The translations under genes and the position numbers were made by a program. 64,000 bases of DNA from Alphaproteobacteria bacterium Ga0077535 (GTDB taxonomy: Bacteria > Pseudomonadota > Alphaproteobacteria > Caulobacterales > Aquidulcibacteraceae): positions 1-64,000 of the forward strand of contig LNEK01000012.1 in NCBI GenBank assembly GCA_001464425.1, read 5' to 3'. Within the stretch, counting starts at the first letter, position 1. The number at the start of each line of letters is the position of its first letter. Shown here one piece after another: positions 1-64,000 of the stretch. The notes below the pieces were generated by a model. It did not search any database. It worked only from the letters and a program-made list of their open reading frames with translations, and had not been told where the DNA came from.

Positions 1-468
1 AATGTGATGTGGCCGTTGACTGCTTTCACCGAAGAGAATGGCGCGACGCGCCTTTGGCCAGGCAGTCACACGGACGCGCTGGATCGCAGCATTGATCCCG
101 CTCGGTCGATCCCCGCGGAGATGCAGCCGGGTGATGCGTTGGTCTTCCTCGGCGCGCTGACGCACGGCGCTGGCGAGAACCGGTCAAGCGCGCCGCGCGA
201 CGGCATCATTGTCTCCTATTGTTTGGGTTGGCTCAAGCAGTACGAAAACCAGTTCTTGGCTTACCCGCCCGCGGTCGCGCGGTCTTTCCCAGAGCCATTA
301 CAGCGGCTCATCGGTTACCAGATGCATCGCCCCAACCTGGGCGGCTGGGAGGGGCGCGATCCGATTTGCGCGCTAGAGGACGGGCAGTGCCTGCCTGGAC
401 CGCACATTGACGCGCTGACGCCGGATATCGCTCGTCAACTAAAGGCTCATTATGGCGAGGACGCCTGA
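1..468 (+). CDS. Phytanoyl-CoA dioxygenase (PhyH) family protein, C-terminal part
   Basis: Fe(II)/2-oxoglutarate-dependent oxygenase of the PhyH family; substrate unknown. The frame is open to the left edge, so the true start and the first metal ligands lie outside the window. Visible are the double-stranded beta-helix end with GATRLWPGSH and, later, the distal His/Arg pair in THGAGENRS, which in this family bind iron and 2-oxoglutarate. It overlaps the GntR gene by 17 bp, so the two are probably co-transcribed. Whether it acts on the lasso peptide downstream or only shares a regulator cannot be told from sequence. Confidence 0.8.
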   Translation, partial: NVMWPLTAFTEENGATRLWPGSHTDALDRSIDPARSIPAEMQPGDALVFLGALTHGAGENRSSAPRDGIIVSYCLGWLKQYENQFLAYPPAVARSFPEPLQRLIGYQMHRPNLGGWEGRDPICALEDGQCLPGPHIDALTPDIARQLKAHYGEDA

Positions 469-1072
469 GACGCCAACATCGGAGCGGGCTTACCAGGAGA
501 TCAAGGCAAGGCTGATGGCCGGGCGCTTTCGGCTACGTCAGCGTCTTGACGCAACCGCGATTGCTACGGACCTGGCCGTTTCGACAACGCCCGTGCGGGA
601 AGCACTGCTGCGCCTCACGGCCGAGCGGCTTGTGGGCTTTCGGCCTTCGCACGGGTTCAGCGTGGCGATGTGGAGCGAAAGCGGATTGCGCGATCTCTAT
701 CGATGGCGTGGTGAGCTCGCAGAGCTTGCACTGAACAGCGTAAGCTCATTGAGCCCGCCCATAAATATTGTTGCCCGCGACTATCCGGACCGTACGGCTG
801 CGCTGTTGACGGCATTGCAAAGTGGCGCCCACGGCGAACTCGTGGCGTCAGCTCGCAACGCCGATGACAGGTTGCACATTGCGCGCGTGGCGGAGCGCGA
901 ACTTTGGGCTGATGTTGAGGAAGAACTCGCTCTCTTGGACCAAGCGAGAGAAAAGGGCGACGTCAGCGGCTTGAAGATCGCACTCCGGTTTTACCATGAT
1001 AAACGCGTAGCGGCCGCAAAGGCGATCCGTGACTGCGCGGCGTTGCTAGGGCTGCCGTCGAACGGTGCCTGA
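452..1072 (+). CDS. GntR-family transcriptional regulator
   Basis: DNA-binding regulator of 206 residues. An N-terminal winged helix-turn-helix (about residues 10-75, with AIATDLAVSTTPVREALLRL) is typical of the GntR/FadR branch. The C-terminal half is all-helical, shorter than a full FCD domain, and its ligand is not evident. It overlaps the end of the PhyH gene and stands 111 bp before the first lasso precursor. Clusters of this isopeptidase-containing lasso type often carry a GntR gene, so control of the precursor promoter is a reasonable inference, not shown. Confidence 0.85.
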   Translation: MARTPETPTSERAYQEIKARLMAGRFRLRQRLDATAIATDLAVSTTPVREALLRLTAERLVGFRPSHGFSVAMWSESGLRDLYRWRGELAELALNSVSSLSPPINIVARDYPDRTAALLTALQSGAHGELVASARNADDRLHIARVAERELWADVEEELALLDQAREKGDVSGLKIALRFYHDKRVAAAKAIRDCAALLGLPSNGA

Positions 1073-1183
1073 CGGGCTGCTAGAACCCCGCAAAATATTC
1101 ATGTTTATAAACTCTCTTATCGACGTCAGTAGACGCAGCATCGCTCCTGGGCCGAGCCCCGGTCCTTCAAAGGAGCTTTGACA
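1073..1183 (+). promoter_or_regulatory. Probable promoter region of the lasso precursor operon
   Basis: An AT-rich tract (CAAAATATTCATGTTTATAA, about 1090-1109) stands out in otherwise GC-rich DNA between the GntR gene and the first precursor. I cannot assign firm -35 and -10 boxes. A clear ribosome binding site, AAGGAG, lies at 1169-1174, ten bases before the precursor ATG. Confidence 0.4.
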
Positions 1184-1294
1184 ATGCGCGACGACAACAC
1201 CTTCGAACAAGATCCGATCGAACTGGGCGCCGTCTCCGAGCAAACGCACGGTGGCGTGGACACCGAAATCGAAGACCGTGAGCCGCTTTTCTAA
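1184..1294 (+). CDS. Lasso peptide precursor 1
   Basis: A 36-residue ORF preceded by AAGGAG. The leader (residues 1-22) contains IELGAVSEQTH and the core is predicted as GGVDTEIEDREPLF (residues 23-36). The Thr two residues before the core and a Gly at core position 1 are hallmarks of lasso precursors. The isopeptide ring would join Gly1 to Glu8 or Asp9; both acids are present, so ring size is open. The core has only 14 residues, is very acidic and would leave a tail of five or six residues. A second precursor with the same plan follows, then B and C genes. Lasso identity is strongly supported by those neighbours. Confidence 0.87.
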   Translation: MRDDNTFEQDPIELGAVSEQTHGGVDTEIEDREPLF

Positions 1295-1307
1295 GCGGCA
1301 CGAGGAT

Positions 1308-1332
1308 GCGCGCGGGACGTGTTCCCGCGCGC
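1308..1332 (+). repeat. Perfect 10-bp stem-loop between the two lasso precursors
   Basis: GCGCGCGGGA at 1308-1317 is matched exactly by TCCCGCGCGC at 1323-1332, around the 5-nt loop CGTGT. There is no U-tract after it, so it is more likely an mRNA stabilising or partial attenuation element than a full terminator. It would separate precursor 1 from precursor 2 and the B and C genes in the transcript. Confidence 0.75.
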
Positions 1333-1367
1333 TGGCTCTATCAGACGAAAAGCGGACGGAGTGAAAC

Positions 1368-1463
1368 ATGTCGGCTCAAGAAGTAATCGAACTGGGCGCG
1401 GTGTCGGCCGAGACCCAAGGCGGGGTAGATCATCTCATGGAGGACCGCGACCCGCTGATGTGA
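1368..1463 (+). CDS. Lasso peptide precursor 2
   Basis: A 31-residue ORF with ACGGAG eight bases before its ATG. It is a clear paralogue of precursor 1: the leader has IELGAVSAETQ, with Thr at -2, and the predicted core is GGVDHLMEDRDPLM (14 residues). Core positions 1-4, 8-10 and 12-13 match precursor 1 exactly (GGVD, EDR, PL), while 5-7, 11 and the last residue vary. Glu8 and Asp9 are again both available for ring closure. The B gene starts four bases after the stop, so this copy is tightly coupled to the processing enzymes. Confidence 0.87.
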   Translation: MSAQEVIELGAVSAETQGGVDHLMEDRDPLM

Positions 1464-1467
1464 ACCG

Positions 1468-2112
1468 GTGAGCGGATCCACACCACAATTGCGCGCTGAT
1501 GTGTTCATGGCGTTCGCCGACGAGACAATTGTTTTCCTCGATCTCCAGGCTGATCGCTACTGTGCACTGAGCCGCGCAATCTCCTTGCGCCTTGTCGATG
1601 AGTTGAGGCGCGGCGCGCCGCTGTCGGGGGAGGTCGTGCAAAGCCTCCGCGCGGCGCGCGTGCTCGCGGACGGCGCCGGACGTCCGCTTGCGCTAGCGAA
1701 AGCCCCAACGCCATCACGCGAGGTCTCCGCTAGTCGTCCTCGGGTTTTCTCCATAGCGCGCGCAGCTTTGTGCCGCGGGCGTGCGTCGAGCCTGCTCCGC
1801 GGGCGCCATATCAGTTCAATAGTCTCCAAGTGGCGGGCGCGACGGAAAAGTCCCGAACGATCTGAGGAAGCGATCGTCCGCATGGCGGCCGCCTTTTCTG
1901 CGAGCCGCCCGCTGGGGGCTGCGCGCAATGCGTGCCTTCGCGAGACGCTTGCGCTGCTTCTATTTCTGGGTCCGCGCGGGGCAGCGGTCGATTGGGTCTT
2001 TGGGGTGAAGGGCGCGCCGTTCGCAGCTCATTGCTGGGCGCAGCTGGGCGACCAGGTGCTGAATGACAGCGCCGATCACGCACGCGGTTATACGCCAATC
2101 ATGGTCGTCTAG
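1468..2112 (+). CDS. Lasso peptide B protein (leader recognition plus transglutaminase-like peptidase)
   Basis: ATP-dependent leader peptidase that removes the leader after the Thr-X site. At 214 residues it has the fused form usual in Proteobacteria. An N-terminal PqqD-like recognition domain (about 1-80, including DETIVFLDLQADRYCALS) is followed by a transglutaminase-like domain with a Cys156, His188, Asp200 triad (NACLRE, AAHCWA, VLNDS). It starts with GTG four bases after precursor 2 and ends two bases before the cyclase gene. The region between the two domains, about residues 75-135, is Arg-rich and poorly conserved. Confidence 0.9.
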   Translation: MSGSTPQLRADVFMAFADETIVFLDLQADRYCALSRAISLRLVDELRRGAPLSGEVVQSLRAARVLADGAGRPLALAKAPTPSREVSASRPRVFSIARAALCRGRASSLLRGRHISSIVSKWRARRKSPERSEEAIVRMAAAFSASRPLGAARNACLRETLALLLFLGPRGAAVDWVFGVKGAPFAAHCWAQLGDQVLNDSADHARGYTPIMVV

Positions 2113-2114
2113 GC

Positions 2115-3863
2115 ATGAACCGATTCATAGCGCTGGTTTGGAGCTATCAGTCCGAAGTCGCGTCTAAGGACGCCGCTAATGTCCTTGCCGCGATGGCGAC
2201 CACTCAGTCGGCCTGGGTGCATCGTGTCGATGCGCCTGGACTCTTGGTGCTGGAGGCGCCGCATCGATCCAACGCCGAGGAGGGCTTGCACGTTGGCGCT
2301 CACGTGAGCTTTGTGGGGACTGTATTCGCAGGCCGATCTCGCGCTCAGTCCGCGCAATTGCGCGACTCAGAATTCATTGAGAGTCGGGGGGCCGTCGCCT
2401 TTACGCGTGTTTGGGGCCGTTACGTTTGCTTCATTCGTGACGTCCCCAACGCATGTGTCTTCATCGTTCGCGACCCGTCTGGCGCGCTGCCATGCTTCGT
2501 TGCGAGGCGCGGCAACGCCTTCATCTTTTTATCCCACGGTGAAGATATTGATGCACTTGGACTGGGACCGACTGCAATCGACTGGAGCTATGTAGCTCTG
2601 AGATTGGCGAACAACCGCCACATCACGACCAAGACGGGCCTCGATGGTGTATCAGAACTGAAGCCTGGCGCGGTGGCTCGTGTCGGGCAATCACGGCTCT
2701 CCATCGAGCAGGTCTGGCGCCCTGATGCGTTTGCGAGGAGGCCAATCGCGCAGCAAGGGGCGAAGTCCGCGCTTCGGGACGCTGTGGAGACGGCATGTGG
2801 CGCCTGGGCCGATTGCTTTCCCCGTTTCGGTCTTCGCCTTTCAGGTGGGCTGGATTCAAGCATCGTGCTCGCGTGCATGCCTGACCCATCGCGGGTGCGC
2901 GCCATAAATTTCGCGACCTCCAATCTTGAAGGAGATGAGCGTGCTTACGCGCGCGCGGCGGCGCAGTTCGCGGGCGCGTCCCTGTTTGAAGCCCGGCGTG
3001 ATCCTTGCCGCGTGAACCTACAAGCCGCAGTCCAGCTCAAACCGGCGCTCAACCCGCCATTATGGTTGGCTGATGGCGAGACCGATGAAACAGAAGCTGC
3101 CTTCGCCGCTCAACACGGTGTTACGGCGTTCTTTTCAGGCCGAGGTGGTGACAACGTTTTTTTCCGTACATTGCGAAATGACGTGCTAGCTGATCGGTTG
3201 ATTGCCCGCGGACCGGGCCTCGGGTTTTGGCGCCGCTGCTGGTCGCACGCCGCAGAGACCGGCGCGCCATTTTGGGGAAGCGCCTTTAGCGCTTGGCGCC
3301 AGGCGCTGAGCCGCGATGCAGCGGCGCCCAGAACTCATCCGACGTACCTCACTTCCAAGGCTCTTAGCCTTTTGCCGGCGGCCGAGGAAGCGCCCGAAGG
3401 TCTGCTCCCAGGCAAACGTCTGCATCTCGCGCTGATAGAAGATCGCCTCAACTATTTCGATTGGCGTTCGCACGCAGATTACATCTATCCGCTTGTCGCC
3501 CAACCGGTTCTTGAAGCGTGTCTCGGCCTTCCGACCTTTGTGCTGTCACCCGGCGGGAAAGACCGCGGCCTCGTGCGAGACGCCTTTGCTGGGCGCATCG
3601 CCCCACAGGTATTGCAGCGCCGCTCTAAAGGGCAGACCAGCGCCTACCTCGCTCAGATTCTGCTGCTGCAGCTTCCGTTCCTGCGCGCATACCTTCTAGA
3701 AGGTGCGCTCGTTGGGCACCGCCTTGTTTCACACGACGTGTTGTCTGCCATATTGAGCGAAGCCAGCATATTGCGGGCCTCAGCAAATTTGCCTCGCATC
3801 GTCGGCTTATTGAGTGTCGAGGCCTGGTTGCGCAATCTGCCGCGAGGCGTCGCTCTCGGCTAA
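2115..3863 (+). CDS. Lasso cyclase (C protein, asparagine synthetase-like)
   Basis: Forms the isopeptide bond between the N-terminal Gly of the core and a Glu or Asp side chain after activating the side chain with ATP. It has 582 residues. The N-terminal glutaminase-like fold lacks the catalytic Cys2 (the protein begins MNRF), as is normal for lasso cyclases. The synthetase domain carries the pyrophosphate motif SGGLDSS near residue 247. It ends in a 57-bp tail-to-tail overlap with the isopeptidase gene on the other strand. It completes the A-A-B-C set; no ABC exporter gene follows. Confidence 0.9.
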   Translation: MNRFIALVWSYQSEVASKDAANVLAAMATTQSAWVHRVDAPGLLVLEAPHRSNAEEGLHVGAHVSFVGTVFAGRSRAQSAQLRDSEFIESRGAVAFTRVWGRYVCFIRDVPNACVFIVRDPSGALPCFVARRGNAFIFLSHGEDIDALGLGPTAIDWSYVALRLANNRHITTKTGLDGVSELKPGAVARVGQSRLSIEQVWRPDAFARRPIAQQGAKSALRDAVETACGAWADCFPRFGLRLSGGLDSSIVLACMPDPSRVRAINFATSNLEGDERAYARAAAQFAGASLFEARRDPCRVNLQAAVQLKPALNPPLWLADGETDETEAAFAAQHGVTAFFSGRGGDNVFFRTLRNDVLADRLIARGPGLGFWRRCWSHAAETGAPFWGSAFSAWRQALSRDAAAPRTHPTYLTSKALSLLPAAEEAPEGLLPGKRLHLALIEDRLNYFDWRSHADYIYPLVAQPVLEACLGLPTFVLSPGGKDRGLVRDAFAGRIAPQVLQRRSKGQTSAYLAQILLLQLPFLRAYLLEGALVGHRLVSHDVLSAILSEASILRASANLPRIVGLLSVEAWLRNLPRGVALG

Positions 3864-5912
3864 AAGCGCACGCCAGGCGCGCCAGCGCGCGTACTCATCG
3901 CCAAACGCCGCGCCCTCGATCTCGCGCTGCATCAGCCAGAACTCGAACCATCTGAGGCTCCTTTGGTAGATGGCGAGCCGATGTCGAGGCCGCCATTTTA
4001 CATGGTACTCATCCGGAAACACAAAGAGGTCGAAGGGTTTGTCGAGGTCGGAGAACGTGCGTTGCGCCTGCAACATGAAGAGCGCTTCGCGATCGGCGAC
4101 CTGGGCGAGGATCGGCGCGGCTACGCGAGCGGCGTTTCGAGACAGCGATACATCGTCCCAGAACTGAATATCGTCAGACCCGCGCCCATGAAGGCGCATT
4201 GCCTCACGCTGGCGGTCTGAGGTCAAGTAATACGACATCGGGTCATGCACGCCGCTGCTGATGGCCGCGGCGGCGATGCAGGCACAATGGATAAGACCAA
4301 AGACAGCGGTCTCGGCGCCGTCGCTCAAACCTGTCACGCCCACGCGCGCGCGATCGGCGATTCCCATCTCGACCATACGATCAATGCCGGAAGTCAGCGC
4401 CGCCAAAGTTCGGCGGCGTTCGGAAAGTCCTTCCCATTCTCGCCGATCGATCTCGTCTGCGTCCCGAACAACAGCGCGCAACGCGATCGGGTCAGGCCGC
4501 TCCAGCGCCAGCACGGCAAAGCCGGCGCGCACGAAAGCTTGAATGGGGTATTCGTCCCCGACGCCGCCGCGCAGAAGGCCGGTCGCGCGATACTGCACAA
4601 TGATGAGCGGGTGAGGATCTCGTGCATCGGGCGGCGTGAGATAATAGCCGAACACTTCATCCCCCCCGGGGCTGCGCCATTCAAGCTTCCGCGCCGGCGC
4701 GAAGGCGGTCTCTGGCACAGCCGGATTGGCGTCGACAAGCGGACGCACTGCGCCGCTGGCGTAGTCGACGGATACGATCCGTCGCGGGCGCGTCGGGCCC
4801 TCGTGAAGACAAATCGCATCTGTGCGCCTTGGCGTGCACACGCGAATGACGTCATCTGTCACGACGAGCGGACGGACGGTGTTCGTGTCAATATCCCATA
4901 GATACAGGCCGTGGCGGCTGAGCCCCCAACCCTCGCGCCGAACAAACAGGACGCTCGTCTCGTCACGCGCGGCCAGTTCCACAATGTAGCCTTCGCATTC
5001 CGGCGCGCCGCACCGCACATCACGACTTTCATGCGTGGCGAAAAGCGTGAGCGGTGGTGCGCTTCCTGCCGCATCTGGGGAAGATGGTTCAGTCCACGCG
5101 GCCCCGTCGCGTCCAAGCCTGATGAAGTCGCGCACATCGCGCCCTGACAGGAAGGCAGGCCGGGTTACGGGCGCAGACGCAAACAGGGTCGCGCTCCGCC
5201 CGGCGCCCATTGTAGTTGAAATGGGACTGCGTCTGTGAGTTTGGAAGCGTTCAAGCTCTTGCGCGTTTGCGGTGCGTTCGCGTCCCATAGGCACGTCGAC
5301 ATAACGCACCTCGCGGTTCGTTTCGAACCCGCGGAGCGGAAAGAGAGCGTGAAACACATCGAACCGGTCATCAAAGCGATACCCGAGGTCGCCTTCATCA
5401 GCGCGCGCGACTTCTCGCTGTGCTTCTGAGGGTGTGCTGGTGAAGAGGATGCCCCGGCCATCGCCGCTCCACACCAAGTCTTCAACGTCACCGCTCGTCA
5501 TAAAAAGTCGACAGCGCATCCGCCGCAATTCGCAGGTCTGCAACGCGGTGCGCCCATCGCGGCGCACCAGCATGGCGACGGCGCGTCCGTCAGAAGTCCA
5601 ACGCGGCTCCAGCGTCATCCACATGCCGGTTCGACGCCCAAGTCCGGCGAGAACTGGCATCGCGATGGCGCCTCCATCGCTGAGTTCGCGAATGTCGCCA
5701 GTAGCGAAGTCGACCAAGCACCACACGGAGTTGTAGTCGTCGCGTTCTACGTCGGCTTGCTGAACCTGATAGACCGCGCGAGTTGCGTCTGGGGACAGAC
5801 TCAAACCCGAAATGTCGCGCAGGGAGATAAGCTCAGCAACGCCGACGCTTGTCGCCGGCTCTATTTGTGGCGGCGTGCACGATAGGGCCGCGGCGATCGC
5901 CCATGTCAGCAT
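3807..5912 (-). CDS. Lasso peptide isopeptidase (AtxE2-like, S9 prolyl oligopeptidase family)
   Basis: Serine hydrolase that opens the isopeptide ring of a lasso peptide and so linearises it. A long beta-propeller N-terminal half precedes an alpha/beta hydrolase domain with GLSDG around Ser530, an Asp near residue 606 (QVADRE) and His near 637 (DEYHVK). The 701-residue length fits the AtxE family. The N-terminus (WAIAAALSC) looks like a lipoprotein signal with Cys12, which would place it in the periplasm, but the lipobox is not ideal. It begins two bases after the TonB receptor gene, so uptake and cleavage are co-expressed. Its 3' end overlaps the cyclase gene. Confidence 0.88.
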   Translation of the reverse strand: MLTWAIAAALSCTPPQIEPATSVGVAELISLRDISGLSLSPDATRAVYQVQQADVERDDYNSVWCLVDFATGDIRELSDGGAIAMPVLAGLGRRTGMWMTLEPRWTSDGRAVAMLVRRDGRTALQTCELRRMRCRLFMTSGDVEDLVWSGDGRGILFTSTPSEAQREVARADEGDLGYRFDDRFDVFHALFPLRGFETNREVRYVDVPMGRERTANAQELERFQTHRRSPISTTMGAGRSATLFASAPVTRPAFLSGRDVRDFIRLGRDGAAWTEPSSPDAAGSAPPLTLFATHESRDVRCGAPECEGYIVELAARDETSVLFVRREGWGLSRHGLYLWDIDTNTVRPLVVTDDVIRVCTPRRTDAICLHEGPTRPRRIVSVDYASGAVRPLVDANPAVPETAFAPARKLEWRSPGGDEVFGYYLTPPDARDPHPLIIVQYRATGLLRGGVGDEYPIQAFVRAGFAVLALERPDPIALRAVVRDADEIDRREWEGLSERRRTLAALTSGIDRMVEMGIADRARVGVTGLSDGAETAVFGLIHCACIAAAAISSGVHDPMSYYLTSDRQREAMRLHGRGSDDIQFWDDVSLSRNAARVAAPILAQVADREALFMLQAQRTFSDLDKPFDLFVFPDEYHVKWRPRHRLAIYQRSLRWFEFWLMQREIEGAAFGDEYARWRAWRALLAESDASRQIAQPGLDTQ

Positions 5913-5914
5913 GG

Positions 5915-8900
5915 CTAGAAGCGCGTCCGCAACTCAACGGCGACGAAACGGCCAAGCGGATCGGCGTTGCTCGGGTCGTACCCGACGCCCGCTGCGTTGT
6001 TGACGAACGGCGGATCCTCGTCGAACGCGTTGACAACCGAGAGCGACAGTTCAGGACCGCGGCCGCTTTCGGGCGCGCCAAACCGCCATCCCAGATGCAA
6101 ATCAATCGTGGTCCACGCATCGACGGCGCGGGAGGGCGTGCTCAGATTGTCGGTAAACTCGTCGGTGTAGTTGACGAAGGCCGAGGCGTTGAAACGGCCG
6201 AGGTCATAGGTCGCGCCGAGGCGCGCCTTGAGGTCCACCGGGTTGCCAACCGTGTCCACGACATTGACCGCGTTTGCGAGTGGGGAAGCTGCGCGCAAAA
6301 AATCAATCAGATAGGTGGCGTCCGCTCGAAGCGTGAGTTCGCCAGGACCGATGTCTGCTGTATACGACACGGCCAAATCCAAGCCGCGCACGTCCGTGCG
6401 CGCCAGATTGGTGGAACGCGCATCGACAATGACGGTGATATCGCTCGCGCTGAAGCCGCCGCTGGTGCCGAGCGCCTGCGCTTCGGCAAGAAGTGTCGCG
6501 ATCTCGGATGGATCGGGGCTGCGATCGATCAGTGACGCAAACTCGGACGCTGGATTGAGCGCCCCTGCGATATTGGTGATGCTGGCAATGCGATCGGAGA
6601 ACCCGACGTCGAAGTAATTGAGATCGGCGCGAAAGCCCGAGGCGGGCGGCGCGTAGGTTACGCCCGCCGACCAGCTTTCAGCGCGTTGCTCTTGCAGGTC
6701 GGGATTCGCGCCAAGCACCAAGATGATGTTGCTGCGTCCGCTGGGGGCGCCTGCATCCGTGATGTTGAGACCGCGCACTTGCCGGCGCGCCAGCGTGCCG
6801 TCTGGATCCAAATCGGAGAGATTAGGGGCGCGGAAAGACTGGCCATAAGAGGCGCGCAAGCTCAGCGCATTTGAAAGGTCCCACCGAAGGCCGAGCTTCG
6901 GATTGAACGTCTCGCCGAAGTCGCTGTAGCGCTCATATCGTCCAGCGAGCGAAAGATCGACGCGCTCGCCGATCGGCGGAGGCAGCCCAGGACCAAACAG
7001 GGGGACTAACACTTCAGCGAAGGCGGCCTCGACATTGCGATCGTTCTTGCTCGATATCGACGGCGTCGGCGCGGCCGTTGTGGTGAAGCTTACTTCGCTG
7101 ATCTCGAAAAATTCGTGGCGATAGTCGCCCCCAAACGCCAAGCGAACATCGCCGGCCGGTAAAGAGAAGAGCGGTCCGTCGGCTTTGAGGGACATGCTCC
7201 AGGTTTCCGACAAAAGGTCGCTGTGGCCAAAGCCACGGATCGACGCGATGGTTGCCGGATTGGTGAAGGCGCCGTCGCCGAACGGGTTAAAGGCGATGTT
7301 GGGATCGTTGCTGGCGAGCGCGGCGGTGAGCGCCGGCATGTTGATTAAGTTGCGTCTGGTGTGATCGCTGGCGACGCGCCCATAGGCCAACTGCGGTTCA
7401 AGCCGCCAAGCCTCGCTCAGGTCCCAGCGCAGTCCCGCGGCCAAGTCGAGTGTTGTTGTTTCGCCATCCTCCAAACGGGGGCCGAGGTCGCGATAGAAAT
7501 CGTAGTCGGCCTGGACAGTGCGGCCAGGAAAGAGATTGTTGCGCGCTCTGAACGCGTTGCTGGCGGGTATGGTGATGCGCTGTGTGGTGTGTGCGTTGGC
7601 CGACAAGAAGCTACGCGACGCATAGCGGCCATCGGCAAAGATCAGCATGTTTGGCGAAAGGTCGAGTTCGGCGCTCAACACGACGGCGTGCTGTTCAATT
7701 TCGGGAAGGGCGTCGAGGCCTTCATTAGCGTTGGCCGTGTTGACAAGCCCAGCAATCAGGTCGGTTTGACGGATGTTCGTCCCATCTTGCCCGAAGGGCA
7801 CACCAAAGTTGCCGAGCCCGCTTACGATCAATGTTGCGGGATTGCCGCGCAGCGAGTCAAAATTGGCGCCGCCCAGCGCGCGAAGGTCGCTGTCAGCTAG
7901 GTAATCGCGATCTTCGGTTCGAAGCGCGGTCCGATCGAAAAATTCGTAAGCGCCGAAAAGGCGAAGGGGACCAAAATGTCGGCCCGCTGCCGTGCTAATG
8001 CGCGTCTCTTCCAGGTCGCCGTCAGTGACTGCCCCCAACCGGGCGCCCAATTCGAAACCTTCGAAATCGCGCCGTAGAATGAAATTGACGACGCCGCCGA
8101 CGGCGTCGCTGCCGTAGATGGCCGACGCGGCGTCGGGCAATACTTCAATGCGTTCGATGGCGCTCGCGGGAATGCTCGATATGTCGGTGAAGTTGCCGCG
8201 CAGGCCCATGACCGGAAGACGCCGACCATTGACCAGGGTCAGTGTCGCGTCCGCGCCCAGTCCGCGCAGATTGAGACCGGAACCGCCGCCGATATTGCCG
8301 TTCTGGAAAGAGATGTGCTGAGCGAATCCACCGTTGAACACCTGCGGCAAAGTCCGCATCAGCTCTTCAGTGGTGGAGAGGCCGCTTTGCTCAATCTCGG
8401 CCCGGTCGATCGTGACCACATTGGATCCGACAGGGGCCGCACCGCGGATACGCGTCCCGGTGACGACGATCTCCTCGTCCGCCTCGGCGTTGCTGTTCGC
8501 TTCGGCGCGAACGCGCGTCTCAGCGTTCGCGCGGCCGGGCTGGGGGCTCTGATCTTGCTCCAGCGAAAGCGTATTTATGGGCGTAATCTCGCCCCGGACA
8601 TTGGAGTTGGAAAGCAACTGGGACAGCGCTTCCTCGCGCGTGAAGCGGCCACGCACCACTGGCGCAAATTGGCCAGCAAAGCGGTCCGCTGGGACAAGTG
8701 TGCTCAGTCCGGATTGTTGCGCGTATAGTGCGAGGGCGCTGGAGAGCGGCTGGGCAGGGATATCGTACTCGATCCGGGTTTCACCAGCGAGCGTAGCGCC
8801 GTTGTTTTGAGCGCGTGCCTCAGGCGCAAACGCGAATGGCGACACGCCCAACAACAGTCCGGCAACCCAGTGTGAAACGCGCTCCGCGCGCTTGACGGTT

Positions 8901-8944
8901 TTGGTCAAGCTCACCTCCCCTTGGACCGCATGCTCGGTCTTCAA
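5915..8944 (-). CDS. TonB-dependent receptor with STN signalling domain
   Basis: Outer-membrane gated channel of 1009 residues. After the signal peptide comes an STN domain (about residues 58-130, with DIPAQPLSSALALYAQQSG) used for FecIR-type surface signalling. A TonB box-like EEIVVTGTRI, the plug (DRAEIEQSG to RRDFEGFELG) and a 22-strand barrel ending in the aromatic-terminated ELRTRF follow. It sits between fecR and the isopeptidase gene, so the likely ligand is the lasso peptide or a metal complex of it. The substrate is inferred from context only. Confidence 0.9.
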   Translation of the reverse strand: MKTEHAVQGEVSLTKTVKRAERVSHWVAGLLLGVSPFAFAPEARAQNNGATLAGETRIEYDIPAQPLSSALALYAQQSGLSTLVPADRFAGQFAPVVRGRFTREEALSQLLSNSNVRGEITPINTLSLEQDQSPQPGRANAETRVRAEANSNAEADEEIVVTGTRIRGAAPVGSNVVTIDRAEIEQSGLSTTEELMRTLPQVFNGGFAQHISFQNGNIGGGSGLNLRGLGADATLTLVNGRRLPVMGLRGNFTDISSIPASAIERIEVLPDAASAIYGSDAVGGVVNFILRRDFEGFELGARLGAVTDGDLEETRISTAAGRHFGPLRLFGAYEFFDRTALRTEDRDYLADSDLRALGGANFDSLRGNPATLIVSGLGNFGVPFGQDGTNIRQTDLIAGLVNTANANEGLDALPEIEQHAVVLSAELDLSPNMLIFADGRYASRSFLSANAHTTQRITIPASNAFRARNNLFPGRTVQADYDFYRDLGPRLEDGETTTLDLAAGLRWDLSEAWRLEPQLAYGRVASDHTRRNLINMPALTAALASNDPNIAFNPFGDGAFTNPATIASIRGFGHSDLLSETWSMSLKADGPLFSLPAGDVRLAFGGDYRHEFFEISEVSFTTTAAPTPSISSKNDRNVEAAFAEVLVPLFGPGLPPPIGERVDLSLAGRYERYSDFGETFNPKLGLRWDLSNALSLRASYGQSFRAPNLSDLDPDGTLARRQVRGLNITDAGAPSGRSNIILVLGANPDLQEQRAESWSAGVTYAPPASGFRADLNYFDVGFSDRIASITNIAGALNPASEFASLIDRSPDPSEIATLLAEAQALGTSGGFSASDITVIVDARSTNLARTDVRGLDLAVSYTADIGPGELTLRADATYLIDFLRAASPLANAVNVVDTVGNPVDLKARLGATYDLGRFNASAFVNYTDEFTDNLSTPSRAVDAWTTIDLHLGWRFGAPESGRGPELSLSVVNAFDEDPPFVNNAAGVGYDPSNADPLGRFVAVELRTRF

Positions 8945-9004
8945 GAAGGGGAGACGAACGGCCTTGGCAAAAACGACAACGAGGGTGAAGTTTTTCGCGC
9001 GCGC

Positions 9005-9933
9005 TCAATCAGAGCGCAGCACTATCACGCCGTCGGCGCGCCGATCGGCGCTGACCCCGACATTGTTTTCCAACAATCCGAGAAACGCCTCAACGTCGTC
9101 CCCCGCCACGTATCCCGCGAGACGCACTTGCGCGGTCGCGGTGTCGGCAAACGCGAAGCGCACGCCCGAAAAGCGCGTCACCTCAGCCGCAGCTTCGCGC
9201 AAGGATTGGCCGTCGAGCGCCACCATGCGCTCGCGCCATACTAGCCGGCGATCCAGGGCGTCCCGCTCCAGAACTGAAACGGTTGGAGCGCCACCGGCCA
9301 GCTCGATCTCCTGATCGGCTGAAGCCGCCACGCTGCTGTCAGGGGAAAACAGCATCTCGCGCCGTGCTTCGACGCGTCCGCTTAGCACCGTGGTGATGGC
9401 CGCATCGGGTCCCAGTCGCACGACGAACGAGGTGCCGAGCACGCGGATCTCCCCGAACTTGGTCATCACGACGAAGGGCCGCGAGGCGTCGTGCGCAACA
9501 TTGAAAAGCGCCACGCCTTCTTCGAACCGCACGCGGCGTTCTCGATTGTGGTGCCGTCACTTAACCGCACTAAGCGCTCCTGTTCCGGCGCTGTGGCATA
9601 GACGGCGCCCGCCTCGTCTCGAAGTGGGCTGAGCGGTGAGATGACGAACAAGGCGAGAGCGGCCGCCGCCGAGAGCGCGGCGATCGCGATCGGCCGCACT
9701 GGGACCCTTGTTCTCCGATGGCCAATCTCGTGTCCGAGAGGTTCTGTCGTTAGGACGGCATCGATCTTGTCGGCTGTCGCCGAGACCGCGTCATAGGCGC
9801 GCTTGTGCGTTTCGTCCGCGGCAAGCCAAGCCTGGAACGCGTCGATGTCTTGGCGGCTGACGCGGGGCTCGTCCAAAACCACGAACCAATGCGCGGCCTC
9901 CAATTCGGCCTGTGTTGGCTCGCGGTGGGCCAT
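9005..9933 (-). pseudogene. FecR-type anti-sigma regulator, interrupted by a frameshift
   Basis: Inner-membrane sigma regulator that would pass the signal from the receptor STN domain to the FecI-type sigma factor. The N-terminal part (9466-9933) shows the cytoplasmic DUF4880 region, one membrane segment (AIAALSAAAALALFVIS) and the start of the FecR domain (VRLSDGTTIE). The rest (9005-9532) continues in another frame (VRFEEGVALFNVAHDASRPF onward to the STN-binding end). The junction is near 9530-9550, where a few bases appear to be missing. The remainder looks intact and under selection, so this is either a very recent mutation or a sequence error. It starts 11 bases after the sigma gene stop. 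Confidence 0.8.
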
Positions 9934-9944
9934 GGCAATCTGTC

Positions 9945-10463
9945 TTAAGGCGCCGAAGCGCCGCCGTCAGCGGCGGTCAGCCTGGCGTGACAAAAGGCGA
10001 TGGCCTTCAAGACGAGCCGCTGCACCTGACGCTCGCTCACGCCGAGCGCTGCAGCGACCTCGGCAGGCGGCAACAGTTCGACCCGGCGCATCAGCAGCGC
10101 CTTGCGCTCAAGTTCCGGCAGCGCCGCGATCGCAGCACGCACGGCTGCTGCCTCTTCAGCGGCAATGCAATGATCCTCGGCGCTGGGCGCGTGCGCAGCG
10201 GTCGGCACGAGATCAATGCTCGCGACGGCGCGATAGGGCGCTGCTTTTTGCCTTCGAAGTGCATCTACCGCCATGTTTTTGGCCGTCTGGAATAAGAACG
10301 CCCGAGGCGAAACGATCTGTCCGGCGTCAGCTGCGCACAGACGTACGAAACTGTCTTGTGCGATATCCTCTGCAGAGACTCTTGCGCCGAAGCGGCGCAG
10401 AAATCGCCTGAGGGCGCCAGCCTCGTTGTCGAATAGTCGCCTGAGTTCCGGTTCCCCCGTCAT
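9945..10463 (-). CDS. FecI-type ECF sigma factor
   Basis: Sigma-70 family factor of 172 residues with region 2 (GARVSAEDIAQDSFVRL, and FLFQTAKNMAVDALRRQ) and region 4 (LLPPAEVAAALGVSERQVQRLVLKA in part). Its place before fecR and the STN receptor identifies it as the FecI-like partner that would activate the receptor-isopeptidase operon when ligand binds outside. A 93-residue ORF ends ten bases upstream, so the sigma gene may share a promoter with that ORF in the controller-box region. Confidence 0.9.
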   Translation of the reverse strand: MTGEPELRRLFDNEAGALRRFLRRFGARVSAEDIAQDSFVRLCAADAGQIVSPRAFLFQTAKNMAVDALRRQKAAPYRAVASIDLVPTAAHAPSAEDHCIAAEEAAAVRAAIAALPELERKALLMRRVELLPPAEVAAALGVSERQVQRLVLKAIAFCHARLTAADGGASAP

Positions 10464-10473
10464 AGAACTTCAA

Positions 10474-10755
10474 TCAGCGTTTCGCGAAGCGCGCCGGCTC
10501 CGCAAACCAGAATTGACGCATTCGCCTGCGCGACGGCGTCTGACGAATTAACGAGCAATTTGCGAGTGCCGCCAAGTCCGCGGTGTCTAGTGTGTCAACG
10601 CAGCGCGCTACGACGGCTAAGCCACTTTGCGTTCTGAATGCGATGTCCAACGCATCGTCGCGCGCCCAGACAAGGGCGAGTGGCTTGACGCCCAATTCCG
10701 CTAGGGTTTCCTGAAGTCGTTCGGCTGATGCTGGTTGGCTTGTAACGACGCCCAT
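10474..10755 (-). CDS. Small protein of unknown function, first gene of the fecI operon
   Basis: A 93-residue ORF I do not recognise. It is soluble, without signal or membrane segment, and contains GVKPLALVWARDDALDIAFRT and an Arg-rich C-terminus. It stops ten bases before fecI and starts 30 bp from the inverted repeats at 10785-10812, so it would be the leading gene of the minus-strand operon and its promoter region overlaps the XRE operators. An AAGAG stretch just before the ATG is a weak ribosome binding site. It may be lineage-specific. Confidence 0.55.
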   Translation of the reverse strand: MGVVTSQPASAERLQETLAELGVKPLALVWARDDALDIAFRTQSGLAVVARCVDTLDTADLAALANCSLIRQTPSRRRMRQFWFAEPARFAKR

Positions 10756-10784
10756 CTGCTCTTGCCGAAGAACCCTGCAAAACA

Positions 10785-10812
10785 GGGACTATAGTCCCTG
10801 GTGACTATAGTC
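10785..10812. promoter_or_regulatory. Controller-box-like double operator, copy 1
   Basis: Two palindromes lie 16 bp apart centre to centre: GGGACTATAGTCCC at 10785-10798 and GACTATAGTC at 10803-10812. This is the layout of the paired operators of restriction-modification C proteins, whose boxes have the form GACT-AGTC. The TATAGT inside each palindrome can serve as a -10 element in either direction. The site lies between the divergent xre gene 1 and the 93-residue ORF/fecI operon, so it could control both. Confidence 0.75.
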
Positions 10813-10834
10813 GTCATCCCGTTTCTTCTGTTCG

Positions 10835-11047
10835 ATGGAGTGGGAGCGAATAGTTTGCGCGAATGTCCTGCGCCTGCGGGAAGCGCGAGGACTTACGCAA
10901 GAACAGCTTGCCGTGGATGCAGGATTGGACGTCACCTACTTACGCGAGATTGAGAAGGGCGAGGCAAATCCGACCGTCAAGAAGATCGCAGGTTTAGCGG
11001 AGGCGCTTGGCGTGTTGCCTGCCGAGTTCTTTGAACTCCCGAAGTAA
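10835..11047 (+). CDS. Small XRE-family regulator 1 (C-protein-like)
   Basis: A 70-residue protein made of a single helix-turn-helix domain (RLREARGLTQEQLAVDAGLD and following recognition helix YLREIEKGEANPT). This size and sequence match autoregulatory controller proteins of restriction-modification systems. It starts 22 bp after the double operator and has no obvious ribosome binding site, so translation may be nearly leaderless. No methylase or nuclease gene is adjacent. A paralogue with its own copy of the operator follows. Confidence 0.85.
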   Translation: MEWERIVCANVLRLREARGLTQEQLAVDAGLDVTYLREIEKGEANPTVKKIAGLAEALGVLPAEFFELPK

Positions 11048-11051
11048 ATAA

Positions 11052-11078
11052 GGACTATAGTCCCTGGTGACTATAAGC
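11052..11078. promoter_or_regulatory. Controller-box-like double operator, copy 2
   Basis: A 24-bp stretch (11052-11075) is identical to 10786-10809 in copy 1. It holds the full palindrome GGACTATAGTCC (11052-11063), while the second site, GACTATAAGC (11069-11078), has lost its right half. It ends 22 bp before the ATG of the second regulator, the same distance as copy 1 from its gene. The weaker second site suggests altered affinity or loss of one side of the switch. Confidence 0.75.
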
Positions 11079-11100
11079 CCTGTGAGATTGACTTCTGGTC

Positions 11101-11307
11101 ATGGACTGGAAGGCGCTCGTGGGCGCAAATATTCGGAAGCTGCGTGTTCGTAGAAAGCTGAGTCAAGAACAGCTTGCGCACGATTCTGAAATAGACCTCA
11201 CTTATCTGGGTGGAATTGAAAGAGGGAAGCGAAATCCCAGCTTACTGGTTTTGGTGCGCATTGCCGACCAATTGGGCGTACATCCCAGCAAGCTGTTGGC
11301 GGAATAA
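11101..11307 (+). CDS. Small XRE-family regulator 2 (C-protein-like)
   Basis: A 68-residue helix-turn-helix protein (KLRVRRKLSQEQLAHDSEID, then LTYLGGIERGKRNPS). It is a diverged paralogue of the regulator at 10835: the same start pattern (M-W/D-W-x-x-hydrophobic), the same length and the same operator upstream. The recognition helix region differs (LGGIERGKRNPS against LREIEKGEANPT), so the two may read the shared operator with different strength or partners. Its own operator copy has a degenerate right-hand site. Confidence 0.85.
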   Translation: MDWKALVGANIRKLRVRRKLSQEQLAHDSEIDLTYLGGIERGKRNPSLLVLVRIADQLGVHPSKLLAE

Positions 11308-11332
11308 GTTTGCACCCTAGCCTCAGGGATCG

Positions 11333-11347
11333 CAGCCCGACGGGCTG
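11333..11347 (+). terminator. Short hairpin after the XRE pair
   Basis: CAGCCC at 11333-11338 pairs with GGGCTG at 11342-11347 around a 3-nt loop, 26 bp after the second regulator stop. There is no clear U-run, so termination is possible but weak. The rest of 11308-11587 holds no gene I can support. Confidence 0.35.
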
Positions 11348-11587
11348 AGACGGCGCAGCCGGCTCAGCACGAAGCGCAAGAGCCCGGCGTGCCGAAGGCG
11401 CGCGAGGCCCTGAAATTCTCCCTCCAGGGCGCCAAGCACGTGACGGCTCGCCGTAGTAGAATGTCAGAGCGTTTCAGCGCCTTGGCCTGGTTGAGAGTGT
11501 CATGCTTTGGTCGATGGTTGAACCAACCTGCCAACGAAGTGCTGAGTGCGCTGCAGCTCGATCGGCTCGGTCATGGGATTGGCTCTG

Positions 11588-11980
11588 CTAATCGTGGCGC
11601 GCGCCGGGCTCGACGCTGATGCGCACGCGGGCGATCTCGGCCGTCGGGTCAGGCGCAAGTTCGACATGGACCGCGCTCGAAGAGCGGTCGCGCACCGAGA
11701 GCGGATCGTTCCAACCGCCTTCGGTCAGGCCGAGGCTCGCGCCATCGGCACCGAACGTCTCGACGTGCAGATGCGCATTGATGAGGCCGGCCCGGCCCGT
11801 TTCGCGGCGCGCCCAGCCATGAACATAAGCGCGCCCATCGGCGCGGCGCTCCAGATCAAAGCCGCGTAGAGCGACCTTGTGGCCGCTTATCAATTCGACA
11901 GCGGCCTCCGGCGCCGGCGATTGCGCGGCTGCCGAGCCTGCAACGAGCAGCGCAGTCAGAAAAAACGAAACTGCTTTCAT
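11588..11980 (-). CDS. Secreted protein of unknown function in the metal operon
   Basis: 130 residues starting at MKAVSFFLTALLVAG, a standard signal peptide with cleavage near AAAQ; I chose this start over one 14 codons upstream for that reason. The mature part has alternating hydrophobic/polar stretches suggesting a beta-sandwich (GYVH-like AYVHGWARRETGRAGLINAHLHVE). It has several His but no recognised metal motif. It is the last gene of the long minus-strand metal operon, 66 bp after the CopC-like gene. Role unknown. Confidence 0.7.
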   Translation of the reverse strand: MKAVSFFLTALLVAGSAAAQSPAPEAAVELISGHKVALRGFDLERRADGRAYVHGWARRETGRAGLINAHLHVETFGADGASLGLTEGGWNDPLSVRDRSSSAVHVELAPDPTAEIARVRISVEPGARHD

Positions 11981-12046
11981 GTGTGCTCCGGTGGTGAGGT
12001 GGACCAGCGGCGCCAACGCCATGCGTTAGCGCCGCCAGCCCGTCGT

Positions 12047-12400
12047 TTACTGGATGGTGAAGTGCAGCGTGCCTTCCATGGCGTGGCCGTCGCCGGTGGC
12101 GGTCCAGTGCACCTCGTAGGCGCCCGATCCGAGCGCCGGCAGCGGAATGGAATAGCTCACCGTCGCCGCGCTTGGCGCGGTGAACGTCAGCGGAATGGCG
12201 GTGTGCCCCGGTCCATGCAATTGGACGTGGGTCAGCACCACGGCGTGTTCGAACGTCAGCGACAGCGCCGATGGCGCAGCCGCAAGCACCGCATCGTCGG
12301 CCGGCGCCGATTGCACTTCGGCGTTGTCGCCGTGCGTCTCCTGGGCCAGCGCGGGCGTCGCGCAGAGCGCCAATGCGGCGGCGAGAATGAGTTGTTTCAT
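12047..12400 (-). CDS. CopC-domain periplasmic protein
   Basis: 117 residues. The start MKQLILAAALALCATPALAQ gives a clean signal peptide, and a purine-rich AAGGAGGAC precedes it. The mature domain matches the CopC/YobA fold: a His-containing start (QETHGDNAEV), SALSLTFEHAVVLTHVQL and a typical end (GAYEVHWTATGDGHAMEGTLHFTI). CopC proteins bind copper in the periplasm and often pair with CopD, which is not present here. His at mature position 3 rather than 1 means the usual N-terminal Cu(II) site is altered. It lies in an operon of efflux genes. Confidence 0.8.
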   Translation of the reverse strand: MKQLILAAALALCATPALAQETHGDNAEVQSAPADDAVLAAAPSALSLTFEHAVVLTHVQLHGPGHTAIPLTFTAPSAATVSYSIPLPALGSGAYEVHWTATGDGHAMEGTLHFTIQ

Positions 12401-12458
12401 GTATGTCCTCCTTGGTTGACCCAGCACCTGTGTTGAAGAATTTGAGGGGCGACGCTGC

Positions 12459-13088
12459 TTATGCATCGATCTCCCCGTAGTGATCGGACGCCACAGGCAG
12501 CACACCGGCAGGATCGGCGAGAGTGCCGTTCTCACGCATTTCGACATGCACATGGTTGGTGATGCCGCGCGGATAGCGCGCGCTCAGATCCTGGGCGCGT
12601 CCAATGGGAGCGCCGGCTTCCACTCTTGCGCCGAGTTCAACACTTGGGCCGACATAAAGCACGCGCACATCGCGCCCGGTTGCGGCGTCGGCAAGCTCGA
12701 CATAGCGGTAACGCTCATCGCCGCGATAGGCGAAGCCGATGCGCTCGACCACGCCGGAGATGGGCGCCCGCACGATCTCGCCGGGCTCGGCCACATAATC
12801 TGCGCCGCGATGACGTCGCGCACCCGCGGCGCGCGACGCGCCGTAGAAGCCCGCGCCGTAAGCGTCTTGGCCGCGCAGATCATGGCCTGTCGGATTGGCT
12901 ACATTGATCGGCGGCGCCGGCGCCTTGGTTGATGATCGCGCGATCTGCGTCTCTTGCGGTGTTGCAGAGACCGCGACGTCGGCGGCGACCGCGGCGCCGA
13001 CGCAGCCGGCCAAGGCGAACGCGGTCATAAAGGTTGCGGCCGCGCCCCGGGGGGGCGGGGAAAGTGACGCGGCCGCGCCGCCGGTCAT
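12459..13088 (-). CDS. M23-family metallopeptidase (LysM-less endopeptidase)
   Basis: 209 residues with an M23 peptidase domain: the zinc ligands HRGAD (about residues 93-97) and HVHVE near residue 178 correspond to the HxxxD and HxH motifs of peptidoglycan endopeptidases. A hydrophobic segment (TAFALAGCVGAAVAAD) near residue 22 should export or anchor it; the exact start is unsure. It follows the P1B-4 ATPase gene by 12 bp. An M23 protein in a metal operon is unusual; a role in cell wall remodelling when a large trans-envelope pump is built is only a guess. Confidence 0.8.
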   Translation of the reverse strand: MTGGAAASLSPPPRGAAATFMTAFALAGCVGAAVAADVAVSATPQETQIARSSTKAPAPPINVANPTGHDLRGQDAYGAGFYGASRAAGARRHRGADYVAEPGEIVRAPISGVVERIGFAYRGDERYRYVELADAATGRDVRVLYVGPSVELGARVEAGAPIGRAQDLSARYPRGITNHVHVEMRENGTLADPAGVLPVASDHYGEIDA

Positions 13089-13100
13089 GAGGGGATGTGC

Positions 13101-15500
13101 TCATGCGGCGGACTCCCGGTATGCGAGCAGCCGCAGCGCATTTGCTACCACGATGAGCGTCGAGCCCTCGTGGAAGATGATCGCCGCACCGATCTGCAGG
13201 CCAAAAATAGTGGACGGGATAAGGGCGGCGACCACGCCGAGGCTGACCCACAGATTCTGTTGAATGATGCGCGTGGTTTGACGGCTGAGACCGACCGCGA
13301 ACGGCAAGTGGCTCAGATCGTCGGCCATCAGCGCGACATCGGCCGTTTCAAGCGCGACGTCAGAACCCGCAGCCCCCATGGCGACGCCGACATTGGCGTT
13401 GGCGAGCGCCGGCGCATCGTTGACGCCGTCGCCGATCATGGCGACGCCGCCGGCTTCGGCCTTGAGCGTGTTGATGGCCGCAACCTTCTCGTCGGGCATG
13501 AGCGCGCCGAAGGCCTGATCGAGGCCAATGCTGGCGGCGACCGCGTCGGCGACGCGTTGATTGTCGCCGCTCAGCATGACGACGCGCTTGATGCCTAAGC
13601 GGCGCAAGTGCTGGACGGTGGCCTTCGCCGTCGCACGTTCTGTATCCATGACGCCGAGCGCGCCGAGGTAGCGGGCGCCACGGCGCACCACCATGACGGT
13701 GCGCCCCGACGATTCTAGATTGGTGACGATGAGCCGAAGTTCGTTCGGCATCGGCGCGGGGCCGGTCTCGAACAAACCAGGCTTGCCGATCTGGACGATG
13801 GCGCCGTCGATGCGGCCTTGGATGCCTTTGCCGGTAATGCTCTCTACCGCTTCTGCTCGCGGAATGGAGACATCGCCAACGCGCGCAGCGCCGTCACGCA
13901 CGATCGCGCCCGCGAGGGGATGATCGCTGCTGCGCTCGATCGCGACCGCGACGCTCAGCAATTCCTGCTCGGTGACGCCGAGGAGGGGCTTCACATCGGT
14001 GAGATAGGGCTTTCCTTCAGTCAACGTGCCGGTCTTGTCGAAGGCGATGGCGCTGACGTGGCCGAGCGCTTCGAGTGCGGCGCCACCCTTGACTAACACG
14101 CCGCCGCGCGCGGCGCGTGCGACCCCGCTCAACACCGCGCTCGGCACTGAAATCGCCAGCGCGCACGGGCTCGCGGCAACAAGCACCGCCATCGCGCGAT
14201 AAAAACTCGCCGCGAACGGCTCATCGATGACAACCCAGGCAAAGAGCAGCGCGCCCACAAGGACGAGGACGCACGGCACGAAGATGCGTTCGAACTTGTC
14301 GGTGAAGTTCTGCGTCGGGGAACGCTGCGATTCCGCTTCCGCCACCAGGGTGACGATACGCGCCAGCATGCTCTCAGTGGCAAGCCGGGCGACGCGCACA
14401 TCAAGCGCCCCCGCGCCGTTGATCGCGCCGGCGAAGACCCGGTGCTGCTCGGGCGCCTTCGAGAAATCAGGATAGGCGTCGGCGGTGGCGGCAGCTTGCT
14501 TTTCGACCGGTGCGCTCTCGCCGGTGATCGGCGCTTGGTTCACCGCGCTTGCGCCAGCGACCACCACGCCATCAGCGGGCAGGCGCTCGTTCGGCCAGAC
14601 CATGATGATGTCGCCGACCTTGAGATCGGCGACCGCGACCTCTTCGACCGCATCGCCGCGCCGCAATTGCGCGCGTTCGGGCGTGAGCTGCCCAAGCGCT
14701 TCGATCGCTTTCTTGGCGCGCCCCATCGCCCAATTCTCAAGCGCGTGACCTAAGCTGAAGAGAAAGAGCAGAAGCGCCCCTTCGGCCCAGGCGCCCAGCG
14801 CGCCCGCGCCGATCGCGGCGACGATCATCAAACTGTCGATGCGCAGGCGCCGGTGCCGGGCGTTGTCGATCGCCTCGCGCACCGTGTAATAGCCGCCAAG
14901 CAGATAAGCGATGAGATAGAAAATGAGGGGGGCGGTCTCAACGCCGCCGCGCTCAGCCAGCCAGCCAACGGCTAATGCAGCCCCGGAGCCTAAAGCGAAG
15001 ATGAGTTCGGAGCGCTCGCCGAAGGGGCCGCTATGCTCGTGTGAGTGTTCTTTTGCAGCAGCTGTTTCTCGTTCTGATCCTGGCGACTTCGCTGTAACCG
15101 ACTTGGCCAGCGTCTCGCCCATCAGGAGGTGAGGGTCGTAATCGACCAGCACGGAACTGACCGAGAGTTCGCTCACCAGCAAAACGCCGTTGCAGCTGCG
15201 TAAGCGCTTGGCCTCCTGCTTGGCGTTGGCGACATCGAGCCTGATGTGTTCGCGCTGACGGATGACCTGATTGGCCATTTGCGCGCCCAGCACATGAATG
15301 CGCTTCTTGTCTTCCTTGGCGGGGTCAAAATGGATGCAGACACGCAGCCCGGTTTCTGCTTCGCCTTCAACATGGGCTTGTTGGACCGCCGCCAATTTTT
15401 GCAGCCGGCGCGTCATCTCCACCGCACACGTGCGGCAGGCGGCTGCGTCTTCTGAGCGAAACAGCGCTTTAAGTTCGAGCTTGACCTTTGCCGGCTTCAT
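13101..15500 (-). CDS. P1B-4-type heavy metal translocating ATPase
   Basis: ATP-driven exporter of divalent metals (Zn, Cd, Co or similar). 799 residues. The N-terminal 150 residues have CRTCA and a His-rich HSHEHS stretch instead of a classical CxxC metal domain. The transmembrane metal motif is SPC (AASPCALAIS near residue 445), not CPC, the catalytic aspartate is in DKTGT near 487, and the last helix has HEGST. SPC with HEGST is the signature of the P1B-4 subgroup. It lies 15 bp after an AhpD-like gene in the czc operon. Confidence 0.9.
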   Translation of the reverse strand: MKPAKVKLELKALFRSEDAAACRTCAVEMTRRLQKLAAVQQAHVEGEAETGLRVCIHFDPAKEDKKRIHVLGAQMANQVIRQREHIRLDVANAKQEAKRLRSCNGVLLVSELSVSSVLVDYDPHLLMGETLAKSVTAKSPGSERETAAAKEHSHEHSGPFGERSELIFALGSGAALAVGWLAERGGVETAPLIFYLIAYLLGGYYTVREAIDNARHRRLRIDSLMIVAAIGAGALGAWAEGALLLFLFSLGHALENWAMGRAKKAIEALGQLTPERAQLRRGDAVEEVAVADLKVGDIIMVWPNERLPADGVVVAGASAVNQAPITGESAPVEKQAAATADAYPDFSKAPEQHRVFAGAINGAGALDVRVARLATESMLARIVTLVAEAESQRSPTQNFTDKFERIFVPCVLVLVGALLFAWVVIDEPFAASFYRAMAVLVAASPCALAISVPSAVLSGVARAARGGVLVKGGAALEALGHVSAIAFDKTGTLTEGKPYLTDVKPLLGVTEQELLSVAVAIERSSDHPLAGAIVRDGAARVGDVSIPRAEAVESITGKGIQGRIDGAIVQIGKPGLFETGPAPMPNELRLIVTNLESSGRTVMVVRRGARYLGALGVMDTERATAKATVQHLRRLGIKRVVMLSGDNQRVADAVAASIGLDQAFGALMPDEKVAAINTLKAEAGGVAMIGDGVNDAPALANANVGVAMGAAGSDVALETADVALMADDLSHLPFAVGLSRQTTRIIQQNLWVSLGVVAALIPSTIFGLQIGAAIIFHEGSTLIVVANALRLLAYRESAA

Positions 15501-15515
15501 GACCCGAGCGTCCTC

Positions 15516-16073
15516 TCAAGCCTGGGGCTGTTCTCGGCTGGCCCCGCCCGCCGCGTTTTCGATACGCGATGCGGTGTCGATTGCGTTCACGGTGGCCGCG
15601 ATGCGCAACGCCGCCAGCACGCGCTCGATCGTCACGCCGCGTTTGTGCAGTTCAGCCTCATGCACGTTGAGGCAGGCGCCGCAATTGCTCATGGCGGAGA
15701 TGGCGAAGGCCCAGAGCTCGAAATCGATCTTGTCGACATCGGTCTGCTGCAGCGCGGTCATGCTGAGATCGACGCGGGGCCCGCGATAATCGTGATTGCG
15801 CAAAAGATCGAGCGCGCCGTAATAGACCGTGTTCATCGCCATCAAGGTCGCCGCAAGTTTTGCCGCATGACGCGCCTTGTCCGATAAAGCTGAACCGGCG
15901 GCGCGCTCCATGTGCTGGATGAGAGCCCCGTTCTCGGTGGCGTAGGCGCACGCCAAGAGCGCGCCCCATTTCTGCTGCTCGCTGAGCAATCTCTCCGCCG
16001 CGATCGCGTCCAGATTGCGTTTCTGGTCCCAGGCATAATCGGGAAGGGCGTCGCGCAAGCTGTCGATGGACAT
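15516..16073 (-). CDS. AhpD-like carboxymuconolactone decarboxylase family protein
   Basis: 185-residue all-helical protein with the redox motif CGAC followed by a His (SNCGACLNVHE near residues 129-139), as in AhpD alkylhydroperoxidases. AhpD reduces peroxides with reducing power from a thiol partner. The partner AhpC is not in the window. It is placed between czcA and the P1B-4 ATPase gene, so it probably protects against peroxide stress caused by metals. Confidence 0.85.
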   Translation of the reverse strand: MSIDSLRDALPDYAWDQKRNLDAIAAERLLSEQQKWGALLACAYATENGALIQHMERAAGSALSDKARHAAKLAATLMAMNTVYYGALDLLRNHDYRGPRVDLSMTALQQTDVDKIDFELWAFAISAMSNCGACLNVHEAELHKRGVTIERVLAALRIAATVNAIDTASRIENAAGGASREQPQA

Positions 16074-16085
16074 TGGGTCTCTCCC

Positions 16086-19000
16086 TTATTCTGCCTGCGC
16101 GGGCGCGCCGCCGCCGGAATAGGCGGTCGGCATTTCGCCTTCGCGGGCTTGGTGGCCGCTCTTCAACATCAACTTGCAAATCGCCGGCAGCACGAAGAGC
16201 GTGAGCAAGGTCGCGGTGATGAGACCGCCGATGACGACGGTGGCGAGCGGTTTTTGCACTTCAGCGCCGGTGCCGTGCGCGAGCGCCATCGGCACAAAGC
16301 CGATCGCCGGCACAATGCCGGTCATCAGCACGGCGCGGAATTTCTCACTCATGCCTTCATAGATGGCCTGTTCAAGCGGAAGTCCGAGATCGAGGCGTTT
16401 GTTGATGCCGGTCATCACGACCAAGCCGTTCAACACCGCGACACCGGCGAGACAGATGAAGCCCACGGCCGCGGAGATCGAAAACGACATGCCGGTGATG
16501 AGGAGCGTGAACACCCCGCCCGCGAGGCCAAGCGGCACTGCCGTGTAAACCGCAGCGGCCGCGCGCATGTTGCCGAGCGCCATGTAGAGAATGCCGAAGA
16601 TCAAAAGGAAACACGCAGGCACGATCAGCGCCATGCGCTGGGATGCCGATTGCAGGTTCTGGAACTGACCGCCCCATTCGAGGCGCGCCCCGACCGGCAA
16701 TTGGACTTCCTCGGCGACGCGGCGCTGCGCTTCGGTGACGAATGAGCCCAGGTCGCGGCCACGCACGTTGGATTGCACAACGACGCGCCTTGATCCGTTT
16801 TCGCGGCTGACTTGGTTGAGGCCTTCCGAGAACGAGAAGGTCGCCACTTCACGAAGTGGAATCGATTGGCGCATGCCTTCGCCTTCTTCATGCAACATCA
16901 CCGGGAGTGCGCCGACGGCGTCGAGATCGTCGCGCACCGCGTCAGGCAAGCGCACCACCACATCGAAACGGCGGTCGCCTTCGAAGACGAGACCGGCTTC
17001 GCGTCCGCCCATCGCCGTCGCCACGGTGTCAGTGACGTCCTGTAGCGAAAGGCCGTAGCGGGCGATGGCGTCGCGATCGAAGGTGACGTCGAGGGTTGGA
17101 AAGCCCCCGGTCTGCTCGACTTTGACGTCGGCTGCGCCATCGATCGACTGCAGCACCGCAGCAATCTGTCCAGCGACCCGGCTCATTTCGGTGAGGTCTT
17201 CGCCGTAAAGCTTGATCGCGACATCGCCGCGCACCCCGGCGATGAGCTCGTTGAAGCGCATCTGGATTGGTTGGCTGAATTCGTACCCATTGCCGACAAG
17301 CTGGGTGATCCGCGCCTCGATGCGGGCCATGAGCTCAGCCTTGCTTTCGTTGCGATCGGGCCATTCTGAGCGCGGGCGCAGGATCACGAACGAATCCGAG
17401 ATGTTGACCGGCATCGGATCTGAGGCGACTTCGGCCGTGCCGGTCTTGGAGAAGACGACCAGCACTTCGGGAAATTCGCTGATCGCCGCTTCGACGCGCT
17501 GCTGCATCGCGGTTGATTGCTGCAATGATGTCGACGGAATACGCACCGCCTGTATAGCGAAATCCTGTTCGTCGAGCTGCGGGATAAATTCCTGGCCCAA
17601 GGTGAAGAAAAGCGCGGCAGCGACGGCAAAGACGGCGACGCCGCCGCCGATGACCGGGAGCGGGCGCCGGATCGAGGCGGCGAGGGCCGGCTCGTAAGCC
17701 TTTCGCGCCATCGCCAGCGGTTTGACTTCCTTTTCAGAGACCTTGCCGCTGATCAAGACGGCGACCATCGCCGGCACGAAGGTCAGCGAAAGAATGAACG
17801 CCGCGCCCAGCGCCAGCAGGAGCGTGATCGCCATCGGCGAGAACATCTTGCCTTCGACGCCCGAGAAGGTGAGGAGCGGCATGAATACGAGGAAGATGAT
17901 GATCTGGCCGAAGATCGTCGGCTTGATCATCTCGCGGCTGGCTTCAAGCGTCTCATAGAGACGCTCCTGCAACGTCAGCAATCTCCCTTCATGATGCTGT
18001 CGCTCCGCTAATCGTCGGAGACAATTTTCGATGATGATGACCGAGCCGTCGACGATGAGGCCGAAATCGAGCGCACCCAGGCTCATCAAATTGCCAGAGA
18101 CGCCGAAGATATTCATGCCGATCGAGGTCATCAGCATCGAGAATGGGATGATGAGCGTGGCGATGATCGCGGCGCGAACATTGCCTAGCATCAAAAAGAG
18201 CACGGCGGCGACGAGGAGCGCGCCTTCAGCCAGGTTCCGCTCGACCGTGGCGATGGTGGCGTTCACCAGCTTCGAGCGGTCATAAACGACGTCGACGATA
18301 ATGCCCGCCGGCAGTGTCGCGGTGATTTCTTCAAGCCGCTCAGCGGCCGCTGCCGCGACCGTGCGGCTATTGCCGCCAGTGATCATCAGCACAGTGCCGA
18401 TGACGACTTCCTGGCCATTGGCGGTTGCAGCGCCGGTGCGGAGATCGCCGCCGACGCGCACATTGGCGACATCACGCACCGTGACCGGCACGCCGTCCCG
18501 TGTGGCGACGACGGCCTCGGAAATCTCTTCAAGTGTACGAATGCGGGCGTCGGCGCGAACGAGGAAGCTTTCGCCGCCGCGCTGGACGAAGTTGGCGCCG
18601 ACCGAGATATTCGCGCGCTCTAGCGCGTCCGCCAACTCAGAAAACGAGATGCCATAGGCGCTTAGAGCGCCGGTGTCGGGCTCGATGACATATTGCTTTT
18701 CATAACCGCCGATCGAGTCGATGCCGGCGACGCCGCTCACAGCGCGCATCTGCGGCCGGACGACCCAATCCTGCACTGTCCGCAAGTAAGCGGCCTGCGA
18801 GACCGGATCCGCGAGAAGCTCGCCCTGAGGCGTGCGGTAGGTTGTAGCGTTGATCCAGCCCGAACCATCGGCGCCGACTTGGCGCTCATCGCCTTCGGCG
18901 TAGCGCACCGTCCACATCAGCACTTCGCCCAGACCTGTGGAGATCGGGCCCATCTGCGGCTCAACGCCCTCGGGCAGGCTTTCACGCGCGGCCGTGAGGC

Positions 19001-19337
19001 GTTCGGCGACCTGTTGACGTGCGAAATAGATGTCGACGCTGTCGGCGAAAACGACGGTGACTTGGGAAAATCCGTTGCGCGAGATCGAGCGCGTGGTCTC
19101 CATGCCTACAATGCCGGACATGGCCGTCTCCACCGGATAGGTGACGAGTCGCTCGACATCCAGTGGGCCGAAAGCGGGCGCGACGGTATTGATCTGAACC
19201 TGGCGGTTGGTGATGTCCGGCACCGCGTCGATCGGCAGGCGGATGATGTTGAAGACGCCGATTGCCGCGACCACGAGCGTGATCGCGATAACAACCCAGC
19301 GGGCTTTGACGGCGAGTTCGAGAAGACGGCTGATCAT
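16086..19337 (-). CDS. czcA: CzcA-type heavy metal efflux RND transporter
   Basis: Inner-membrane proton-driven pump of 1083 residues with twelve predicted membrane helices and two large periplasmic loops. In helix 4 it has ALDFGLIVDGSVIIIEN near residue 421; the DFG...DG...EN form is the one seen in the Zn/Co/Cd or Ni subgroups of HME-RND pumps, not in CusA. The adaptor gene lies 40 bp upstream and the outer membrane factor before it. The exact metal is not decided by sequence. Confidence 0.92.
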   Translation of the reverse strand: MISRLLELAVKARWVVIAITLVVAAIGVFNIIRLPIDAVPDITNRQVQINTVAPAFGPLDVERLVTYPVETAMSGIVGMETTRSISRNGFSQVTVVFADSVDIYFARQQVAERLTAARESLPEGVEPQMGPISTGLGEVLMWTVRYAEGDERQVGADGSGWINATTYRTPQGELLADPVSQAAYLRTVQDWVVRPQMRAVSGVAGIDSIGGYEKQYVIEPDTGALSAYGISFSELADALERANISVGANFVQRGGESFLVRADARIRTLEEISEAVVATRDGVPVTVRDVANVRVGGDLRTGAATANGQEVVIGTVLMITGGNSRTVAAAAAERLEEITATLPAGIIVDVVYDRSKLVNATIATVERNLAEGALLVAAVLFLMLGNVRAAIIATLIIPFSMLMTSIGMNIFGVSGNLMSLGALDFGLIVDGSVIIIENCLRRLAERQHHEGRLLTLQERLYETLEASREMIKPTIFGQIIIFLVFMPLLTFSGVEGKMFSPMAITLLLALGAAFILSLTFVPAMVAVLISGKVSEKEVKPLAMARKAYEPALAASIRRPLPVIGGGVAVFAVAAALFFTLGQEFIPQLDEQDFAIQAVRIPSTSLQQSTAMQQRVEAAISEFPEVLVVFSKTGTAEVASDPMPVNISDSFVILRPRSEWPDRNESKAELMARIEARITQLVGNGYEFSQPIQMRFNELIAGVRGDVAIKLYGEDLTEMSRVAGQIAAVLQSIDGAADVKVEQTGGFPTLDVTFDRDAIARYGLSLQDVTDTVATAMGGREAGLVFEGDRRFDVVVRLPDAVRDDLDAVGALPVMLHEEGEGMRQSIPLREVATFSFSEGLNQVSRENGSRRVVVQSNVRGRDLGSFVTEAQRRVAEEVQLPVGARLEWGGQFQNLQSASQRMALIVPACFLLIFGILYMALGNMRAAAAVYTAVPLGLAGGVFTLLITGMSFSISAAVGFICLAGVAVLNGLVVMTGINKRLDLGLPLEQAIYEGMSEKFRAVLMTGIVPAIGFVPMALAHGTGAEVQKPLATVVIGGLITATLLTLFVLPAICKLMLKSGHQAREGEMPTAYSGGGAPAQAE

Positions 19338-19377
19338 GACGTTGTTTCCGGACGGAGGTGCGAAGGACGAGCGGCGA

Positions 19378-20358
19378 TCAGTGATGATCGGCAGCGCTCG
19401 CCCCCAATTGCGATTTGATGAGGAAGGCGTTCTGCGAAACGTAGCTTTCGCCCGCTGTAAGGCCGGCAGTGATCTCGACGCTATCGCGGCTTGCGCGGCC
19501 CACCGTTACATCGCGCGGCTCGTAAGTATCTTCGCTGACGCGCACGAAGACGACCGTTCGTCCTTCGAATGTTTGCACCGCGTCGACGGGTACAACGACG
19601 GCCGCGTCCTGGCTTGCCAGCACCACGTTGGCGCGGATCGCCATGCCGGGACGGAGCCCGGAGGCGCCGCTCACCGCGATCGGCGCGCGTGCAATCAGTG
19701 TTTGCGAGTGCGAGTCTGCCGTTGGCAGAACAGAGGCAAGGCGCGCTTGCGTGGGCGCCGAACCATCTAGGGCGGTGATGATGACGGCTTGGCCGGCGGA
19801 GACGCGGCCCACATCGCGCGGCACGACGTTCAGTTCGGCTTGCAAGCGCGTCAGGTCGCCCACAACAAAGAGTGGCGCTTCGCCGGTGACGTCGCCGATA
19901 TTGGTCTGACGTTCCAGCACGACGCCTGAGATCGGCGTCACGACGGAATATGTTTGAAGGCTTTCCGAACTCTCGACGCGCGCGAGCGTTGTACCGCGCT
20001 GAACGGTGTCGCCGATATTGTGCTGCACTGCGCGCACTGGGCCAGGGTAGGGCGCGTGGATCTCGGCGCGCGCCGCGGGCTGGAGCATGATCCGGCCTGT
20101 CAGGCTCAAGGTTTCTTGGAGTGCGCCTGGACCGGCTTGCGAGACGACGATCTGCGAGGCTTCGGCTGAGGCGGCCGTGATGGTGATGCGGTCGGCGCCT
20201 TCTTCTTCGGCGTGACCTTCTTCGCTTTCTTCGCCTTCATGGCCGGCTTCTGCGCCTGCCTTTTCACTATCGGCTTCGCTGTTGCCGCAAGAGGATGCGC
20301 CCAGCGCCAATATCAGCGCCAGAGGTGCGAGCGCCAGTTTCATCGATGACTTCTTCAT
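19378..20358 (-). CDS. czcB: CzcB-type periplasmic adaptor of the RND pump
   Basis: 326-residue membrane fusion protein. The N-terminus (LALILALGASSC) resembles a lipoprotein signal with Cys24. It is followed by an acidic, His-containing linker rich in Glu (EGEESEEGHAEEE), then the lipoyl/barrel-sandwich, beta-barrel and membrane-proximal domains. Its ATG overlaps the end of czcC (ATGA). The acidic linker may gather metal ions for the pump. Confidence 0.9.
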   Translation of the reverse strand: MKKSSMKLALAPLALILALGASSCGNSEADSEKAGAEAGHEGEESEEGHAEEEGADRITITAASAEASQIVVSQAGPGALQETLSLTGRIMLQPAARAEIHAPYPGPVRAVQHNIGDTVQRGTTLARVESSESLQTYSVVTPISGVVLERQTNIGDVTGEAPLFVVGDLTRLQAELNVVPRDVGRVSAGQAVIITALDGSAPTQARLASVLPTADSHSQTLIARAPIAVSGASGLRPGMAIRANVVLASQDAAVVVPVDAVQTFEGRTVVFVRVSEDTYEPRDVTVGRASRDSVEITAGLTAGESYVSQNAFLIKSQLGASAADHH

Positions 20359-21674
20359 TGGTGAGCCTCCTGCTCGGGGAGCATGTCGCCGAAGCGCGCC
20401 GTCAAGCGATCGAGGGCGGCTTCGTTGTTGTGATAGGATTGAAGGGAATCGACGCGCGCTTGGCGCGCGTCCGAAAGCGCGCGCTGCGCTTCCAGCACAT
20501 CGAGATAGGAAAATGCGCCGCGATTATAGCCGTCTTGCGCGAGCTCAAGCGCGCGCTCGGCTTGTGGAATGACTTGATCCTCGGTCGCGGTGATGGCGGC
20601 GGAATCCGCGGCAATGGCGCGCTGCAGCGCCGCGAATTCGCGCATCAAAGTGCGCCGGCCCGCTTCGAGGTCGAACTCAGCGCGGCGCTGCTCTGCGCGT
20701 GCGCGGGCGACCGAGCCCTGATTGCGGTCGAAAATGCCGAGCGGGATCGACACGCCTGCGACCAACGCGCCTTCGTCATTGTCGGCGGCGAATTGACGAT
20801 AGCCGAAGCTCAAAGTTGGGTTTTGCCAAGCGAGCGAGCGTTCGACGCCGATCGCGGCGTTGGCGCGGTCGCGCTGAGCGGCGAGGCGGGCAAGATCGGG
20901 CGTGGCCTCGCCCGGTTCGGCATGATCGTGCTCGCCCGCGCGCGGCAGCGCGAAGTCCGCAGGGATGAGCGAAAAGCCGGTATCGCCGCCCAAAAGTGAA
21001 GCGAGCGTCGCGCGGGCGTTGGCGGCTTCGGCTTGCGCGCGCGTCAAGGCGATGCGTGCTTCGGCGAGGCCTGCTTCGGCGCGCGCGCCGGCCATCAGCG
21101 GATCGCGCGCGGCGGCGACGCGGCGCGCGACGGATGTATTCAACGCTTCAGCGGTGCGCAGCCGTTCCTCAGCGATGAGCACCAGTTCGGCGGCGGCGAG
21201 TGCATCGTAATAGGCGGTCTGGACGTCGCGGATGAGGTCGAGCCCGCGCACCGCCCGCTCAAGTTCAGCGCCGCGCAATTCACGATCGGCGAGCCGAATG
21301 CGAGCGCTGCGGCGACCGCCGAGTTCCACCTCCTGCGAAAGCGAAAAGGTCGTTTCGGCGCCGTCGAACCCGCGCAGATCTCCTTCGCCGTTGAAATTCT
21401 CGACTTCGGCATCGAGGGTCGGGTTTGGCCTTACCCGCGCTTGGCGCAAGCCGCCGCGCGCTGCATCGACACCGGCATCGGCGGCGCGAAGGCCTGGATC
21501 GGCTTCGATGGCGCGGCCGATCGCGTCCTGCAGCGTGAGCGGGGCTGCTTCCTGAGCGTGCGCCGCGACGCTCAGCATAGGGACTGCCGCGATGAATGGC
21601 GCAAGGCCCAGGCTGGCCGAAGCGAGGTAGCGTGCAAGACGCGCGGATGCGCGCCGACGGTATTGAGAAGTCAT
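20355..21674 (-). CDS. czcC: CzcC/TolC-family outer membrane efflux protein
   Basis: 439 residues with a signal peptide and two long helical coiled-coil repeats typical of OEP/TolC proteins (for example RRLQARVRPNPTLD-like GLRQARVRPNPTLDAEVENF and GLRAADAGVDAARG). It forms the outer membrane channel of the Czc pump; the adaptor and pump genes follow in the same operon. A small secreted protein gene lies 53 bp upstream. Confidence 0.9.
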   Translation of the reverse strand: MTSQYRRRASARLARYLASASLGLAPFIAAVPMLSVAAHAQEAAPLTLQDAIGRAIEADPGLRAADAGVDAARGGLRQARVRPNPTLDAEVENFNGEGDLRGFDGAETTFSLSQEVELGGRRSARIRLADRELRGAELERAVRGLDLIRDVQTAYYDALAAAELVLIAEERLRTAEALNTSVARRVAAARDPLMAGARAEAGLAEARIALTRAQAEAANARATLASLLGGDTGFSLIPADFALPRAGEHDHAEPGEATPDLARLAAQRDRANAAIGVERSLAWQNPTLSFGYRQFAADNDEGALVAGVSIPLGIFDRNQGSVARARAEQRRAEFDLEAGRRTLMREFAALQRAIAADSAAITATEDQVIPQAERALELAQDGYNRGAFSYLDVLEAQRALSDARQARVDSLQSYHNNEAALDRLTARFGDMLPEQEAHQ

Positions 21675-21727
21675 GGAAATTCCGCGATGCGTGAAAGGTC
21701 ACGCGCCGCAGAAGAGCCCGCGGCGCC

Positions 21728-22114
21728 TTAGACGATCGCGGTGTTTCGTGGCGGACGCTCTAGCCCCTGCGGCGCGCGATCGCGCGCATCGTCATTGGCG
21801 TGCGCCGGCAGCAGAGTCTGAGCGATTTGCGTAGGCGCGCTTGCCGCCGCCAATGCAGGCGTCGTGCCGTTGTGCGCCGCGCAGCAATGGTGGCCTTGCT
21901 GCGTGGGCGCGCCGGGCGCCCTGCTGTCATCTTGGTCGGCGCCGTCGTCCACGATGTTCGCGTTTGCGATGTCAGCGAGCGTGGTCACACTAGCTTGCTC
22001 GCAAATATCGGCCGCATGCGCGGCCGATACAGACTCCAGTGTGGCGAACGCCATGAGCGCGACGCACAGCGCCGCGATCCAGCTTCTCCACAATGGTCCA
22101 GTCCGCGACCGCAC
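21728..22114 (-). CDS. Small secreted HCC-motif protein heading the czc operon
   Basis: 128 residues with a signal peptide (SWIAALCVALMAFATLESVSAAHA). The mature part is low in predicted structure, rich in Ala, Asp and Pro, and has GHHCCAAHNG. I do not recognise a family. Its place just before czcC mirrors the HDCC-containing small protein before the Cus-type tolC gene at 27248. A periplasmic metal-binding or sensing role is inferred only. Confidence 0.65.
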   Translation of the reverse strand: MRSRTGPLWRSWIAALCVALMAFATLESVSAAHAADICEQASVTTLADIANANIVDDGADQDDSRAPGAPTQQGHHCCAAHNGTTPALAAASAPTQIAQTLLPAHANDDARDRAPQGLERPPRNTAIV

Positions 22115-22268
22115 TACAAGACTTCCTTAATCCAGCCGGCAGAATCGGCGTGCCCGCTATATAGAGGGCCAAATCGGCTGACGAACAGTAAATACACCAT
22201 CATGCACGTGTTCAACGCACGCCATGTCGCAGGACCCAAGCTTGCGTGCGGGCGGACGTTATTCTGTA

Positions 22269-22895
22269 TCACGACGCGGCCGCGGCGGTTTCTAGGCGCG
22301 CCTGCCTAAAGATGCTCCAGGCGCCGCTGAGGAAGAGCGCGCACATGACGAGGCCCACCGCGAAGTCGGGCCAAGGCGACAGCGTCGCGGCGGTGACAGC
22401 AGCTGCGGCGATGACCAGCACGTTGCCGAAGGCGTCGTTGCGCGAGCAGAGCCAGACTGAGCGAAGATTGGCGTCGCTGTTGCGGAAGCGGAGCAGGAGA
22501 ACAACTGCGCCCAAATTGACCGCCAGCGCGAGCGCGCCAATGAACCCCATCGGTTCTGCGAGCGGCGCGACCGGCGCCATGAGCTTGAGCGTCGCCATGA
22601 CGAGAATGAAAAGACCCATGCCGAGCATCGCGGCGCTTTTGATAAAGGCTGCGCGCGTGCGCACCGCTTGCGATTTGCCGACGGCCCAGAGCGTTACGCC
22701 ATAGGTCGCGGCGTCGGCCGCGAAGTCGAGCGCATCCGCTTGCAGCGCAAGCGAGCCGACGGCGTGGCCGCCGATCATCTCCACCGCAAACATCGCTGCG
22801 TTGGCGACGAGGACGGCCCAAAGAATACGCCGCGCCTGTGCATCGACGGGCGCCGGGCCAACCTTGCCGCAACCGCTCTCGCAACATTCATTCAT
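22269..22895 (-). CDS. Cation diffusion facilitator (CDF) family transporter, short form
   Basis: 208 residues with about six membrane helices and the metal-site aspartates of CDF proteins (ALQADALDFAADA and SRNDAFGN). It starts with a Cys-rich MNECCESGCGK, which could bind metal. The usual cytoplasmic C-terminal domain is missing, as in several short members. It would export a divalent metal in exchange for protons. The gene starts at the stop of the SAM methyltransferase gene and belongs to the MerR-controlled set. Confidence 0.85.
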   Translation of the reverse strand: MNECCESGCGKVGPAPVDAQARRILWAVLVANAAMFAVEMIGGHAVGSLALQADALDFAADAATYGVTLWAVGKSQAVRTRAAFIKSAAMLGMGLFILVMATLKLMAPVAPLAEPMGFIGALALAVNLGAVVLLLRFRNSDANLRSVWLCSRNDAFGNVLVIAAAAVTAATLSPWPDFAVGLVMCALFLSGAWSIFRQARLETAAAAS

Positions 22896-23569
22896 CAGTG
22901 TTGCTCCTTGGGGCCGGCGTGGTTGGCGAAATAGAGCGAGATAGAACCGGTGGGCGTCGGGATCACTTGGCGCTCCGTGACAGCGTTGAAGCCCGCGTCC
23001 CGCATCAACTCGGGGAGAATGCCTTCGGCGTTTGGCGTCGTATTCTCAAACCCATCCAGTCGTTGGACTTGCTTAAAGAGCACGCGCATCAAGGCGGTGC
23101 GCTGGAGGCCGTAATCGGCGACATGGAGTTCGCCATTCGTGGTGAGCATGTCATGCATCGCGTGAAGACCCGCGCGCTTTTCCGCCATGGGCGTTTGATG
23201 GAAGACGAGGCTCGACACGGCTTTGTCGACCGGACGCCCGATGAGCGCGGCGGCGTCGCGCGCAAAGCCTTGGATGAATTTTATGTCGAGCCCAGCGCGT
23301 TTTGCTTTTGCGCGTGCGCGTTCAAGGACGTCGGCGTCCGGATCGACGCCAATAACGCGGGCGCCAGGCGCCGCGCGCTTGATGGCGAGCGCCAATGTGC
23401 CGGTCCCGCAGCCTATGTCGACGATGTGTTCGCCCGCGCGCGGCGCAATCTGGCGCACCAACGCGCTTCGCCAGCGCCCTTCGCGCGTCATCAATGCGAT
23501 GGCGGCGTCATAGAGGGGCGTCAGCGCGCTGTGTCCGAGCGCCGGCGTGAATTGCTCGGATGCGCTCAT
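22895..23569 (-). CDS. Class I SAM-dependent methyltransferase
   Basis: 224 residues from the ATG at 23569, inside a longer open frame whose extra N-terminus comes from the upstream gene in another frame. Motif I is HIVDIGCGTGTLALAIK, then GVDPDADVLERARAKA. The substrate is not known. It overlaps the ICMT-like gene by 4 bp and the CDF gene by 1 bp. In a MerR-regulated transporter operon the substrate could be a metal-related metabolite or a lipid, but I see nothing decisive. Confidence 0.85.
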   Translation of the reverse strand: MSASEQFTPALGHSALTPLYDAAIALMTREGRWRSALVRQIAPRAGEHIVDIGCGTGTLALAIKRAAPGARVIGVDPDADVLERARAKAKRAGLDIKFIQGFARDAAALIGRPVDKAVSSLVFHQTPMAEKRAGLHAMHDMLTTNGELHVADYGLQRTALMRVLFKQVQRLDGFENTTPNAEGILPELMRDAGFNAVTERQVIPTPTGSISLYFANHAGPKEQH

Positions 23570-24192
23570 GTCAGGCGCCCGTGAGGCCGGTCGTCTCGGC
23601 CGAACCAACGTCCGACGTGCGCCGCGTAATGTTCGTAAGCATCGCCATGCTTTTCGCGCAGGGCTTCTTCTTCGATGCGGACTTGGATGAGGCTCAACGT
23701 CCAGGTCAGCGTGAAGACCGCCGCCGTCACTAGATGCGGCGACCAAATGAGCAGCGCCAAGCTTGCGCCGATCATGCCGGCAAAGATCGGGTTGCGCGAC
23801 CAGCGAAAGACGCCGTGCGAGACAAGCGCGCCTGGGCCTTCGGCGGGCACGCCGACGCGCCACGATGCGCCCATCTGAATTTGCGCCACGGCGATGAGCG
23901 CGACTGAGGCGATGAAGATCAACGCCGACAGCCAACGCAGAGCTGGAAGCGTCGCCCAGTCGGGGCGTGCGAGCGCTGTTTCCCAATTGGGCGCAAGCCA
24001 AGTGAGCGCCGCAGCTGCAAGAGCTGCGAAGACAGCCATTTTCCAATGCCGTTCGGCGACGCTTTGGATTGGAGCGTGGCGGGTGAAAGCGAACGCCGTG
24101 ACGCCATGTTTCCGGGCAACCTGGCGCACCCGCCAGGCGGAAAGACCGATAATGGCGAGCAGGGCGGCAAGCGGTAGCCAATCGGGCGGCAT
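23566..24192 (-). CDS. Membrane methyltransferase of the isoprenylcysteine carboxyl methyltransferase (ICMT) family
   Basis: 208 residues with five or so hydrophobic segments and the family C-terminal motif: GVFRWSRNPIFAGM, then EEEALREKHGDAYEHYAAHVGRWFGR. Bacterial members of this family methylate unknown membrane substrates and are frequent in metal-resistance gene sets. It is the first gene after the MerR-type promoter at 24220-24250 and is followed by another methyltransferase and a CDF transporter. Confidence 0.85.
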   Translation of the reverse strand: MPPDWLPLAALLAIIGLSAWRVRQVARKHGVTAFAFTRHAPIQSVAERHWKMAVFAALAAAALTWLAPNWETALARPDWATLPALRWLSALIFIASVALIAVAQIQMGASWRVGVPAEGPGALVSHGVFRWSRNPIFAGMIGASLALLIWSPHLVTAAVFTLTWTLSLIQVRIEEEALREKHGDAYEHYAAHVGRWFGRDDRPHGRLT

Positions 24193-24219
24193 GTAAGACC
24201 TCGCAAATCAGAGGCCCAT

Positions 24220-24250
24220 CCTCTACATTTTCTAGTCACTAGAGGATCAA
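24220..24250 (-). promoter_or_regulatory. MerR-type promoter with 19-bp spacer and dyad operator
   Basis: On the minus strand: -35 TTGATC (24250-24245), a 19-bp spacer, then -10 TAGAGG (24225-24220). Within the spacer is the perfect inverted repeat TCTAG-TCA-CTAGA (24231-24243 on the plus strand). An over-long 19-bp spacer with a central dyad is the hallmark of promoters that MerR proteins untwist. It points at the ICMT-methyltransferase-CDF operon; the divergent merR gene starts at 24257. Confidence 0.85.
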
Positions 24251-24256
24251 GCGCAA

Positions 24257-24736
24257 ATGTTGGCCATCGGCACGGTCGCCCGGCGGACCGGGATCAAAAT
24301 CCCCACCATTCGCTTTTACGAGCAGGAAGGGCTGATTGAGGCCCCGCCGCGCACCGAGAGCGGGCGACGGCTTTATTCGGCTCATGCCGTGCGCCGGCTC
24401 AGCTTTATTCGTCATGCCCGCGATCTCGGATTTGAACTGGATGACGTCCGCTCGCTGCTCGATCTCTCGGATCAGCCTGACCGGACCTGCGCCGATGTCG
24501 ACCAGATCGCGCGTCTGCACCTCGATGAAGTCGAGGCCCGGATCGAGCGACTGCGCGCGCTGAAACGAGAGTTGACGCGCATTGTGTCATCCTGCGCGGG
24601 GGGAAAGACGGCTGAGTGCCGCATCATTGAGGCGCTTGCCGATCACGAGCATTGCGCGGCGCCTCATCCAACGCCGGCCAAGGCGGTGAAAAAAAGGCGC
24701 AAATCGCCAAAGTCTTCGAAGAAGCATCGAATGTGA
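24257..24736 (+). CDS. MerR-family metal-responsive regulator
   Basis: 159 residues: N-terminal winged helix (IGTVARRTGIKIPTIRFYEQEGLI), dimerisation helix, and a metal loop SCAGGKTAEC (Cys-x7-Cys) followed by a third Cys in DHEHC. This layout matches regulators for divalent metals such as Zn, Cd, Pb or Co. The tail is Lys/Arg-rich. It is transcribed away from the ICMT operon and overlooks the operator at 24231-24243, which it should bind. Confidence 0.92.
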   Translation: MLAIGTVARRTGIKIPTIRFYEQEGLIEAPPRTESGRRLYSAHAVRRLSFIRHARDLGFELDDVRSLLDLSDQPDRTCADVDQIARLHLDEVEARIERLRALKRELTRIVSSCAGGKTAECRIIEALADHEHCAAPHPTPAKAVKKRRKSPKSSKKHRM

Positions 24737-24783
24737 GCCGCGCTGCGTTGAAGAATCAAAGGCTGCTGACTGCGGAGGGCGAC

Positions 24784-25419
24784 CTACCATTTCAGGGCGC
24801 GCCCTATAACCAGAGCGCCGATCGCAGCACAGAATAGGATCGCCGCCAAATACCAACTCGCCACGTAGAGTGCGGAATCCATCGGACAGCAACTCGCATA
24901 AGCGATCGCCGCCAGCGCACCGGACGTTGCGCCAATCGCGGCGCCTGCGAGCGTCAAACGGGTTGGGCCAAGTCCGCGCACGGCTAGCGTCAGCGCCGCC
25001 GCGATCGGCAGCGCCAAGAGGGGAATGCGATAGAGGCACTCGGGCACGCCCCCGCCCACCCAGGCGTGCATGCGCGCTTCGGGCGGTGTGAGCAGCAACG
25101 CGGCGGCGGCAATGACAACGCTCACTACTGCAAACAGCATCGCCGGCGCAAACACATGCCTGATCTGCGTGTTGGGGCGCGCCAGCTCGAACAGAAGTGG
25201 TGCGGCGGCGGCGGCAGCGGCCAGGCCGAACGCCCCCTTCAACATGACGACCGGTATCGAACTGCCAAGATCGTCGCGGAATCCGAACAGGAGCGGCACA
25301 AGCCCAATCGCGGCGGCAAGACCCAAGCCCGCGGCGATGACGATCCTCCGTTCGACGACGCCGCGCTTCTGTGCGCCGGCGCCGCGCGCAAGCGCGGCGA
25401 CGAGATTTTCGGTCTTCAT
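24784..25419 (-). CDS. NrsF-type anti-sigma factor (DUF1109)
   Basis: 211 residues with six predicted membrane helices and the family features: CCPMDSALYVASWY near the end and VPECLYRIPLLALPIA. In Caulobacter, NrsF holds an ECF sigma factor (SigF) at the membrane and two Cys are needed for response to chromium and cadmium; CC at about residue 172 and C in VPEC are candidates here. Its ATG overlaps the sigma gene stop. Confidence 0.85.
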   Translation of the reverse strand: MKTENLVAALARGAGAQKRGVVERRIVIAAGLGLAAAIGLVPLLFGFRDDLGSSIPVVMLKGAFGLAAAAAAAPLLFELARPNTQIRHVFAPAMLFAVVSVVIAAAALLLTPPEARMHAWVGGGVPECLYRIPLLALPIAAALTLAVRGLGPTRLTLAGAAIGATSGALAAIAYASCCPMDSALYVASWYLAAILFCAAIGALVIGRALKW

Positions 25420-25964
25420 GTCTTGTCCTTAGCGATGAGGGCCATCAGTTTTTTCAAGCCCCGATGGATGCTGATCTTCACGTCCGCTTCACTTACGCCC
25501 ATGCGGGCGGCCGCCTGCTTGGCGGTTAAGTCTTCAAGCTTGACCAGGCGGATTGATTGGCTCTGTTTTTCCGGCAGCGCCGAAAGCAGTGCCGCGATGT
25601 CGCGCGATGGATCGCCGGCGTCGGCGGCCTCCACCGCAAAGAGGTCAGCCACCGCGTCGATCGGGATGAACGACCGGGCGCTCGGGTGTTTGCGAAAATG
25701 GTCCACGAGCTTGTAGCGCGCGATGGCGTATAGCCATGCCCCGATTGGGCGCATTCGATCATAACTGCGCCGGTGGAGATGGATTGCAAGCAAAGTCTCC
25801 TGCACCAGATCCTCCACATGGGCGCGATCGCGCTCGACCAGCTTGCGATGGAAGAATGCGCGCAACAGTTTGCTCGCACCCAGCAGGAAGTGCTGATAGG
25901 CGCCGTCGTCGCCATCGAGCGCGCGGCACATTAGGTCCTGTAGGCGTTTTTCCCCGGCGCTCAC
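25416..25964 (-). CDS. ECF sigma factor, SigF/NrsF-associated type
   Basis: I choose the GTG at 25964 (182 residues, VSAGEKRLQDLM...), because the sequence from here aligns with the usual start of this group and a GGAAG stands before it; the open frame extends further upstream. Region 2 (HVEDLVQETLLAIHLHRRSYD, PIGAWLYAIARYKLVDHFRKH) and region 4 (LTAKQAAARMGVSEADVKISIHRGL) are intact. It overlaps the NrsF-like gene, so it should be membrane-sequestered until metal or redox stress. Confidence 0.88.
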   Translation of the reverse strand: MSAGEKRLQDLMCRALDGDDGAYQHFLLGASKLLRAFFHRKLVERDRAHVEDLVQETLLAIHLHRRSYDRMRPIGAWLYAIARYKLVDHFRKHPSARSFIPIDAVADLFAVEAADAGDPSRDIAALLSALPEKQSQSIRLVKLEDLTAKQAAARMGVSEADVKISIHRGLKKLMALIAKDKT

Positions 25965-26275
25965 GCTTGCTTCCGTTCCTCCCCACCGACCGGCGTTAGC
26001 GTCGCCTCGGCTCGATCGGCCCCGCGCGCTCGCCTCTGCATGCGCGCGTTTGATTGGCTCCGGAAGCATTGTCAGGGTTGCGAGCGTCAATGGAATACCC
26101 GTAGCGCGAATTCTCCGAGAGATATCTTCGCGGTCTCGCAGCGAAACGATACGCGTAGGAGCGAAACAGGTCCGCCCGGATGGCGCGGGTTTGTATCGAT
26201 TGTCGCTTCCGTCGCGAAGGATGAAGTGAAGGCGGGATCGATGAGCAATCCGCCGCCACAGCGAGGAGGAAGAGA

Positions 26276-26581
26276 ATGCGCACGATTTCATTGGTTCTCA
26301 TGGGCGCGGCCGCGCTTGCGCTCGCGCCCTTACCGGCATTTGCGCATCACAAGACCGGTCATCGTGACTTCTTTAGCCATACGGAACGGACAGAGACACC
26401 GCGGACTCACGGCAATCCGTGTGGCGGCGTCAGCAATAGCCCGCACGAACCCGGCGCGCGTCAGGCTCAGCAACAGCGTTGCCGTCAGTTGCGTGCCCAG
26501 TTGAACGAGCGACCGGACGATGCGGGGTTGCGCGCCGAATGCGATCGCCTGGCCCATGGCCTGACCGGCCGGCCCTGCTAG
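26276..26581 (+). CDS. Secreted hypothetical protein divergent from the sigF-like gene
   Basis: 101 residues with signal peptide (MRTISLVLMGAAALALAPLPAFA) preceded by a strong GAGGAGGAAGAG. The mature part starts HHKTGHRD, is His-rich at first and has three Cys (NPCGG, QRCRQ, AECDR). No family recognised. It lies divergently to the sigma/NrsF pair; membership in that sigma regulon is possible. Confidence 0.65.
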   Translation: MRTISLVLMGAAALALAPLPAFAHHKTGHRDFFSHTERTETPRTHGNPCGGVSNSPHEPGARQAQQQRCRQLRAQLNERPDDAGLRAECDRLAHGLTGRPC

Positions 26582-26585
26582 AGCG

Positions 26586-26617
26586 GCCTGCTGCGAGGGC
26601 TCTTACTCACAGCAGGC
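26586..26617 (+). terminator. Stem-loop after the secreted protein gene
   Basis: GCCTGCTG at 26586-26593 pairs with CAGCAGGC at 26610-26617 around a 16-nt loop, five bases after the stop codon. A T-rich stretch (GTTTTCCATACTTCT) follows about 13 bases later. A plausible terminator. Confidence 0.45.
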
Positions 26618-26760
26618 GCCGCGTTGATCAGTTTTCCATACTTCTCTGCTAAGAGCGCCTCATGAGCGGCTTTCGGCCCTCCGTTCGGCAATCGCCGTCT
26701 GTGCCTTCGCACGCGAAGCCTTGTGCCGAGGCGCACGCGGTCGAGGCCGCGCACGCTCGA

Positions 26761-27066
26761 TCATTGAGGTTGGGGCGCCGCTTCCGGTTCGTCGGGTTGA
26801 GGCGTCGCATCCGGTTCGCCAGTCTGCGCATCGGTTGGGCGGCATCCAGGGTGCGCCGCCGTCAGCATGGGGCGGTCTCCGCGCGGTCTGTGCATGTCGT
26901 GACTGGCCTCCTCATAAGGGCAGGTTTCCGGCGCCTCGCGCATGGCGCCATCCTCCATAGTGCGGCGGGGGCCGTGGCGATGGGTGTCGTTGGCCGCCGT
27001 AGTACAGCCGCCAAGCAGCAGCAAGCCGCCGATCGCCGTAGCCAGCGCGATGCGAGTGATGTTCAT
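26761..27066 (-). CDS. Small lipoprotein of unknown function
   Basis: 101 residues with a good lipobox (GGLLLLGGC, Cys21). The mature part has several His and Met (THRHGPRR, HDMHRPRGDRPM), four Cys in all and ends in a Pro/Glu-rich tail. It has no recognised domain. It precedes no other gene on its strand. Position between metal gene sets suggests envelope metal binding, inferred only. Confidence 0.6.
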   Translation of the reverse strand: MNITRIALATAIGGLLLLGGCTTAANDTHRHGPRRTMEDGAMREAPETCPYEEASHDMHRPRGDRPMLTAAHPGCRPTDAQTGEPDATPQPDEPEAAPQPQ

Positions 27067-27162
27067 GAGGGTTTCTCCTCCTTGAAGCGCACAAGCGCTT
27101 TCCCATGGACTACGTCGCGAGAGCCACTCACCCTGGCTCCGGCGGTGCGGCGCTGCGACGCA

Positions 27163-27187
27163 AGGGATGAGCCCGCCTCATGCGTAT
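27163..27187 (+). promoter_or_regulatory. Candidate ECF promoter of the Cus operon (AGGGAT-N13-GCGTAT)
   Basis: AGGGAT (27163-27168) and GCGTAT (27182-27187) separated by exactly 13 bp, 61 bp before the first gene of the operon. The same two boxes at the same distance precede cusF (38929), copA (43125) and the second cnrY-like gene (54101). See the finding on the shared promoter. Confidence 0.6.
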
Positions 27188-27247
27188 TGAGATCAGCGAC
27201 GGGGGAAGAGCATTGAGCGCGCCGGCAAACAGGAGTGTTGTCTCCAA

Positions 27248-27598
27248 ATGAGCCGCTTCTGGCTTTCCGTGCTTATGGTTATCGCACTCGGCTTCGGCGG
27301 GGTGGCGAACGCGATGGTGCGCGCGGATTGCCCGATGCTTGCTGCGGCGGAGGCTGGCGCTTTCAGCCACGATTGCTGCCCCGACAACGCGCCCGCGGCG
27401 CCCAGCGATCAGCCGTCCAAACAAATGTCAGACTGCGCCATGGCGATGGCGTGCCGAGCGGGTCCGGCGGTCGCGCCAGTCGAGGCGCGAGCATCAGCGC
27501 CAACAGCGCCAATAGAGTTGCGCGTCGCCCCGGTCCTGGAGCAACGCTTCCCATCAACAGCGCCAGACGACTTCTGGCGGCCGCCGCGAACCACCTGA
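27248..27598 (+). CDS. Small secreted HDCC-motif protein heading the cus operon
   Basis: 116 residues with a signal peptide (FWLSVLMVIALGFGGVANA). The mature part has a short Cys/Met-rich section: CPMLAAAEAG, HDCCPDNAP, SDCAMAMAC. The remainder is low complexity. No family recognised; Cys and Met spacing suggests Cu(I) binding. It begins the Cus-type operon in the same position as the HHCC protein (22114) of the czc operon. Confidence 0.65.
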   Translation: MSRFWLSVLMVIALGFGGVANAMVRADCPMLAAAEAGAFSHDCCPDNAPAAPSDQPSKQMSDCAMAMACRAGPAVAPVEARASAPTAPIELRVAPVLEQRFPSTAPDDFWRPPRTT

Positions 27599-27679
27599 CC
27601 CCGTACTTGCGCGCTTCGGGCGCCGCGCTCTCGCGCGCCCGCGCGCTTCTCGTCAGCAGGGATTAGGAGCACTTCGCCC

Positions 27680-28900
27680 ATGCGCGCCTTTTGGCTGGCG
27701 TGCTGCGTCATCGGCATAAGTCCGGTCGCACATGCCCAAGACATAAGTTTCGCCGACGCGCTCGCGCGCGCGGCTCAATCGCCGAGCGTTGAAGCGGGCA
27801 GGGCCGGCCGGCTCGCCGCCGACCGCGCTGTCGGTCCGGCTGGCCAATTGCCCGATCCGCAATTGGTGCTTGGACTGGAGAACGTGCCGGTCGAGGGGCC
27901 TGACGCCTATCGACTCGATCGCGACTTCATGACCATGCGTACGGTCGGCATCATGCAGGACATGCCTTCGGGCGCCGAGCGGCGCGCACGACGCCAGATG
28001 GCCGAGGCCGATGTCGTACGCGCTGACGCGATGCTGAGCGTTGCCGAACTGGAAGCGCGCCTGGGCGCAGCGCAAGCCTGGTTTGGCGTTTATTATGCTG
28101 AACGCCGAGTGGCGGCGCTGCAGTCGATCCAAACCGAAGCGACCGCGCTCGCGGCCGCCTCGCGCGCGCGCTTGGCGGCCGGCGCCGGCAGCGCAAATGA
28201 CACCATCGCTGCTGAAATCGACGCCGCCCGCACGCGCGACCGGCTCGCCGACGCCGAGGCGGCGCTTGCTGGCGCACGCGCTGAGCTTCAGCGTTGGACA
28301 GGCGAGGACGCGATCACAGGCGCGGCGCCGGCGTTTCATGTCAATGGCGACGACCTTCGCGCCCAGCTGGCCGCCCATCCGGTGCTGGCGGCGTTTGATG
28401 CAGAGGAAACCGCAAGCGAAGCGGGCCTCGACATGGCGCGCGCCGAGCGCGCCCCGGATTGGTCCCTATCGCTTATGTATCAAAACCGCGAACGCGATTT
28501 CGGCGACATGGCGTCGGTGGAAGTCCGCATTGGCCTTCCTTTGTTTCAAGCCTGGCGGCAGGGGCCTTTGATCGAGTCGCGGCGCGCCGATCAAAGGCGC
28601 GCCCAAGGCGAGCGCGCCGCAGCCTTGCGCGCTCAGCGCGCCGCGCTTGAGACGGCGCTTGCTCAATACGCGGCGCTGGACGCCAATCTGACGCGCAGTC
28701 GCGACACGCGCCTGCCCCTGGCGCGTCAGCGCGCCCTTGCAGTGCAGGGAAGCTTCGCGGCGGGCGCAGCGAGTGCGGCCGACGTGATCGCCGCGCGCCG
28801 CGAGGCGAGCGAGGCCGAACTCGAACTGATCGATCTGGAAGAACGCCGCGCCCTCATCGGCGCGGCGCTGACGCTGCCCTATGCGGAGAACGCGCCATGA
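27680..28900 (+). CDS. cusC: TolC-family outer membrane protein of the Cus system
   Basis: 406 residues with signal peptide and the paired OEP repeats (LADRAVGPAGQLPDPQLVLGLENVP in part; AEETASEAGLDMARAERAPDW-like second repeat). Outer membrane channel for the copper/silver pump. It overlaps the adaptor gene by 4 bp. Confidence 0.88.
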   Translation: MRAFWLACCVIGISPVAHAQDISFADALARAAQSPSVEAGRAGRLAADRAVGPAGQLPDPQLVLGLENVPVEGPDAYRLDRDFMTMRTVGIMQDMPSGAERRARRQMAEADVVRADAMLSVAELEARLGAAQAWFGVYYAERRVAALQSIQTEATALAAASRARLAAGAGSANDTIAAEIDAARTRDRLADAEAALAGARAELQRWTGEDAITGAAPAFHVNGDDLRAQLAAHPVLAAFDAEETASEAGLDMARAERAPDWSLSLMYQNRERDFGDMASVEVRIGLPLFQAWRQGPLIESRRADQRRAQGERAAALRAQRAALETALAQYAALDANLTRSRDTRLPLARQRALAVQGSFAAGAASAADVIAARREASEAELELIDLEERRALIGAALTLPYAENAP

Positions 28901-30378
28901 CCGAAGCGCAGAAGCCTATGTTCAATACGCGCCGCGCGGGGCTGTTGGGCGCAATCATCGCCGGCGCCTTGGCGATCGGCGCGGGCGGCTATTGGCTGGG
29001 CATGAGCCGCGGCCCCGCCGGCGCTGAGGCCGAAGCCGGCCGCGAGATCGCCTATTGGTACGATCCGATGCTGCCCAACGAGCGTTATCCGGGCCCTGGC
29101 AGATCGTCGATGGGGATGGAACTCATCCCACGCTACGCCGACGAGGTCTCAAGTGATGCGAGCGTGCGCATCGAACCTGGCGTCGTTCAGAACCTCGGCG
29201 TGCGACTGGCTGCGGTCGAACGCGCGCCGCTGTCGCGTAACGTGCGCGCGGCCGGGGTGCTTGCCTTTAGCGAACGCAATCAGGCTGTCGTACAGGCGCG
29301 CGCCGCGGGCTTTGTCGAGCGCGGATACGGCCGCGCTGTCGGCGATGTTGTCGCCGCGGGCGCGCCGATCGTTGATGTGCGCGTGCCCGAATGGACGGCC
29401 GCGCAAGCGGAATATCTGGCGCTGCGTCAAGCTGGAGGCGACTTGGCGCAAGCGGCGCGCCAGCGTCTTGCGATGCTGGGCATGCCGACTTCGCTGATCG
29501 AGCGCATTGAACGCGACGGGCGCCCGCGTCCGGTCACGACGATCACCGCCCCTGTCGCCGGCGCCATTACCGCGCTCGACATTCGCCCAGGCATGACGAT
29601 CATGCAGGGCGCGCCGCTGGCGACCATCAACGCCATGTCGCCGGTGTGGCTCATCGTGTCCTTGCCGCAGGCGGATGCGGGTGTCGCCGAACGGGGTGGA
29701 CGCGTCGTGGCGCGCGTGCCGGCCTATCCCGGCGAAAGCTTTGCTGGCCGCATCGAGACCGTGTTGCCGTCCGCGGACGCGGCGACGCGCACGATTGAAG
29801 TGCGGATTGCGCTCTCCAATGAGGACATGCGCCTGCGGCCGGGAATGACAGCAGAAGTTGAACTCGCACCCGCGCGCACCGAGACGGCGCTTATGGTTCC
29901 TGCTGAAGCTCTCATTCAAACTGGGCGGCGCACCGTCGTGATCGTCGCGCTCGAAGACAATCGCTTTGCCCCGACCGAGGTTGAGCCCGGCCGCCGCGCC
30001 GGCGATCGCATCGAAATTCGCAGCGGCCTCACCGAAGGCCAGCGTGTCGTCGCCTCGGGGCAGTTTCTGATCGATTCCGAAGCTAGCCTCTCGGGCGCGC
30101 TTGAACGTCTGGAGACATCGGCGCCGGCGCAAACGCCGCAAGCGACCGCGACCCATGAAGCCCAAGGCCGCATCACCGCGCTCGACGGCGCCAGCATCTC
30201 TATCGCCCACGGCGCGGTCACGAGCCTCAATTGGCCCGCCATGACTATGCAATTTCGATTGCAGGAACCGACGCTGGGGCGCGGCCTCGAAGTAGGCGAC
30301 GCCGTCAGCTTCCGCTTTCGCCAAGACGGTCAAGCTTACATCGTCACGGAGATTGCAAAGACCGGAGCGCGCCCATGA
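28897..30378 (+). CDS. cusB: CusB-type adaptor with fused C-terminal CusF domain
   Basis: 493 residues. After one N-terminal membrane anchor comes a heavy-metal-binding segment of the YHCPMHP type but in changed form ([20 protein letters not shown]), then the usual adaptor domains. The last 75 residues ([20 protein letters not shown], then [11 protein letters not shown]) are a CusF domain, whose W and two Met plus His bind Cu(I)/Ag(I). In E. coli CusF is a separate protein, so here the chaperone is tethered to the pump. Its stop overlaps the cusA start (ATGA). Confidence 0.9.
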
Positions 30379-33300
30379 TCGCCGCGATCATCCGCTGGTC
30401 GGTCGCCAACCGCTTTTTGGTCGTCCTCGCCGCGCTTGCGCTCGCGGCCGCAGGCGCGCTGGCGATCCGTTCGACGCCTGTCGATGCGCTGCCGGATCTT
30501 TCGGACGTGCAAGTCGTCATTCGTACAACCTACCCAGGACAAGCGCCTCAGATCGTCGAGGATCAGGTCACCTATCCCCTGACGACAACGATGTTGTCGG
30601 TCCCGGGCGCGCGCACAGTCAGAGGCTATTCGTTTTTCGGCGACAGTTTCGTCTACATCATCTTCGAGGAGGGGACCGATCTCTATTGGGCGCGCTCGCG
30701 CGTGCTTGAGTATTTGAACCAAGTGCAAGGCCGGCTGCCGCCCAATGCGCGCTCTTCGCTGGGTCCGGACGCCACTGGCGTCGGTTGGGTCTTCCAATAT
30801 GCGCTGGTCGATCGCAGCGGCGCCCACGACCTTTCGCAATTGCGCTCAATCCAAGACTGGTTCTTGCGCTTCGAATTGAAGAGCGTGCCGGGGGTCGCCG
30901 AGGTCGCCTCGATCGGGGGCATGGTGCGCCAATATCAAATCGTGCTCGATCCTGAGCGCATGGCGTCCTACGGCGTCTCGCAACAGCAGATCGCCGAGGC
31001 GGTGCGCGCGGCCAATGGTGAAACCGGCGGCGCCGTCGTCGAAATGGCCGAAGCAGAGCACATGGTGCGCGCGAGCGGCTATCTGCGCACGCTCGAAGAT
31101 TTCGACGCCATCCCCCTTGGCGTCAGCGCCAGCGGGGTTCCTGTGCGCCTCTCGGATGTCGCCTGGGTCCAGCTCGGTCCTGAGATGCGCCGCGGCATCA
31201 CTGAACTCAATGGTGAAGGAGAAGTGGCCGGCGGCGTCGTTGTCATCCGCGCCGGGGAAAATGCGCGCGCCGTTATCGAGGCGGTGCGCCAACGTATCGA
31301 CGAGCTAAGCGCGAGCTTGCCCGAGGGGGTTGAGATCGTCACCACGTACGACCGCTCGACATTGATCGATCGGGCGATCGAAAATTTGACTGGGAAACTG
31401 GCCGAGGAATTCATCGTCGTCGCGCTCGTTTGCGCGCTCTTTCTCTTTCACCTGCGTTCGGCCCTGGTGGCGATCGTCACCTTGCCGCTTGGCGTCGGCG
31501 CCGCCTTCCTGATCATGCGCGTTCAAGGCGTCGACGCCAACATCATGTCGCTTTCCGGCATCGCTATCGCCGTCGGCGCCATGGTGGACGCCGCCATCGT
31601 GATGATCGAGAACGCCCACAAAAAGCTCGAGCGCTGGCGTGAGGACCACGGCGGCGAAATGCCCAAAGGCGACGATCATTGGCGCGTCATCACTGAAGCC
31701 TCGATCGAAGTCGGGCCGGCGCTCTTTTTCAGTTTGCTGATCATTACGCTTTCGTTCCTTCCGGTGTTCACGCTGCAGGCGCAGGAAGGGAGATTGTTTG
31801 CCCCGCTCGCCTTCACCAAAACCTACGCCATGGCCGCCTCCGCTGCGCTGGCGGTGACCCTTATCCCGGTGCTGATGGGTTTTTGGATACGCGGCAGGAT
31901 CCCCCATGAGGACGCCAATCCGCTCAATCGCTGGCTGGCTGCGCTCTACCAGCCTGCAATCGACTTCACGCTGAAGCAGCCGAAGCTTGTCCTGGCGGTG
32001 GCCCTTGCCGCGTTCGCCACCACCGCGTGGCCATTGCTGCGCGTGGGCGGCGAATTCATGCCGATGATGTACGAGGGCGATCTTCTCTACATGCCGACCG
32101 CGTTGCCCGGATTGTCGGCGGGGCAAGCGTCGCAGCTGCTGCAGCAGACCGATCGTATGATCATGACGGTCCCCGAAGTCGAGAGCGTCTTCGGCAAGGC
32201 GGGACGCGCTGAAACGGCGACCGATCCGGCCCCGCTTGAAATGTTTGAGACCACGATCCGGCTGCGGCCGCGATCAGAGTGGCGCGCTGGGATGACGCCC
32301 GAGCGGCTCATCGAGGAATTGGATCAGGCGGTGCGGGTGCCGGGCCTCACCAATGTGTGGGTGCCGCCAATCCGAAATCGCATCGACATGCTAGCGACCG
32401 GGGTCAAAAGTCCTATCGGCGTCAAAGTGAGCGGCGCCGATCTCGCCAGCATCGATCAGGCCGCCCAGCTCATCGAGCGCGCAGCGCGGGGCGTGCCTGG
32501 CGTCTCTTCGGCGGTGGCTGAACGCATATCGGGCGGGCGCTATGTCAACGTCGATATCGACCGCTTTGCGGCCGCCCGCTACGGGCTCAACATTGATGAC
32601 GTGCAGACCGTCGTCGCTGGCGCTATTGGCGGGGAGAATATCGGCGAGGTCATCGCGGGGCGCGCGCGCTACCCGATCAACTTGCGTTACCCGCGCGAAG
32701 TGCGCGACACGCTTGATCGCCTGGTTGCGCTCCCGATCATAACAGAGACTGGACTTCGACTGACGCTTGGCGAAGTCGCGCGAATCGAAATTGCCGACGG
32801 GCCGGCCATGATCCGAAGCGAGAACGGACGCTTGTCCGCCTTCGTCTACGTCGATGTGCGCGGGCGCGATCTCGCCTCGGTGGTGAGCGATCTCCAGCGC
32901 GCGGTGAGCGAACAGCAGCTGCCAGCCGGCGTCAGCGTCGCTTATTCCGGCCAGTTCGAGTATCTCGCGCGCGCGGCGGCGCGGCTCGCCCTTGTCGGAC
33001 CGGTGACCATCGCCATCATATTCCTGTTGCTCTATTTCACATTCCACCGTTTGGACGAGGCGCTGATCGTGATGGCGAGCCTGCCGTTTGCGCTGACCGG
33101 CGGCATATGGCTGGTGTACGCGCTGGGCTACGATTTCTCCGTCGCAGTCGCTGTCGGCTTCATCGCGCTTGCGGGGCTTGCAGCGGAGTTTGGCGTCGTG
33201 ATGTTGCTTTATCTGAGGAATGCGCTGAACGAACGTATTGAGCGGGGAGCGACGTTGACGCCCTCGCTCATCGCGGATGCGGTTCGCGAGGGCGCGCTTC

Positions 33301-33551
33301 TGCGCTTGCGGCCGAAAGCCATGACGGTCGCGGTCATTCTCGCGGGGCTGCTGCCCATTCTCTGGACCGGGGGGGCAGGCGCTGAAGTCATGCGCCGGAT
33401 CGCGGCGCCGCTCGTCGGCGGCATGCTAACGGCGCCGCTTTTGTCGTTGTTTGTCATCCCGGCCGCCTATCTGATGGTACGCCGCCGGAGCTTGGCGAAG
33501 GCCGACGTTGCACTTAGGTCAGACCGATTGGCCGTTGGCACAGGAGAGTAA
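30375..33551 (+). CDS. cusA: CusA-type copper/silver efflux RND transporter
   Basis: 1058 residues from the ATG at 30375, which overlaps the adaptor stop; the longer open frame upstream is rejected. Helix 4 reads [20 protein letters not shown] near residues 395-412; this form, with MVDAA and MIEN, marks the Cu/Ag (HME-4) group. It exports monovalent copper or silver through the CusC channel. A CusF-like gene follows after two bases. Confidence 0.93.
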
Positions 33552-33553
33552 TC

Positions 33554-33901
33554 ATGCAGAGATCAATCGCGCTCGCCCTCGCGCTCGCCGCCTGTTCGCC
33601 GCCGGCCGGTCAAGCGCCCAAGCAAGATGCGGAGGCCATTAGCGCGAGCGAGACCACGCCCGCACCGGAGGCCGCGGGCGCCATACGTGCGACCGGCACG
33701 GTCACAGCGATCGATGCATCTGCCGGCACGGTAACGCTCGATCACGAGGCAATCGCTGCGATCGGCTGGCCCGCCATGGCGATGCAATTCACCGCAGAAG
33801 ATCACGCCATCCTGCAAGGGGTCAATGTCGGCGACCGGGTGTCGTTCGAATTGAAAAGTGCGTCTGAGCCTCAGGTCGTCATCGCAGTGCAACGGCAGTA
33901 A
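33554..33901 (+). CDS. CusF-like periplasmic copper-binding lipoprotein
   Basis: 115 residues starting with a short lipoprotein signal (ALALALAACS, Cys14). The C-terminal 75 residues are a CusF domain (TGTVTAIDASAGTVTLDHEA, GWPAMAMQFTA) with the W, M, M and H ligands present. It would hand Cu(I) to the CusBA pump. It is the last gene of the cus operon and the second CusF domain of that operon, since CusB also carries one. Confidence 0.88.
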   Translation: MQRSIALALALAACSPPAGQAPKQDAEAISASETTPAPEAAGAIRATGTVTAIDASAGTVTLDHEAIAAIGWPAMAMQFTAEDHAILQGVNVGDRVSFELKSASEPQVVIAVQRQ

Positions 33902-34178
33902 GTGCTTACTGCGTCGCCTGCCAGCAGGTCTCAGTTCACTTGGCTGTTCTCTTGGCTGCGCAGGTGCTGCCAACCCGCGTGGATCGGCGCGAAAGCGAAG
34001 TCTTCCCAGCCGGAAGCGCCTTCTTATGCGCAAGCCCAATTCGATCTTGGCGGCGCGCGCCCCGCGCAGCGGCGACTCTTGTCGTCAGGATGCGCGGGGC
34101 CTCGCGCTTCAGAGAGGCCGCTTCTCCCAGCGAGTTGAGCCCGGCGGACGGGCGATCGGATGAGGTCGATGCTTGAGC

Positions 34179-34793
34179 TTAAGCCGCGAGCAAGCGTTCA
34201 AGCTCCGCGATTTCACGGCTCTGTTTCTCGGCCGCGCGGCGCGCCAGTGTCGCGACTTCGGGATTGCCGCCTTGAGCGATGACCAACTCCGCCATTTGAG
34301 CGCCGCCGCGATGATGGGCGATCATCATGCGCAGCCAAGTCTCGCTGGGACTAGCGCCTTGAGCGGCCATCATCTGGTCGTTCATTGTCCGCTCGGCGTC
34401 GGCGAAAGCGGTGGCGGCGCCTGAACCGCTGACGCCGGCTGAGAGCAGGCGTTCGAGTTCTTGCATATCGCGGCGTTGGTCCTCGGCGGTCGTGCGAGCC
34501 TTCTCGATGATGGCGCTATCGCCGCCTTGGGCGATGAAGGCCTCGCTCATGGTGATGGCGCCGCGGTGATGCTCGATCATCTTACGCACCCAGGTTTCAG
34601 CGGCGTTCTCCCCCTGGACGCCCGCCATTGCCTGCTGCATTTGCATATGGGCTTGCATCATCGGCCCAGCCGTCTGGGTCGCGGGACCGGCGCTCTCAGT
34701 TCCGGCGGTATCGCTAGCGTCGTTGCTCGCGCTCTGCCCGCAGGCGGCGACAAGCGCAGTCGCTGCTGCAAGAATCATGGATCTTGGCGTCAT
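34179..34793 (-). CDS. DUF305 lipoprotein with two tandem domains
   Basis: 204 residues from MTPRSMILAAATALVAAC (lipobox at Cys18); the 14 extra upstream codons are rejected. It has two DUF305 domains, each with the HH motif: WVRKMIEHHRGAITM and WLRMMIAHHRGGAQM, plus a Met-rich linker (MMQAHMQMQQAM). DUF305 proteins are ferritin-like four-helix proteins found with copper genes. Probably an envelope metal-binding protein. Confidence 0.85.
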   Translation of the reverse strand: MTPRSMILAAATALVAACGQSASNDASDTAGTESAGPATQTAGPMMQAHMQMQQAMAGVQGENAAETWVRKMIEHHRGAITMSEAFIAQGGDSAIIEKARTTAEDQRRDMQELERLLSAGVSGSGAATAFADAERTMNDQMMAAQGASPSETWLRMMIAHHRGGAQMAELVIAQGGNPEVATLARRAAEKQSREIAELERLLAA

Positions 34794-34831
34794 GAAGGTC
34801 TTCCTTTTCGAATGATGGCAGGGGCCGTTGG

Positions 34832-35242
34832 TCAATGGCGGGTGTCGATCGATGCTGCCGCTTCACGGCACGCAACTTCGCAGCGGCGGCAAGATTCTGC
34901 GCAAATCCGGCAATGTTCGTGCATCTCGGCGTGGCGCTCGCACTCCTCGGCGCAAACCCGGCAGGCTTCTTCGCAAGCTTTAATCGTGGCGACGATGACG
35001 CTTTCATTGGTGCCGGTGCGGCGCGAGGCGACGTGGCCTGTCGCGGTGCAAATGTCCGCGCAATCAAGATTGAGCCTGATGCATTGACGCAGTTCGAGCA
35101 CCATCTGCTCGCCAAGACAGGCGTCAGCGCAGACGGTGCAGGCCTGCGCGCAGTCAAAACATTCCTCAATGCAACGGATGAGCGCGTCGTTGGTCGAGCC
35201 CCTCACCTGCGGATGGGCGCTGATCATTTCATGAGCGTGCAT
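34832..35242 (-). CDS. Copper storage protein Csp family (Cys-rich four-helix bundle)
   Basis: 136 residues from the ATG at 35242. The sequence is [12 protein letters not shown], then a four-helix bundle lined with Cys in CxxxC and CxxC spacings ([19 protein letters not shown] and [15 protein letters not shown]). I count 18 Cys. Csp proteins bind many Cu(I) ions along the bundle core. No signal peptide is visible, so it should be a cytosolic (Csp3-like) store. Confidence 0.88.
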
Positions 35243-35638
35243 AATGTCTTCCTCTCTCTCTTTAGGTGATGAGAGCCAACGCGCGAAAAGCGCTTTGGAT
35301 GCCGGAAGATAGAAAAAATCGGGCGGCGCGCTCGATATGCGACAGGCGGCCCTAGTGTTATACGCGGCGAAGTCGCCAATCACGCAAACGGTGCGCCCCT
35401 CAAGGATTTTTCGTAGGGCTTTTGGGCATGCTCGCTTAACATGAGTTGGAGACGCGCGCCTGCGCATTCTGGCCCCGCGCCTTCCGCCCGCCGCCGTCGC
35501 TCAACCACGCCCCAGCCCCCAGCGCCGACGGCGGGTCGGCGCGGCCCTCGCTTCGCAAGCGAAGAAACGAAGACACGAGGGCGCGGGAACGCTGCATGCG
35601 ACCGGTCGTTGAAAAGCGTTGGAACCAAGGACACTGGG
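35243..35638. other. 396-bp gap without a supported gene
   Basis: No ORF here has codon use or similarity I trust. It contains a pyrimidine run at 35249-35263 next to the csp start and a box pair CGTGAT-N13-GCGTAT on the minus strand (35384-35360), resembling but not matching the shared metal promoter and 118 bp from the csp gene. Confidence 0.5.
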
Positions 35639-36110
35639 ATGGAACACAAGCATCGTGCGGATCAGAACGCCCATCACGCCAAGCCCTATGCGCGTTTGGC
35701 GCTCATGGCCGGATTGTCGTTCCTTGCGATGTTTGCGCTCATGTATGCGATGGTCGATCGCTTCGCGCACATCTATCCCAACCTCAATCAGGCCTACATG
35801 GCGCTCCTGATGGCCGCACCCATGGTTGCGATCGAAATTGCGCTCATATCCCAGCAAGCGCACCAATGCGCTGATCTTGGCCGGCAGCGTCCTCGTCCTG
35901 GTGGGAGCTTTCGCCGCCATTCGCACACAGGCCGCTATCGGCGATGACGAATTCCTGCGCTCCATGATCCCGCACCATTCCGGAGCGATTTTGATGTGCC
36001 AACAGGCTGCCATCACCGACGCGGAGATCAAAGAGCTTTGCGCCGCCATCATCTCAAGCCAACAGCAGGAGATCGCGACGATGAAGACAATGCTCGCGCG
36101 GCGCGGTTAG
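35639..36110 (+). pseudogene. DUF305 membrane protein, interrupted by a frameshift
   Basis: The first part (from MEHKHRADQNAHHAKPYARL at 35639) has two membrane helices and runs in one frame to about 35847 (MVAIEIAL); the rest (YPSKRTNALILAGS onward, with MIPHHSGAILMCQQAA) continues in the next frame. Homologous proteins read through this point, with a few more residues before the Tyr-Pro, so a small deletion is likely. The C-terminal half alone (from 35826) would lack the first helices. The HH motif is intact. Confidence 0.75.
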
Positions 36111-36117
36111 ACGCATC

Positions 36118-37326
36118 TCAAGGACGCGCGAGACTTCGGTCCAAGAAATCCAAGCTTGTTGTCCAATCGCGATCGACGATGCCATGCGCGCCCGTGCGCA
36201 TCGAAAATACTGGCGCCGGCGCGTTTAACGCATCGAAAATCGGGCCGGCGCCCGCCATTGCCTGGTAGGCGCCGGCAGGATCGGCCCAGCTGTCGCGCAC
36301 AGCATGGCCGATGAAGAGAGGTCTGGGTGCAATCAATGTCAGCAAATCATGCTGGTCGACCTCTGGGTCGTTTGCCGCGTAGCGGCTGTAGCGCGGCGAG
36401 AACCAATGCGGGTAAGTTTGCGTGATAGCCTCTACGCTTTCGCCGGCGCGATGGGACGTGAGCGCGTCGCCGCCGCGGCCCGACTGAAAGGCGACGACCG
36501 CATCGATGCGCAAGTCGCTTGCGGCTGCCAGCAACGCCACTTTGCCGAACCGCGATTGGCCCCACGCGATGATGCGCTGCTGATCTATGCGAGGGTCAGT
36601 CTCTAGCACGTCGATCACGCGCGCATGCGTCCATGCCCAGGCCGCGAGCGCGCCGTCCGCGTGCAAGCGCTGAAGCGCCGGTCCCGCGTCGGGCGCATGA
36701 TCGGGCACGACATCGCCGCCATAGAACATCGCCACCGCGTAGCCCCGGGCGACGATGCGTTCGTATGGGGGCCCAAGCATCCATTCGCCGAACACGGCCC
36801 GATGCAGCGGGTCGAATGCGCCGTACCGGCAGGGGATGGGATAGTAATTTGTGGGTGGCGCGATGCTCGACGGGCGCCCCGGGAACGCTGCTTGATTGCC
36901 GCAGAAGTTCTGCATGACGATCACGGGCGCTGGGCCATCGGTAGAGGGAACAACCAGCACCAAATTGAAGCGGACCCCGTTCGGCGCCTCGACCTCGAGC
37001 TGCTCGACGCCGGCAATCCCGCCTGCGCGTTCGGCCGGAATGGGCTGTCTGCGGACAACAAGCGCGCGCGTCTCTTCGGGAAATCGGCCATAAATCTCGG
37101 TTTCGAGCGCCTGAAGAACGCTGGTTCGGCGCTGTGTCCATTCGAGCGTGTTTGGGATTTCGTCGGAGGGCCTCAGCAGCGCCTTGGGCGCCGCAGCAGC
37201 AAGCGCGAGACGGTCAAGGGAAACCAGCCGGTAGGGTCCCCACGCGTAGAGCCAGAACGTGGCAACCGAAATTAGGCCAAGCAGAACGAGGACGATGATG
37301 AACCAACGCGGCTTCGCTTTCGACAT
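36118..37326 (-). CDS. Alpha/beta hydrolase, CE15 (glucuronoyl esterase)-like
   Basis: 402 residues from MSKAKPRWF; an upstream start would add 11. One N-terminal membrane helix (FIIVLVLLGLISVATFWLY) anchors it. The nucleophile motif is GQSRFGK near residue 255, which matches the GxSRxGK motif of CE15 enzymes; the catalytic His is in GAHGIVDRD near the C-terminus. CE15 enzymes cleave ester bonds between glucuronic acid and lignin alcohols, but distant members differ in substrate. It has no evident tie to the metal genes around it. Confidence 0.75.
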   Translation of the reverse strand: MSKAKPRWFIIVLVLLGLISVATFWLYAWGPYRLVSLDRLALAAAAPKALLRPSDEIPNTLEWTQRRTSVLQALETEIYGRFPEETRALVVRRQPIPAERAGGIAGVEQLEVEAPNGVRFNLVLVVPSTDGPAPVIVMQNFCGNQAAFPGRPSSIAPPTNYYPIPCRYGAFDPLHRAVFGEWMLGPPYERIVARGYAVAMFYGGDVVPDHAPDAGPALQRLHADGALAAWAWTHARVIDVLETDPRIDQQRIIAWGQSRFGKVALLAAASDLRIDAVVAFQSGRGGDALTSHRAGESVEAITQTYPHWFSPRYSRYAANDPEVDQHDLLTLIAPRPLFIGHAVRDSWADPAGAYQAMAGAGPIFDALNAPAPVFSMRTGAHGIVDRDWTTSLDFLDRSLARP

Positions 37327-37503
37327 AGGACGATCCTGAGGCCGGGAGGCGCGCCGCACATGCCGGGGCGTTTCTTACACGCACGCACACGTCATATCCC
37401 TCACGCCAGTCTTGCGAAGTTGCGCCTGCCTTCCAGAAATTTTGCTCCGAGCTTTGCGTCCCTTGTCCGCGCGCGCGACGCACAGCATGTTCACGTTTGT
37501 GGG

Positions 37504-37575
37504 GCCGCCCTAGCTCAGCGGTAGAGCAGCGCAATCGTAATGCGAAGGTCGGGTGTTCGAATCACCTGGGCGGCC
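37504..37575 (+). tRNA. tRNA-Thr(CGT)
   Basis: The acceptor arm GCCGCCC (37504-37510) pairs with GGGCGGC (37568-37574). The D arm GCTC/GAGC, anticodon loop ATCGTAA with anticodon CGT, and TTCGAAT T-loop (GGGTG/CACCT, one G-U pair) are all present. The first pair of the anticodon stem (G-A) is mismatched. CCA is not encoded. The D-loop is short. Confidence 0.85.
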
Positions 37576-37837
37576 TCCACCTCATCGACTATTGCTGTCT
37601 CGCCGCACACAATACTGGGCTGATAGTAAAGCGTCGCGCCCGATTTTGGCGGCATGCACGCGCTTCAGTGATGGTCAGCGCGGACGGGTTGATTTGGCGC
37701 CCGGCCGGTGCAGCAGCCGAGGGAGAGCGCTCGAGATCCGGCCCAAATCTCAACGTCATCCGTGCGCCGGTCGCGCCGACGCGAAGGATGATAGTCACGA
37801 TACGCCGCGCGCGGAGCGCCAAGCGCATCTTCGTTCA

Positions 37838-38524
37838 TTAGAACGCCAAGTGACCGGCACCGTGAGTCACCTCCGCGCCGAGATAGGCTTGCGCCAAGAT
37901 GACGAGCACCGTCAGCGCCAGAACCGTTTCGTAGAAGCGCCCGCCTTGGCGGGTGGCGGCTTCATCGACCGGCTTCTTCAACCACCAGACGAACAAGATG
38001 AGGAAGGGGATGGCGGTGCCGATCCAACGGTGGAGCACCAAAGCGGATTCATCGTCGGCCGCAGGTAGACCTGCATTCGCCCAACCCAAGGGCGCCGCGG
38101 CAAAGGCGCCGAGCGTCGCCACTAAAAGCAGGATTTTATTACTCGCCGCATAGACGGGCTTGCGGCGGATAGAGGCCATCCCTTCCAAGAAAGCGACCGT
38201 CAACAGCAAGGCGATCGGAAAGTGGATGACGGCTGGGTGCCACACGCCGAGCCAGCGGATGATCCGGCCCGACAAGGTCGTCGGACGCGCATCATGATCC
38301 ATCATCATCCCGTCCGGGCCCTCGGCGGTCGGCCACGTCATTTCGCCAGGCTGCATCGCGCCCATGTCGTGTTCGGGCGCGGTTTGCGACGCGTCGGTTT
38401 GCGACGCTTGCGGGGGATGTCGGTCGCCACTGTGGGCGAAAGAGATTTGCGGTGCGAGCAGCAGCAGCGCAAACGCTACGGCCAGCACTGTCCCAATGCG
38501 GACCGTGGACATCGTGTGCGCCAT
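37838..38524 (-). CDS. DUF2231-type membrane protein of the copper operon
   Basis: 228 residues from MAHTMSTVRIG. A signal peptide is followed by a His/Met-rich part (HSGDRHPP, EHDMGAMQPGEM, DGMMMDHD), then four membrane helices (WHPAVIHFPIALLLTVAFLEG and others). The family DUF2231 has no proven function. It is the last gene of the cop gene set and its soluble part looks built to bind copper. Confidence 0.75.
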   Translation of the reverse strand: MAHTMSTVRIGTVLAVAFALLLLAPQISFAHSGDRHPPQASQTDASQTAPEHDMGAMQPGEMTWPTAEGPDGMMMDHDARPTTLSGRIIRWLGVWHPAVIHFPIALLLTVAFLEGMASIRRKPVYAASNKILLLVATLGAFAAAPLGWANAGLPAADDESALVLHRWIGTAIPFLILFVWWLKKPVDEAATRQGGRFYETVLALTVLVILAQAYLGAEVTHGAGHLAF

Positions 38525-38596
38525 GTTCTTCCCCTCAGGCCCCCGCGCCGCACGCACGAGCGTGAGCTGCGTGCGGCGCCTCGCTTCCGTTTCAAA

Positions 38597-38929
38597 TCAG
38601 AGCACGTGAATTTCCGTGACCATCGGACGGCCATTGTCGTTCATCAGCTCAAAATGAACACGTTGGCCGACGCTAACGCCTTGCAACACGGCGGCGGAGT
38701 GGACGCGGAACGTCATCGTCATTGCCGGCCAGCCCAGGCTTGCGATCGGGCCGTGGTTGAGGGTGACGGTGCCGGCCTGCGTGTCGATGGCGGTCACCGT
38801 GCCTTCGCCCTCGGCAGTCTGTGGTACTGCCTGATGGGTTTCACCCTGATGGGCGAGGGCTGGTGCGGTCAGAGCAAAGCTCGACACCATCGCCGCGGCG
38901 ATCGCACTGACCAGAAGTTTGGCTTTCAT
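38597..38929 (-). CDS. CusF-like periplasmic copper chaperone
   Basis: 110 residues with a signal peptide (AIAAAMVSSFALTAPALA) and a CusF domain: GEGTVTAIDTQAGTVTLNHGPIASLGWPAMTMTFRV. The His, Trp and two Met ligands are all present. A CTCCGTTGA/TCAACGGAG ribosome binding site and its own candidate promoter (38974-38998) lie upstream. It follows the PepSY gene by 68 bp. Confidence 0.88.
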   Translation of the reverse strand: MKAKLLVSAIAAAMVSSFALTAPALAHQGETHQAVPQTAEGEGTVTAIDTQAGTVTLNHGPIASLGWPAMTMTFRVHSAAVLQGVSVGQRVHFELMNDNGRPMVTEIHVL

Positions 38930-38973
38930 TTCGAATTCTCCGTTGATGAACGTCGGGGCCGCTCACACCCTTC

Positions 38974-38998
38974 ATACGCGCGCGTCTAGCCAATCCCT
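38974..38998 (-). promoter_or_regulatory. Candidate ECF promoter of cusF (AGGGAT-N13-GCGTAT)
   Basis: Minus strand: AGGGAT at 38998-38993 and GCGTAT at 38979-38974, spaced 13 bp and ending 45 bp before the gene. Around the -10 the plus strand reads TCACACCCTTCATACGCGCG, nearly identical to 54118-54138 before cnrY2. It lies at the very end of the PepSY gene. Confidence 0.6.
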
Positions 38999-39738
38999 CA
39001 GCCGTCCGCTGCGACGCTCGTCGCTGGCCCGTTCTTGCGCCGGCGGCCGCCTCCAAACCGGATGCGGTAGGGGATGAGCACGATGCCGGCGATGACCGAC
39101 AAAAGCGTGATGGCGGTCACGATAATGATGAGCGGATGATTGAAATCCTCGTGGTTTTGCCAGTCCATGATGTGGAGCGCCCAGAGCGTGTCATAGAGCC
39201 GCCAGATATCGGAGCGCCGGGCGGTGACAGCGCCGGTGTTGGCGGCGACATAAACCGCAAGGCCGCCATCGGCGAATTGGGCGCGCCACGCAGGCAGGGC
39301 GCCGCGATATTCTGAACTTTCGGTCTCGATCAGCTCCACGCGTGCGGGCGCCGATGCGAGCGTTACATGCGCGCGCGCAACCGCCGCGGCGGCCTCCGCA
39401 TCGAGCGGCGACAGCTGACGTAAAGTGGCGGCTTCGAAAAGCGCCGGCGGGCCGTCTGCGAACTCGGCGACGATGACTTGCCCGAGCGTAACACGCGTCT
39501 CGATCGTCAGCTTGATGGGCGCGCGGCCCTGAAGGTCACGAAGCTCACTTAAAGCCGCGCCGTTTCCGATGGCGAGCGGACGCGCCGTCTCAGGCGGGCG
39601 GATCAGGTGCTCGCTGCGAATCTGCTCGATCGGGATGATTGTGAAGAACAGGCCGCTGACGACCCAAAAGACGATCTGCACCCCGACCAGGAGCGCAAGC
39701 CATTTATGTACGAACGACGCCAAACGCGCGAGATTCAC
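38998..39738 (-). CDS. PepSY-associated membrane protein
   Basis: 246 residues: a membrane helix near the N-terminus (WLALLVGVQIVFWVVSGLFF), a periplasmic PepSY-like region, and a second helix (LIIIVTAITLLSVIAGIVLIPY). Members of this family are found beside metal and siderophore genes and some are thought to reduce metals. The C-terminus is Arg-rich and ends near the cusF promoter. Confidence 0.8.
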   Translation of the reverse strand: MNLARLASFVHKWLALLVGVQIVFWVVSGLFFTIIPIEQIRSEHLIRPPETARPLAIGNGAALSELRDLQGRAPIKLTIETRVTLGQVIVAEFADGPPALFEAATLRQLSPLDAEAAAAVARAHVTLASAPARVELIETESSEYRGALPAWRAQFADGGLAVYVAANTGAVTARRSDIWRLYDTLWALHIMDWQNHEDFNHPLIIIVTAITLLSVIAGIVLIPYRIRFGGGRRRKNGPATSVAADG

Positions 39739-39804
39739 GATGTCCCTCCCCCAAGGTTTTCCTAGTTTTATGTCGCCGCGACTCTGACCGTGCGGCGCAG
39801 CTGA

Positions 39805-40101
39805 TCACTGCCCTGGCGGATGCTCCATATTGGGCATGTCCGACATGTCGTGATCAGGCGTCGTTTGCGCGGGCGCGGGGGCAGGCGCGGGCTCAGCGCG
39901 GGGCCGCTGTGGCGCCGGCGTGCTCGGTGCGGGCGTTGGCGCCGGTTCGGCCGGCGGCGCCGTCTCTGCGGTTTGCGGCGCGGCAGCCGTGGGCTCTTCC
40001 GTAGCCGCGTTGTCAGCTGGCGAGGGTGTGTCTTGATTGGCTGCTGGCTGGCATGCCGCAAGCGCGGCGGCGGCGAGGGCGACGAGTGCGAATTTTCTCA
40101 T
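39805..40101 (-). CDS. Proline-rich lipoprotein of the copper operon
   Basis: 98 residues from MRKFALVALAAAALAAC, a lipoprotein signal (Cys17). The rest is a Pro/Ala/Glu linker ending in DHDMSDMPNMEHPPG, a Met/His motif that could bind copper. No domain is present. It lies 22 bp after copB. The motif is like the HAGHDM repeats in CopB. Confidence 0.75.
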   Translation of the reverse strand: MRKFALVALAAAALAACQPAANQDTPSPADNAATEEPTAAAPQTAETAPPAEPAPTPAPSTPAPQRPRAEPAPAPAPAQTTPDHDMSDMPNMEHPPGQ

Positions 40102-40123
40102 TTCGATTTCCTTTTTGGAGATG

Positions 40124-41326
40124 TCAAAACCAGGCGCGGATGCCGAAGACCAAACGGGTGTCGTCCGCGTCTTCGCCCCTTGCCTCAACGTAATCGCGGG
40201 TATCCCCGAAGCTGCTTGACCACTCGATCCCGACATAAGGCGCGAATTCGCGTCGTATTTCGTAGCGCAAGCGCACGCCGAACTCCGCGTTCGTCAGGCC
40301 AGAGCCCGTGGCAAGTTCGGGCACATCCTCGGCCGAAAAATCGACCTCGGCGCGCGGCTGCAGGATGAGACGCTGTGTCAAACGCAGATCGTATTCGGCT
40401 TCGGCGCGTGCGCTGAACTCGCCTTCATTCGACAAGAACGCGGCGACATCGACCTCGAACCAATAAGGCGCAAGACCTTGCACCCCGACCACAAGATCGG
40501 TGCGGTCAGCGTCGGGCGTATAACGCTGGCGAACGCCCGCTTGAAAGTCAAAGTAGGGCGTGAACGCGCGACTGTAGAGTGCTTCGACCTCACCGCTTTC
40601 TAATTCGCCGTTGATGGCGCCTTCGCCTTCCGACTTCCACCAGAAGCGATGAATGTCGCCGCCATACCAGCCTTGCGCATCCCACACATAAGCATCGGCG
40701 CCTTCGCCGAAGCTCGCCTCCAGCCGATCCAGGATCACGACGTTTGCGCGAATTTCGCCATTCTCGATGCGCAGTTGTTCCCGCGCCGCGGCCATTTGCA
40801 CGGGATCGAAATAAAGATCGGCGGCGTGCGCTGGTCCTTCGCTTGCGGCCGTCGGCGTGGGCGCTTCCGGCGGGCGCCCGTCATTGTCCGCGCTCGTCTC
40901 AATATTCGGCATGGCGGCGCCCTCGGGGGCGCTTTCGGGCCAGCTCATTTGCATGCCTGGCATATCGTGGCCTGCATGTGGATCCGGCGTCGTTTGCGGT
41001 GCTGCCATCGTCGACATGTCGTGGCCGGCCTGGGGGTCTGGCGCGGACGCCGGAGGCACGGTCATGCCGGGCATCTCGCGACCAGCATTTGAGCCAGGCG
41101 TTGTCGCCTGCGGCATGGTCATGTCGTGGCCGGCATGCGGATCGGGTGCGGCCGCGGCCGGCGGAACCGTTGTACCATGACCCGCATGGGGATCCGCCGG
41201 CGTCTCGGCTTGTTCTGCAGCTTGCGGTGGCGCTTCTTGATGTGCGGAATGATCCGTCGATTGCGCAAGCGCGGGACTTGCAAACGACAAGACGAGCGGA
41301 GCTAGGGTGGCGGCGAAAAATCTCAT
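40124..41326 (-). CDS. copB: Copper resistance outer membrane protein CopB
   Basis: 400 residues from the ATG at 41326, with signal peptide. The N-terminal half has about five copies of a PHAGHDM-type repeat (residues about 37-140) which should bind copper. The C-terminal half is the CopB beta-barrel (ELRIENGEIRANVVILDRLEA onward), ending in FGIRAWF. Outer membrane protein paired with the multicopper oxidase CopA, whose gene overlaps it by 4 bp. Confidence 0.9.
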   Translation of the reverse strand: MRFFAATLAPLVLSFASPALAQSTDHSAHQEAPPQAAEQAETPADPHAGHGTTVPPAAAAPDPHAGHDMTMPQATTPGSNAGREMPGMTVPPASAPDPQAGHDMSTMAAPQTTPDPHAGHDMPGMQMSWPESAPEGAAMPNIETSADNDGRPPEAPTPTAASEGPAHAADLYFDPVQMAAAREQLRIENGEIRANVVILDRLEASFGEGADAYVWDAQGWYGGDIHRFWWKSEGEGAINGELESGEVEALYSRAFTPYFDFQAGVRQRYTPDADRTDLVVGVQGLAPYWFEVDVAAFLSNEGEFSARAEAEYDLRLTQRLILQPRAEVDFSAEDVPELATGSGLTNAEFGVRLRYEIRREFAPYVGIEWSSSFGDTRDYVEARGEDADDTRLVFGIRAWF

Positions 41327-43125
41327 GACAGGTCTCCGTCGAGCGGACGGACCGTCACCACGTTGAACATGCCCGCATGCATGTGCAGCAGCATGTGGCA
41401 ATGAAACGCCCAATCGCCTGGATTGTCGGCCGTCAGATCGAATGTCACCTTGCCGCCGGGCGCCACATTGACGGTGTGCTTCAGCGGCTGATGTCCGTCG
41501 TGGCCGTTGACCAGTTCGAAGAAGTGGCCATGCAAGTGAATGGGGTGTGACATCATCGTGTCGTTGACGAGCGTAACGCGCACGCGCTCATTGCGCTCGA
41601 AACGTATCGGCTCAACCAATTCGCTAAACCGCCGCCCATCGAAGCCCCACATGAAGCGTTCCATATTTCCGGTGAGATGAATCTCCATTTCGCGCGACGG
41701 CGCGCGCCGATCGCGGTTGGGCGCGAGCGAGATGAGATCGGTATAGACAAGCACGCGGTGATCGACGTTTTCGAGCCCGGCCGGGCGCTCGCCCATGCGG
41801 TTCGCTGGCGCCGGCGAAATGGTCTGCACGCCGACGCCGACCGCCATATCAGGCGGCGCGTTTTCGGGATCGCGCATATTCATGTCGCCGTGACCGCCAG
41901 CGGCGCCATGGTCCATGCTAGCCATCCCGCCCATGTCCATGCCTGAATGGTCCATGCCAGCCATGCCTGACATGTCGTGGTTCATCCCACCCATGCCGGC
42001 GCCGCCCATATCCATGCCCATGTCGCGCATGGTGAGATTGGGGACCTCGCGCAGGGGCGGCACATCAGCGCTCATCCCCGGCCGCGGCGCGAGCGTTGCG
42101 CGGCCCAAGCCAGAGCGGTCGATGGCTTCAGAGACGATCGTGTAGGCGCGGTCGTCGCGCGGCGTGACGATGACGTCGTAGGTTTCAGCGACCGAGATCT
42201 GGAATTCATCAACCTCGACCGGGCGCACGTTTTCGCCGTCGGCCTGCACCACCGTCATCGGCAGCCCGGGAATGCGCACGTTGAAGATCGACATCGCCGA
42301 GGCGTTAATAATGCGCAGCCGCACGCGCTCGCCAGGGCGGAAAATGCCGGTCCAGTTTTCTTCCGGTCCGTGCCCGTTGATGAGATAGGTGTAGGTCGAG
42401 CCGCTGACGTCGAGCACATCGCGCGGGTCCATCCGCATCTCGGCCCACATGCGCCGGTCGGCCGCGCTCATGCGATCTTCGCCTGAGAGAAGTCCCGCAA
42501 CAGTCGTGCGCTGATAGTTGAAATAGCCAGGGCTCTGCTTCAACCGCGCCAGGATCATGTGCGGATGCATGAAGCTCCAGTCGGAGAGCACCAGCACGTG
42601 CTCGCGGTCATAGGCGACCGGATCGGGCGAGGCGGGATCAATAATGATCGGACCATAATGCCCCAACGCTTCCTGCAGTCCCGAATGGCTGTGGTACCAA
42701 AACGTCCCCGCCTGACGGACCGGGAACTCGTAGACAAAGGTTTCGTGTGGTCGGATGCCGGGAAAGCTGACGCCCGGGACCCCGTCCATTTGAAATGGCA
42801 GCAAGAAACCGTGCCAGTGGATCGAGGTGTCTTCGTTGAGATTGTTGGTGACCGCCAAACGAATGTTTTGGCCCTCGCGCAGGCGGAGCAGCGGGGCGGG
42901 TAAGACGCCGTTGACGGTGATTGCGTGACCGGTGCGCCCGCCGACCGTGAACGGTGTTTCCCCAACCGCCAGGGCTATCTCGGCGCCTGAAAGGGTGGTC
43001 AGCGTTGGCGGGATGCCATTTGAGCCGGTCTGAGCCCAGGCCGGCAACAGCCCATCAAGGCCAAGCCACAGCGCGCCAGCCCCGCCGGCTTTCAGAAGAG
43101 TTCGACGATCCAGCGCTTTTTGCAC
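41323..43125 (-). CDS. copA: Multicopper oxidase CopA (periplasmic copper resistance)
   Basis: 600 residues from the GTG at 43125, with GGAG six bases upstream. It carries a twin-arginine signal (DRRTLLKAGGAGALWLGLDG). Cupredoxin copper motifs are seen: HWHGFLLPFQ, WYHSHSG, HPIHLHGHFFE and HCHMLLHMHAGM. A Met-rich insert (DMGMDMGGAGMGGMNHDMSG and on) near residues 375-420 is typical of CopA and binds Cu(I). It oxidises Cu(I) to the less toxic Cu(II). copB follows. Confidence 0.93.
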   Translation of the reverse strand: MQKALDRRTLLKAGGAGALWLGLDGLLPAWAQTGSNGIPPTLTTLSGAEIALAVGETPFTVGGRTGHAITVNGVLPAPLLRLREGQNIRLAVTNNLNEDTSIHWHGFLLPFQMDGVPGVSFPGIRPHETFVYEFPVRQAGTFWYHSHSGLQEALGHYGPIIIDPASPDPVAYDREHVLVLSDWSFMHPHMILARLKQSPGYFNYQRTTVAGLLSGEDRMSAADRRMWAEMRMDPRDVLDVSGSTYTYLINGHGPEENWTGIFRPGERVRLRIINASAMSIFNVRIPGLPMTVVQADGENVRPVEVDEFQISVAETYDVIVTPRDDRAYTIVSEAIDRSGLGRATLAPRPGMSADVPPLREVPNLTMRDMGMDMGGAGMGGMNHDMSGMAGMDHSGMDMGGMASMDHGAAGGHGDMNMRDPENAPPDMAVGVGVQTISPAPANRMGERPAGLENVDHRVLVYTDLISLAPNRDRRAPSREMEIHLTGNMERFMWGFDGRRFSELVEPIRFERNERVRVTLVNDTMMSHPIHLHGHFFELVNGHDGHQPLKHTVNVAPGGKVTFDLTADNPGDWAFHCHMLLHMHAGMFNVVTVRPLDGDLS

Positions 43126-43164
43126 CGTTAGCTCCAATATTCGAGAAAGACTGCAACACCTTAC

Positions 43165-43189
43165 ATACGCACTTGGCGCCTCGATCCCG
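43165..43189 (-). promoter_or_regulatory. Candidate ECF promoter of copA (CGGGAT-N13-GCGTAT)
   Basis: Minus strand: CGGGAT at 43189-43184 and GCGTAT at 43170-43165, 13 bp apart, 40 bp before the copA start. The -35 box is inside the 32-bp palindrome at 43175-43206. It is one of four closely matching sites in the window. Confidence 0.6.
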
Positions 43190-43206
43190 CGCGGGATCGA
43201 GGCGCC
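43175..43206. repeat. 32-bp perfect palindrome in the copA upstream region
   Basis: GGCGCCTCGATCCCGC (43175-43190) is followed directly by its exact reverse complement GCGGGATCGAGGCGCC (43191-43206), with no loop. It lies between the divergent copA and NTF2-like genes and includes the -35 region of the copA promoter, so it is a candidate operator for a large dimer. Confidence 0.8.
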
Positions 43207-43281
43207 GCACCCCCCGCGATGCGGGAAATCTCCCACCGCCGCGTAGATGTAAGTGGTCTTTGGGCGGCGGGGAGGTCGGTT

Positions 43282-43752
43282 ATGTTGAAGCAGGTCGTAT
43301 TTGTGTTGGCGGTGTGGGCAATGGCGACGGCTGGCGCCGCCCAGCCCGCTGGCGAGGAGGCAGCGGTTGGCGCTGTGCTCACTGGATATCGCCAAGCCGT
43401 CGAAAACCGCGATGGCGCAGCGGCCGAGCGCTATTTCTGGGCTGATTCCCAAGTGTTCGAACAGGGCGGCGTCGAAGGCGATTTTGCAACTTATCTTTCC
43501 CATCACCTTGGACCCGAACTGCAAGAAATCGAAAGCTTCGATTTCGGCACGGTCGAAACCAACGTCGAAGTGGTCGGCAATTTCGCTTACGCAAGCGAGG
43601 TTTACACCTATGCGATTACCTTCCCCGCGGGCGGCCGCGAACCGATCGCGCGGCGGGGCGTCGCCACCAGTGTTTTAGAACGGCGCAACGGTGAATGGCG
43701 CATCGTCGTCTATCATTCTTCAGCGCGCCCTCCGCGGGCCTCGCCGGGCTAG
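43282..43752 (+). CDS. NTF2/SnoaL-like periplasmic protein
   Basis: 156 residues from the ATG at 43282 with a signal peptide (VFVLAVWAMATAGAAQ). The mature part fits the NTF2-like cone fold: VGAVLTGYRQAVENRDGAAAERYFW and, at the end, VLERRNGEWRIVVYHSSAR. These proteins are frequent in copper operons; their role is unknown. It is divergent from copA. A GGGGAGG tract lies before the start. Confidence 0.8.
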   Translation: MLKQVVFVLAVWAMATAGAAQPAGEEAAVGAVLTGYRQAVENRDGAAAERYFWADSQVFEQGGVEGDFATYLSHHLGPELQEIESFDFGTVETNVEVVGNFAYASEVYTYAITFPAGGREPIARRGVATSVLERRNGEWRIVVYHSSARPPRASPG

Positions 43753-43841
43753 GCGAACGCCAAGGCCCTAGGGTTTACGTCCCCAACGCTCTGTCCCGCG
43801 GCTGAGCTCTTTATTCAAATTATCCCGCTTTATGAGATCGG

Positions 43842-45074
43842 ATGATGCGCATGCCTCCCCAAAGAACAAGGCCGCCTGATCGTATCGCGCTTATCGGCGG
43901 GTTCGGAAGCGGAAACTTCGGCAACGATGCATCGCTGTCAGCCGCGCTGGATATGCTTCGCACGCAGTGGCCAGGCACGGAGTTTCATTGCGTGTGTACC
44001 GATCCGGCCAAGGTTACTGAGCGTTTCGGCATCCCTGCGATCAGATTGGCTCACCGTCCGAGCGGGCTTCCTGCTCTAATGGACAACGCGTTGCTGAGAC
44101 TTCCCAGTGGATTGTTCAATTGGGGCCGCGCCGTCTGGCTTGCGTCGCGCTACGATTGGTTTCTGTTTCCTGGTACGGGCGTTTTGGATGATTACCGGAC
44201 CGGGCCTCTTGGCTTTCCAGCTCAGATATTTCGCTGGTGCGTGGCGGCGCGTCTGAGAGGGGCGAAAGTCGCCTTCTGGTGCGTTGGCGCCGGCCCAATA
44301 GTGAACCCCCTCAGTCGTTTCTTTTTGAAAAGCGCGGCATTAAGCGCGAGCTACAGGTCGTATCGCGATGCTGGCTCAAAAGACTTTATGCAGGAGTTAG
44401 GCATCGACGAATCTCAAAGTAATGTTGCGGGTGACCTCGTTTTCGCTGCGCTGACGCCTGATGTACCCCAAGAACATGATCAGGATCCGCCCACGGTCGG
44501 CCTCGGCGTCATGTCTTATCGGGGCTGGAGGATCAATGAACAGCTTGGAGCATCCTATCTCGATATGCTCGCCGAGTTCGTGCGCCACGCCGAACACAAA
44601 GGATGGCGCGTACTGTTGCTCCCTGCGGAGCCGTCGGATAGGCGCGCTTGCGATCGATTGACTGATTTGCTGGGTGACGGGCTCGATCGCAGATGTAGTG
44701 CAGAAACCCTGGATGATGTCATGACTCACATTGCGGCCTGTGATGTCGTCGTCGGTTCCCGATACCACGTGCTGATTGCAGGTTTGAAAATGGCTCGGCC
44801 GTGTATCTCCTTAAGTTACGGACCGAAGCATGAGTTCCTGTTAAGTGAGCTAGGGCTAGGTCAATTCTGCCTGCCCGCGGACGACTTGAGCTTTGCTGAT
44901 TTGGTCCGCCACTTTGATGTGATTGCGGCCAATGTCGAGGGCTATTCAAAGTTGGTTCGAAACCGGCTCCCCGAGGTGAAACAGAGAATATTGGAGTCGA
45001 ATCAAACGCTATATGCGGCGATGGAAGCGCGAACTGCCGCCACTTCTTTCTCCGCTATTGGCGTTTATGATTGA
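43842..45074 (+). CDS. Polysaccharide pyruvyl transferase family protein
   Basis: 410 residues with the family N-terminus (IALIGGFGSGNFGNDASLSAALDML) and a GT-B like fold ending in GSRYHVLIAGLKMARPCISLSYGPKH. It would add pyruvate ketals to sugars of an exported polysaccharide, or belong to the wider CsaB/WcaK group. It has lower GC, less biased codon use than the metal genes, and no polysaccharide genes nearby, which hints at separate acquisition. It ends in a 20-bp overlap with the convergent desaturase gene. Confidence 0.82.
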   Translation: MMRMPPQRTRPPDRIALIGGFGSGNFGNDASLSAALDMLRTQWPGTEFHCVCTDPAKVTERFGIPAIRLAHRPSGLPALMDNALLRLPSGLFNWGRAVWLASRYDWFLFPGTGVLDDYRTGPLGFPAQIFRWCVAARLRGAKVAFWCVGAGPIVNPLSRFFLKSAALSASYRSYRDAGSKDFMQELGIDESQSNVAGDLVFAALTPDVPQEHDQDPPTVGLGVMSYRGWRINEQLGASYLDMLAEFVRHAEHKGWRVLLLPAEPSDRRACDRLTDLLGDGLDRRCSAETLDDVMTHIAACDVVVGSRYHVLIAGLKMARPCISLSYGPKHEFLLSELGLGQFCLPADDLSFADLVRHFDVIAANVEGYSKLVRNRLPEVKQRILESNQTLYAAMEARTAATSFSAIGVYD

Positions 45075-45897
45075 AGGGCGCGGCATGTTGGGCGAGGAAC
45101 CCTTTCGGGTAGGTTGCATCGCTTAAACCCAAGTCGCCGCGGCCGATGCGCTCGGGCGTTTCGTGCAATGTGCCGAACATCCAGTCCCAGACCAGGAGTA
45201 CTTCGCCGAAATTGACTTGCGCGTCTTCATATTCGCGCTTGTGGTGCCAGCGGTGCATCTCGGCGACGCCTAACAGCCTGCGAAAAGGGCCAAGCGTGTA
45301 ATCGATGTTGGCGTGCTGAAACGCCAAGTGCACAGGTAGGATCGCGAACCACGCCGCCAGTGCGATCTGCGGAAGGCCGAGCAGGGCTGCGGTCAGGAGT
45401 CCGGGCGAGGCTAGCAGCAAGGCGCTGATAATGTGTCGTCGTTCGCCGTTTAGCCAATAAAGCCGTTCAGGGCTGTGATGCGGTTGGTGAAAGCGCCAAA
45501 GCAGCTTCGCGCGATGACTCCAGCGATGCATCCAATAGAGACCGAAGTCGATGATCAATCCGGTCGCAAGCACGCTTACCCAGAGCGGGATTTCCTGCGG
45601 CCAAAGGCGCAAGGAGACTATCTCCAGACTTAACGGATAGATGAAGTAGACGCTCGATTGAATAAGCGCCGCACCAAGCAGGTTGTACTGAATGTCGGCG
45701 GTGAGATCATCGTGGTTCTTGGCCCAATCGGGCTCATAGAGCGATATCCGTTCAAGCGCGCCCACCAAGATCACGCCAGCAAGCGTTAAGCCGGGCAGCA
45801 CAAACGGAGCCTCCAGCGAGGGGGCGGCGGCGAGCGTGATGAAGAATACGGCGGCCATAATGCTGGGGTAGGCGAAAAAGCGAATGAGAACGCGCAT
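45055..45897 (-). CDS. Sterol desaturase/fatty acid hydroxylase family protein
   Basis: 280 residues from MRVLIRFFAYPS; the 38 upstream codons of the open frame are not used. About four membrane helices and the di-iron His boxes HRWSH, HQPHH and HRWHH, all intact. It hydroxylates or desaturates lipids; substrate unknown. It is the last gene after an AraC regulator and a CnrYXH-like set on the minus strand. Confidence 0.85.
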   Translation of the reverse strand: MRVLIRFFAYPSIMAAVFFITLAAAPSLEAPFVLPGLTLAGVILVGALERISLYEPDWAKNHDDLTADIQYNLLGAALIQSSVYFIYPLSLEIVSLRLWPQEIPLWVSVLATGLIIDFGLYWMHRWSHRAKLLWRFHQPHHSPERLYWLNGERRHIISALLLASPGLLTAALLGLPQIALAAWFAILPVHLAFQHANIDYTLGPFRRLLGVAEMHRWHHKREYEDAQVNFGEVLLVWDWMFGTLHETPERIGRGDLGLSDATYPKGFLAQHAAPFNHKRQ

Positions 45898-45958
45898 CGA
45901 GTGTCTCCAAATCGTGCCTTGATGGCGTGCCTGGAAAGAGCGCGCTTGAACGAAACAG

Positions 45959-46711
45959 CTACGCTTCGTCGAAAGCAGTGGCGTTGGTAATTGAAATCGG
46001 GTTCGCGCCAAACATGCGCACGCACGTACGCGAAAAATGCGCGGAATCGGCGAACCCCCCCGCGTGCGCGGCTTGCGTCAGGCTGAGGCCCTCGGTGACG
46101 CCGGCGAAGGCGCGGCGCAGTTTTGACCAAAGCAGGAAGGTCCGCAGCGGAATACCGATCTCTTCGGCGAAGAGGTGGCTGAGGCGCGATCGCGATAGCT
46201 CAAGGTGGCGAGCGAGGCTTTCGGAAGAGAGGTTTCGGTTAGCTTGCTCAAATGCCGCGAGCGCGTCCTGGATGCGCCCAATCGGGCAAGCGGGCGCATG
46301 TTGCGCGCCGATAAGGTCAGCGAATTCGGCGACGGGATCGACTGTTTGACCCGAAAGCGTTGCCGCGACGATGGCGGACAATTCCTGGGCCTTAGCCGCG
46401 CTTAGAACGCGCACGCCCACGCCGAGCGCGACGGCGATCTGACGGCCTGCTTGGGCGTCGGGATCGATATAGAGAAACGCGCAGCTGAAGTCGGCAACTG
46501 CCCGATGCGATGCGTCCGCAGGCACGATGATGCCCGCGCCCTGAACACGTTCACCGCGTGCATTGAAGAGCGCGGCATTGGGACCAGCGAATGCCTGGAT
46601 TGCGTGATGGCTGTGCAGTGAGTTGTCGCCAGCAGCGCCCTCGAACACGGCCCAACCAGCCCCGATGCGCGCAGCGCCGCGCCACGTTTGAGCGGGGTCA
46701 GTCATTGGCAA
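45959..46711 (-). CDS. AraC-family transcriptional regulator
   Basis: 250 residues (or 248 from Met3). The C-terminal two-helix-turn-helix domain reads LSSESLARHLELSRSRLSHLFAEEIGIPLRTFLLWSKLRRA in part, then SLTQAAHAGGFADSAHFSRTC. The N-terminus is a cupin-like domain. It overlaps the ECF sigma gene by 14 bp and stands before the desaturase gene, which it may control. Confidence 0.85.
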   Translation of the reverse strand: MPMTDPAQTWRGAARIGAGWAVFEGAAGDNSLHSHHAIQAFAGPNAALFNARGERVQGAGIIVPADASHRAVADFSCAFLYIDPDAQAGRQIAVALGVGVRVLSAAKAQELSAIVAATLSGQTVDPVAEFADLIGAQHAPACPIGRIQDALAAFEQANRNLSSESLARHLELSRSRLSHLFAEEIGIPLRTFLLWSKLRRAFAGVTEGLSLTQAAHAGGFADSAHFSRTCVRMFGANPISITNATAFDEA

Positions 46712-47258
46712 GCGCGCGTGCGAGCGCGGCCTTGGCGCGGTAGACCCGGGATTCGATTGCCTTAGCCGTGAGGTTTAGGACCTTAGCGGCGTCTTGGTGA
46801 CTCATGCCGTCGATCGCGGTCAGCAGCAGCGGCTCTTTCAAACCGAGCGGAAGCGCCGCGATCGCTAGATCAAGCCGACGAAGATTGACTTCGAGCCGTT
46901 CCTCGCTCGCATCAGCTGCGGTCGGCGCCTCAGCCAAGGCGTCGATGCTTTCAGCGGCGAAAAAAAACCGCCTGACCGCACGGCGCCTCGACCAGTCGCG
47001 GCATTTGTTGAGCGCGATGCGCTTCAGCCAGGCGGCGAGCGGCCGGTTGGGATCGTAACGGCTAAGCCCGTTCCAGGCGGCCGCGAAGGTTTCTTGAGTC
47101 AAATCGTACGCCTCCTCGGCGTCCGCGACATAAGCGCGGACGAAACGATAGACGCGCTCCTTGTGCCGGCGCATCAGGGCGCCGAAAGCTTGCTCGTCGC
47201 CCGCGCGCGCCCGCGCGGCCAGCGCGCCGTCGTCGTCTTCGGGCAGGCCGCCCGTCAT
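46698..47258 (-). CDS. ECF sigma factor, CnrH-like (set 1)
   Basis: 186 residues with region 2 (AYDLTQETFAAAWNGLSRYDPNRPL in part, WLKRIALNKCRDWSRRRAVRRF) and region 4 (GMSHQDAAKVLNLTAKAIESRVYRA). Its ATG overlaps the stop of the CnrX-like gene. The gene order small membrane protein - CnrX-like - sigma is that of cnrYXH. It should respond to metal in the periplasm. Confidence 0.9.
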   Translation of the reverse strand: MTGGLPEDDDGALAARARAGDEQAFGALMRRHKERVYRFVRAYVADAEEAYDLTQETFAAAWNGLSRYDPNRPLAAWLKRIALNKCRDWSRRRAVRRFFFAAESIDALAEAPTAADASEERLEVNLRRLDLAIAALPLGLKEPLLLTAIDGMSHQDAAKVLNLTAKAIESRVYRAKAALARALAND

Positions 47259-47695
47259 TGCGGCGCGGTGGTCAACGCCTCGACGATGGTGTCATCGAAG
47301 ATGGCCTTCTGCTCGTCGCTCAGCACGTCACGCATCGCAAACATGTGGGAGATGGTTTCTGTTTGCAGCCTGCCCATGGCGCCGTGAAAGTGCTCGACGG
47401 CTGCGGTCACCCGCGGACCATAGCCGTGTTCCTCGCGAATGGCGGCGGCGAGTTCGGCGTTGGCGGCGCGCATTTCCAGTTCGAGAGATTGCTTGCGAGC
47501 CGCAAAGCGCGCTTCAAGATCTTCGATCCTGGCTAGTTGCTCGGGACTGAGGCGGAGGCGATGATGCACGACATCGTGCATCGAAGGAGGGCTGGTGTCG
47601 GCTGCAAACACAAGCGTGCCTAGCAAGACGCCGCCAAAGCCGGCGGCAAATGCGATAAAGGCAGTGACCAAAAGCCCGCGCACGGTGAGCTTCAA
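47255..47695 (-). CDS. CnrX-like periplasmic metal sensor (set 1)
   Basis: 146 residues from a TTG at 47695 that overlaps the stop of the upstream gene (TTGA). One membrane anchor (LLVTAFIAFAAGFGGVLLG) is followed by a helical hairpin with MHDVVHHRL (HxxxH) and SHMFAM (HxxxM). In CnrX these positions are the metal ligands, together with a Glu, so the site looks complete. It senses metal and releases the sigma factor through the small membrane protein. Confidence 0.88.
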   Translation of the reverse strand: MKLTVRGLLVTAFIAFAAGFGGVLLGTLVFAADTSPPSMHDVVHHRLRLSPEQLARIEDLEARFAARKQSLELEMRAANAELAAAIREEHGYGPRVTAAVEHFHGAMGRLQTETISHMFAMRDVLSDEQKAIFDDTIVEALTTAPQ

Positions 47696-47970
47696 CGGTC
47701 GCCCTCCAGAAGTGTTGATGGCGCGTACGCCGAGCGCACGGCGAACGGCGAATAATCGCTGTTGCGCGCCGCGGCCGCCCCTCCCGCGAACACGCCGAAG
47801 GTCAGCATCAGCGCCGCCACGCCCGCCTGCCAGCGCAGCGGAGCGCTGGCCCGCGTAGCTCTGCTTTCGGCTTCGAGGCGACCCCATACACGGGGTTCTA
47901 GCTCACCGAGAGCCGAAGCGCTCGGGCGGTCGCGCAGGGCGGCGAGCATACGGTCAATATCTAGGGTCAT
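47692..47970 (-). CDS. CnrY-like membrane anti-sigma factor (set 1)
   Basis: 92 residues from MTLDIDRMLAALRD; I use Met5 because it aligns with the start of the paralogue at 54101. It has a cytoplasmic helix, one membrane segment (WQAGVAALMLTFGVFAGGAAA) and a short periplasmic tail. Size and position before the CnrX-like gene match CnrY, which binds the sigma factor. GCGTAT (48002-47997) stands 27 bp upstream, but without the matching -35. Confidence 0.75.
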   Translation of the reverse strand: MTLDIDRMLAALRDRPSASALGELEPRVWGRLEAESRATRASAPLRWQAGVAALMLTFGVFAGGAAAARNSDYSPFAVRSAYAPSTLLEGDR

Positions 47971-48038
47971 GTTCCAACTCATCGGTTCCGACTGAGATAC
48001 GCACGATCACCCTAAAACACTCAAACTTGCCGCCCGTG

Positions 48039-48063
48039 CGGGGTTTGACACGGCGCTGCGTAC
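48039..48063 (+). promoter_or_regulatory. Weak match to the shared metal promoter (CGGGGT-N13-GCGTAC)
   Basis: CGGGGT at 48039-48044 and GCGTAC at 48058-48063 with the same 13-bp spacing as the four stronger sites, 44 bp before the methyltransferase TTG. One base of each box differs from copA. Confidence 0.35.
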
Positions 48064-48106
48064 TCAAGGCCAGGGGCTTAGTGCCTGCGGGGCAAGGAGC
48101 AGGGCC

Positions 48107-48817
48107 TTGAATCAACCGATTGCGTTGCAGGCGTCATTCTGGAATCGCTGGAATGAGGCCAATCGGGAAAGCAAGATCGCAGAGGTTTCGCAAGATCAGA
48201 GATCGGTCGTTCTCTCGTGGCTATCTGCGCTCGGCCGCACCAACCTTGATCTCATTGACGTTGGCTGCGGCAGCGGCTGGCTATCTCCGCATCTGAAGCC
48301 CTTCGGCCGCGTCACCGCTACCGATCTCTCGGAAGCGGTGCTCGGGCGAGCGCGCGAAAGAATACCGAATGTTGAGTTCGTCGCGGGCGATTTCATGACG
48401 TTGGATTTCGGACGCGAGCGATTTGATGTCGTTGTTAGCCTGGAGGTGCTTTCGCATGTCGCCGATCAGCAGGCGTTCGTGGCGAAGTTGGCGTCGCTTT
48501 TACGTCCGGGCGGCCTGTTGATATTGGCCACGCAAAATCGACCCATATTGGAGCGCTACAACACGGTGCCAGCCCCGGAGCCCGGACAGCTGCGGAAATG
48601 GTTCGACAGAAACGAACTTGTCAGTCTGTTATCGCCGCATTTCCAAGTGCGCGAAGTTAGAGCGATCACGCCAGTCGCCAATCGCGGTCCAATGCGATTG
48701 CTGGCTGGCCGCAAGATGAAGCGGGTTTGGCGCAGAATGGTCGGTCGAGCGATGGAAAAGGTTTTGACCTCATCGGGCTTTGGATGGACGCTGATGTGCA
48801 TGGCACAAAGACGCTGA
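48107..48817 (+). CDS. Class I SAM-dependent methyltransferase
   Basis: 236 residues from a TTG start with AAGGAG before it. Motif I is LIDVGCGSGWLSPHLK; the UbiG/COQ5-like core is followed by a C-terminal basic helix (GRKMKRVWRRMVGRAMEK). It resembles methyltransferases of glycan or lipid modification. The DUF411 gene follows after 7 bp. Substrate unknown. Confidence 0.8.
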   Translation: MNQPIALQASFWNRWNEANRESKIAEVSQDQRSVVLSWLSALGRTNLDLIDVGCGSGWLSPHLKPFGRVTATDLSEAVLGRARERIPNVEFVAGDFMTLDFGRERFDVVVSLEVLSHVADQQAFVAKLASLLRPGGLLILATQNRPILERYNTVPAPEPGQLRKWFDRNELVSLLSPHFQVREVRAITPVANRGPMRLLAGRKMKRVWRRMVGRAMEKVLTSSGFGWTLMCMAQRR

Positions 48818-48824
48818 TCAAGGG

Positions 48825-49298
48825 GTGCGGATTTTGAACCGGCGGATACTTCTTCTCAGCGGCGTCGCGCTTGCAGTGGGTAGCGCGGTCGTCGCATGTG
48901 CGCGCGGAGCGGAGGCGAGGCAACTTGAGGTCAGACGCGACGCTGGATGCGGCTGTTGCGCCCTATGGACCGAACAGATGGCGGCGAACGGGTTTCAAAC
49001 CATCATGATCAATGAAGCCGACATGCCCGCCCTAAAGCGGCGCTTGCAAGTGCCCGATGACCTGGCTTCTTGCCACACCGCCACTATTGATGGCTTTGTC
49101 ATCGAGGGCCATGTCCCCGCGGTCGACATTCGCCGCTTGTTCGAAGAGCGTCCCGCGGGCGTGATCGGACTCGCGGTTGCCGGCATGCCGGCAGGTTCGC
49201 CGGGGATGGAGACGCCGTCCGGCGCGCGCGACGCTTTCGACGTCATCGCATTCGGCTCGGAGCGGCGCGTGTTCGCCAGTTATCCGGCGTCAAACTGA
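48825..49298 (+). CDS. DUF411 periplasmic metal-binding protein
   Basis: 157 residues from a GTG (or TTG at 48834) with a signal peptide (RRILLLSGVALAVGSAVVACA). The hallmark RRDAGCGCCALW with Cys-x-Cys-Cys, and SCHTA later, define DUF411, found in copper and other metal islands. It may bind Cu or support its transfer. Confidence 0.85.
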   Translation: MRILNRRILLLSGVALAVGSAVVACARGAEARQLEVRRDAGCGCCALWTEQMAANGFQTIMINEADMPALKRRLQVPDDLASCHTATIDGFVIEGHVPAVDIRRLFEERPAGVIGLAVAGMPAGSPGMETPSGARDAFDVIAFGSERRVFASYPASN

Positions 49299-49336
49299 AC
49301 CGACTATTGACGCCCACGCGCGGGATGAGCCGCGTG

Positions 49337-49774
49337 TCATTTTCTTGCCCGAGCTTGGACGGCCTTGGCTTTGCCTGCTTGCTTTGCCGGCATCGACAAA
49401 TCATCGATGATCGGGCAATCGGGACGGTCGTCGCCATGACACGCGTGAACCAGCTTTTTCAGCGCGCGCGTCACCGCGCGCATCTCTGCCATGCGCGCGT
49501 CGAGATTGGCGAGATGCGCTTCGGCCAACTTGCGCACTTCCCGCGACGAACGACGCCGGTCTCGCCAAAGAGCCAAGAGCGCGCGGACTTCCTCCAGCGA
49601 GAAGCCGAGATCTCTGGTGCGGCGAACAAATATCAGCATGGCGACCTCTTGGTCGCCATAATCGCGGTAATTGTTGGCGCGTCGGTCAGCCGCCGCCACC
49701 AACCCGATGCTCTCATAATAGCGGATCATTTTGGTGGAGACGCCCGACCTTTCGGCCGCCAGGCTGATATTCAC
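49337..49774 (-). CDS. cueR: CueR-type copper-responsive MerR regulator
   Basis: 145 residues from the GTG at 49774 (VNISLAAERSGVSTKMIRYY); the longer frame adds a sequence not seen in the family. The metal loop CHGDDRPDCPIID keeps the two Cys (C-x7-C) of CueR, which binds Cu(I)/Ag(I). It faces the Cu+ ATPase gene across the operator at 49801-49831. Confidence 0.92.
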   Translation of the reverse strand: MNISLAAERSGVSTKMIRYYESIGLVAAADRRANNYRDYGDQEVAMLIFVRRTRDLGFSLEEVRALLALWRDRRRSSREVRKLAEAHLANLDARMAEMRAVTRALKKLVHACHGDDRPDCPIIDDLSMPAKQAGKAKAVQARARK

Positions 49775-49800
49775 GTTGCTTTTGCTCGCAAATTTTCCGG

Positions 49801-49831
49801 TTGACCTTCCTATTGTGGGAAGGTGCAGGTT
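49801..49831 (+). promoter_or_regulatory. CueR-type promoter of the copper ATPase gene
   Basis: -35 TTGACC (49801-49806), 19-bp spacer, -10 CAGGTT (49826-49831). A dyad ACCTTCC-N7-GGAAGGT (49804-49810 and 49818-49824) fills the spacer, as in CueR-regulated copA promoters. The -10 is weak. The ATPase gene starts at 49878. Confidence 0.85.
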
Positions 49832-49877
49832 CGCATTCAAGTGAAACCAGAGGCGCAGTCAGCTGCGTTGTGTATCT

Positions 49878-52439
49878 ATGAACGATCAAACCCATCCCCA
49901 TAGCGGTCACGCCGGCGTCGCCGGTCCGCGCGATCCCGTCTGCGGCATGCAGGTTGGCCCAGACACCCCGCATCGTCTCGTGCATGAGGGCAAGGAGGTG
50001 CTGTTCTGCAGCACCGGCTGCGAGAAGAAGTTCGGCGCCGAGCCGGCGAAATATGTGAACGCTGCGGCCGCGCCGGGCTGTTGCGCGCATCATGATCACC
50101 ACGATCTTGACGAAGCGCCGACGGCGGAGACGGCATTGATCGATCCGGTCTGCGGCATGACTGTCAAAGCTGATACGCCCCACCGCCTCAGGCACGATGG
50201 CGCCGACGTGCTGTTCTGCAGCGCGGGCTGCAAGGCGAAGTTCGCAGCGGATCCTGGCAAGTACACGCATGGCCCGCACGGCCACGCTTTGCACGGCGGA
50301 GCGCCCGTCGATCCATCGACCGTTCCCGCGGGCGCGCAATGGACGTGCCCGATGCATCCTGAAATCGTGCGCGCCGGTCCAGGCTCATGCCCAATCTGCG
50401 GCATGGCGCTTGAGCCGATGATGCCCAGCGTGGACGCGGGACCCAATCCGGAACTGATCGACATGACGCGCCGCTTCTGGATCGGCGCCGCGCTCGCATT
50501 GCCGGTGTTGGCGCTCGAAATGGGCCGCCACTTCCTTGGTATCGATGGTTTCGTGCCGCCAGCTTGGAATGGTTGGCTGCAGTTCGCGCTGGCGAGCCCT
50601 GTCGTGCTGTGGGGCGGCTGGCCGTTCTTCGAGCGCGGTTGGGCCTCGCTCAAGACGCGCAATCTCAACATGTTCACTTTGATCGCGCTCGGGACCGGCG
50701 TGGCGTGGTCCTACAGCGTCGTCGCATTGTTAGCGCCCTCGCTTTTTCCGGCGGGGTTCCGCGACGCGCACGGCCTCGTTGCTGTCTACTTCGAGGCGGC
50801 CGCGGTCATCACTGTGCTTGTTCTGTTGGGTCAGGTGCTTGAGCTGCAAGCGCGCGAACGCACCGGCGGGGCCATTCGTGCACTGCTCGATCTTGCGCCC
50901 AAAACGGCGCGTCGTCTGAGCGACGGCGCCGAAGAAGAAGTTCCGCTCGATCAGATTGTCGTGGGCGACCGCCTGCGCGTGCGTCCGGGTGAAAAAATCC
51001 CCGTCGACGCCATCGTGCTCAACGGCCGCTCCTCCATCGATGAATCCATGGTAACGGGCGAATCCATGCCGGTGACGCGGGAGGGCGGCGAGCGCGTGAT
51101 CGGCGGGACTCTCAATCAAACCGGCGCATTGGTGATCGAAGCCGATCGCGTCGGCGCTGACACAATGCTCTCACGCATCGTCCAGATGGTGGCCGAGGCC
51201 CAACGGTCGCGTGCCCCAATTCAGCGGCTAGCGGACAAAGTTTCGGGCTGGTTTGTGCCGGCGGTTATTGGCGTCGCCGTGATCGCCTTTTTGGTGTGGT
51301 GGGCTGTCGGTCCATCGCCGGCGTTGTCATACGGTCTGATCGCTGCGGTTTCGGTGTTGATCATTGCCTGTCCGTGTGCGCTGGGGCTCGCAACGCCCAT
51401 GTCGATCATGCAGGGCGTAGGGCGCGGGGCGCGCGCGGGCGTCCTCATCAAGAACGCCGAAGCGTTGGAGCGGTTCGAAAAGGTTGATACGCTTGTGCTC
51501 GACAAGACCGGCACGCTGACTGAAGGCAAGCCGGCTGTGACAGCGATCCACACAGCTGTGGGCGGCGATCTCGACGAAATGCTGCGCCTTGCAGCAAGCC
51601 TTGAGAACCGCAGCGAACATCCCCTCGGCTTGGCTATCGTCACCGCAGCTCAGGCGCGCGGCGTTGGGCTTGTCGAGCCAACAGAATTCGATTCGCCCAC
51701 CGGCAAGGGCGTCCTCGGCGTCGTCGAGGGGCGCAGTGTCGTGATCGGCGCCGAACGCTTTCTAGACGAACAGGGCATCGACGCCTCGGGTTTGAAGAGC
51801 GAAGCGGACGCGGCGCGGCGCAACGGCGCGACCGCGATCTATGTTGCGATCGACACTAAGCTTGCTGGCCTATTTGCGATCGCCGATCCGGTGAAAGCGA
51901 CGACGCCGGCGGCGCTTGAAGCCTTACGCATGCAAGGCATGCGGCTTGTCATGCTGACCGGCGACAATCGCACTACGGCCGAGGCGGTGGCGCGCAGCCT
52001 TGGCATCGATGAGATCGAGGCCGAAGTGCTGCCGGAGGACAAGTCGCAAATTGTCGAGCGGCTGAAGCGGGAAGGGCGCGTTGTGGCGATGGCGGGCGAC
52101 GGCGTCAACGATGCGCCGGCTCTTGCGGCGGCCGATGTTGGCATCGCCATGGGCGGTGGCACTGATGTGGCGATCGAGAGCGCGGGCGTGACACTGCTGC
52201 GCGGCGATCTTGGCGGCATTGTCCGCGCGCGCTTCATCTCGCGAGCGGTGATGCGCAACATCCGTCAAAATCTATTCTTCGCGTTCGCCTACAACGTCGC
52301 TGGCATTCCGATCGCCGCAGGCGTTCTCTATCCCCTAACAGGGGCGCTGCTTTCGCCGATGATTGCGGCCATGGCGATGGCGTTATCGTCGGTTTCGGTG
52401 ATTGCAAACTCTCTGCGTCTGGGCTCGTTACGGGTCTGA
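49878..52439 (+). CDS. copA: Cu+-exporting P1B-1 ATPase CopA with YHS domains
   Basis: 853 residues. The N-terminus has two YHS modules ([20 protein letters not shown] and [20 protein letters not shown] in parallel, with [16 protein letters not shown]), a His-rich spacer (HHDHHD) and a WTCPMHPEI heavy-metal domain, in place of classical CxxC domains. Helix 6 has CPC ([13 protein letters not shown] near residue 497), and DKTGT near residue 542 carries the phosphorylated Asp. It pumps Cu(I) out of the cytosol and is under CueR-type control. Confidence 0.94.
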
Positions 52440-52513
52440 GGCCCGTTGCGGGTGGGGCTTGGCTTCCGCCTGGTTAGCCGCAAGAGTTCTCTCCGGAAGA
52501 AGCGATCTGCCCC

Positions 52514-53095
52514 ATGGCTCGTGACCCAAACGAAATGCCAGAAACGGAGGTGCGGCGCGCACTTGAAGCAGGCCTTGAGACAATCCGCGCGCACCTCCGC
52601 TCCAGGCTCGGCGATGCAAGTCACGCCGACGACGTGCTGCAGGCTTTTTGCACCCGCGCCTTGGAGCGCGCCGGCGATCTGAAGGAGGGCGGCGCGGCCC
52701 GTACCTGGTTGTCCCGGGTGCTGGCGACGGCCATCGCCGATCACTATCGCAGCCTCGCCCGACAACGGGCCCGCGAGGCGCCGGCCGAAGGCCTGGGCTC
52801 TCTCGCAGCCGAAACGGAGGCGGACCGCGCTGCGTGCGCATGTTTGCTGGTGCTCCTGGACGCCCTTCCGGAAAACGACGCGGCGCTCATTAAAGCCATC
52901 GATATCGAGGACCGGGATCGAGCGAGTGTCGCCGCGAACTTGGGCCTCACCCTCAACGCGCTGACCGTCCGCTTACACCGCGCGAGGGCGCGGCTACGCG
53001 CTCTGGTGCTGCGACTCTGCGCCGTGTGCGTCATCCACGGCTTTGGCGATTGCGAATGTCCGCCGCCCAACCCCGTGCGTGCGGAACACGGATGA
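52514..53095 (+). CDS. CorE-like ECF sigma factor with C-terminal Cys motif
   Basis: 193 residues. Region 2 (SHADDVLQAFCTRALERAG, and TWLSRVLATAIADHYRSLARQ) and region 4 (ASVAANLGLTLNALTVRLHRARARL) are followed by a C-terminal tail with CAVCVIHGFGDCEC (CxxC-x7-CxC). CorE-type sigma factors of Myxococcus sense copper directly through such a C-terminal Cys domain and need no anti-sigma. It starts 75 bp after the copper ATPase gene; no anti-sigma gene follows. No gene is seen in 53096-53375. Confidence 0.82.
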   Translation: MARDPNEMPETEVRRALEAGLETIRAHLRSRLGDASHADDVLQAFCTRALERAGDLKEGGAARTWLSRVLATAIADHYRSLARQRAREAPAEGLGSLAAETEADRAACACLLVLLDALPENDAALIKAIDIEDRDRASVAANLGLTLNALTVRLHRARARLRALVLRLCAVCVIHGFGDCECPPPNPVRAEHG

Positions 53096-53375
53096 GCAAG
53101 CGCCAAACGGCGTCGTGATTGGCTCCTCTCGGGTCGGCGAAAAATCGGCGGGCGGGGCGCGCAATCGGTCGCAGAGGGGCTGCCTGTAATAATTGCGGCT
53201 TGGCAGCGTCCTTTCTCTCAAAGGGCGCTTCAAGAATGAACCAGGCTTTCCGGTGACGCTGCAGTCTTACGAAAGCACGGGTGCGGGCCATCCTTCCGCA
53301 GCCGCTGCGCCAAAGCCCATACGCACCGGTCGCCAGCTTTGGTTCCGTTCGCCTCGCGACAGCTGTGGCCTCCGT

Positions 53376-53822
53376 TTATTCTTCTTCGACGCCGCGGAGC
53401 AATTCTTCGCGCACGATCATGTCGAACCGCGTCTGTTGATCGGGATCGAGGACGGCGCGCATTTCGAAGACGTGCGCGATGGCGTCCCTTTGCGTCTGGC
53501 CCATGGCATTGTGAAACCGATCAATCGCCTGGCTGAGGCGTTCGCTCTGGGCGTGGTCTTCGGCGACGGCCGCGGCTATGTCGCGCGCGGCCGCGCGCAG
53601 CTCTGCGTCAAGCGTTGCCTTGCGCGCGGCGTAACCAGCTTCAATCGCCTCCAACCTTCGGTCCTGTTCGGGCGTCAGATCAAGTTCGCGATGAACCGCT
53701 GCGTCGAGAGTGTCTCGATGAGGATCGGCCCGCGTGAGGCTTGCGCCGACGAACACGCCTCCCAATCCTGCGCCGAACCCGACGATGGCGGCGAGAACAA
53801 GCAGCTTCCAAGCCTTCAACAT
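53376..53822 (-). CDS. CnrX-like periplasmic metal sensor (set 2)
   Basis: 148 residues, a paralogue of the protein at 47255, with membrane anchor (LLVLAAIVGFGAGLGGVFVG). The distal HxxxM (IAHVFEM) is kept, but the first His of HxxxH is replaced by Asp (TLDAAVHREL), so metal preference may differ. It follows the CnrY-like gene after 3 bp. Its sigma gene lies divergently at 54302. Confidence 0.82.
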   Translation of the reverse strand: MLKAWKLLVLAAIVGFGAGLGGVFVGASLTRADPHRDTLDAAVHRELDLTPEQDRRLEAIEAGYAARKATLDAELRAAARDIAAAVAEDHAQSERLSQAIDRFHNAMGQTQRDAIAHVFEMRAVLDPDQQTRFDMIVREELLRGVEEE

Positions 53823-53825
53823 GAC

Positions 53826-54101
53826 TTACCGGGCGATTGCGGTGGCGGGCGCATAGGGCTGATCGAGCGCAAACGGTCCAAGCGCCGCCGTAGCCGATGC
53901 TGCGGCGGTCGATACGCCAATGGCCGAGCTGACCAAAAAGACAAAGGCGCAAACGCCCGCGACAGCGCTGCTGGCGCTGGCGCTCGCGCGGGACCGCGCG
54001 CGCGCATCAATTCGGGCCCAGACGTCGCTCTCCAGCCCGTCCAATGCTGTGTCGATGTCCACCCGGCCCAAAGCGGCGAGTTGGCGATCAAGGTCGGTCA
54101 G
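53826..54101 (-). CDS. CnrY-like membrane anti-sigma factor (set 2)
   Basis: I place the start at a CTG (54101): GGAGG lies five bases before it and the sequence from here (LTDLDRQLAALGRVD) aligns with MTLDIDRMLAALRD of set 1. This gives 91 residues with one membrane segment (AGVCAFVFLVSSAIGVSTAAAS). The long open frame upstream looks non-coding. It should hold the sigma factor encoded divergently at 54302. Confidence 0.65.
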   Translation of the reverse strand: MTDLDRQLAALGRVDIDTALDGLESDVWARIDARARSRASASASSAVAGVCAFVFLVSSAIGVSTAAASATAALGPFALDQPYAPATAIAR

Positions 54102-54129
54102 GGAAGCCTCCGGGCGATCACACTCTTCT

Positions 54130-54154
54130 ATACGCGCGCGGCGGCGCGCGCCCT
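54130..54154 (-). promoter_or_regulatory. Candidate ECF promoter of cnrY set 2 (AGGGCG-N13-GCGTAT)
   Basis: Minus strand AGGGCG at 54154-54149 and GCGTAT at 54135-54130, 13 bp apart, 28 bp before the CTG start. The bases around the -10 match those before cusF (38963-38983) with one indel and one change over 21 bp. Confidence 0.6.
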
Positions 54155-54301
54155 GGGTAGAGCTAGCCCATCGGGCTCCGCCGAAGCAAGGACGAGACGC
54201 CCAAGGCGCAAATGCAGGGACTTGATCCAAAGCAAAGCACGGATGCAAGTTAGGCGCGACCTTGTCATGGGGCCGCGTTCTTCTCGGCCAGCGAGGCGAT
54301 C

Positions 54302-54922
54302 ATGAAACCCATTGCGGCTCAGCCTTCAGCGCTGCCGGGGCAGGTCCGTTCCCCGTCGCGCCGCGTCGCGTTCATCGGCGGTTTCGATGATTTGATTGCG
54401 CGGGCCCAGCGAGGCGATCGGACCGCGTTCAGCGCGCTCATGAGCGCCCATAAGGACGATCTCTTTCGCTTTGTGCGCCGGCGGTTCGCTGACGCCGACG
54501 CGGCGAGCGATATCGTTCAAGAAGCCTTCGTCGCGGCCTGGGGCGCAATGGCGAGTTTCGATCCAGACCGTTCGTTCAAGACCTGGCTCCACGCGATCGC
54601 ATTGAACAAATGCCGGGACGCGGCGCGCCGCGCCGCGACCCGCCGAGGTTTCTGGGGACAGTGTCCCGAAGGTGAGGACCTGCGCGTCGCCGACGACGCG
54701 CCCTCGCCCGAGGCGGAAACGATAAGCCGCGAAGAAGTGCGCATACTGCGCCAGGCGCTGGCGGCCCTGCCCGAACATCTGCGCGAGGCGCTGATGCTCA
54801 CAGCCGTCGACGGTCTATCGCAAGCGGCCGCTAGCGCAACGCTCGGCTGCTCAGTGAAGTCGCTTGAATATCGCGTGCATCGCGCGCGCGAATTGCTTTC
54901 CGCCGAGATGGAACGCTTCTGA
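54302..54922 (+). CDS. ECF sigma factor, CnrH-like (set 2)
   Basis: 206 residues; the first 20 are not conserved, so a later start is possible. Region 2 (ASDIVQEAFVAAWGAMASFDPDRSF, TWLHAIALNKCRDAARRAATRRGF) and region 4 (GLSQAAASATLGCSVKSLEYRVHRA) closely match the set 1 sigma. It is divergent from cnrY/X set 2 with about 200 bp between, in contrast to the linear set 1. Confidence 0.88.
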   Translation: MKPIAAQPSALPGQVRSPSRRVAFIGGFDDLIARAQRGDRTAFSALMSAHKDDLFRFVRRRFADADAASDIVQEAFVAAWGAMASFDPDRSFKTWLHAIALNKCRDAARRAATRRGFWGQCPEGEDLRVADDAPSPEAETISREEVRILRQALAALPEHLREALMLTAVDGLSQAAASATLGCSVKSLEYRVHRARELLSAEMERF

Positions 54923-55053
54923 CGGCGGCCCGAAGCCCTTCGGCCCACCGCGCTGAAGCGCCTCCGCTATAGCTGGAAATGCCGTTGGCGCGTTCCAAAT
55001 AAGCAAGCACAGGACTGCAACACGCGGCCCCCGAACGAGACGAGGCGACGCAA

Positions 55054-55440
55054 ATGAGTTATTATTTTGCCAGGATCGTAAACGCGCCTTTTGCTGATGT
55101 TGTCGCCCGTGCGAAGGCCGCGCTCGCGGAACGAGGATTTGGGATACTCTCGGAAATTGATGTCGCGCAGACGCTGAAAGCAAAGGTCGGTGCGAACCTT
55201 GCACCGTACGTTATCCTGGGCGCCTGCAATCCGCATCATGCGAGCCGTGCACTGCAAGTGGAAGACAAAATCGGCGTCATGTTGCCTTGCAACGTTATTG
55301 TCCGCCAAGCATCGGCAGGATCGGTGGAGGTGGCGGCGGTGGATCCGGTTAAGTCGATGCAAGCCGTGCAAAATCCGACATTGGCGGAAGTGGCGGCGAC
55401 AGTGCAAACGTTGCTTCGTCAAGCTATCGATGCAATCTAG
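55054..55440 (+). CDS. DUF302 domain protein
   Basis: 128 residues matching DUF302: DVVARAKAALAERGFGILSEIDVAQTLK, ACNPHHASRALQVEDKIGVMLPCNV. DUF302 proteins are cytosolic, of unknown role, and found with metal and sulfur genes. The two Cys (GACNP, LPCNV) may bind a ligand. It precedes the acetate kinase operon by about 250 bp; 55441-55691 holds no gene I can support. Confidence 0.85.
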   Translation: MSYYFARIVNAPFADVVARAKAALAERGFGILSEIDVAQTLKAKVGANLAPYVILGACNPHHASRALQVEDKIGVMLPCNVIVRQASAGSVEVAAVDPVKSMQAVQNPTLAEVAATVQTLLRQAIDAI

Positions 55441-55691
55441 AATCCTGCGCGGGCAGAGCGGGGTTGATGGTTTTACCTCTGAACCAACAACGGTCGCGGG
55501 AGATAGCGCCGCTCAACAACGCAGCCAAATAGAGCGGAGATGTGAACGGGAGAGCTTGCTGGATTTGCGTTATATCGAAAGGGCTCGCCTTCGGCGATCG
55601 CGGTACGGCCGGCGCGATTGCGCTCCGGGGCGCAAAGCGTTCGTTGCGTCGTTGTATGACCGCGTTCGTTGAGTGAGGCGACCTAACGGTG

Positions 55692-56834
55692 ATGCCGATA
55701 CTAACGGTCAATTGTGGCTCTTCGAGCGTCCGCGTTGCGTGTTTTGCGCCCGATGTCATATGGCGTGCGCATTTGAGCGGCATTGGGCGCGAGGACCCGC
55801 AACTCACAATCGGGCGCGCGGGCAAAATGAAAACGATTGAACCATCGCGCGCCGGCGATCATGGCGAGGCGCTTGAGGCGCTTTTCAACGCCTTGCCGCC
55901 GATCGAGCCTAACGCCATTGGCCACCGTGTGGTCCACGGCGGCGTCGACTTTGTGGCGCCCACTCTGCTTGGGGGCGGAGTCGAGGCAAGGCTTTTGGAT
56001 TTCGCCGCCATGGCGCCGTTGCACCAAGGCGCCAACCTTGCGGGCGTCGCCGCGGCCCGGGCGCGCTGGCCCGACCGCCCGCATGTCGCCTGCTTCGACA
56101 CCGCCTTCCACGCCAGTCTGCCCAGGGCGGCGGCGATGATGGCGCTGCCGCGTGAGTTCTTCGCCGCGGGCGTCCGCAGGTTCGGTTTTCATGGGCTGTC
56201 GGTTGTTTCGATCCTGACAGCGTTGCAGAGCGAGGGCGTCGATACCGGCCGCGAGCGCATCGTGGTCGCGCACTTGGGCGCCGGGGCCTCAATGACCGCT
56301 ATCAAGGGCGGGCGCAGCATCGAGACATCGATGGGATTCTCAACCGTTTCGGGCTTGCCGATGGCGACGCGAAGCGGAGACATCGATCCTGGCGCTGTGC
56401 TGCACCTGCTGCGCGCCGGCCGCTCTCTTGAGGACGTCGAGGATCTTCTCAATCGCCGATCAGGATTGCTCGGCCTTTCGGGCGTGAGCGCAGATATGGC
56501 CGAATTGTTGGTTTCGCCAGACCCCCGCGCCGCGGAAGCGGTGGAACTCTTCTGCCAGACAGGTCGGCGTTGGCTTGCGGGTCTTGCGGGCGTTCTGGGC
56601 GGCGTCGACCGGGTGGTGTTTACCGGCGGCATTGGCGAGAACGCGCCGCGCGTGCGCGCGGCGATATGCGAGGGCCTGAGTTTTATGGGCGTGGACCTCG
56701 ATCGGGCGCGCAACGAGGCGGGCGCGGGGGTGATTTCGCGCGACGGCGCGCAAGTCATCATCGAGGCGCGCGCCGCCGACGAAGAAGCCGTCATCGCACG
56801 TGAGACCCGCGCCGCGCTGGCGACGATGAGCTAA
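55692..56834 (+). CDS. ackA: Acetate kinase (acetate/propionate family kinase)
   Basis: 380 residues from the ATG at 55692 (a GTG lies one codon before). Converts acetyl phosphate and ADP to acetate and ATP. The family N-terminus TVNCGSSSVRVACF, the HGGVDF and FHGLS motifs and VVFTGGIGENAPRVR are present. It is the first gene of a compact operon in which the next gene, of the phosphoketolase family, could supply acetyl phosphate. Confidence 0.92.
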   Translation: MPILTVNCGSSSVRVACFAPDVIWRAHLSGIGREDPQLTIGRAGKMKTIEPSRAGDHGEALEALFNALPPIEPNAIGHRVVHGGVDFVAPTLLGGGVEARLLDFAAMAPLHQGANLAGVAAARARWPDRPHVACFDTAFHASLPRAAAMMALPREFFAAGVRRFGFHGLSVVSILTALQSEGVDTGRERIVVAHLGAGASMTAIKGGRSIETSMGFSTVSGLPMATRSGDIDPGAVLHLLRAGRSLEDVEDLLNRRSGLLGLSGVSADMAELLVSPDPRAAEAVELFCQTGRRWLAGLAGVLGGVDRVVFTGGIGENAPRVRAAICEGLSFMGVDLDRARNEAGAGVISRDGAQVIIEARAADEEAVIARETRAALATMS

Positions 56835-56887
56835 TTTGGACGCACACCCATGTGTCAGGGCGCGGACGCTGGCGTGCGTATTGGTTG

Positions 56888-59305
56888 ATGGCGAGAAGAA
56901 GGGCGCGCGCCGGCCCCAAGCGGATCATTGTCGTGTCAGCACCAGCTAGCGACGCATGGCGGGAGGGGTATGGCGTCATCCGCCACCGGCCCGAGACCGT
57001 CGCGAAAATCGAAAACCTTGTCGCGCGCCACTGGATGGACGGGGCGCTGGCTGATCGCGACGGGGCGCTTGCCTTGTGCGCGGCCGCTGACCGCCTCGCC
57101 AGCGCCGCGTTGTGGACCGTAGCGCACATGAGTTACGCCACGCGCGTCGATCTCAGCGGCGCAGACTTGGCCGCGGACGCTTTTAAGGCAGCGCCCGAAG
57201 GCCATATGGGCGGTTCGCTCAACGCAGCCATCGCCTTTGTCGGCTATCATCTTGCCAACGCGCTCACCGGGCAGACGCGCGCCTGGGTGTTGGGGCAGGG
57301 CCATTGCGTGGCCGCGATCGAAGCGGTCAACGCGCTCTTGGAGGATGTATCTCCCGCCCAACACGGGCGCTACGGGCGCAGCGAAGCTGGTCTCTCGCGG
57401 CTCGCGGCCGACTTTTATTCTTATGCGTTGACGCCAGAAGGGCGCCCAGCGGCACCGCTCGGCAGTCACGTCAATCCGCACACCGCAGGCGGCGTCTCCG
57501 AAGGCGGCTATCTGGGTTTTGCCGAAACCCAATACGTTCATATGCCTTTGCCGGGCGAGCGCTTGGTTGCGTTCTTGAGCGATGGAGCGTTCGAAGAACA
57601 GCGTGGCTCCGACTGGTCGCCGCGCTGGTGGCGCGCCGAAGACAGCGGCTTTGTCGTGCCCGTCATGATCCTCAATGGCAGGCGCATCGAGCAGCGCACC
57701 GAAATCGGCCAGGAGGGAGGCGCTGAGTGGCTCGCTCAGCATCTGCGGCTAAGCGGTTTTGATCCCATCATCATCGACGGTCACGATCCGCTTGCCTACG
57801 CCTCGGCCATCATCGAAGCCGAATCCGCGCTCATGCATTTCACATCTATGTCGGAACGGACCTATCCAGCGCGGCTTCCCTATGTGATCGCGCGCTGCGT
57901 CAAGGGCTATGGCTTTCCGGGGGCGGGCACAAATCGCGCGCACAACCTGCCGCTTGCCGGAAATCCTCGCGCCGACGCCGAGGCGCGGCGGCAATTTAAT
58001 GAGGGCGCGCGCGCTCTCTTTGTGCCGAAAGCTGAACTCGACGCGGCGGCGCAGGCGTTTACTGTCCACGATGCGCAAGAGCGGCCGCGCGAAAGCCGCC
58101 ATCCGCTGACAGCGAGGTCTATCCCATCGCCGGTTTTGCCTGAGCCGGCTTGGGCGCCCGAAGGGGGCGCAAGTTGCGCCATGGAGGCGCTCGATGCACT
58201 TTTCGTTGAGATCGTCAAAGCCAATCCGGATCTACGCGTGCGTGTCGGCAATCCTGACGAGTTGAAAAGCAATCACATGGGCGCAACGCTCGATTTGTTG
58301 CGCCACCGCGTGAATGCGCCCGAGCCGGGCGCACCGGAAGCGGTGGACGGCGCCGTCATTACCGCGCTCAATGAGGAAGCAGTCATTGGCGCGGCGCTCG
58401 GCAATAAAGGCGGGCTCAATCTCGCCGTGAGCTACGAAGCCTTCGCCATGAAAATGCTGGGGGCGCTGCGCCAAGACATCATCTTTGCCCGCCGTCAACG
58501 TGAGATCGGCGCGCCGCCGCGCTGGCTGTCGGTGGCGCTCATCGCCACGTCGCACACCTGGGAAAATGCCAAGAACGAACAATCGCACCAGGATCCGACC
58601 TTGCCCGAGGCGCTTCTGTGCGAAATGGCGGACACCGCGCGCGTGCTGTTTCCGATCGACGCCAATTCCGCGGCGGCCTCGCTTCGCAGCGTCTACGCCT
58701 CGCATGGTCAAATCGCGTGCCTCGTGACGCCCAAGCGCGCTGTGGCTCGATTGCTCAGCGGGGCGCGCGCCCAACAAGCCGTGGCTGATGGCGCAGCACT
58801 TCTCCTCGGCGACCCTAGAGAGGCTGACCTCCAATTCGTCGCGATTGGCGCCTATCAAACAGCGGAAGCTCTACGTGCGAGCGAACGCTTGATGGCGCGT
58901 GGCCGTTCGGCGTGCGTCACCGCGCTTTTGGAGCCTGGCCGCTTCCGCGCCGGGCGCGACGAGATCGAAACGGCCTATGCCGCGAGCGAGGTGCAGCGCA
59001 GACATTTCTTCCCGGAGGAGACGCCGCGCGTTTTTCTCACCCATACTCGCCCAGAGCCCATGCTTGGGGCCTTGCGCCCGCTCGACGCCGGACCTTCACG
59101 CACCAGCGCGCTTGGCTTCATCAATCGGGGCGGCACGCTCGACGTATTCGGCATGCTGTTCGCCAACCACTCGACCTGGGCGCATGCGCTTGAGGCCGCA
59201 GCTCGCATCCTCGGCTGTGGTCGCGAGGAGTTTTTGTCCGAGGTCGAACTGACCGCACTCGACGGACGCGGCGACCCCAATGTTCTGCGCGTTGCACCTC
59301 AGTAG
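56888..59305 (+). CDS. Phosphoketolase-family (XFP) enzyme, divergent
   Basis: 805 residues from the ATG at 56888; a start at 56852 or a later GTG is also possible. Thiamine diphosphate enzyme fold of the XFP family: PEGHMGGSLN, SHQDP, IDANSAA and a transketolase C-terminal domain. The usual GPGHGGP loop reads GQGHCVA and the GDGEAETG motif reads SDGAFEEQRG, so it may not be a true phosphoketolase; some related proteins are labelled xylulose 5-phosphate 3-epimerase. Its neighbours, acetate kinase and ribose-phosphate enzymes, fit a role in pentose phosphate cleavage to acetyl phosphate. Confidence 0.8.
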   Translation: MARRRARAGPKRIIVVSAPASDAWREGYGVIRHRPETVAKIENLVARHWMDGALADRDGALALCAAADRLASAALWTVAHMSYATRVDLSGADLAADAFKAAPEGHMGGSLNAAIAFVGYHLANALTGQTRAWVLGQGHCVAAIEAVNALLEDVSPAQHGRYGRSEAGLSRLAADFYSYALTPEGRPAAPLGSHVNPHTAGGVSEGGYLGFAETQYVHMPLPGERLVAFLSDGAFEEQRGSDWSPRWWRAEDSGFVVPVMILNGRRIEQRTEIGQEGGAEWLAQHLRLSGFDPIIIDGHDPLAYASAIIEAESALMHFTSMSERTYPARLPYVIARCVKGYGFPGAGTNRAHNLPLAGNPRADAEARRQFNEGARALFVPKAELDAAAQAFTVHDAQERPRESRHPLTARSIPSPVLPEPAWAPEGGASCAMEALDALFVEIVKANPDLRVRVGNPDELKSNHMGATLDLLRHRVNAPEPGAPEAVDGAVITALNEEAVIGAALGNKGGLNLAVSYEAFAMKMLGALRQDIIFARRQREIGAPPRWLSVALIATSHTWENAKNEQSHQDPTLPEALLCEMADTARVLFPIDANSAAASLRSVYASHGQIACLVTPKRAVARLLSGARAQQAVADGAALLLGDPREADLQFVAIGAYQTAEALRASERLMARGRSACVTALLEPGRFRAGRDEIETAYAASEVQRRHFFPEETPRVFLTHTRPEPMLGALRPLDAGPSRTSALGFINRGGTLDVFGMLFANHSTWAHALEAAARILGCGREEFLSEVELTALDGRGDPNVLRVAPQ

Positions 59306-59320
59306 AAAGAAGCCAACGAT

Positions 59321-60685
59321 ATGACTTTGACTTTAACGAGCCTCGGCGCTGCGGGAACGGTCACCGGTTCAAAGCACCTCTTGGAGGCGGACGGCCGGCG
59401 CATCCTGGTGGATTGCGGCATGTTCCAGGGGCTCAAGGTCCTGCGCGAGCGCAATTGGGCGCCGCTCGCGGTCCCGCCGGAGTCGATCGACGCGGTGGTG
59501 CTGACGCATGCGCACTTGGACCACAGCGGCTATCTCCCCAAGCTCGTGCGCGATGGCTTTGCCGGCCCCGTCCATTGTTCCTCCGCGACGGCCGATCTCT
59601 GCGACATCCTGTTGAAGGATAGCGCCAGAATAGCCGAGAACGACGCCGAATACGCAAATCGTAGAGGCCACACAAAGCATAAGCCCGCGCTTCCGCTCTA
59701 CAATGTGCGCGACGCCGAGCGCGCGCTGAAGCAATTGAAGCCGATCGCCTTCGAGACGGAAACAAGCGTTGAAGGCGGCGCCAAAATGCAACTTCGCCGT
59801 GCCGGCCATATCCTCGGTGCGGCCACGGTCGAATTCAATTGGCAAGGGCGCAGCATCGTATTTTCTGGCGATCTAGGACGCTACGATGACGTCTTCATGC
59901 CTGATCCCGCGCCGGTGAACGCGGCCGATTATGTGGTCGTTGAATCGACCTATGGCGATCGCATCCATCCCAAAAACGATCCGATGGAAGCCTTGGGCGC
60001 GGTGGTGGAGCGGACGGTGCGCCGCGGCGGGACGGTCGTCATTCCCGCCTTCGCGGTCGGGCGTACTCAGGTCCTGCTCTATCATCTGTGGATGCTGAAG
60101 CGCGCCGGTCGCATCAGCTCGGTGCCGATTTTTCTCGACAGTCCGATGGCGATCAACGCAACCGAACTCCTCTGCCGTCATTTGGACGACCACCGCTTTT
60201 CAGCCGAGACGTGCGAACAATCCTGCGCCATCGCCACCTATGTGCGCGATGTCGAAGACTCCAAGGCCATTGTGTCAAATCCGATGCCTAAGATTGTCAT
60301 TGCCGGCAGCGGCATGGCGACCGGCGGGCGCGTCGTGCACCACATCAAAGCGTTCGGGCCCGAGGCCAAGAACACGATCCTGTTTGCCGGCTATCAGGCC
60401 GTCGGCACGCGAGGCGCCCGTCTGCTTGCTGGTGAAACCGAACTCAAGATGTTTGGCCAATGGGTTTCAATCCGGGCCGAGATCGCCAATCTGCCTGAAC
60501 TCTCCGCCCATGCCGACGCCGGCGAGATCATCCGCTGGCTCCGCGGCTTTGAAAAGCCGCCGCGCCGCACCTTCATAGTGCACGGCGAGCCGGCGGCTTC
60601 CGATGCGCTGCGCGTGCGTATCGCGCGCGAACTCGGCTGGGATGCGGCGGTTGTCGATGATCAGCGCAGGTACGAACTCGCATGA
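59321..60685 (+). CDS. Beta-CASP metallo-beta-lactamase fold hydrolase (RNA-processing type)
   Basis: 454 residues with the MBL signature THAHLDHSGYLPKL, further metal ligands and a beta-CASP domain, then VAGSGMATGGRVVHHIKAF and SAHADAGEIIRWLRG. The family includes RNase J and CPSF73-like nucleases that cut or trim RNA. In this operon it could release nucleotides that the next two enzymes process. It overlaps the following gene by 4 bp. Confidence 0.88.
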   Translation: MTLTLTSLGAAGTVTGSKHLLEADGRRILVDCGMFQGLKVLRERNWAPLAVPPESIDAVVLTHAHLDHSGYLPKLVRDGFAGPVHCSSATADLCDILLKDSARIAENDAEYANRRGHTKHKPALPLYNVRDAERALKQLKPIAFETETSVEGGAKMQLRRAGHILGAATVEFNWQGRSIVFSGDLGRYDDVFMPDPAPVNAADYVVVESTYGDRIHPKNDPMEALGAVVERTVRRGGTVVIPAFAVGRTQVLLYHLWMLKRAGRISSVPIFLDSPMAINATELLCRHLDDHRFSAETCEQSCAIATYVRDVEDSKAIVSNPMPKIVIAGSGMATGGRVVHHIKAFGPEAKNTILFAGYQAVGTRGARLLAGETELKMFGQWVSIRAEIANLPELSAHADAGEIIRWLRGFEKPPRRTFIVHGEPAASDALRVRIARELGWDAAVVDDQRRYELA

Positions 60686-62211
60686 GCGCTGCGCCAACGA
60701 CCAGGGAGGGCGAACACGCTTCGCACCTTAAGGCCAAGCGTCTCAAGCTTCTCTCACAAGACGACGCGATCGTGTTGATGCGCACCGATTGCCACGTCTG
60801 CAAATCCGAAGGACTTTCCGCACGCGCTCGCGTGCTCTTGAGCGCCGGCGACCGGCAGGTGATCGCAACGCTCTATCAAGTCGAGAACGACTGGCTGGGC
60901 CTCGACGAAGCCGGATTGTCGGAGGCCGCCTGGAAGCGCCTGGCCGCGGCCGACGGCGAACACATCGCCGTCAGTCATGCGCCGCCGCTTGACTCACTTG
61001 CTGACGTGCGACGGCGCATGTATGGCGGCCGCCTCGATCAGCGCGCCTTCCGCGCCATCGTCGGCGATATCGCCGCTGGACGCTACGTCGATATTCATCT
61101 CGCCACGTTCATCGCCGCGTGCTCGGCCTTTCCGCTCGATGTCGATGAAATCACCTCGCTCACGCGCGCCATGGTCGAAGTCGGCGAGCGCCTCTCCTGG
61201 CCTTCGGCGATGGTGGTCGACAAACATTGCGTGGGCGGCCTTCCTGGCAATCGCACCACACCAATCGTGGTCGCTATCGTGGCGAGCTTAGGGCTCATCA
61301 TGCCCAAGACCTCTTCGCGCGCGATCACCTCGCCGTCGGGCACGGCCGACACAATGGAGACGTTGGCGCCCGTCGATCTTGATATCGCCGCTATGCGCCG
61401 CGTCGTCGAGGCCGAAGGCGGCTGCATCGCCTGGGGCGGCGCCGTGCGCCTCTCGCCAGCCGATGACGTGCTGATCCGCATCGAGCGCGCGCTTGATATC
61501 GACACCGAAGGTCAGCTCATCGCTTCGGTCCTGTCCAAAAAGATCGCCGCAGGCGCCAGTCACGTCGTGCTCGATCTACCTGTGGGGCTCACCGCGAAGA
61601 TCCGCACGCAGGAGGCGGCGCGCGATCTGAGCGCGCACATGACGGCCGTCGCCGAGGCGTTCGGTCTTAAGACACGCTTTGTATTGAGCGATGGCGCGCA
61701 GCCTGTTGGTCGCGGCATCGGGCCGGCGCTCGAAGCCAAGGACGTGGTCGCCGTGCTTGTCGGCGCCGCGGATGCGCCACCTGATTTGCGCGAGCGGGCG
61801 CTCGCGATCGCGGGCGCGGTGCTTGAGCTTTCAGGAACGGCGCCTGACGGACAAGGGTATGCGTTGGCGCGCGCTGCGCTCGTCGACGGGCGCGCTTGGG
61901 CGAAGTTTCAAGCCATCTGCGAAGCGCAGGGCGGCATGCGGACGCCTCCGAGCGCGCCGCTCACGCGTCCGTGGGCGGCGGCCCGTTCGGGCATTCTCAC
62001 CAACATCAACAATCGCAAGATCTCCCGCCTCGCTAAGCTCGCGGGCGCGCCCGACGATCCCGCCGCCGGAATTGTGTTGCATGTGCGGTTAGGTGATGGC
62101 GTCGTCGCCGGGGCCCCGCTTGTGACCGTGCACGCCCAAGCACCTGGGCAACTCGCCTATGCGCTCGACTATGCGGCGGCCAACCCAGACATATTCGAAA
62201 TCGAGGCTTGA
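60682..62211 (+). CDS. AMP/thymidine phosphorylase family protein
   Basis: 509 residues: N-terminal extra domain (about 1-100, LKAKRLKLLSQDDAIVLMRT), then the pyrimidine phosphorylase core with MVVDKHCVGGLPGNRTTP and KTSSRAITSPSGTADTME. This length and N-terminal domain are typical of AMP phosphorylase, which converts AMP and phosphate to adenine and ribose 1,5-bisphosphate; true DeoA is shorter. It overlaps both neighbours by 4 bp. Confidence 0.88.
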   Translation: MSAAPTTREGEHASHLKAKRLKLLSQDDAIVLMRTDCHVCKSEGLSARARVLLSAGDRQVIATLYQVENDWLGLDEAGLSEAAWKRLAAADGEHIAVSHAPPLDSLADVRRRMYGGRLDQRAFRAIVGDIAAGRYVDIHLATFIAACSAFPLDVDEITSLTRAMVEVGERLSWPSAMVVDKHCVGGLPGNRTTPIVVAIVASLGLIMPKTSSRAITSPSGTADTMETLAPVDLDIAAMRRVVEAEGGCIAWGGAVRLSPADDVLIRIERALDIDTEGQLIASVLSKKIAAGASHVVLDLPVGLTAKIRTQEAARDLSAHMTAVAEAFGLKTRFVLSDGAQPVGRGIGPALEAKDVVAVLVGAADAPPDLRERALAIAGAVLELSGTAPDGQGYALARAALVDGRAWAKFQAICEAQGGMRTPPSAPLTRPWAAARSGILTNINNRKISRLAKLAGAPDDPAAGIVLHVRLGDGVVAGAPLVTVHAQAPGQLAYALDYAAANPDIFEIEA

Positions 62212-63080
62212 ACGTGACGCGCCTTTACCTCCCCATGCCCGGAAACGAGACCATCGCCCGTGCGCTTGCTCTCTCGGCCGGCGCCGAACTCGGCGCACTC
62301 GAGACGCGCCGCTTTCCCGATGGCGAAGCCTATGTTCGGCTTCTCTCGGCAGTCGAGGGCCGCGAGGTTGAGATTGTCTGCACGTTAGCGCGGCCGGACG
62401 AGCAGTTTCTGAGCCTTATCTTCGCCGCCGAAACTGCGCGCGAGATGGGCGCGGCGCGCGTCAATCTCATCGCGCCTTATTTGGCCTACATGCGCCAGGA
62501 CAAAAGGTTCAAGGACGGCGAGGCGATTTCCTCGGTGCATTTCGCTCGGCTTTTGTCGCGATCGTTTGACGGGCTCATCACTATCGATCCGCATCTGCAT
62601 CGGCGCCGCGACTTGGGCGAAATATTCACCATCGCCACGCGCGTAGAGCATGCAGCGCCGCTCCTTGCCGATTGGATCAAGGACAATGTGAGCGACCCTC
62701 TTGTCGTGGGGCCAGATGAAGAAAGCGAGCAATGGGTTGCGGCGGTCGCCGGGCGAGCCGGTGCGCCGCTCATCGTTTCGCGTAAGACTCGCCGCGGCGA
62801 CCGCGACGTGAGCATTGATCTGCCCGATCTGTCTAATGTCCGCGGCAGGCGTGCGGTTCTTGTCGATGACATCGTCTCCTCGGGCCGCACTATGATCGAG
62901 ACCGCGCGCAAGTTGACCGTGGCCGGCATGGCAAAGCCGGTTTGTGTCGCCGTGCATGCGCTTTTTGCCGATCAGTCTTACGCCGAGCTCTTGAGCCTTT
63001 GCGAGCGCGTCGTTTCGACCGACACCGTGCCGCACGCTTCCAATGCAATCAGCGTGGCGGCGTTGCTTGCGCCTGCGTGA
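62208..63080 (+). CDS. prs: Ribose-phosphate pyrophosphokinase family protein
   Basis: 290 residues from a TTG overlapping the upstream stop (or GTG at 62214). The PRPP loop RAVLVDDIVSSGRTM and the N-terminal PYLAYMRQDKRFKDGEAISS are present. It is shorter than the housekeeping enzyme (about 315). It may convert ribose 5-phosphate to PRPP, or work in the reverse sense to feed ribose phosphate to the operon. It is the last gene of the operon. Confidence 0.9.
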   Translation: MNVTRLYLPMPGNETIARALALSAGAELGALETRRFPDGEAYVRLLSAVEGREVEIVCTLARPDEQFLSLIFAAETAREMGAARVNLIAPYLAYMRQDKRFKDGEAISSVHFARLLSRSFDGLITIDPHLHRRRDLGEIFTIATRVEHAAPLLADWIKDNVSDPLVVGPDEESEQWVAAVAGRAGAPLIVSRKTRRGDRDVSIDLPDLSNVRGRRAVLVDDIVSSGRTMIETARKLTVAGMAKPVCVAVHALFADQSYAELLSLCERVVSTDTVPHASNAISVAALLAPA

Positions 63081-63121
63081 CTGCCGTTTTCGTTTGTTTG
63101 CTTGGACTAAGCGCCTCGGAC

Positions 63122-63768
63122 TCACACGGACAGCGCGGCTGCCAGCGCAGCACCCATGGCCGCCACGATGAGAACGCCGCTCAGAATGAGCAGGAAGCCG
63201 TCGCGTGCAAAGAGCCCAAGGCCCAGCAGGGTTATGGCAAGACCCGGGATCAGCGGGGCCAAAGGAATTAAGCTCAACGGCAAGGTCGCGATCGCCGCGA
63301 GCGCGCACAAAAGCCCCGCTGCGTTGGCGAACGGCGTCTCGGACAGAAAGACCAGACGGGGCTGAAGCACACGGTCGAGCCGACGCGCCCACTTGCGCAG
63401 CCCGTCGCCGGTCGCCGCCCGAATGGATGCTCGAGTGACGTTCAGGCGCAAGAGCACGCGCGGCAGCCAAAGATGCGACGCCCCGAACGCCAGCTGTAGA
63501 GACACAGCTAGCGTTACCAGCGCCGCAGCCGAAGTCATGCCTGGCAATATGGTGGCTGGAGAAATGGAGAATAGTCCGAGCACCAGGAGCAATGGGCCTA
63601 GGAGCGCCGGCCGATCACCGCCATTATGTCGGCAACGCGCATGCTTGTCGGTTCGCCAATGCTGGCGTCCTCGGCAAGCACTGCGATGCTCTCGACGAGA
63701 TGCGAGAATGAGTGAGGCCTGCACGCAAGCCTTGGCGCACACACGCCGCTTGTCGTCTCAGCGCCCAT
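63122..63768 (-). pseudogene. exoD: ExoD-family membrane protein, interrupted by a frameshift
   Basis: The N-terminal part from the ATG at 63768 runs in one frame (SHLVESIAVLAEDASIGEP, then VADIMAVIG) to a TAG at 63600-63598. The rest continues in another frame from about 63620 (GDRPALLGPLLLVLGLFSISPAT) with four or so membrane helices to the stop. Joined, these give a normal ExoD protein (about 215 residues). ExoD is linked to exopolysaccharide synthesis and stress in rhizobia. Confidence 0.75.
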
Positions 63769-63807
63769 GAGCACGCGTCCGCTGTCGCATGGAGCTACCC
63801 GCAGGCG

Positions 63808-63999
63808 TCAGTTCGGCTGCGGCGTCTCGCCATGTTGATGCGGGTCGGAGGCAACTGGCGGGCATTCCGCTGGCGCCGGATCGGCGTGTTGATGCTCGCC
63901 CTGTGCTTGTCCGGAGGGCGCAGGCGCTGGCGCAAGTTCGCTTTGCTGAGCGCCTGGACAGTTCGCTTGACCATGCTCTCCCGACATGGCGCCCATCAT
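63808..63999 (-). CDS. His-rich ORF, partial, at the window edge
   Basis: At least 63 residues, open to the right edge, so the start and any signal peptide may be outside. The sequence is Pro/Ala/Gln-rich with several His (GEHQHADP, DPHQHGETPQPN) and two Cys. No family recognised. Could be the C-terminus of a metal-binding envelope protein. Confidence 0.45.
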   Translation of the reverse strand: MMGAMSGEHGQANCPGAQQSELAPAPAPSGQAQGEHQHADPAPAECPPVASDPHQHGETPQPN

Positions 64000-64000
64000 G

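Follow-up and report, generated by a model that had tools for sequence, protein, structure and literature searches.

Tandem 14-residue lasso peptide precursors in an isopeptidase-type gene cluster and their recurring LuxR-LuxI neighborhood

Overview

A 64,000-nucleotide stretch of DNA from Alphaproteobacteria bacterium Ga0077535 (contig LNEK01000012.1, positions 1 to 64,000, here called the window) carries two adjacent genes, A1 and A2, that almost certainly encode a pair of lasso peptide precursors. They reside in a textbook isopeptidase-type lasso cluster, which is a known kind of locus, and their cores are fresh members at the short end of that kind. The account that best fits the locus as a whole, and that we consider probable, is one of paired paralogous class II lasso peptides with a ring closed at Glu8, which are taken up again and linearized and whose expression is set by a GntR regulator and AHL signaling.

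In its available text, PMC9266682 calls the biological role of isopeptidase lasso peptides enigmatic. A recurring LuxR-LuxI neighbor offers a direct test of this role through the AHL dependence of the peptide and of its linear form. If it controls the cluster, the quorum-sensing neighborhood would be a new variation on this kind, and density control would make cycles of lasso production and untying a group behavior, not simple scavenging or antibiosis. Recognition by the isopeptidase is said to rest on the lasso loop (PMC9266682, text available in part), and the 14-residue pair is a small natural test case for the minimal lasso length that is still recognized.

Two precursors with 14-residue cores

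Both precursors are encoded on the forward strand. A1 extends from an ATG at position 1184 to a stop codon ending at 1294 (36 amino acids) and consists of the leader MRDDNTFEQDPIELGAVSEQTH (1184-1249) and the 14-residue core GGVDTEIEDREPLF (1250-1291). A2 occupies positions 1368-1463 (31 amino acids), with the leader MSAQEVIELGAVSAETQ (1368-1418) and the core GGVDHLMEDRDPLM (1419-1460), also of 14 residues. The cores follow directly after Thr(-2)-His in A1 and Thr(-2)-Gln in A2. The Pfam Subterisin model (PF24178, cut-off 27 bits) is passed only by A2 (29.8 bits, E = 5.8e-7), and A1 falls below it (22.1 bits, E = 1.6e-4). Both are below the 33-bit cut-off of the NCBIfam benenodin model NF033522, at 21.2 bits for A1 and 27.8 bits for A2.

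An alignment of 22 precursors shows no variation at Thr(-2) or at the Gly of the LG motif, and the fixed spacing between them supports the predicted cleavage site. Thr(-2) is the known recognition residue (PMC10368454, text available in part). In the wider survey described below, cores were selected by the rule LG-x2-[ASTVN]-x2-T-x, which makes the spacing circular there. The features that mark the class II isopeptidase type, a leader Thr at -2, Gly at core position 1 and an acid within positions 7-9, are present in both A1 and A2. An earlier note on this DNA had read the two genes as tandem lasso precursors with 14-residue cores whose only differences fall at positions 5-7, 11 and 14. The sequence bears out these positions, and the family matches, the surrounding cluster and the occurrence of the same pair in four relatives bear out the reading itself.

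Tandem A1-A2 genes with identical cores are found in these four relatives (G027, G018, G004 and G015). Across the five genomes, four core codons vary, all silently and none with a change of amino acid, and the leaders have four codons with amino acid changes and four with silent ones. Two more distant relatives, with C proteins 53% (G009) and 51% (G025) identical to that of the window, carry the tandem 14-residue cores GGEKAQFEDRDPLT and GGVDHMIEDRDPLV and the 14-residue core GGVQEQLEEQDPLI, respectively. A scan of genome contigs with a degenerate core pattern returned four stretches, in lasso contigs of G027, G009, G018 and G015. These belong to relatives already counted and are therefore not independent. 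Four core fragments of the precursors had no text match in the literature searched.

A precursor profile built from the 22 sequences matched 110 places in 57 of the 398 genomes of the order. The fixed-spacing rule yielded 87 distinct cores, or 86 after removal of one out-of-context row with an S start; this survey covers rule-fitting cores and is incomplete for the 110 profile matches. Core lengths are 14 (five cores), 16 (6), 17 (8), 18 (16), 19 (16), 20 (19), 21 (9), 23 (3), 24 (2) and 25 residues (2). All five 14-residue cores belong to the window clade, and the other 81 have 16 to 25 residues. Applied to 19 plasmid isopeptidase loci, the same rule found cores at 16, with lengths between 21 and 24 residues, and none at the other three. 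Fourteen residues is thus the lower end of the isopeptidase type within this survey, not of lasso peptides overall. The suggestion that the window cores are at or below the shortest lasso cores was too strong, since huascopeptin has 13 residues, with a Gly1-Asp7 ring (PMC12427821, text available in part), but within the set of 86 they do belong to the five shortest.

Biosynthesis and downstream genes

Gene content, gene order, family matches and conservation can be read from the sequence itself. The cluster is arranged in the order GntR, A1, A2, B, C, AtxE2-like isopeptidase, TonB receptor, FecR and sigma factor. In the available text of PMC9266682, isopeptidase clusters are described as having a near-constant order, with GntR before the precursor and TonB and sigma/anti-sigma genes after the isopeptidase.

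The B protein (1501..2112, forward strand; start uncertain, GTG 1501 or ATG 1507) combines an RRE-like N-terminus with a B2 cysteine protease. It matches NCBIfam NF033537 at 72.6 bits (E = 3.8e-20, cut-off 33), and Cys144 and His176 are among seven invariant columns in 29 sequences. Its predicted structure has a pLDDT of 89.5. The RRE part contains the motif VFLDLxxDRY in the consensus and is modeled as three strands followed by two helices. A Foldseek search with B gave 57 matches at E ≤ 10 and none at E ≤ 0.001. TbiB1 ranked third in that search, a non-significant match (E = 0.89, 30% identity over 50 columns). Sequence searches found no PDB relative of C or B (E thresholds of 0.001 and 1). 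The C protein (2115..3863, forward strand) is an asparagine-synthase-like lasso macrolactam synthetase that passes the Pfam Asn_synthase model PF00733 (71.2 bits, E = 1.6e-19, cut-off 21) and does not reach the cut-off of either lasso cyclase model (NF033535, NF033561).

The remaining genes are on the reverse strand. The AtxE2-family isopeptidase (3807..5912) scores 609 bits against NCBIfam NF033523, which has a cut-off of 400 that was exceeded in none of 14 control genomes. It aligns with AtxE2 (5txc) at E = 4.4e-81, including the GLSDG serine motif. Next are a TonB-dependent receptor (5915..8944; Pfam barrel E = 8.6e-43, plug E = 4e-21), a FecR-like anti-sigma gene (9005..9933) and the reading frame of an ECF-type sigma factor (9945..10463). 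The last two were named from their position and the look of their sequences, the FecR-like gene with annotated plasmid clusters as the model. When its three frames were read and compared with G004, G015 and G027, the FecR-like gene proved to be broken near 9.54 kb, and it is shorter than its longer open counterparts in these three genomes. The break could be real or an assembly fault.

This broken frame, together with the very short cores, might suggest that the precursors are decaying copies in a locus that yields no product. Such decay is extremely unlikely, given that core changes are silent in all five genomes and that B, C, the isopeptidase and the receptor can be read as open frames of full length in G004, G015 and G027, with 89-96% identity to the window in close relatives. 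A lasso C gene does appear to have decayed elsewhere: at G023:C5:1583062-1584537 (L021, L032) it is matched in pieces, one of them with internal stop codons, and is for this reason probably decayed, while the precursor there is still open.

Ring size

As the earlier note held, ring size is formally ambiguous, because acids stand at both positions 8 and 9. However, conservation and the kinship of the cyclases favor Glu8. Position 8 is Glu in all five 14-mers, position 9 is Asp in four and Glu in one, and no acid stands at position 7 (I, M, I, F or L). A ring of the xanthomonin type, with seven residues, was considered and rejected for lack of an acid at position 7 of the five cores.

A tree of C proteins has 24 rows and a midpoint root that serves only for drawing. 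In it, a branch with 100/100 support holds the window clade of seven together with L002 and L011 and separates them from the other 15 rows. The cores adjoining L002 and L011 (AIGNTGVEPNGQPLYFK, AIGNTRVEPNGQPLFFK and AIGNRFTEMNGHPLQWM) have an acid at position 8 and none at 7 or 9, and they also share a Pro-Leu near the C-terminus. The genus holds cores with an acid only at position 8 and cores with an acid only at position 9, and in G006 C124 a 9-only core and an 8/9 core stand side by side in a single cluster. Cyclase kinship is therefore suggestive, not decisive. The invariance of Glu8 and a nearest cyclase clade with Glu8 and no acid at position 9 nevertheless favor an eight-residue ring, and we regard closure at Glu8 as very probable.

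A 14-residue core leaves six residues after a ring closed at Glu8 and five after one closed at Asp9. A genuine lasso pair with a nine-residue ring and a five-residue tail would agree with the acid at position 9 in all five 14-mers and with the 9-only cores of the same genus, such as GIYDPVKKENLVTPQARDF. This variant is unlikely, because Glu8 never changes while position 9 varies between Asp and Glu, the cores of the nearest cyclase clade lack an acid at position 9, and a tail of five residues would be shorter than the six of huascopeptin.

Acidity and neighboring metal genes

The earlier note also pointed to the many acids of the cores, to a potential for metal binding and to a surrounding region full of metal genes. 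Acid content is indeed high, with fractions of 0.29-0.36 in the 14-mers that are equalled in 4 to 7 of the 81 other cores, but net charge, at -1 to -3, is nothing unusual for the type and falls within the span of those cores (-6 to +2). Acids are kept at positions 9 and 11 in all five 14-mers. Relatives have Lys or Gln in place of Asp4, Cys is absent, and His5 occurs in only two of the five.

Proximity to metal genes is likewise real, although it proves nothing about function. The nearest metal gene found is 11.6 kb from the precursors, and efflux genes begin at 13.1 kb. The metal-efflux island (window 13101-52439) includes P-type ATPases, a CusB-like gene with CusF, cation efflux genes and MerR, and two of the genome's RND genes sit in the window. 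The island also adjoins the orthologous cluster in G015 and G027, with a different gene order, and RND genes are found near the cluster in these genomes and, less alike (53% at best), in G004. The four cluster neighbors scanned in G025 have molybdopterin-binding, 2Fe-2S, DNA polymerase III alpha and IMS (Y-family polymerase) domains, and none is a metal-efflux gene.

A metallophore role tied to the island would draw on the acid fraction, on the efflux genes that recur close by in G015 and G027 and, with less likeness, in G004, and on the siderophore-like role that has been proposed generally for isopeptidase clusters (PMC11006600 and PMC9266682, in the text available). The variable Asp4, the lack of a conserved His or Cys, the ordinary net charge and the other kinds of genes at the four G025 neighbors scanned make it highly improbable, and the proposed metal-binding potential finds no support here.

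Linkage to LuxI and PhyH

The window opens with the C-terminal part of a PhyH-family Fe(II)/2-oxoglutarate dioxygenase gene (4..468, forward strand; Pfam PhyH E = 7.9e-15). It corresponds to residues 145-299 of a 299-residue homolog in G027 (99% match), so that the contig begins inside the gene. The GntR-family regulator (452..1072, forward strand; Pfam GntR E = 6e-14) overlaps it by 17 bases. In G027 the order is LuxR-LuxI-PhyH-GntR-A1-A2-B-C, with the upstream genes co-directional with A1 (L046:2172-4644). LuxI also lies upstream of the cluster in G004, G015 and G018. Since the window starts within PhyH, an upstream LuxR-LuxI-PhyH block would have been invisible to the earlier note, and no LuxI stands beside the cluster on its own contig.

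Of the 28 lasso loci in the genus, 22 have LuxI no more than 6 kb away. The scripted denominator of 29 was reduced to 28 because G018 C261 and C506 appear to be opposite ends of a single locus, with the start of a precursor at C261:3 and A1 at C506:111. In five of the six misses (G000 C12, which is the window contig, G000 C18, G019 C71, G025 C13 and G009 C138) the upstream region is cut by a contig end. The sixth, G000 C7, is a real miss, with nearly 7 kb of upstream sequence and no LuxI. In the rest of the order, LuxI is within 6 kb of 25 of 50 lasso loci, a count uncorrected for contig ends.

The LuxI model matches 139 times in the 398 genomes, 47 of these within 6 kb of a precursor locus, and never in the 14 control genomes. 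LuxI is present in 49 of the 57 precursor genomes compared with 107 of 398 overall. This comparison ignores shared ancestry, and its p-value is therefore not taken as proof. Within the genus, 21 of 30 genomes have LuxI, including all 18 with a convincing lasso C gene; G005, G007 and G017 have LuxI but no convincing lasso C gene. Because related genomes are not independent of one another, the counts describe linkage, not the number of origins.

Three arrangements were seen among 40 regions. The arrangement is co-directional, with PhyH present, in family f1; divergent, again with PhyH, in two genera of family f5; and divergent, with no PhyH detected, in one genus of family f2. In 19 plasmid records with an isopeptidase match, LuxI, PhyH and GntR are nearby in four, all from Sphingomonadales (Sphingomonas paeninsulae and Novosphingobium sp. 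PP1Y, ES2-1 and THN1), and not in the other 15. In THN1 the isopeptidase match spans just 35% of the query, and the locus yielded no core. A survey at the class level found isopeptidases above the cut-off in 2 of 385 genomes, including the window's own; it scored the three best candidates per genome and missed one of four isopeptidases in that genome, and for these reasons carries little weight. LuxI was not found in the other positive genome (G411). The literature searched, which was mainly open-access and covered titles, abstract openings and some text, gave no report of linkage between LuxI and lasso clusters.

PhyH follows LuxI in 32 of 34 cases, and the exceptions (G009 C65 and G019 C100) are perhaps contig-end cuts. 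PhyH does so even where no lasso genes were found adjoining. This pattern leads us to lean toward a role for PhyH in the AHL pathway rather than in tailoring of the core. The HxD motif and distal His that we take to form the iron site are visible in the PhyH proteins of G027 and PP1Y.

Whether the block governs the cluster or simply travels beside it has to be judged from its distribution. Blocks of LuxR-LuxI-PhyH also occur in places where no lasso genes were found alongside, at G000:C12:119.8-121.2 kb (L151, with GntR) and at G017:C12 (L169), in a genome in which the best C-protein match reaches only 1.4e-9. Sphingomonad luxR-luxI-phyH loci with LuxI beside PhyH, as here, have been described (Gan et al. 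2013, 2015; PMC4288048, PMC3704786), and lasso genes go unmentioned in the available text of these papers, in which the strings 'asparagine synth' and 'gntR' are absent. An independent module that exerts no control over its lasso neighbors is accordingly conceivable, if somewhat doubtful. Against it, the linkage recurs in three different arrangements and appears in four of the 19 plasmid records, each from Sphingomonadales, and PhyH and GntR overlap by 17 bases in the window. We lean slightly toward AHL quorum-sensing control of the lasso cluster.

Proposed mechanism and comparison with known systems

In the favored reading, which is that of paired lasso peptides with a Glu8 ring, the B protein would bind the leader and cut after Thr(-2)-x. 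The C protein would then join Gly1 to the side chain of Glu8 to give an eight-residue ring, with D9-R10-x11-P12-L13-x14 forming the loop and tail. The peptides would exit the cell and re-enter through the TonB receptor under sigma/FecR control, as proposed for isopeptidase systems, and the isopeptidase would linearize those that return. Expression would probably be set by GntR and the upstream AHL genes LuxR-LuxI. We infer processing, the Glu8 ring, threading, re-uptake, linearization and quorum control from the genes described above. Uptake and linearization of the A1 and A2 peptides are quite probable. A tentative extension is that the isopeptidase lasso peptides of Caulobacterales and some sphingomonads may be density-controlled more generally, such that a dedicated AHL synthase/receptor pair, in many cases with a PhyH dioxygenase, switches on the peptide and TonB recovery and untying come later. 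The 14-residue pair would be the smallest version of this scheme.

Benenodin/subterisin-type clusters have the same GntR, precursor, B, C, isopeptidase, TonB, FecR and sigma genes and a leader with LG-x5-T-x. The window differs from them in its near-twin 14-residue cores and in the LuxI-PhyH genes upstream in close relatives. Xanthomonin II has 14 residues, and xanthomonins I-III are short cores that start with GG, as in the window. Their ring reportedly has seven residues, unlike any that the 14-mers could form without an acid at position 7. Astexin-2 and -3 of Asticcacaulis excentricus (AtxE2) have nine-residue rings and come from a system whose isopeptidase (5txc) is related to that of the window. 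They share with the window the presence of two precursors per cluster (PMC7549694, text available in part), but astexin-3 has 24 residues (PMC12427821, likewise in part) compared with 14 here. Huascopeptin has six residues after its ring, as the window cores would have with closure at Glu8, although its own ring has seven residues. Its host is a Streptomyces. The source was the Atacama Desert, according to the available text of PMC7549694.

Regulatory elements around the precursors

A candidate operator or promoter, consisting of the element AATATTCA and the dyad ATAA-N6-TTAT, lies upstream of A1 (1094..1120, forward strand). The sequence RAYHTTYA is present at -69 to -90 of the first precursor in 24 of 24 family-f1 regions (shuffle mean 0.68), and the dyad follows it in many of them. 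These regions remained from 28 listed originally, after three close orthologs of the window and L058 were dropped. Outside family f1, RAYHTTYA was found at 5 of 50 loci, which is not beyond chance (shuffle mean 3.46). As the motif was derived from the same 24 regions, some of them near-identical, and is no commoner than chance beyond the family, it sustains no general claim. It may be a GntR operator.

A hairpin with a 10-bp stem and a 5-nt loop occupies the A1-A2 intergenic region (1308..1332, forward strand) and was folded in five genomes. G009 has a different hairpin at the same place. The conserved hairpin possibly sets A1 dosage.

Other clusters of the genome

The genome that contains the window (G000) has four isopeptidases above the cut-off, on contigs C12, C16, C7 and C18, each beside lasso genes. 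Its seven precursors are distributed as two in the window cluster (C12), two on C18, two on C7 and one on C16. Two of these contigs, C12 and C18, both start at PhyH residue 145 (G000:C12:1 and G000:C18:1), a pattern that would arise if two lasso clusters had nearly the same upstream block and the assembly had broken there.
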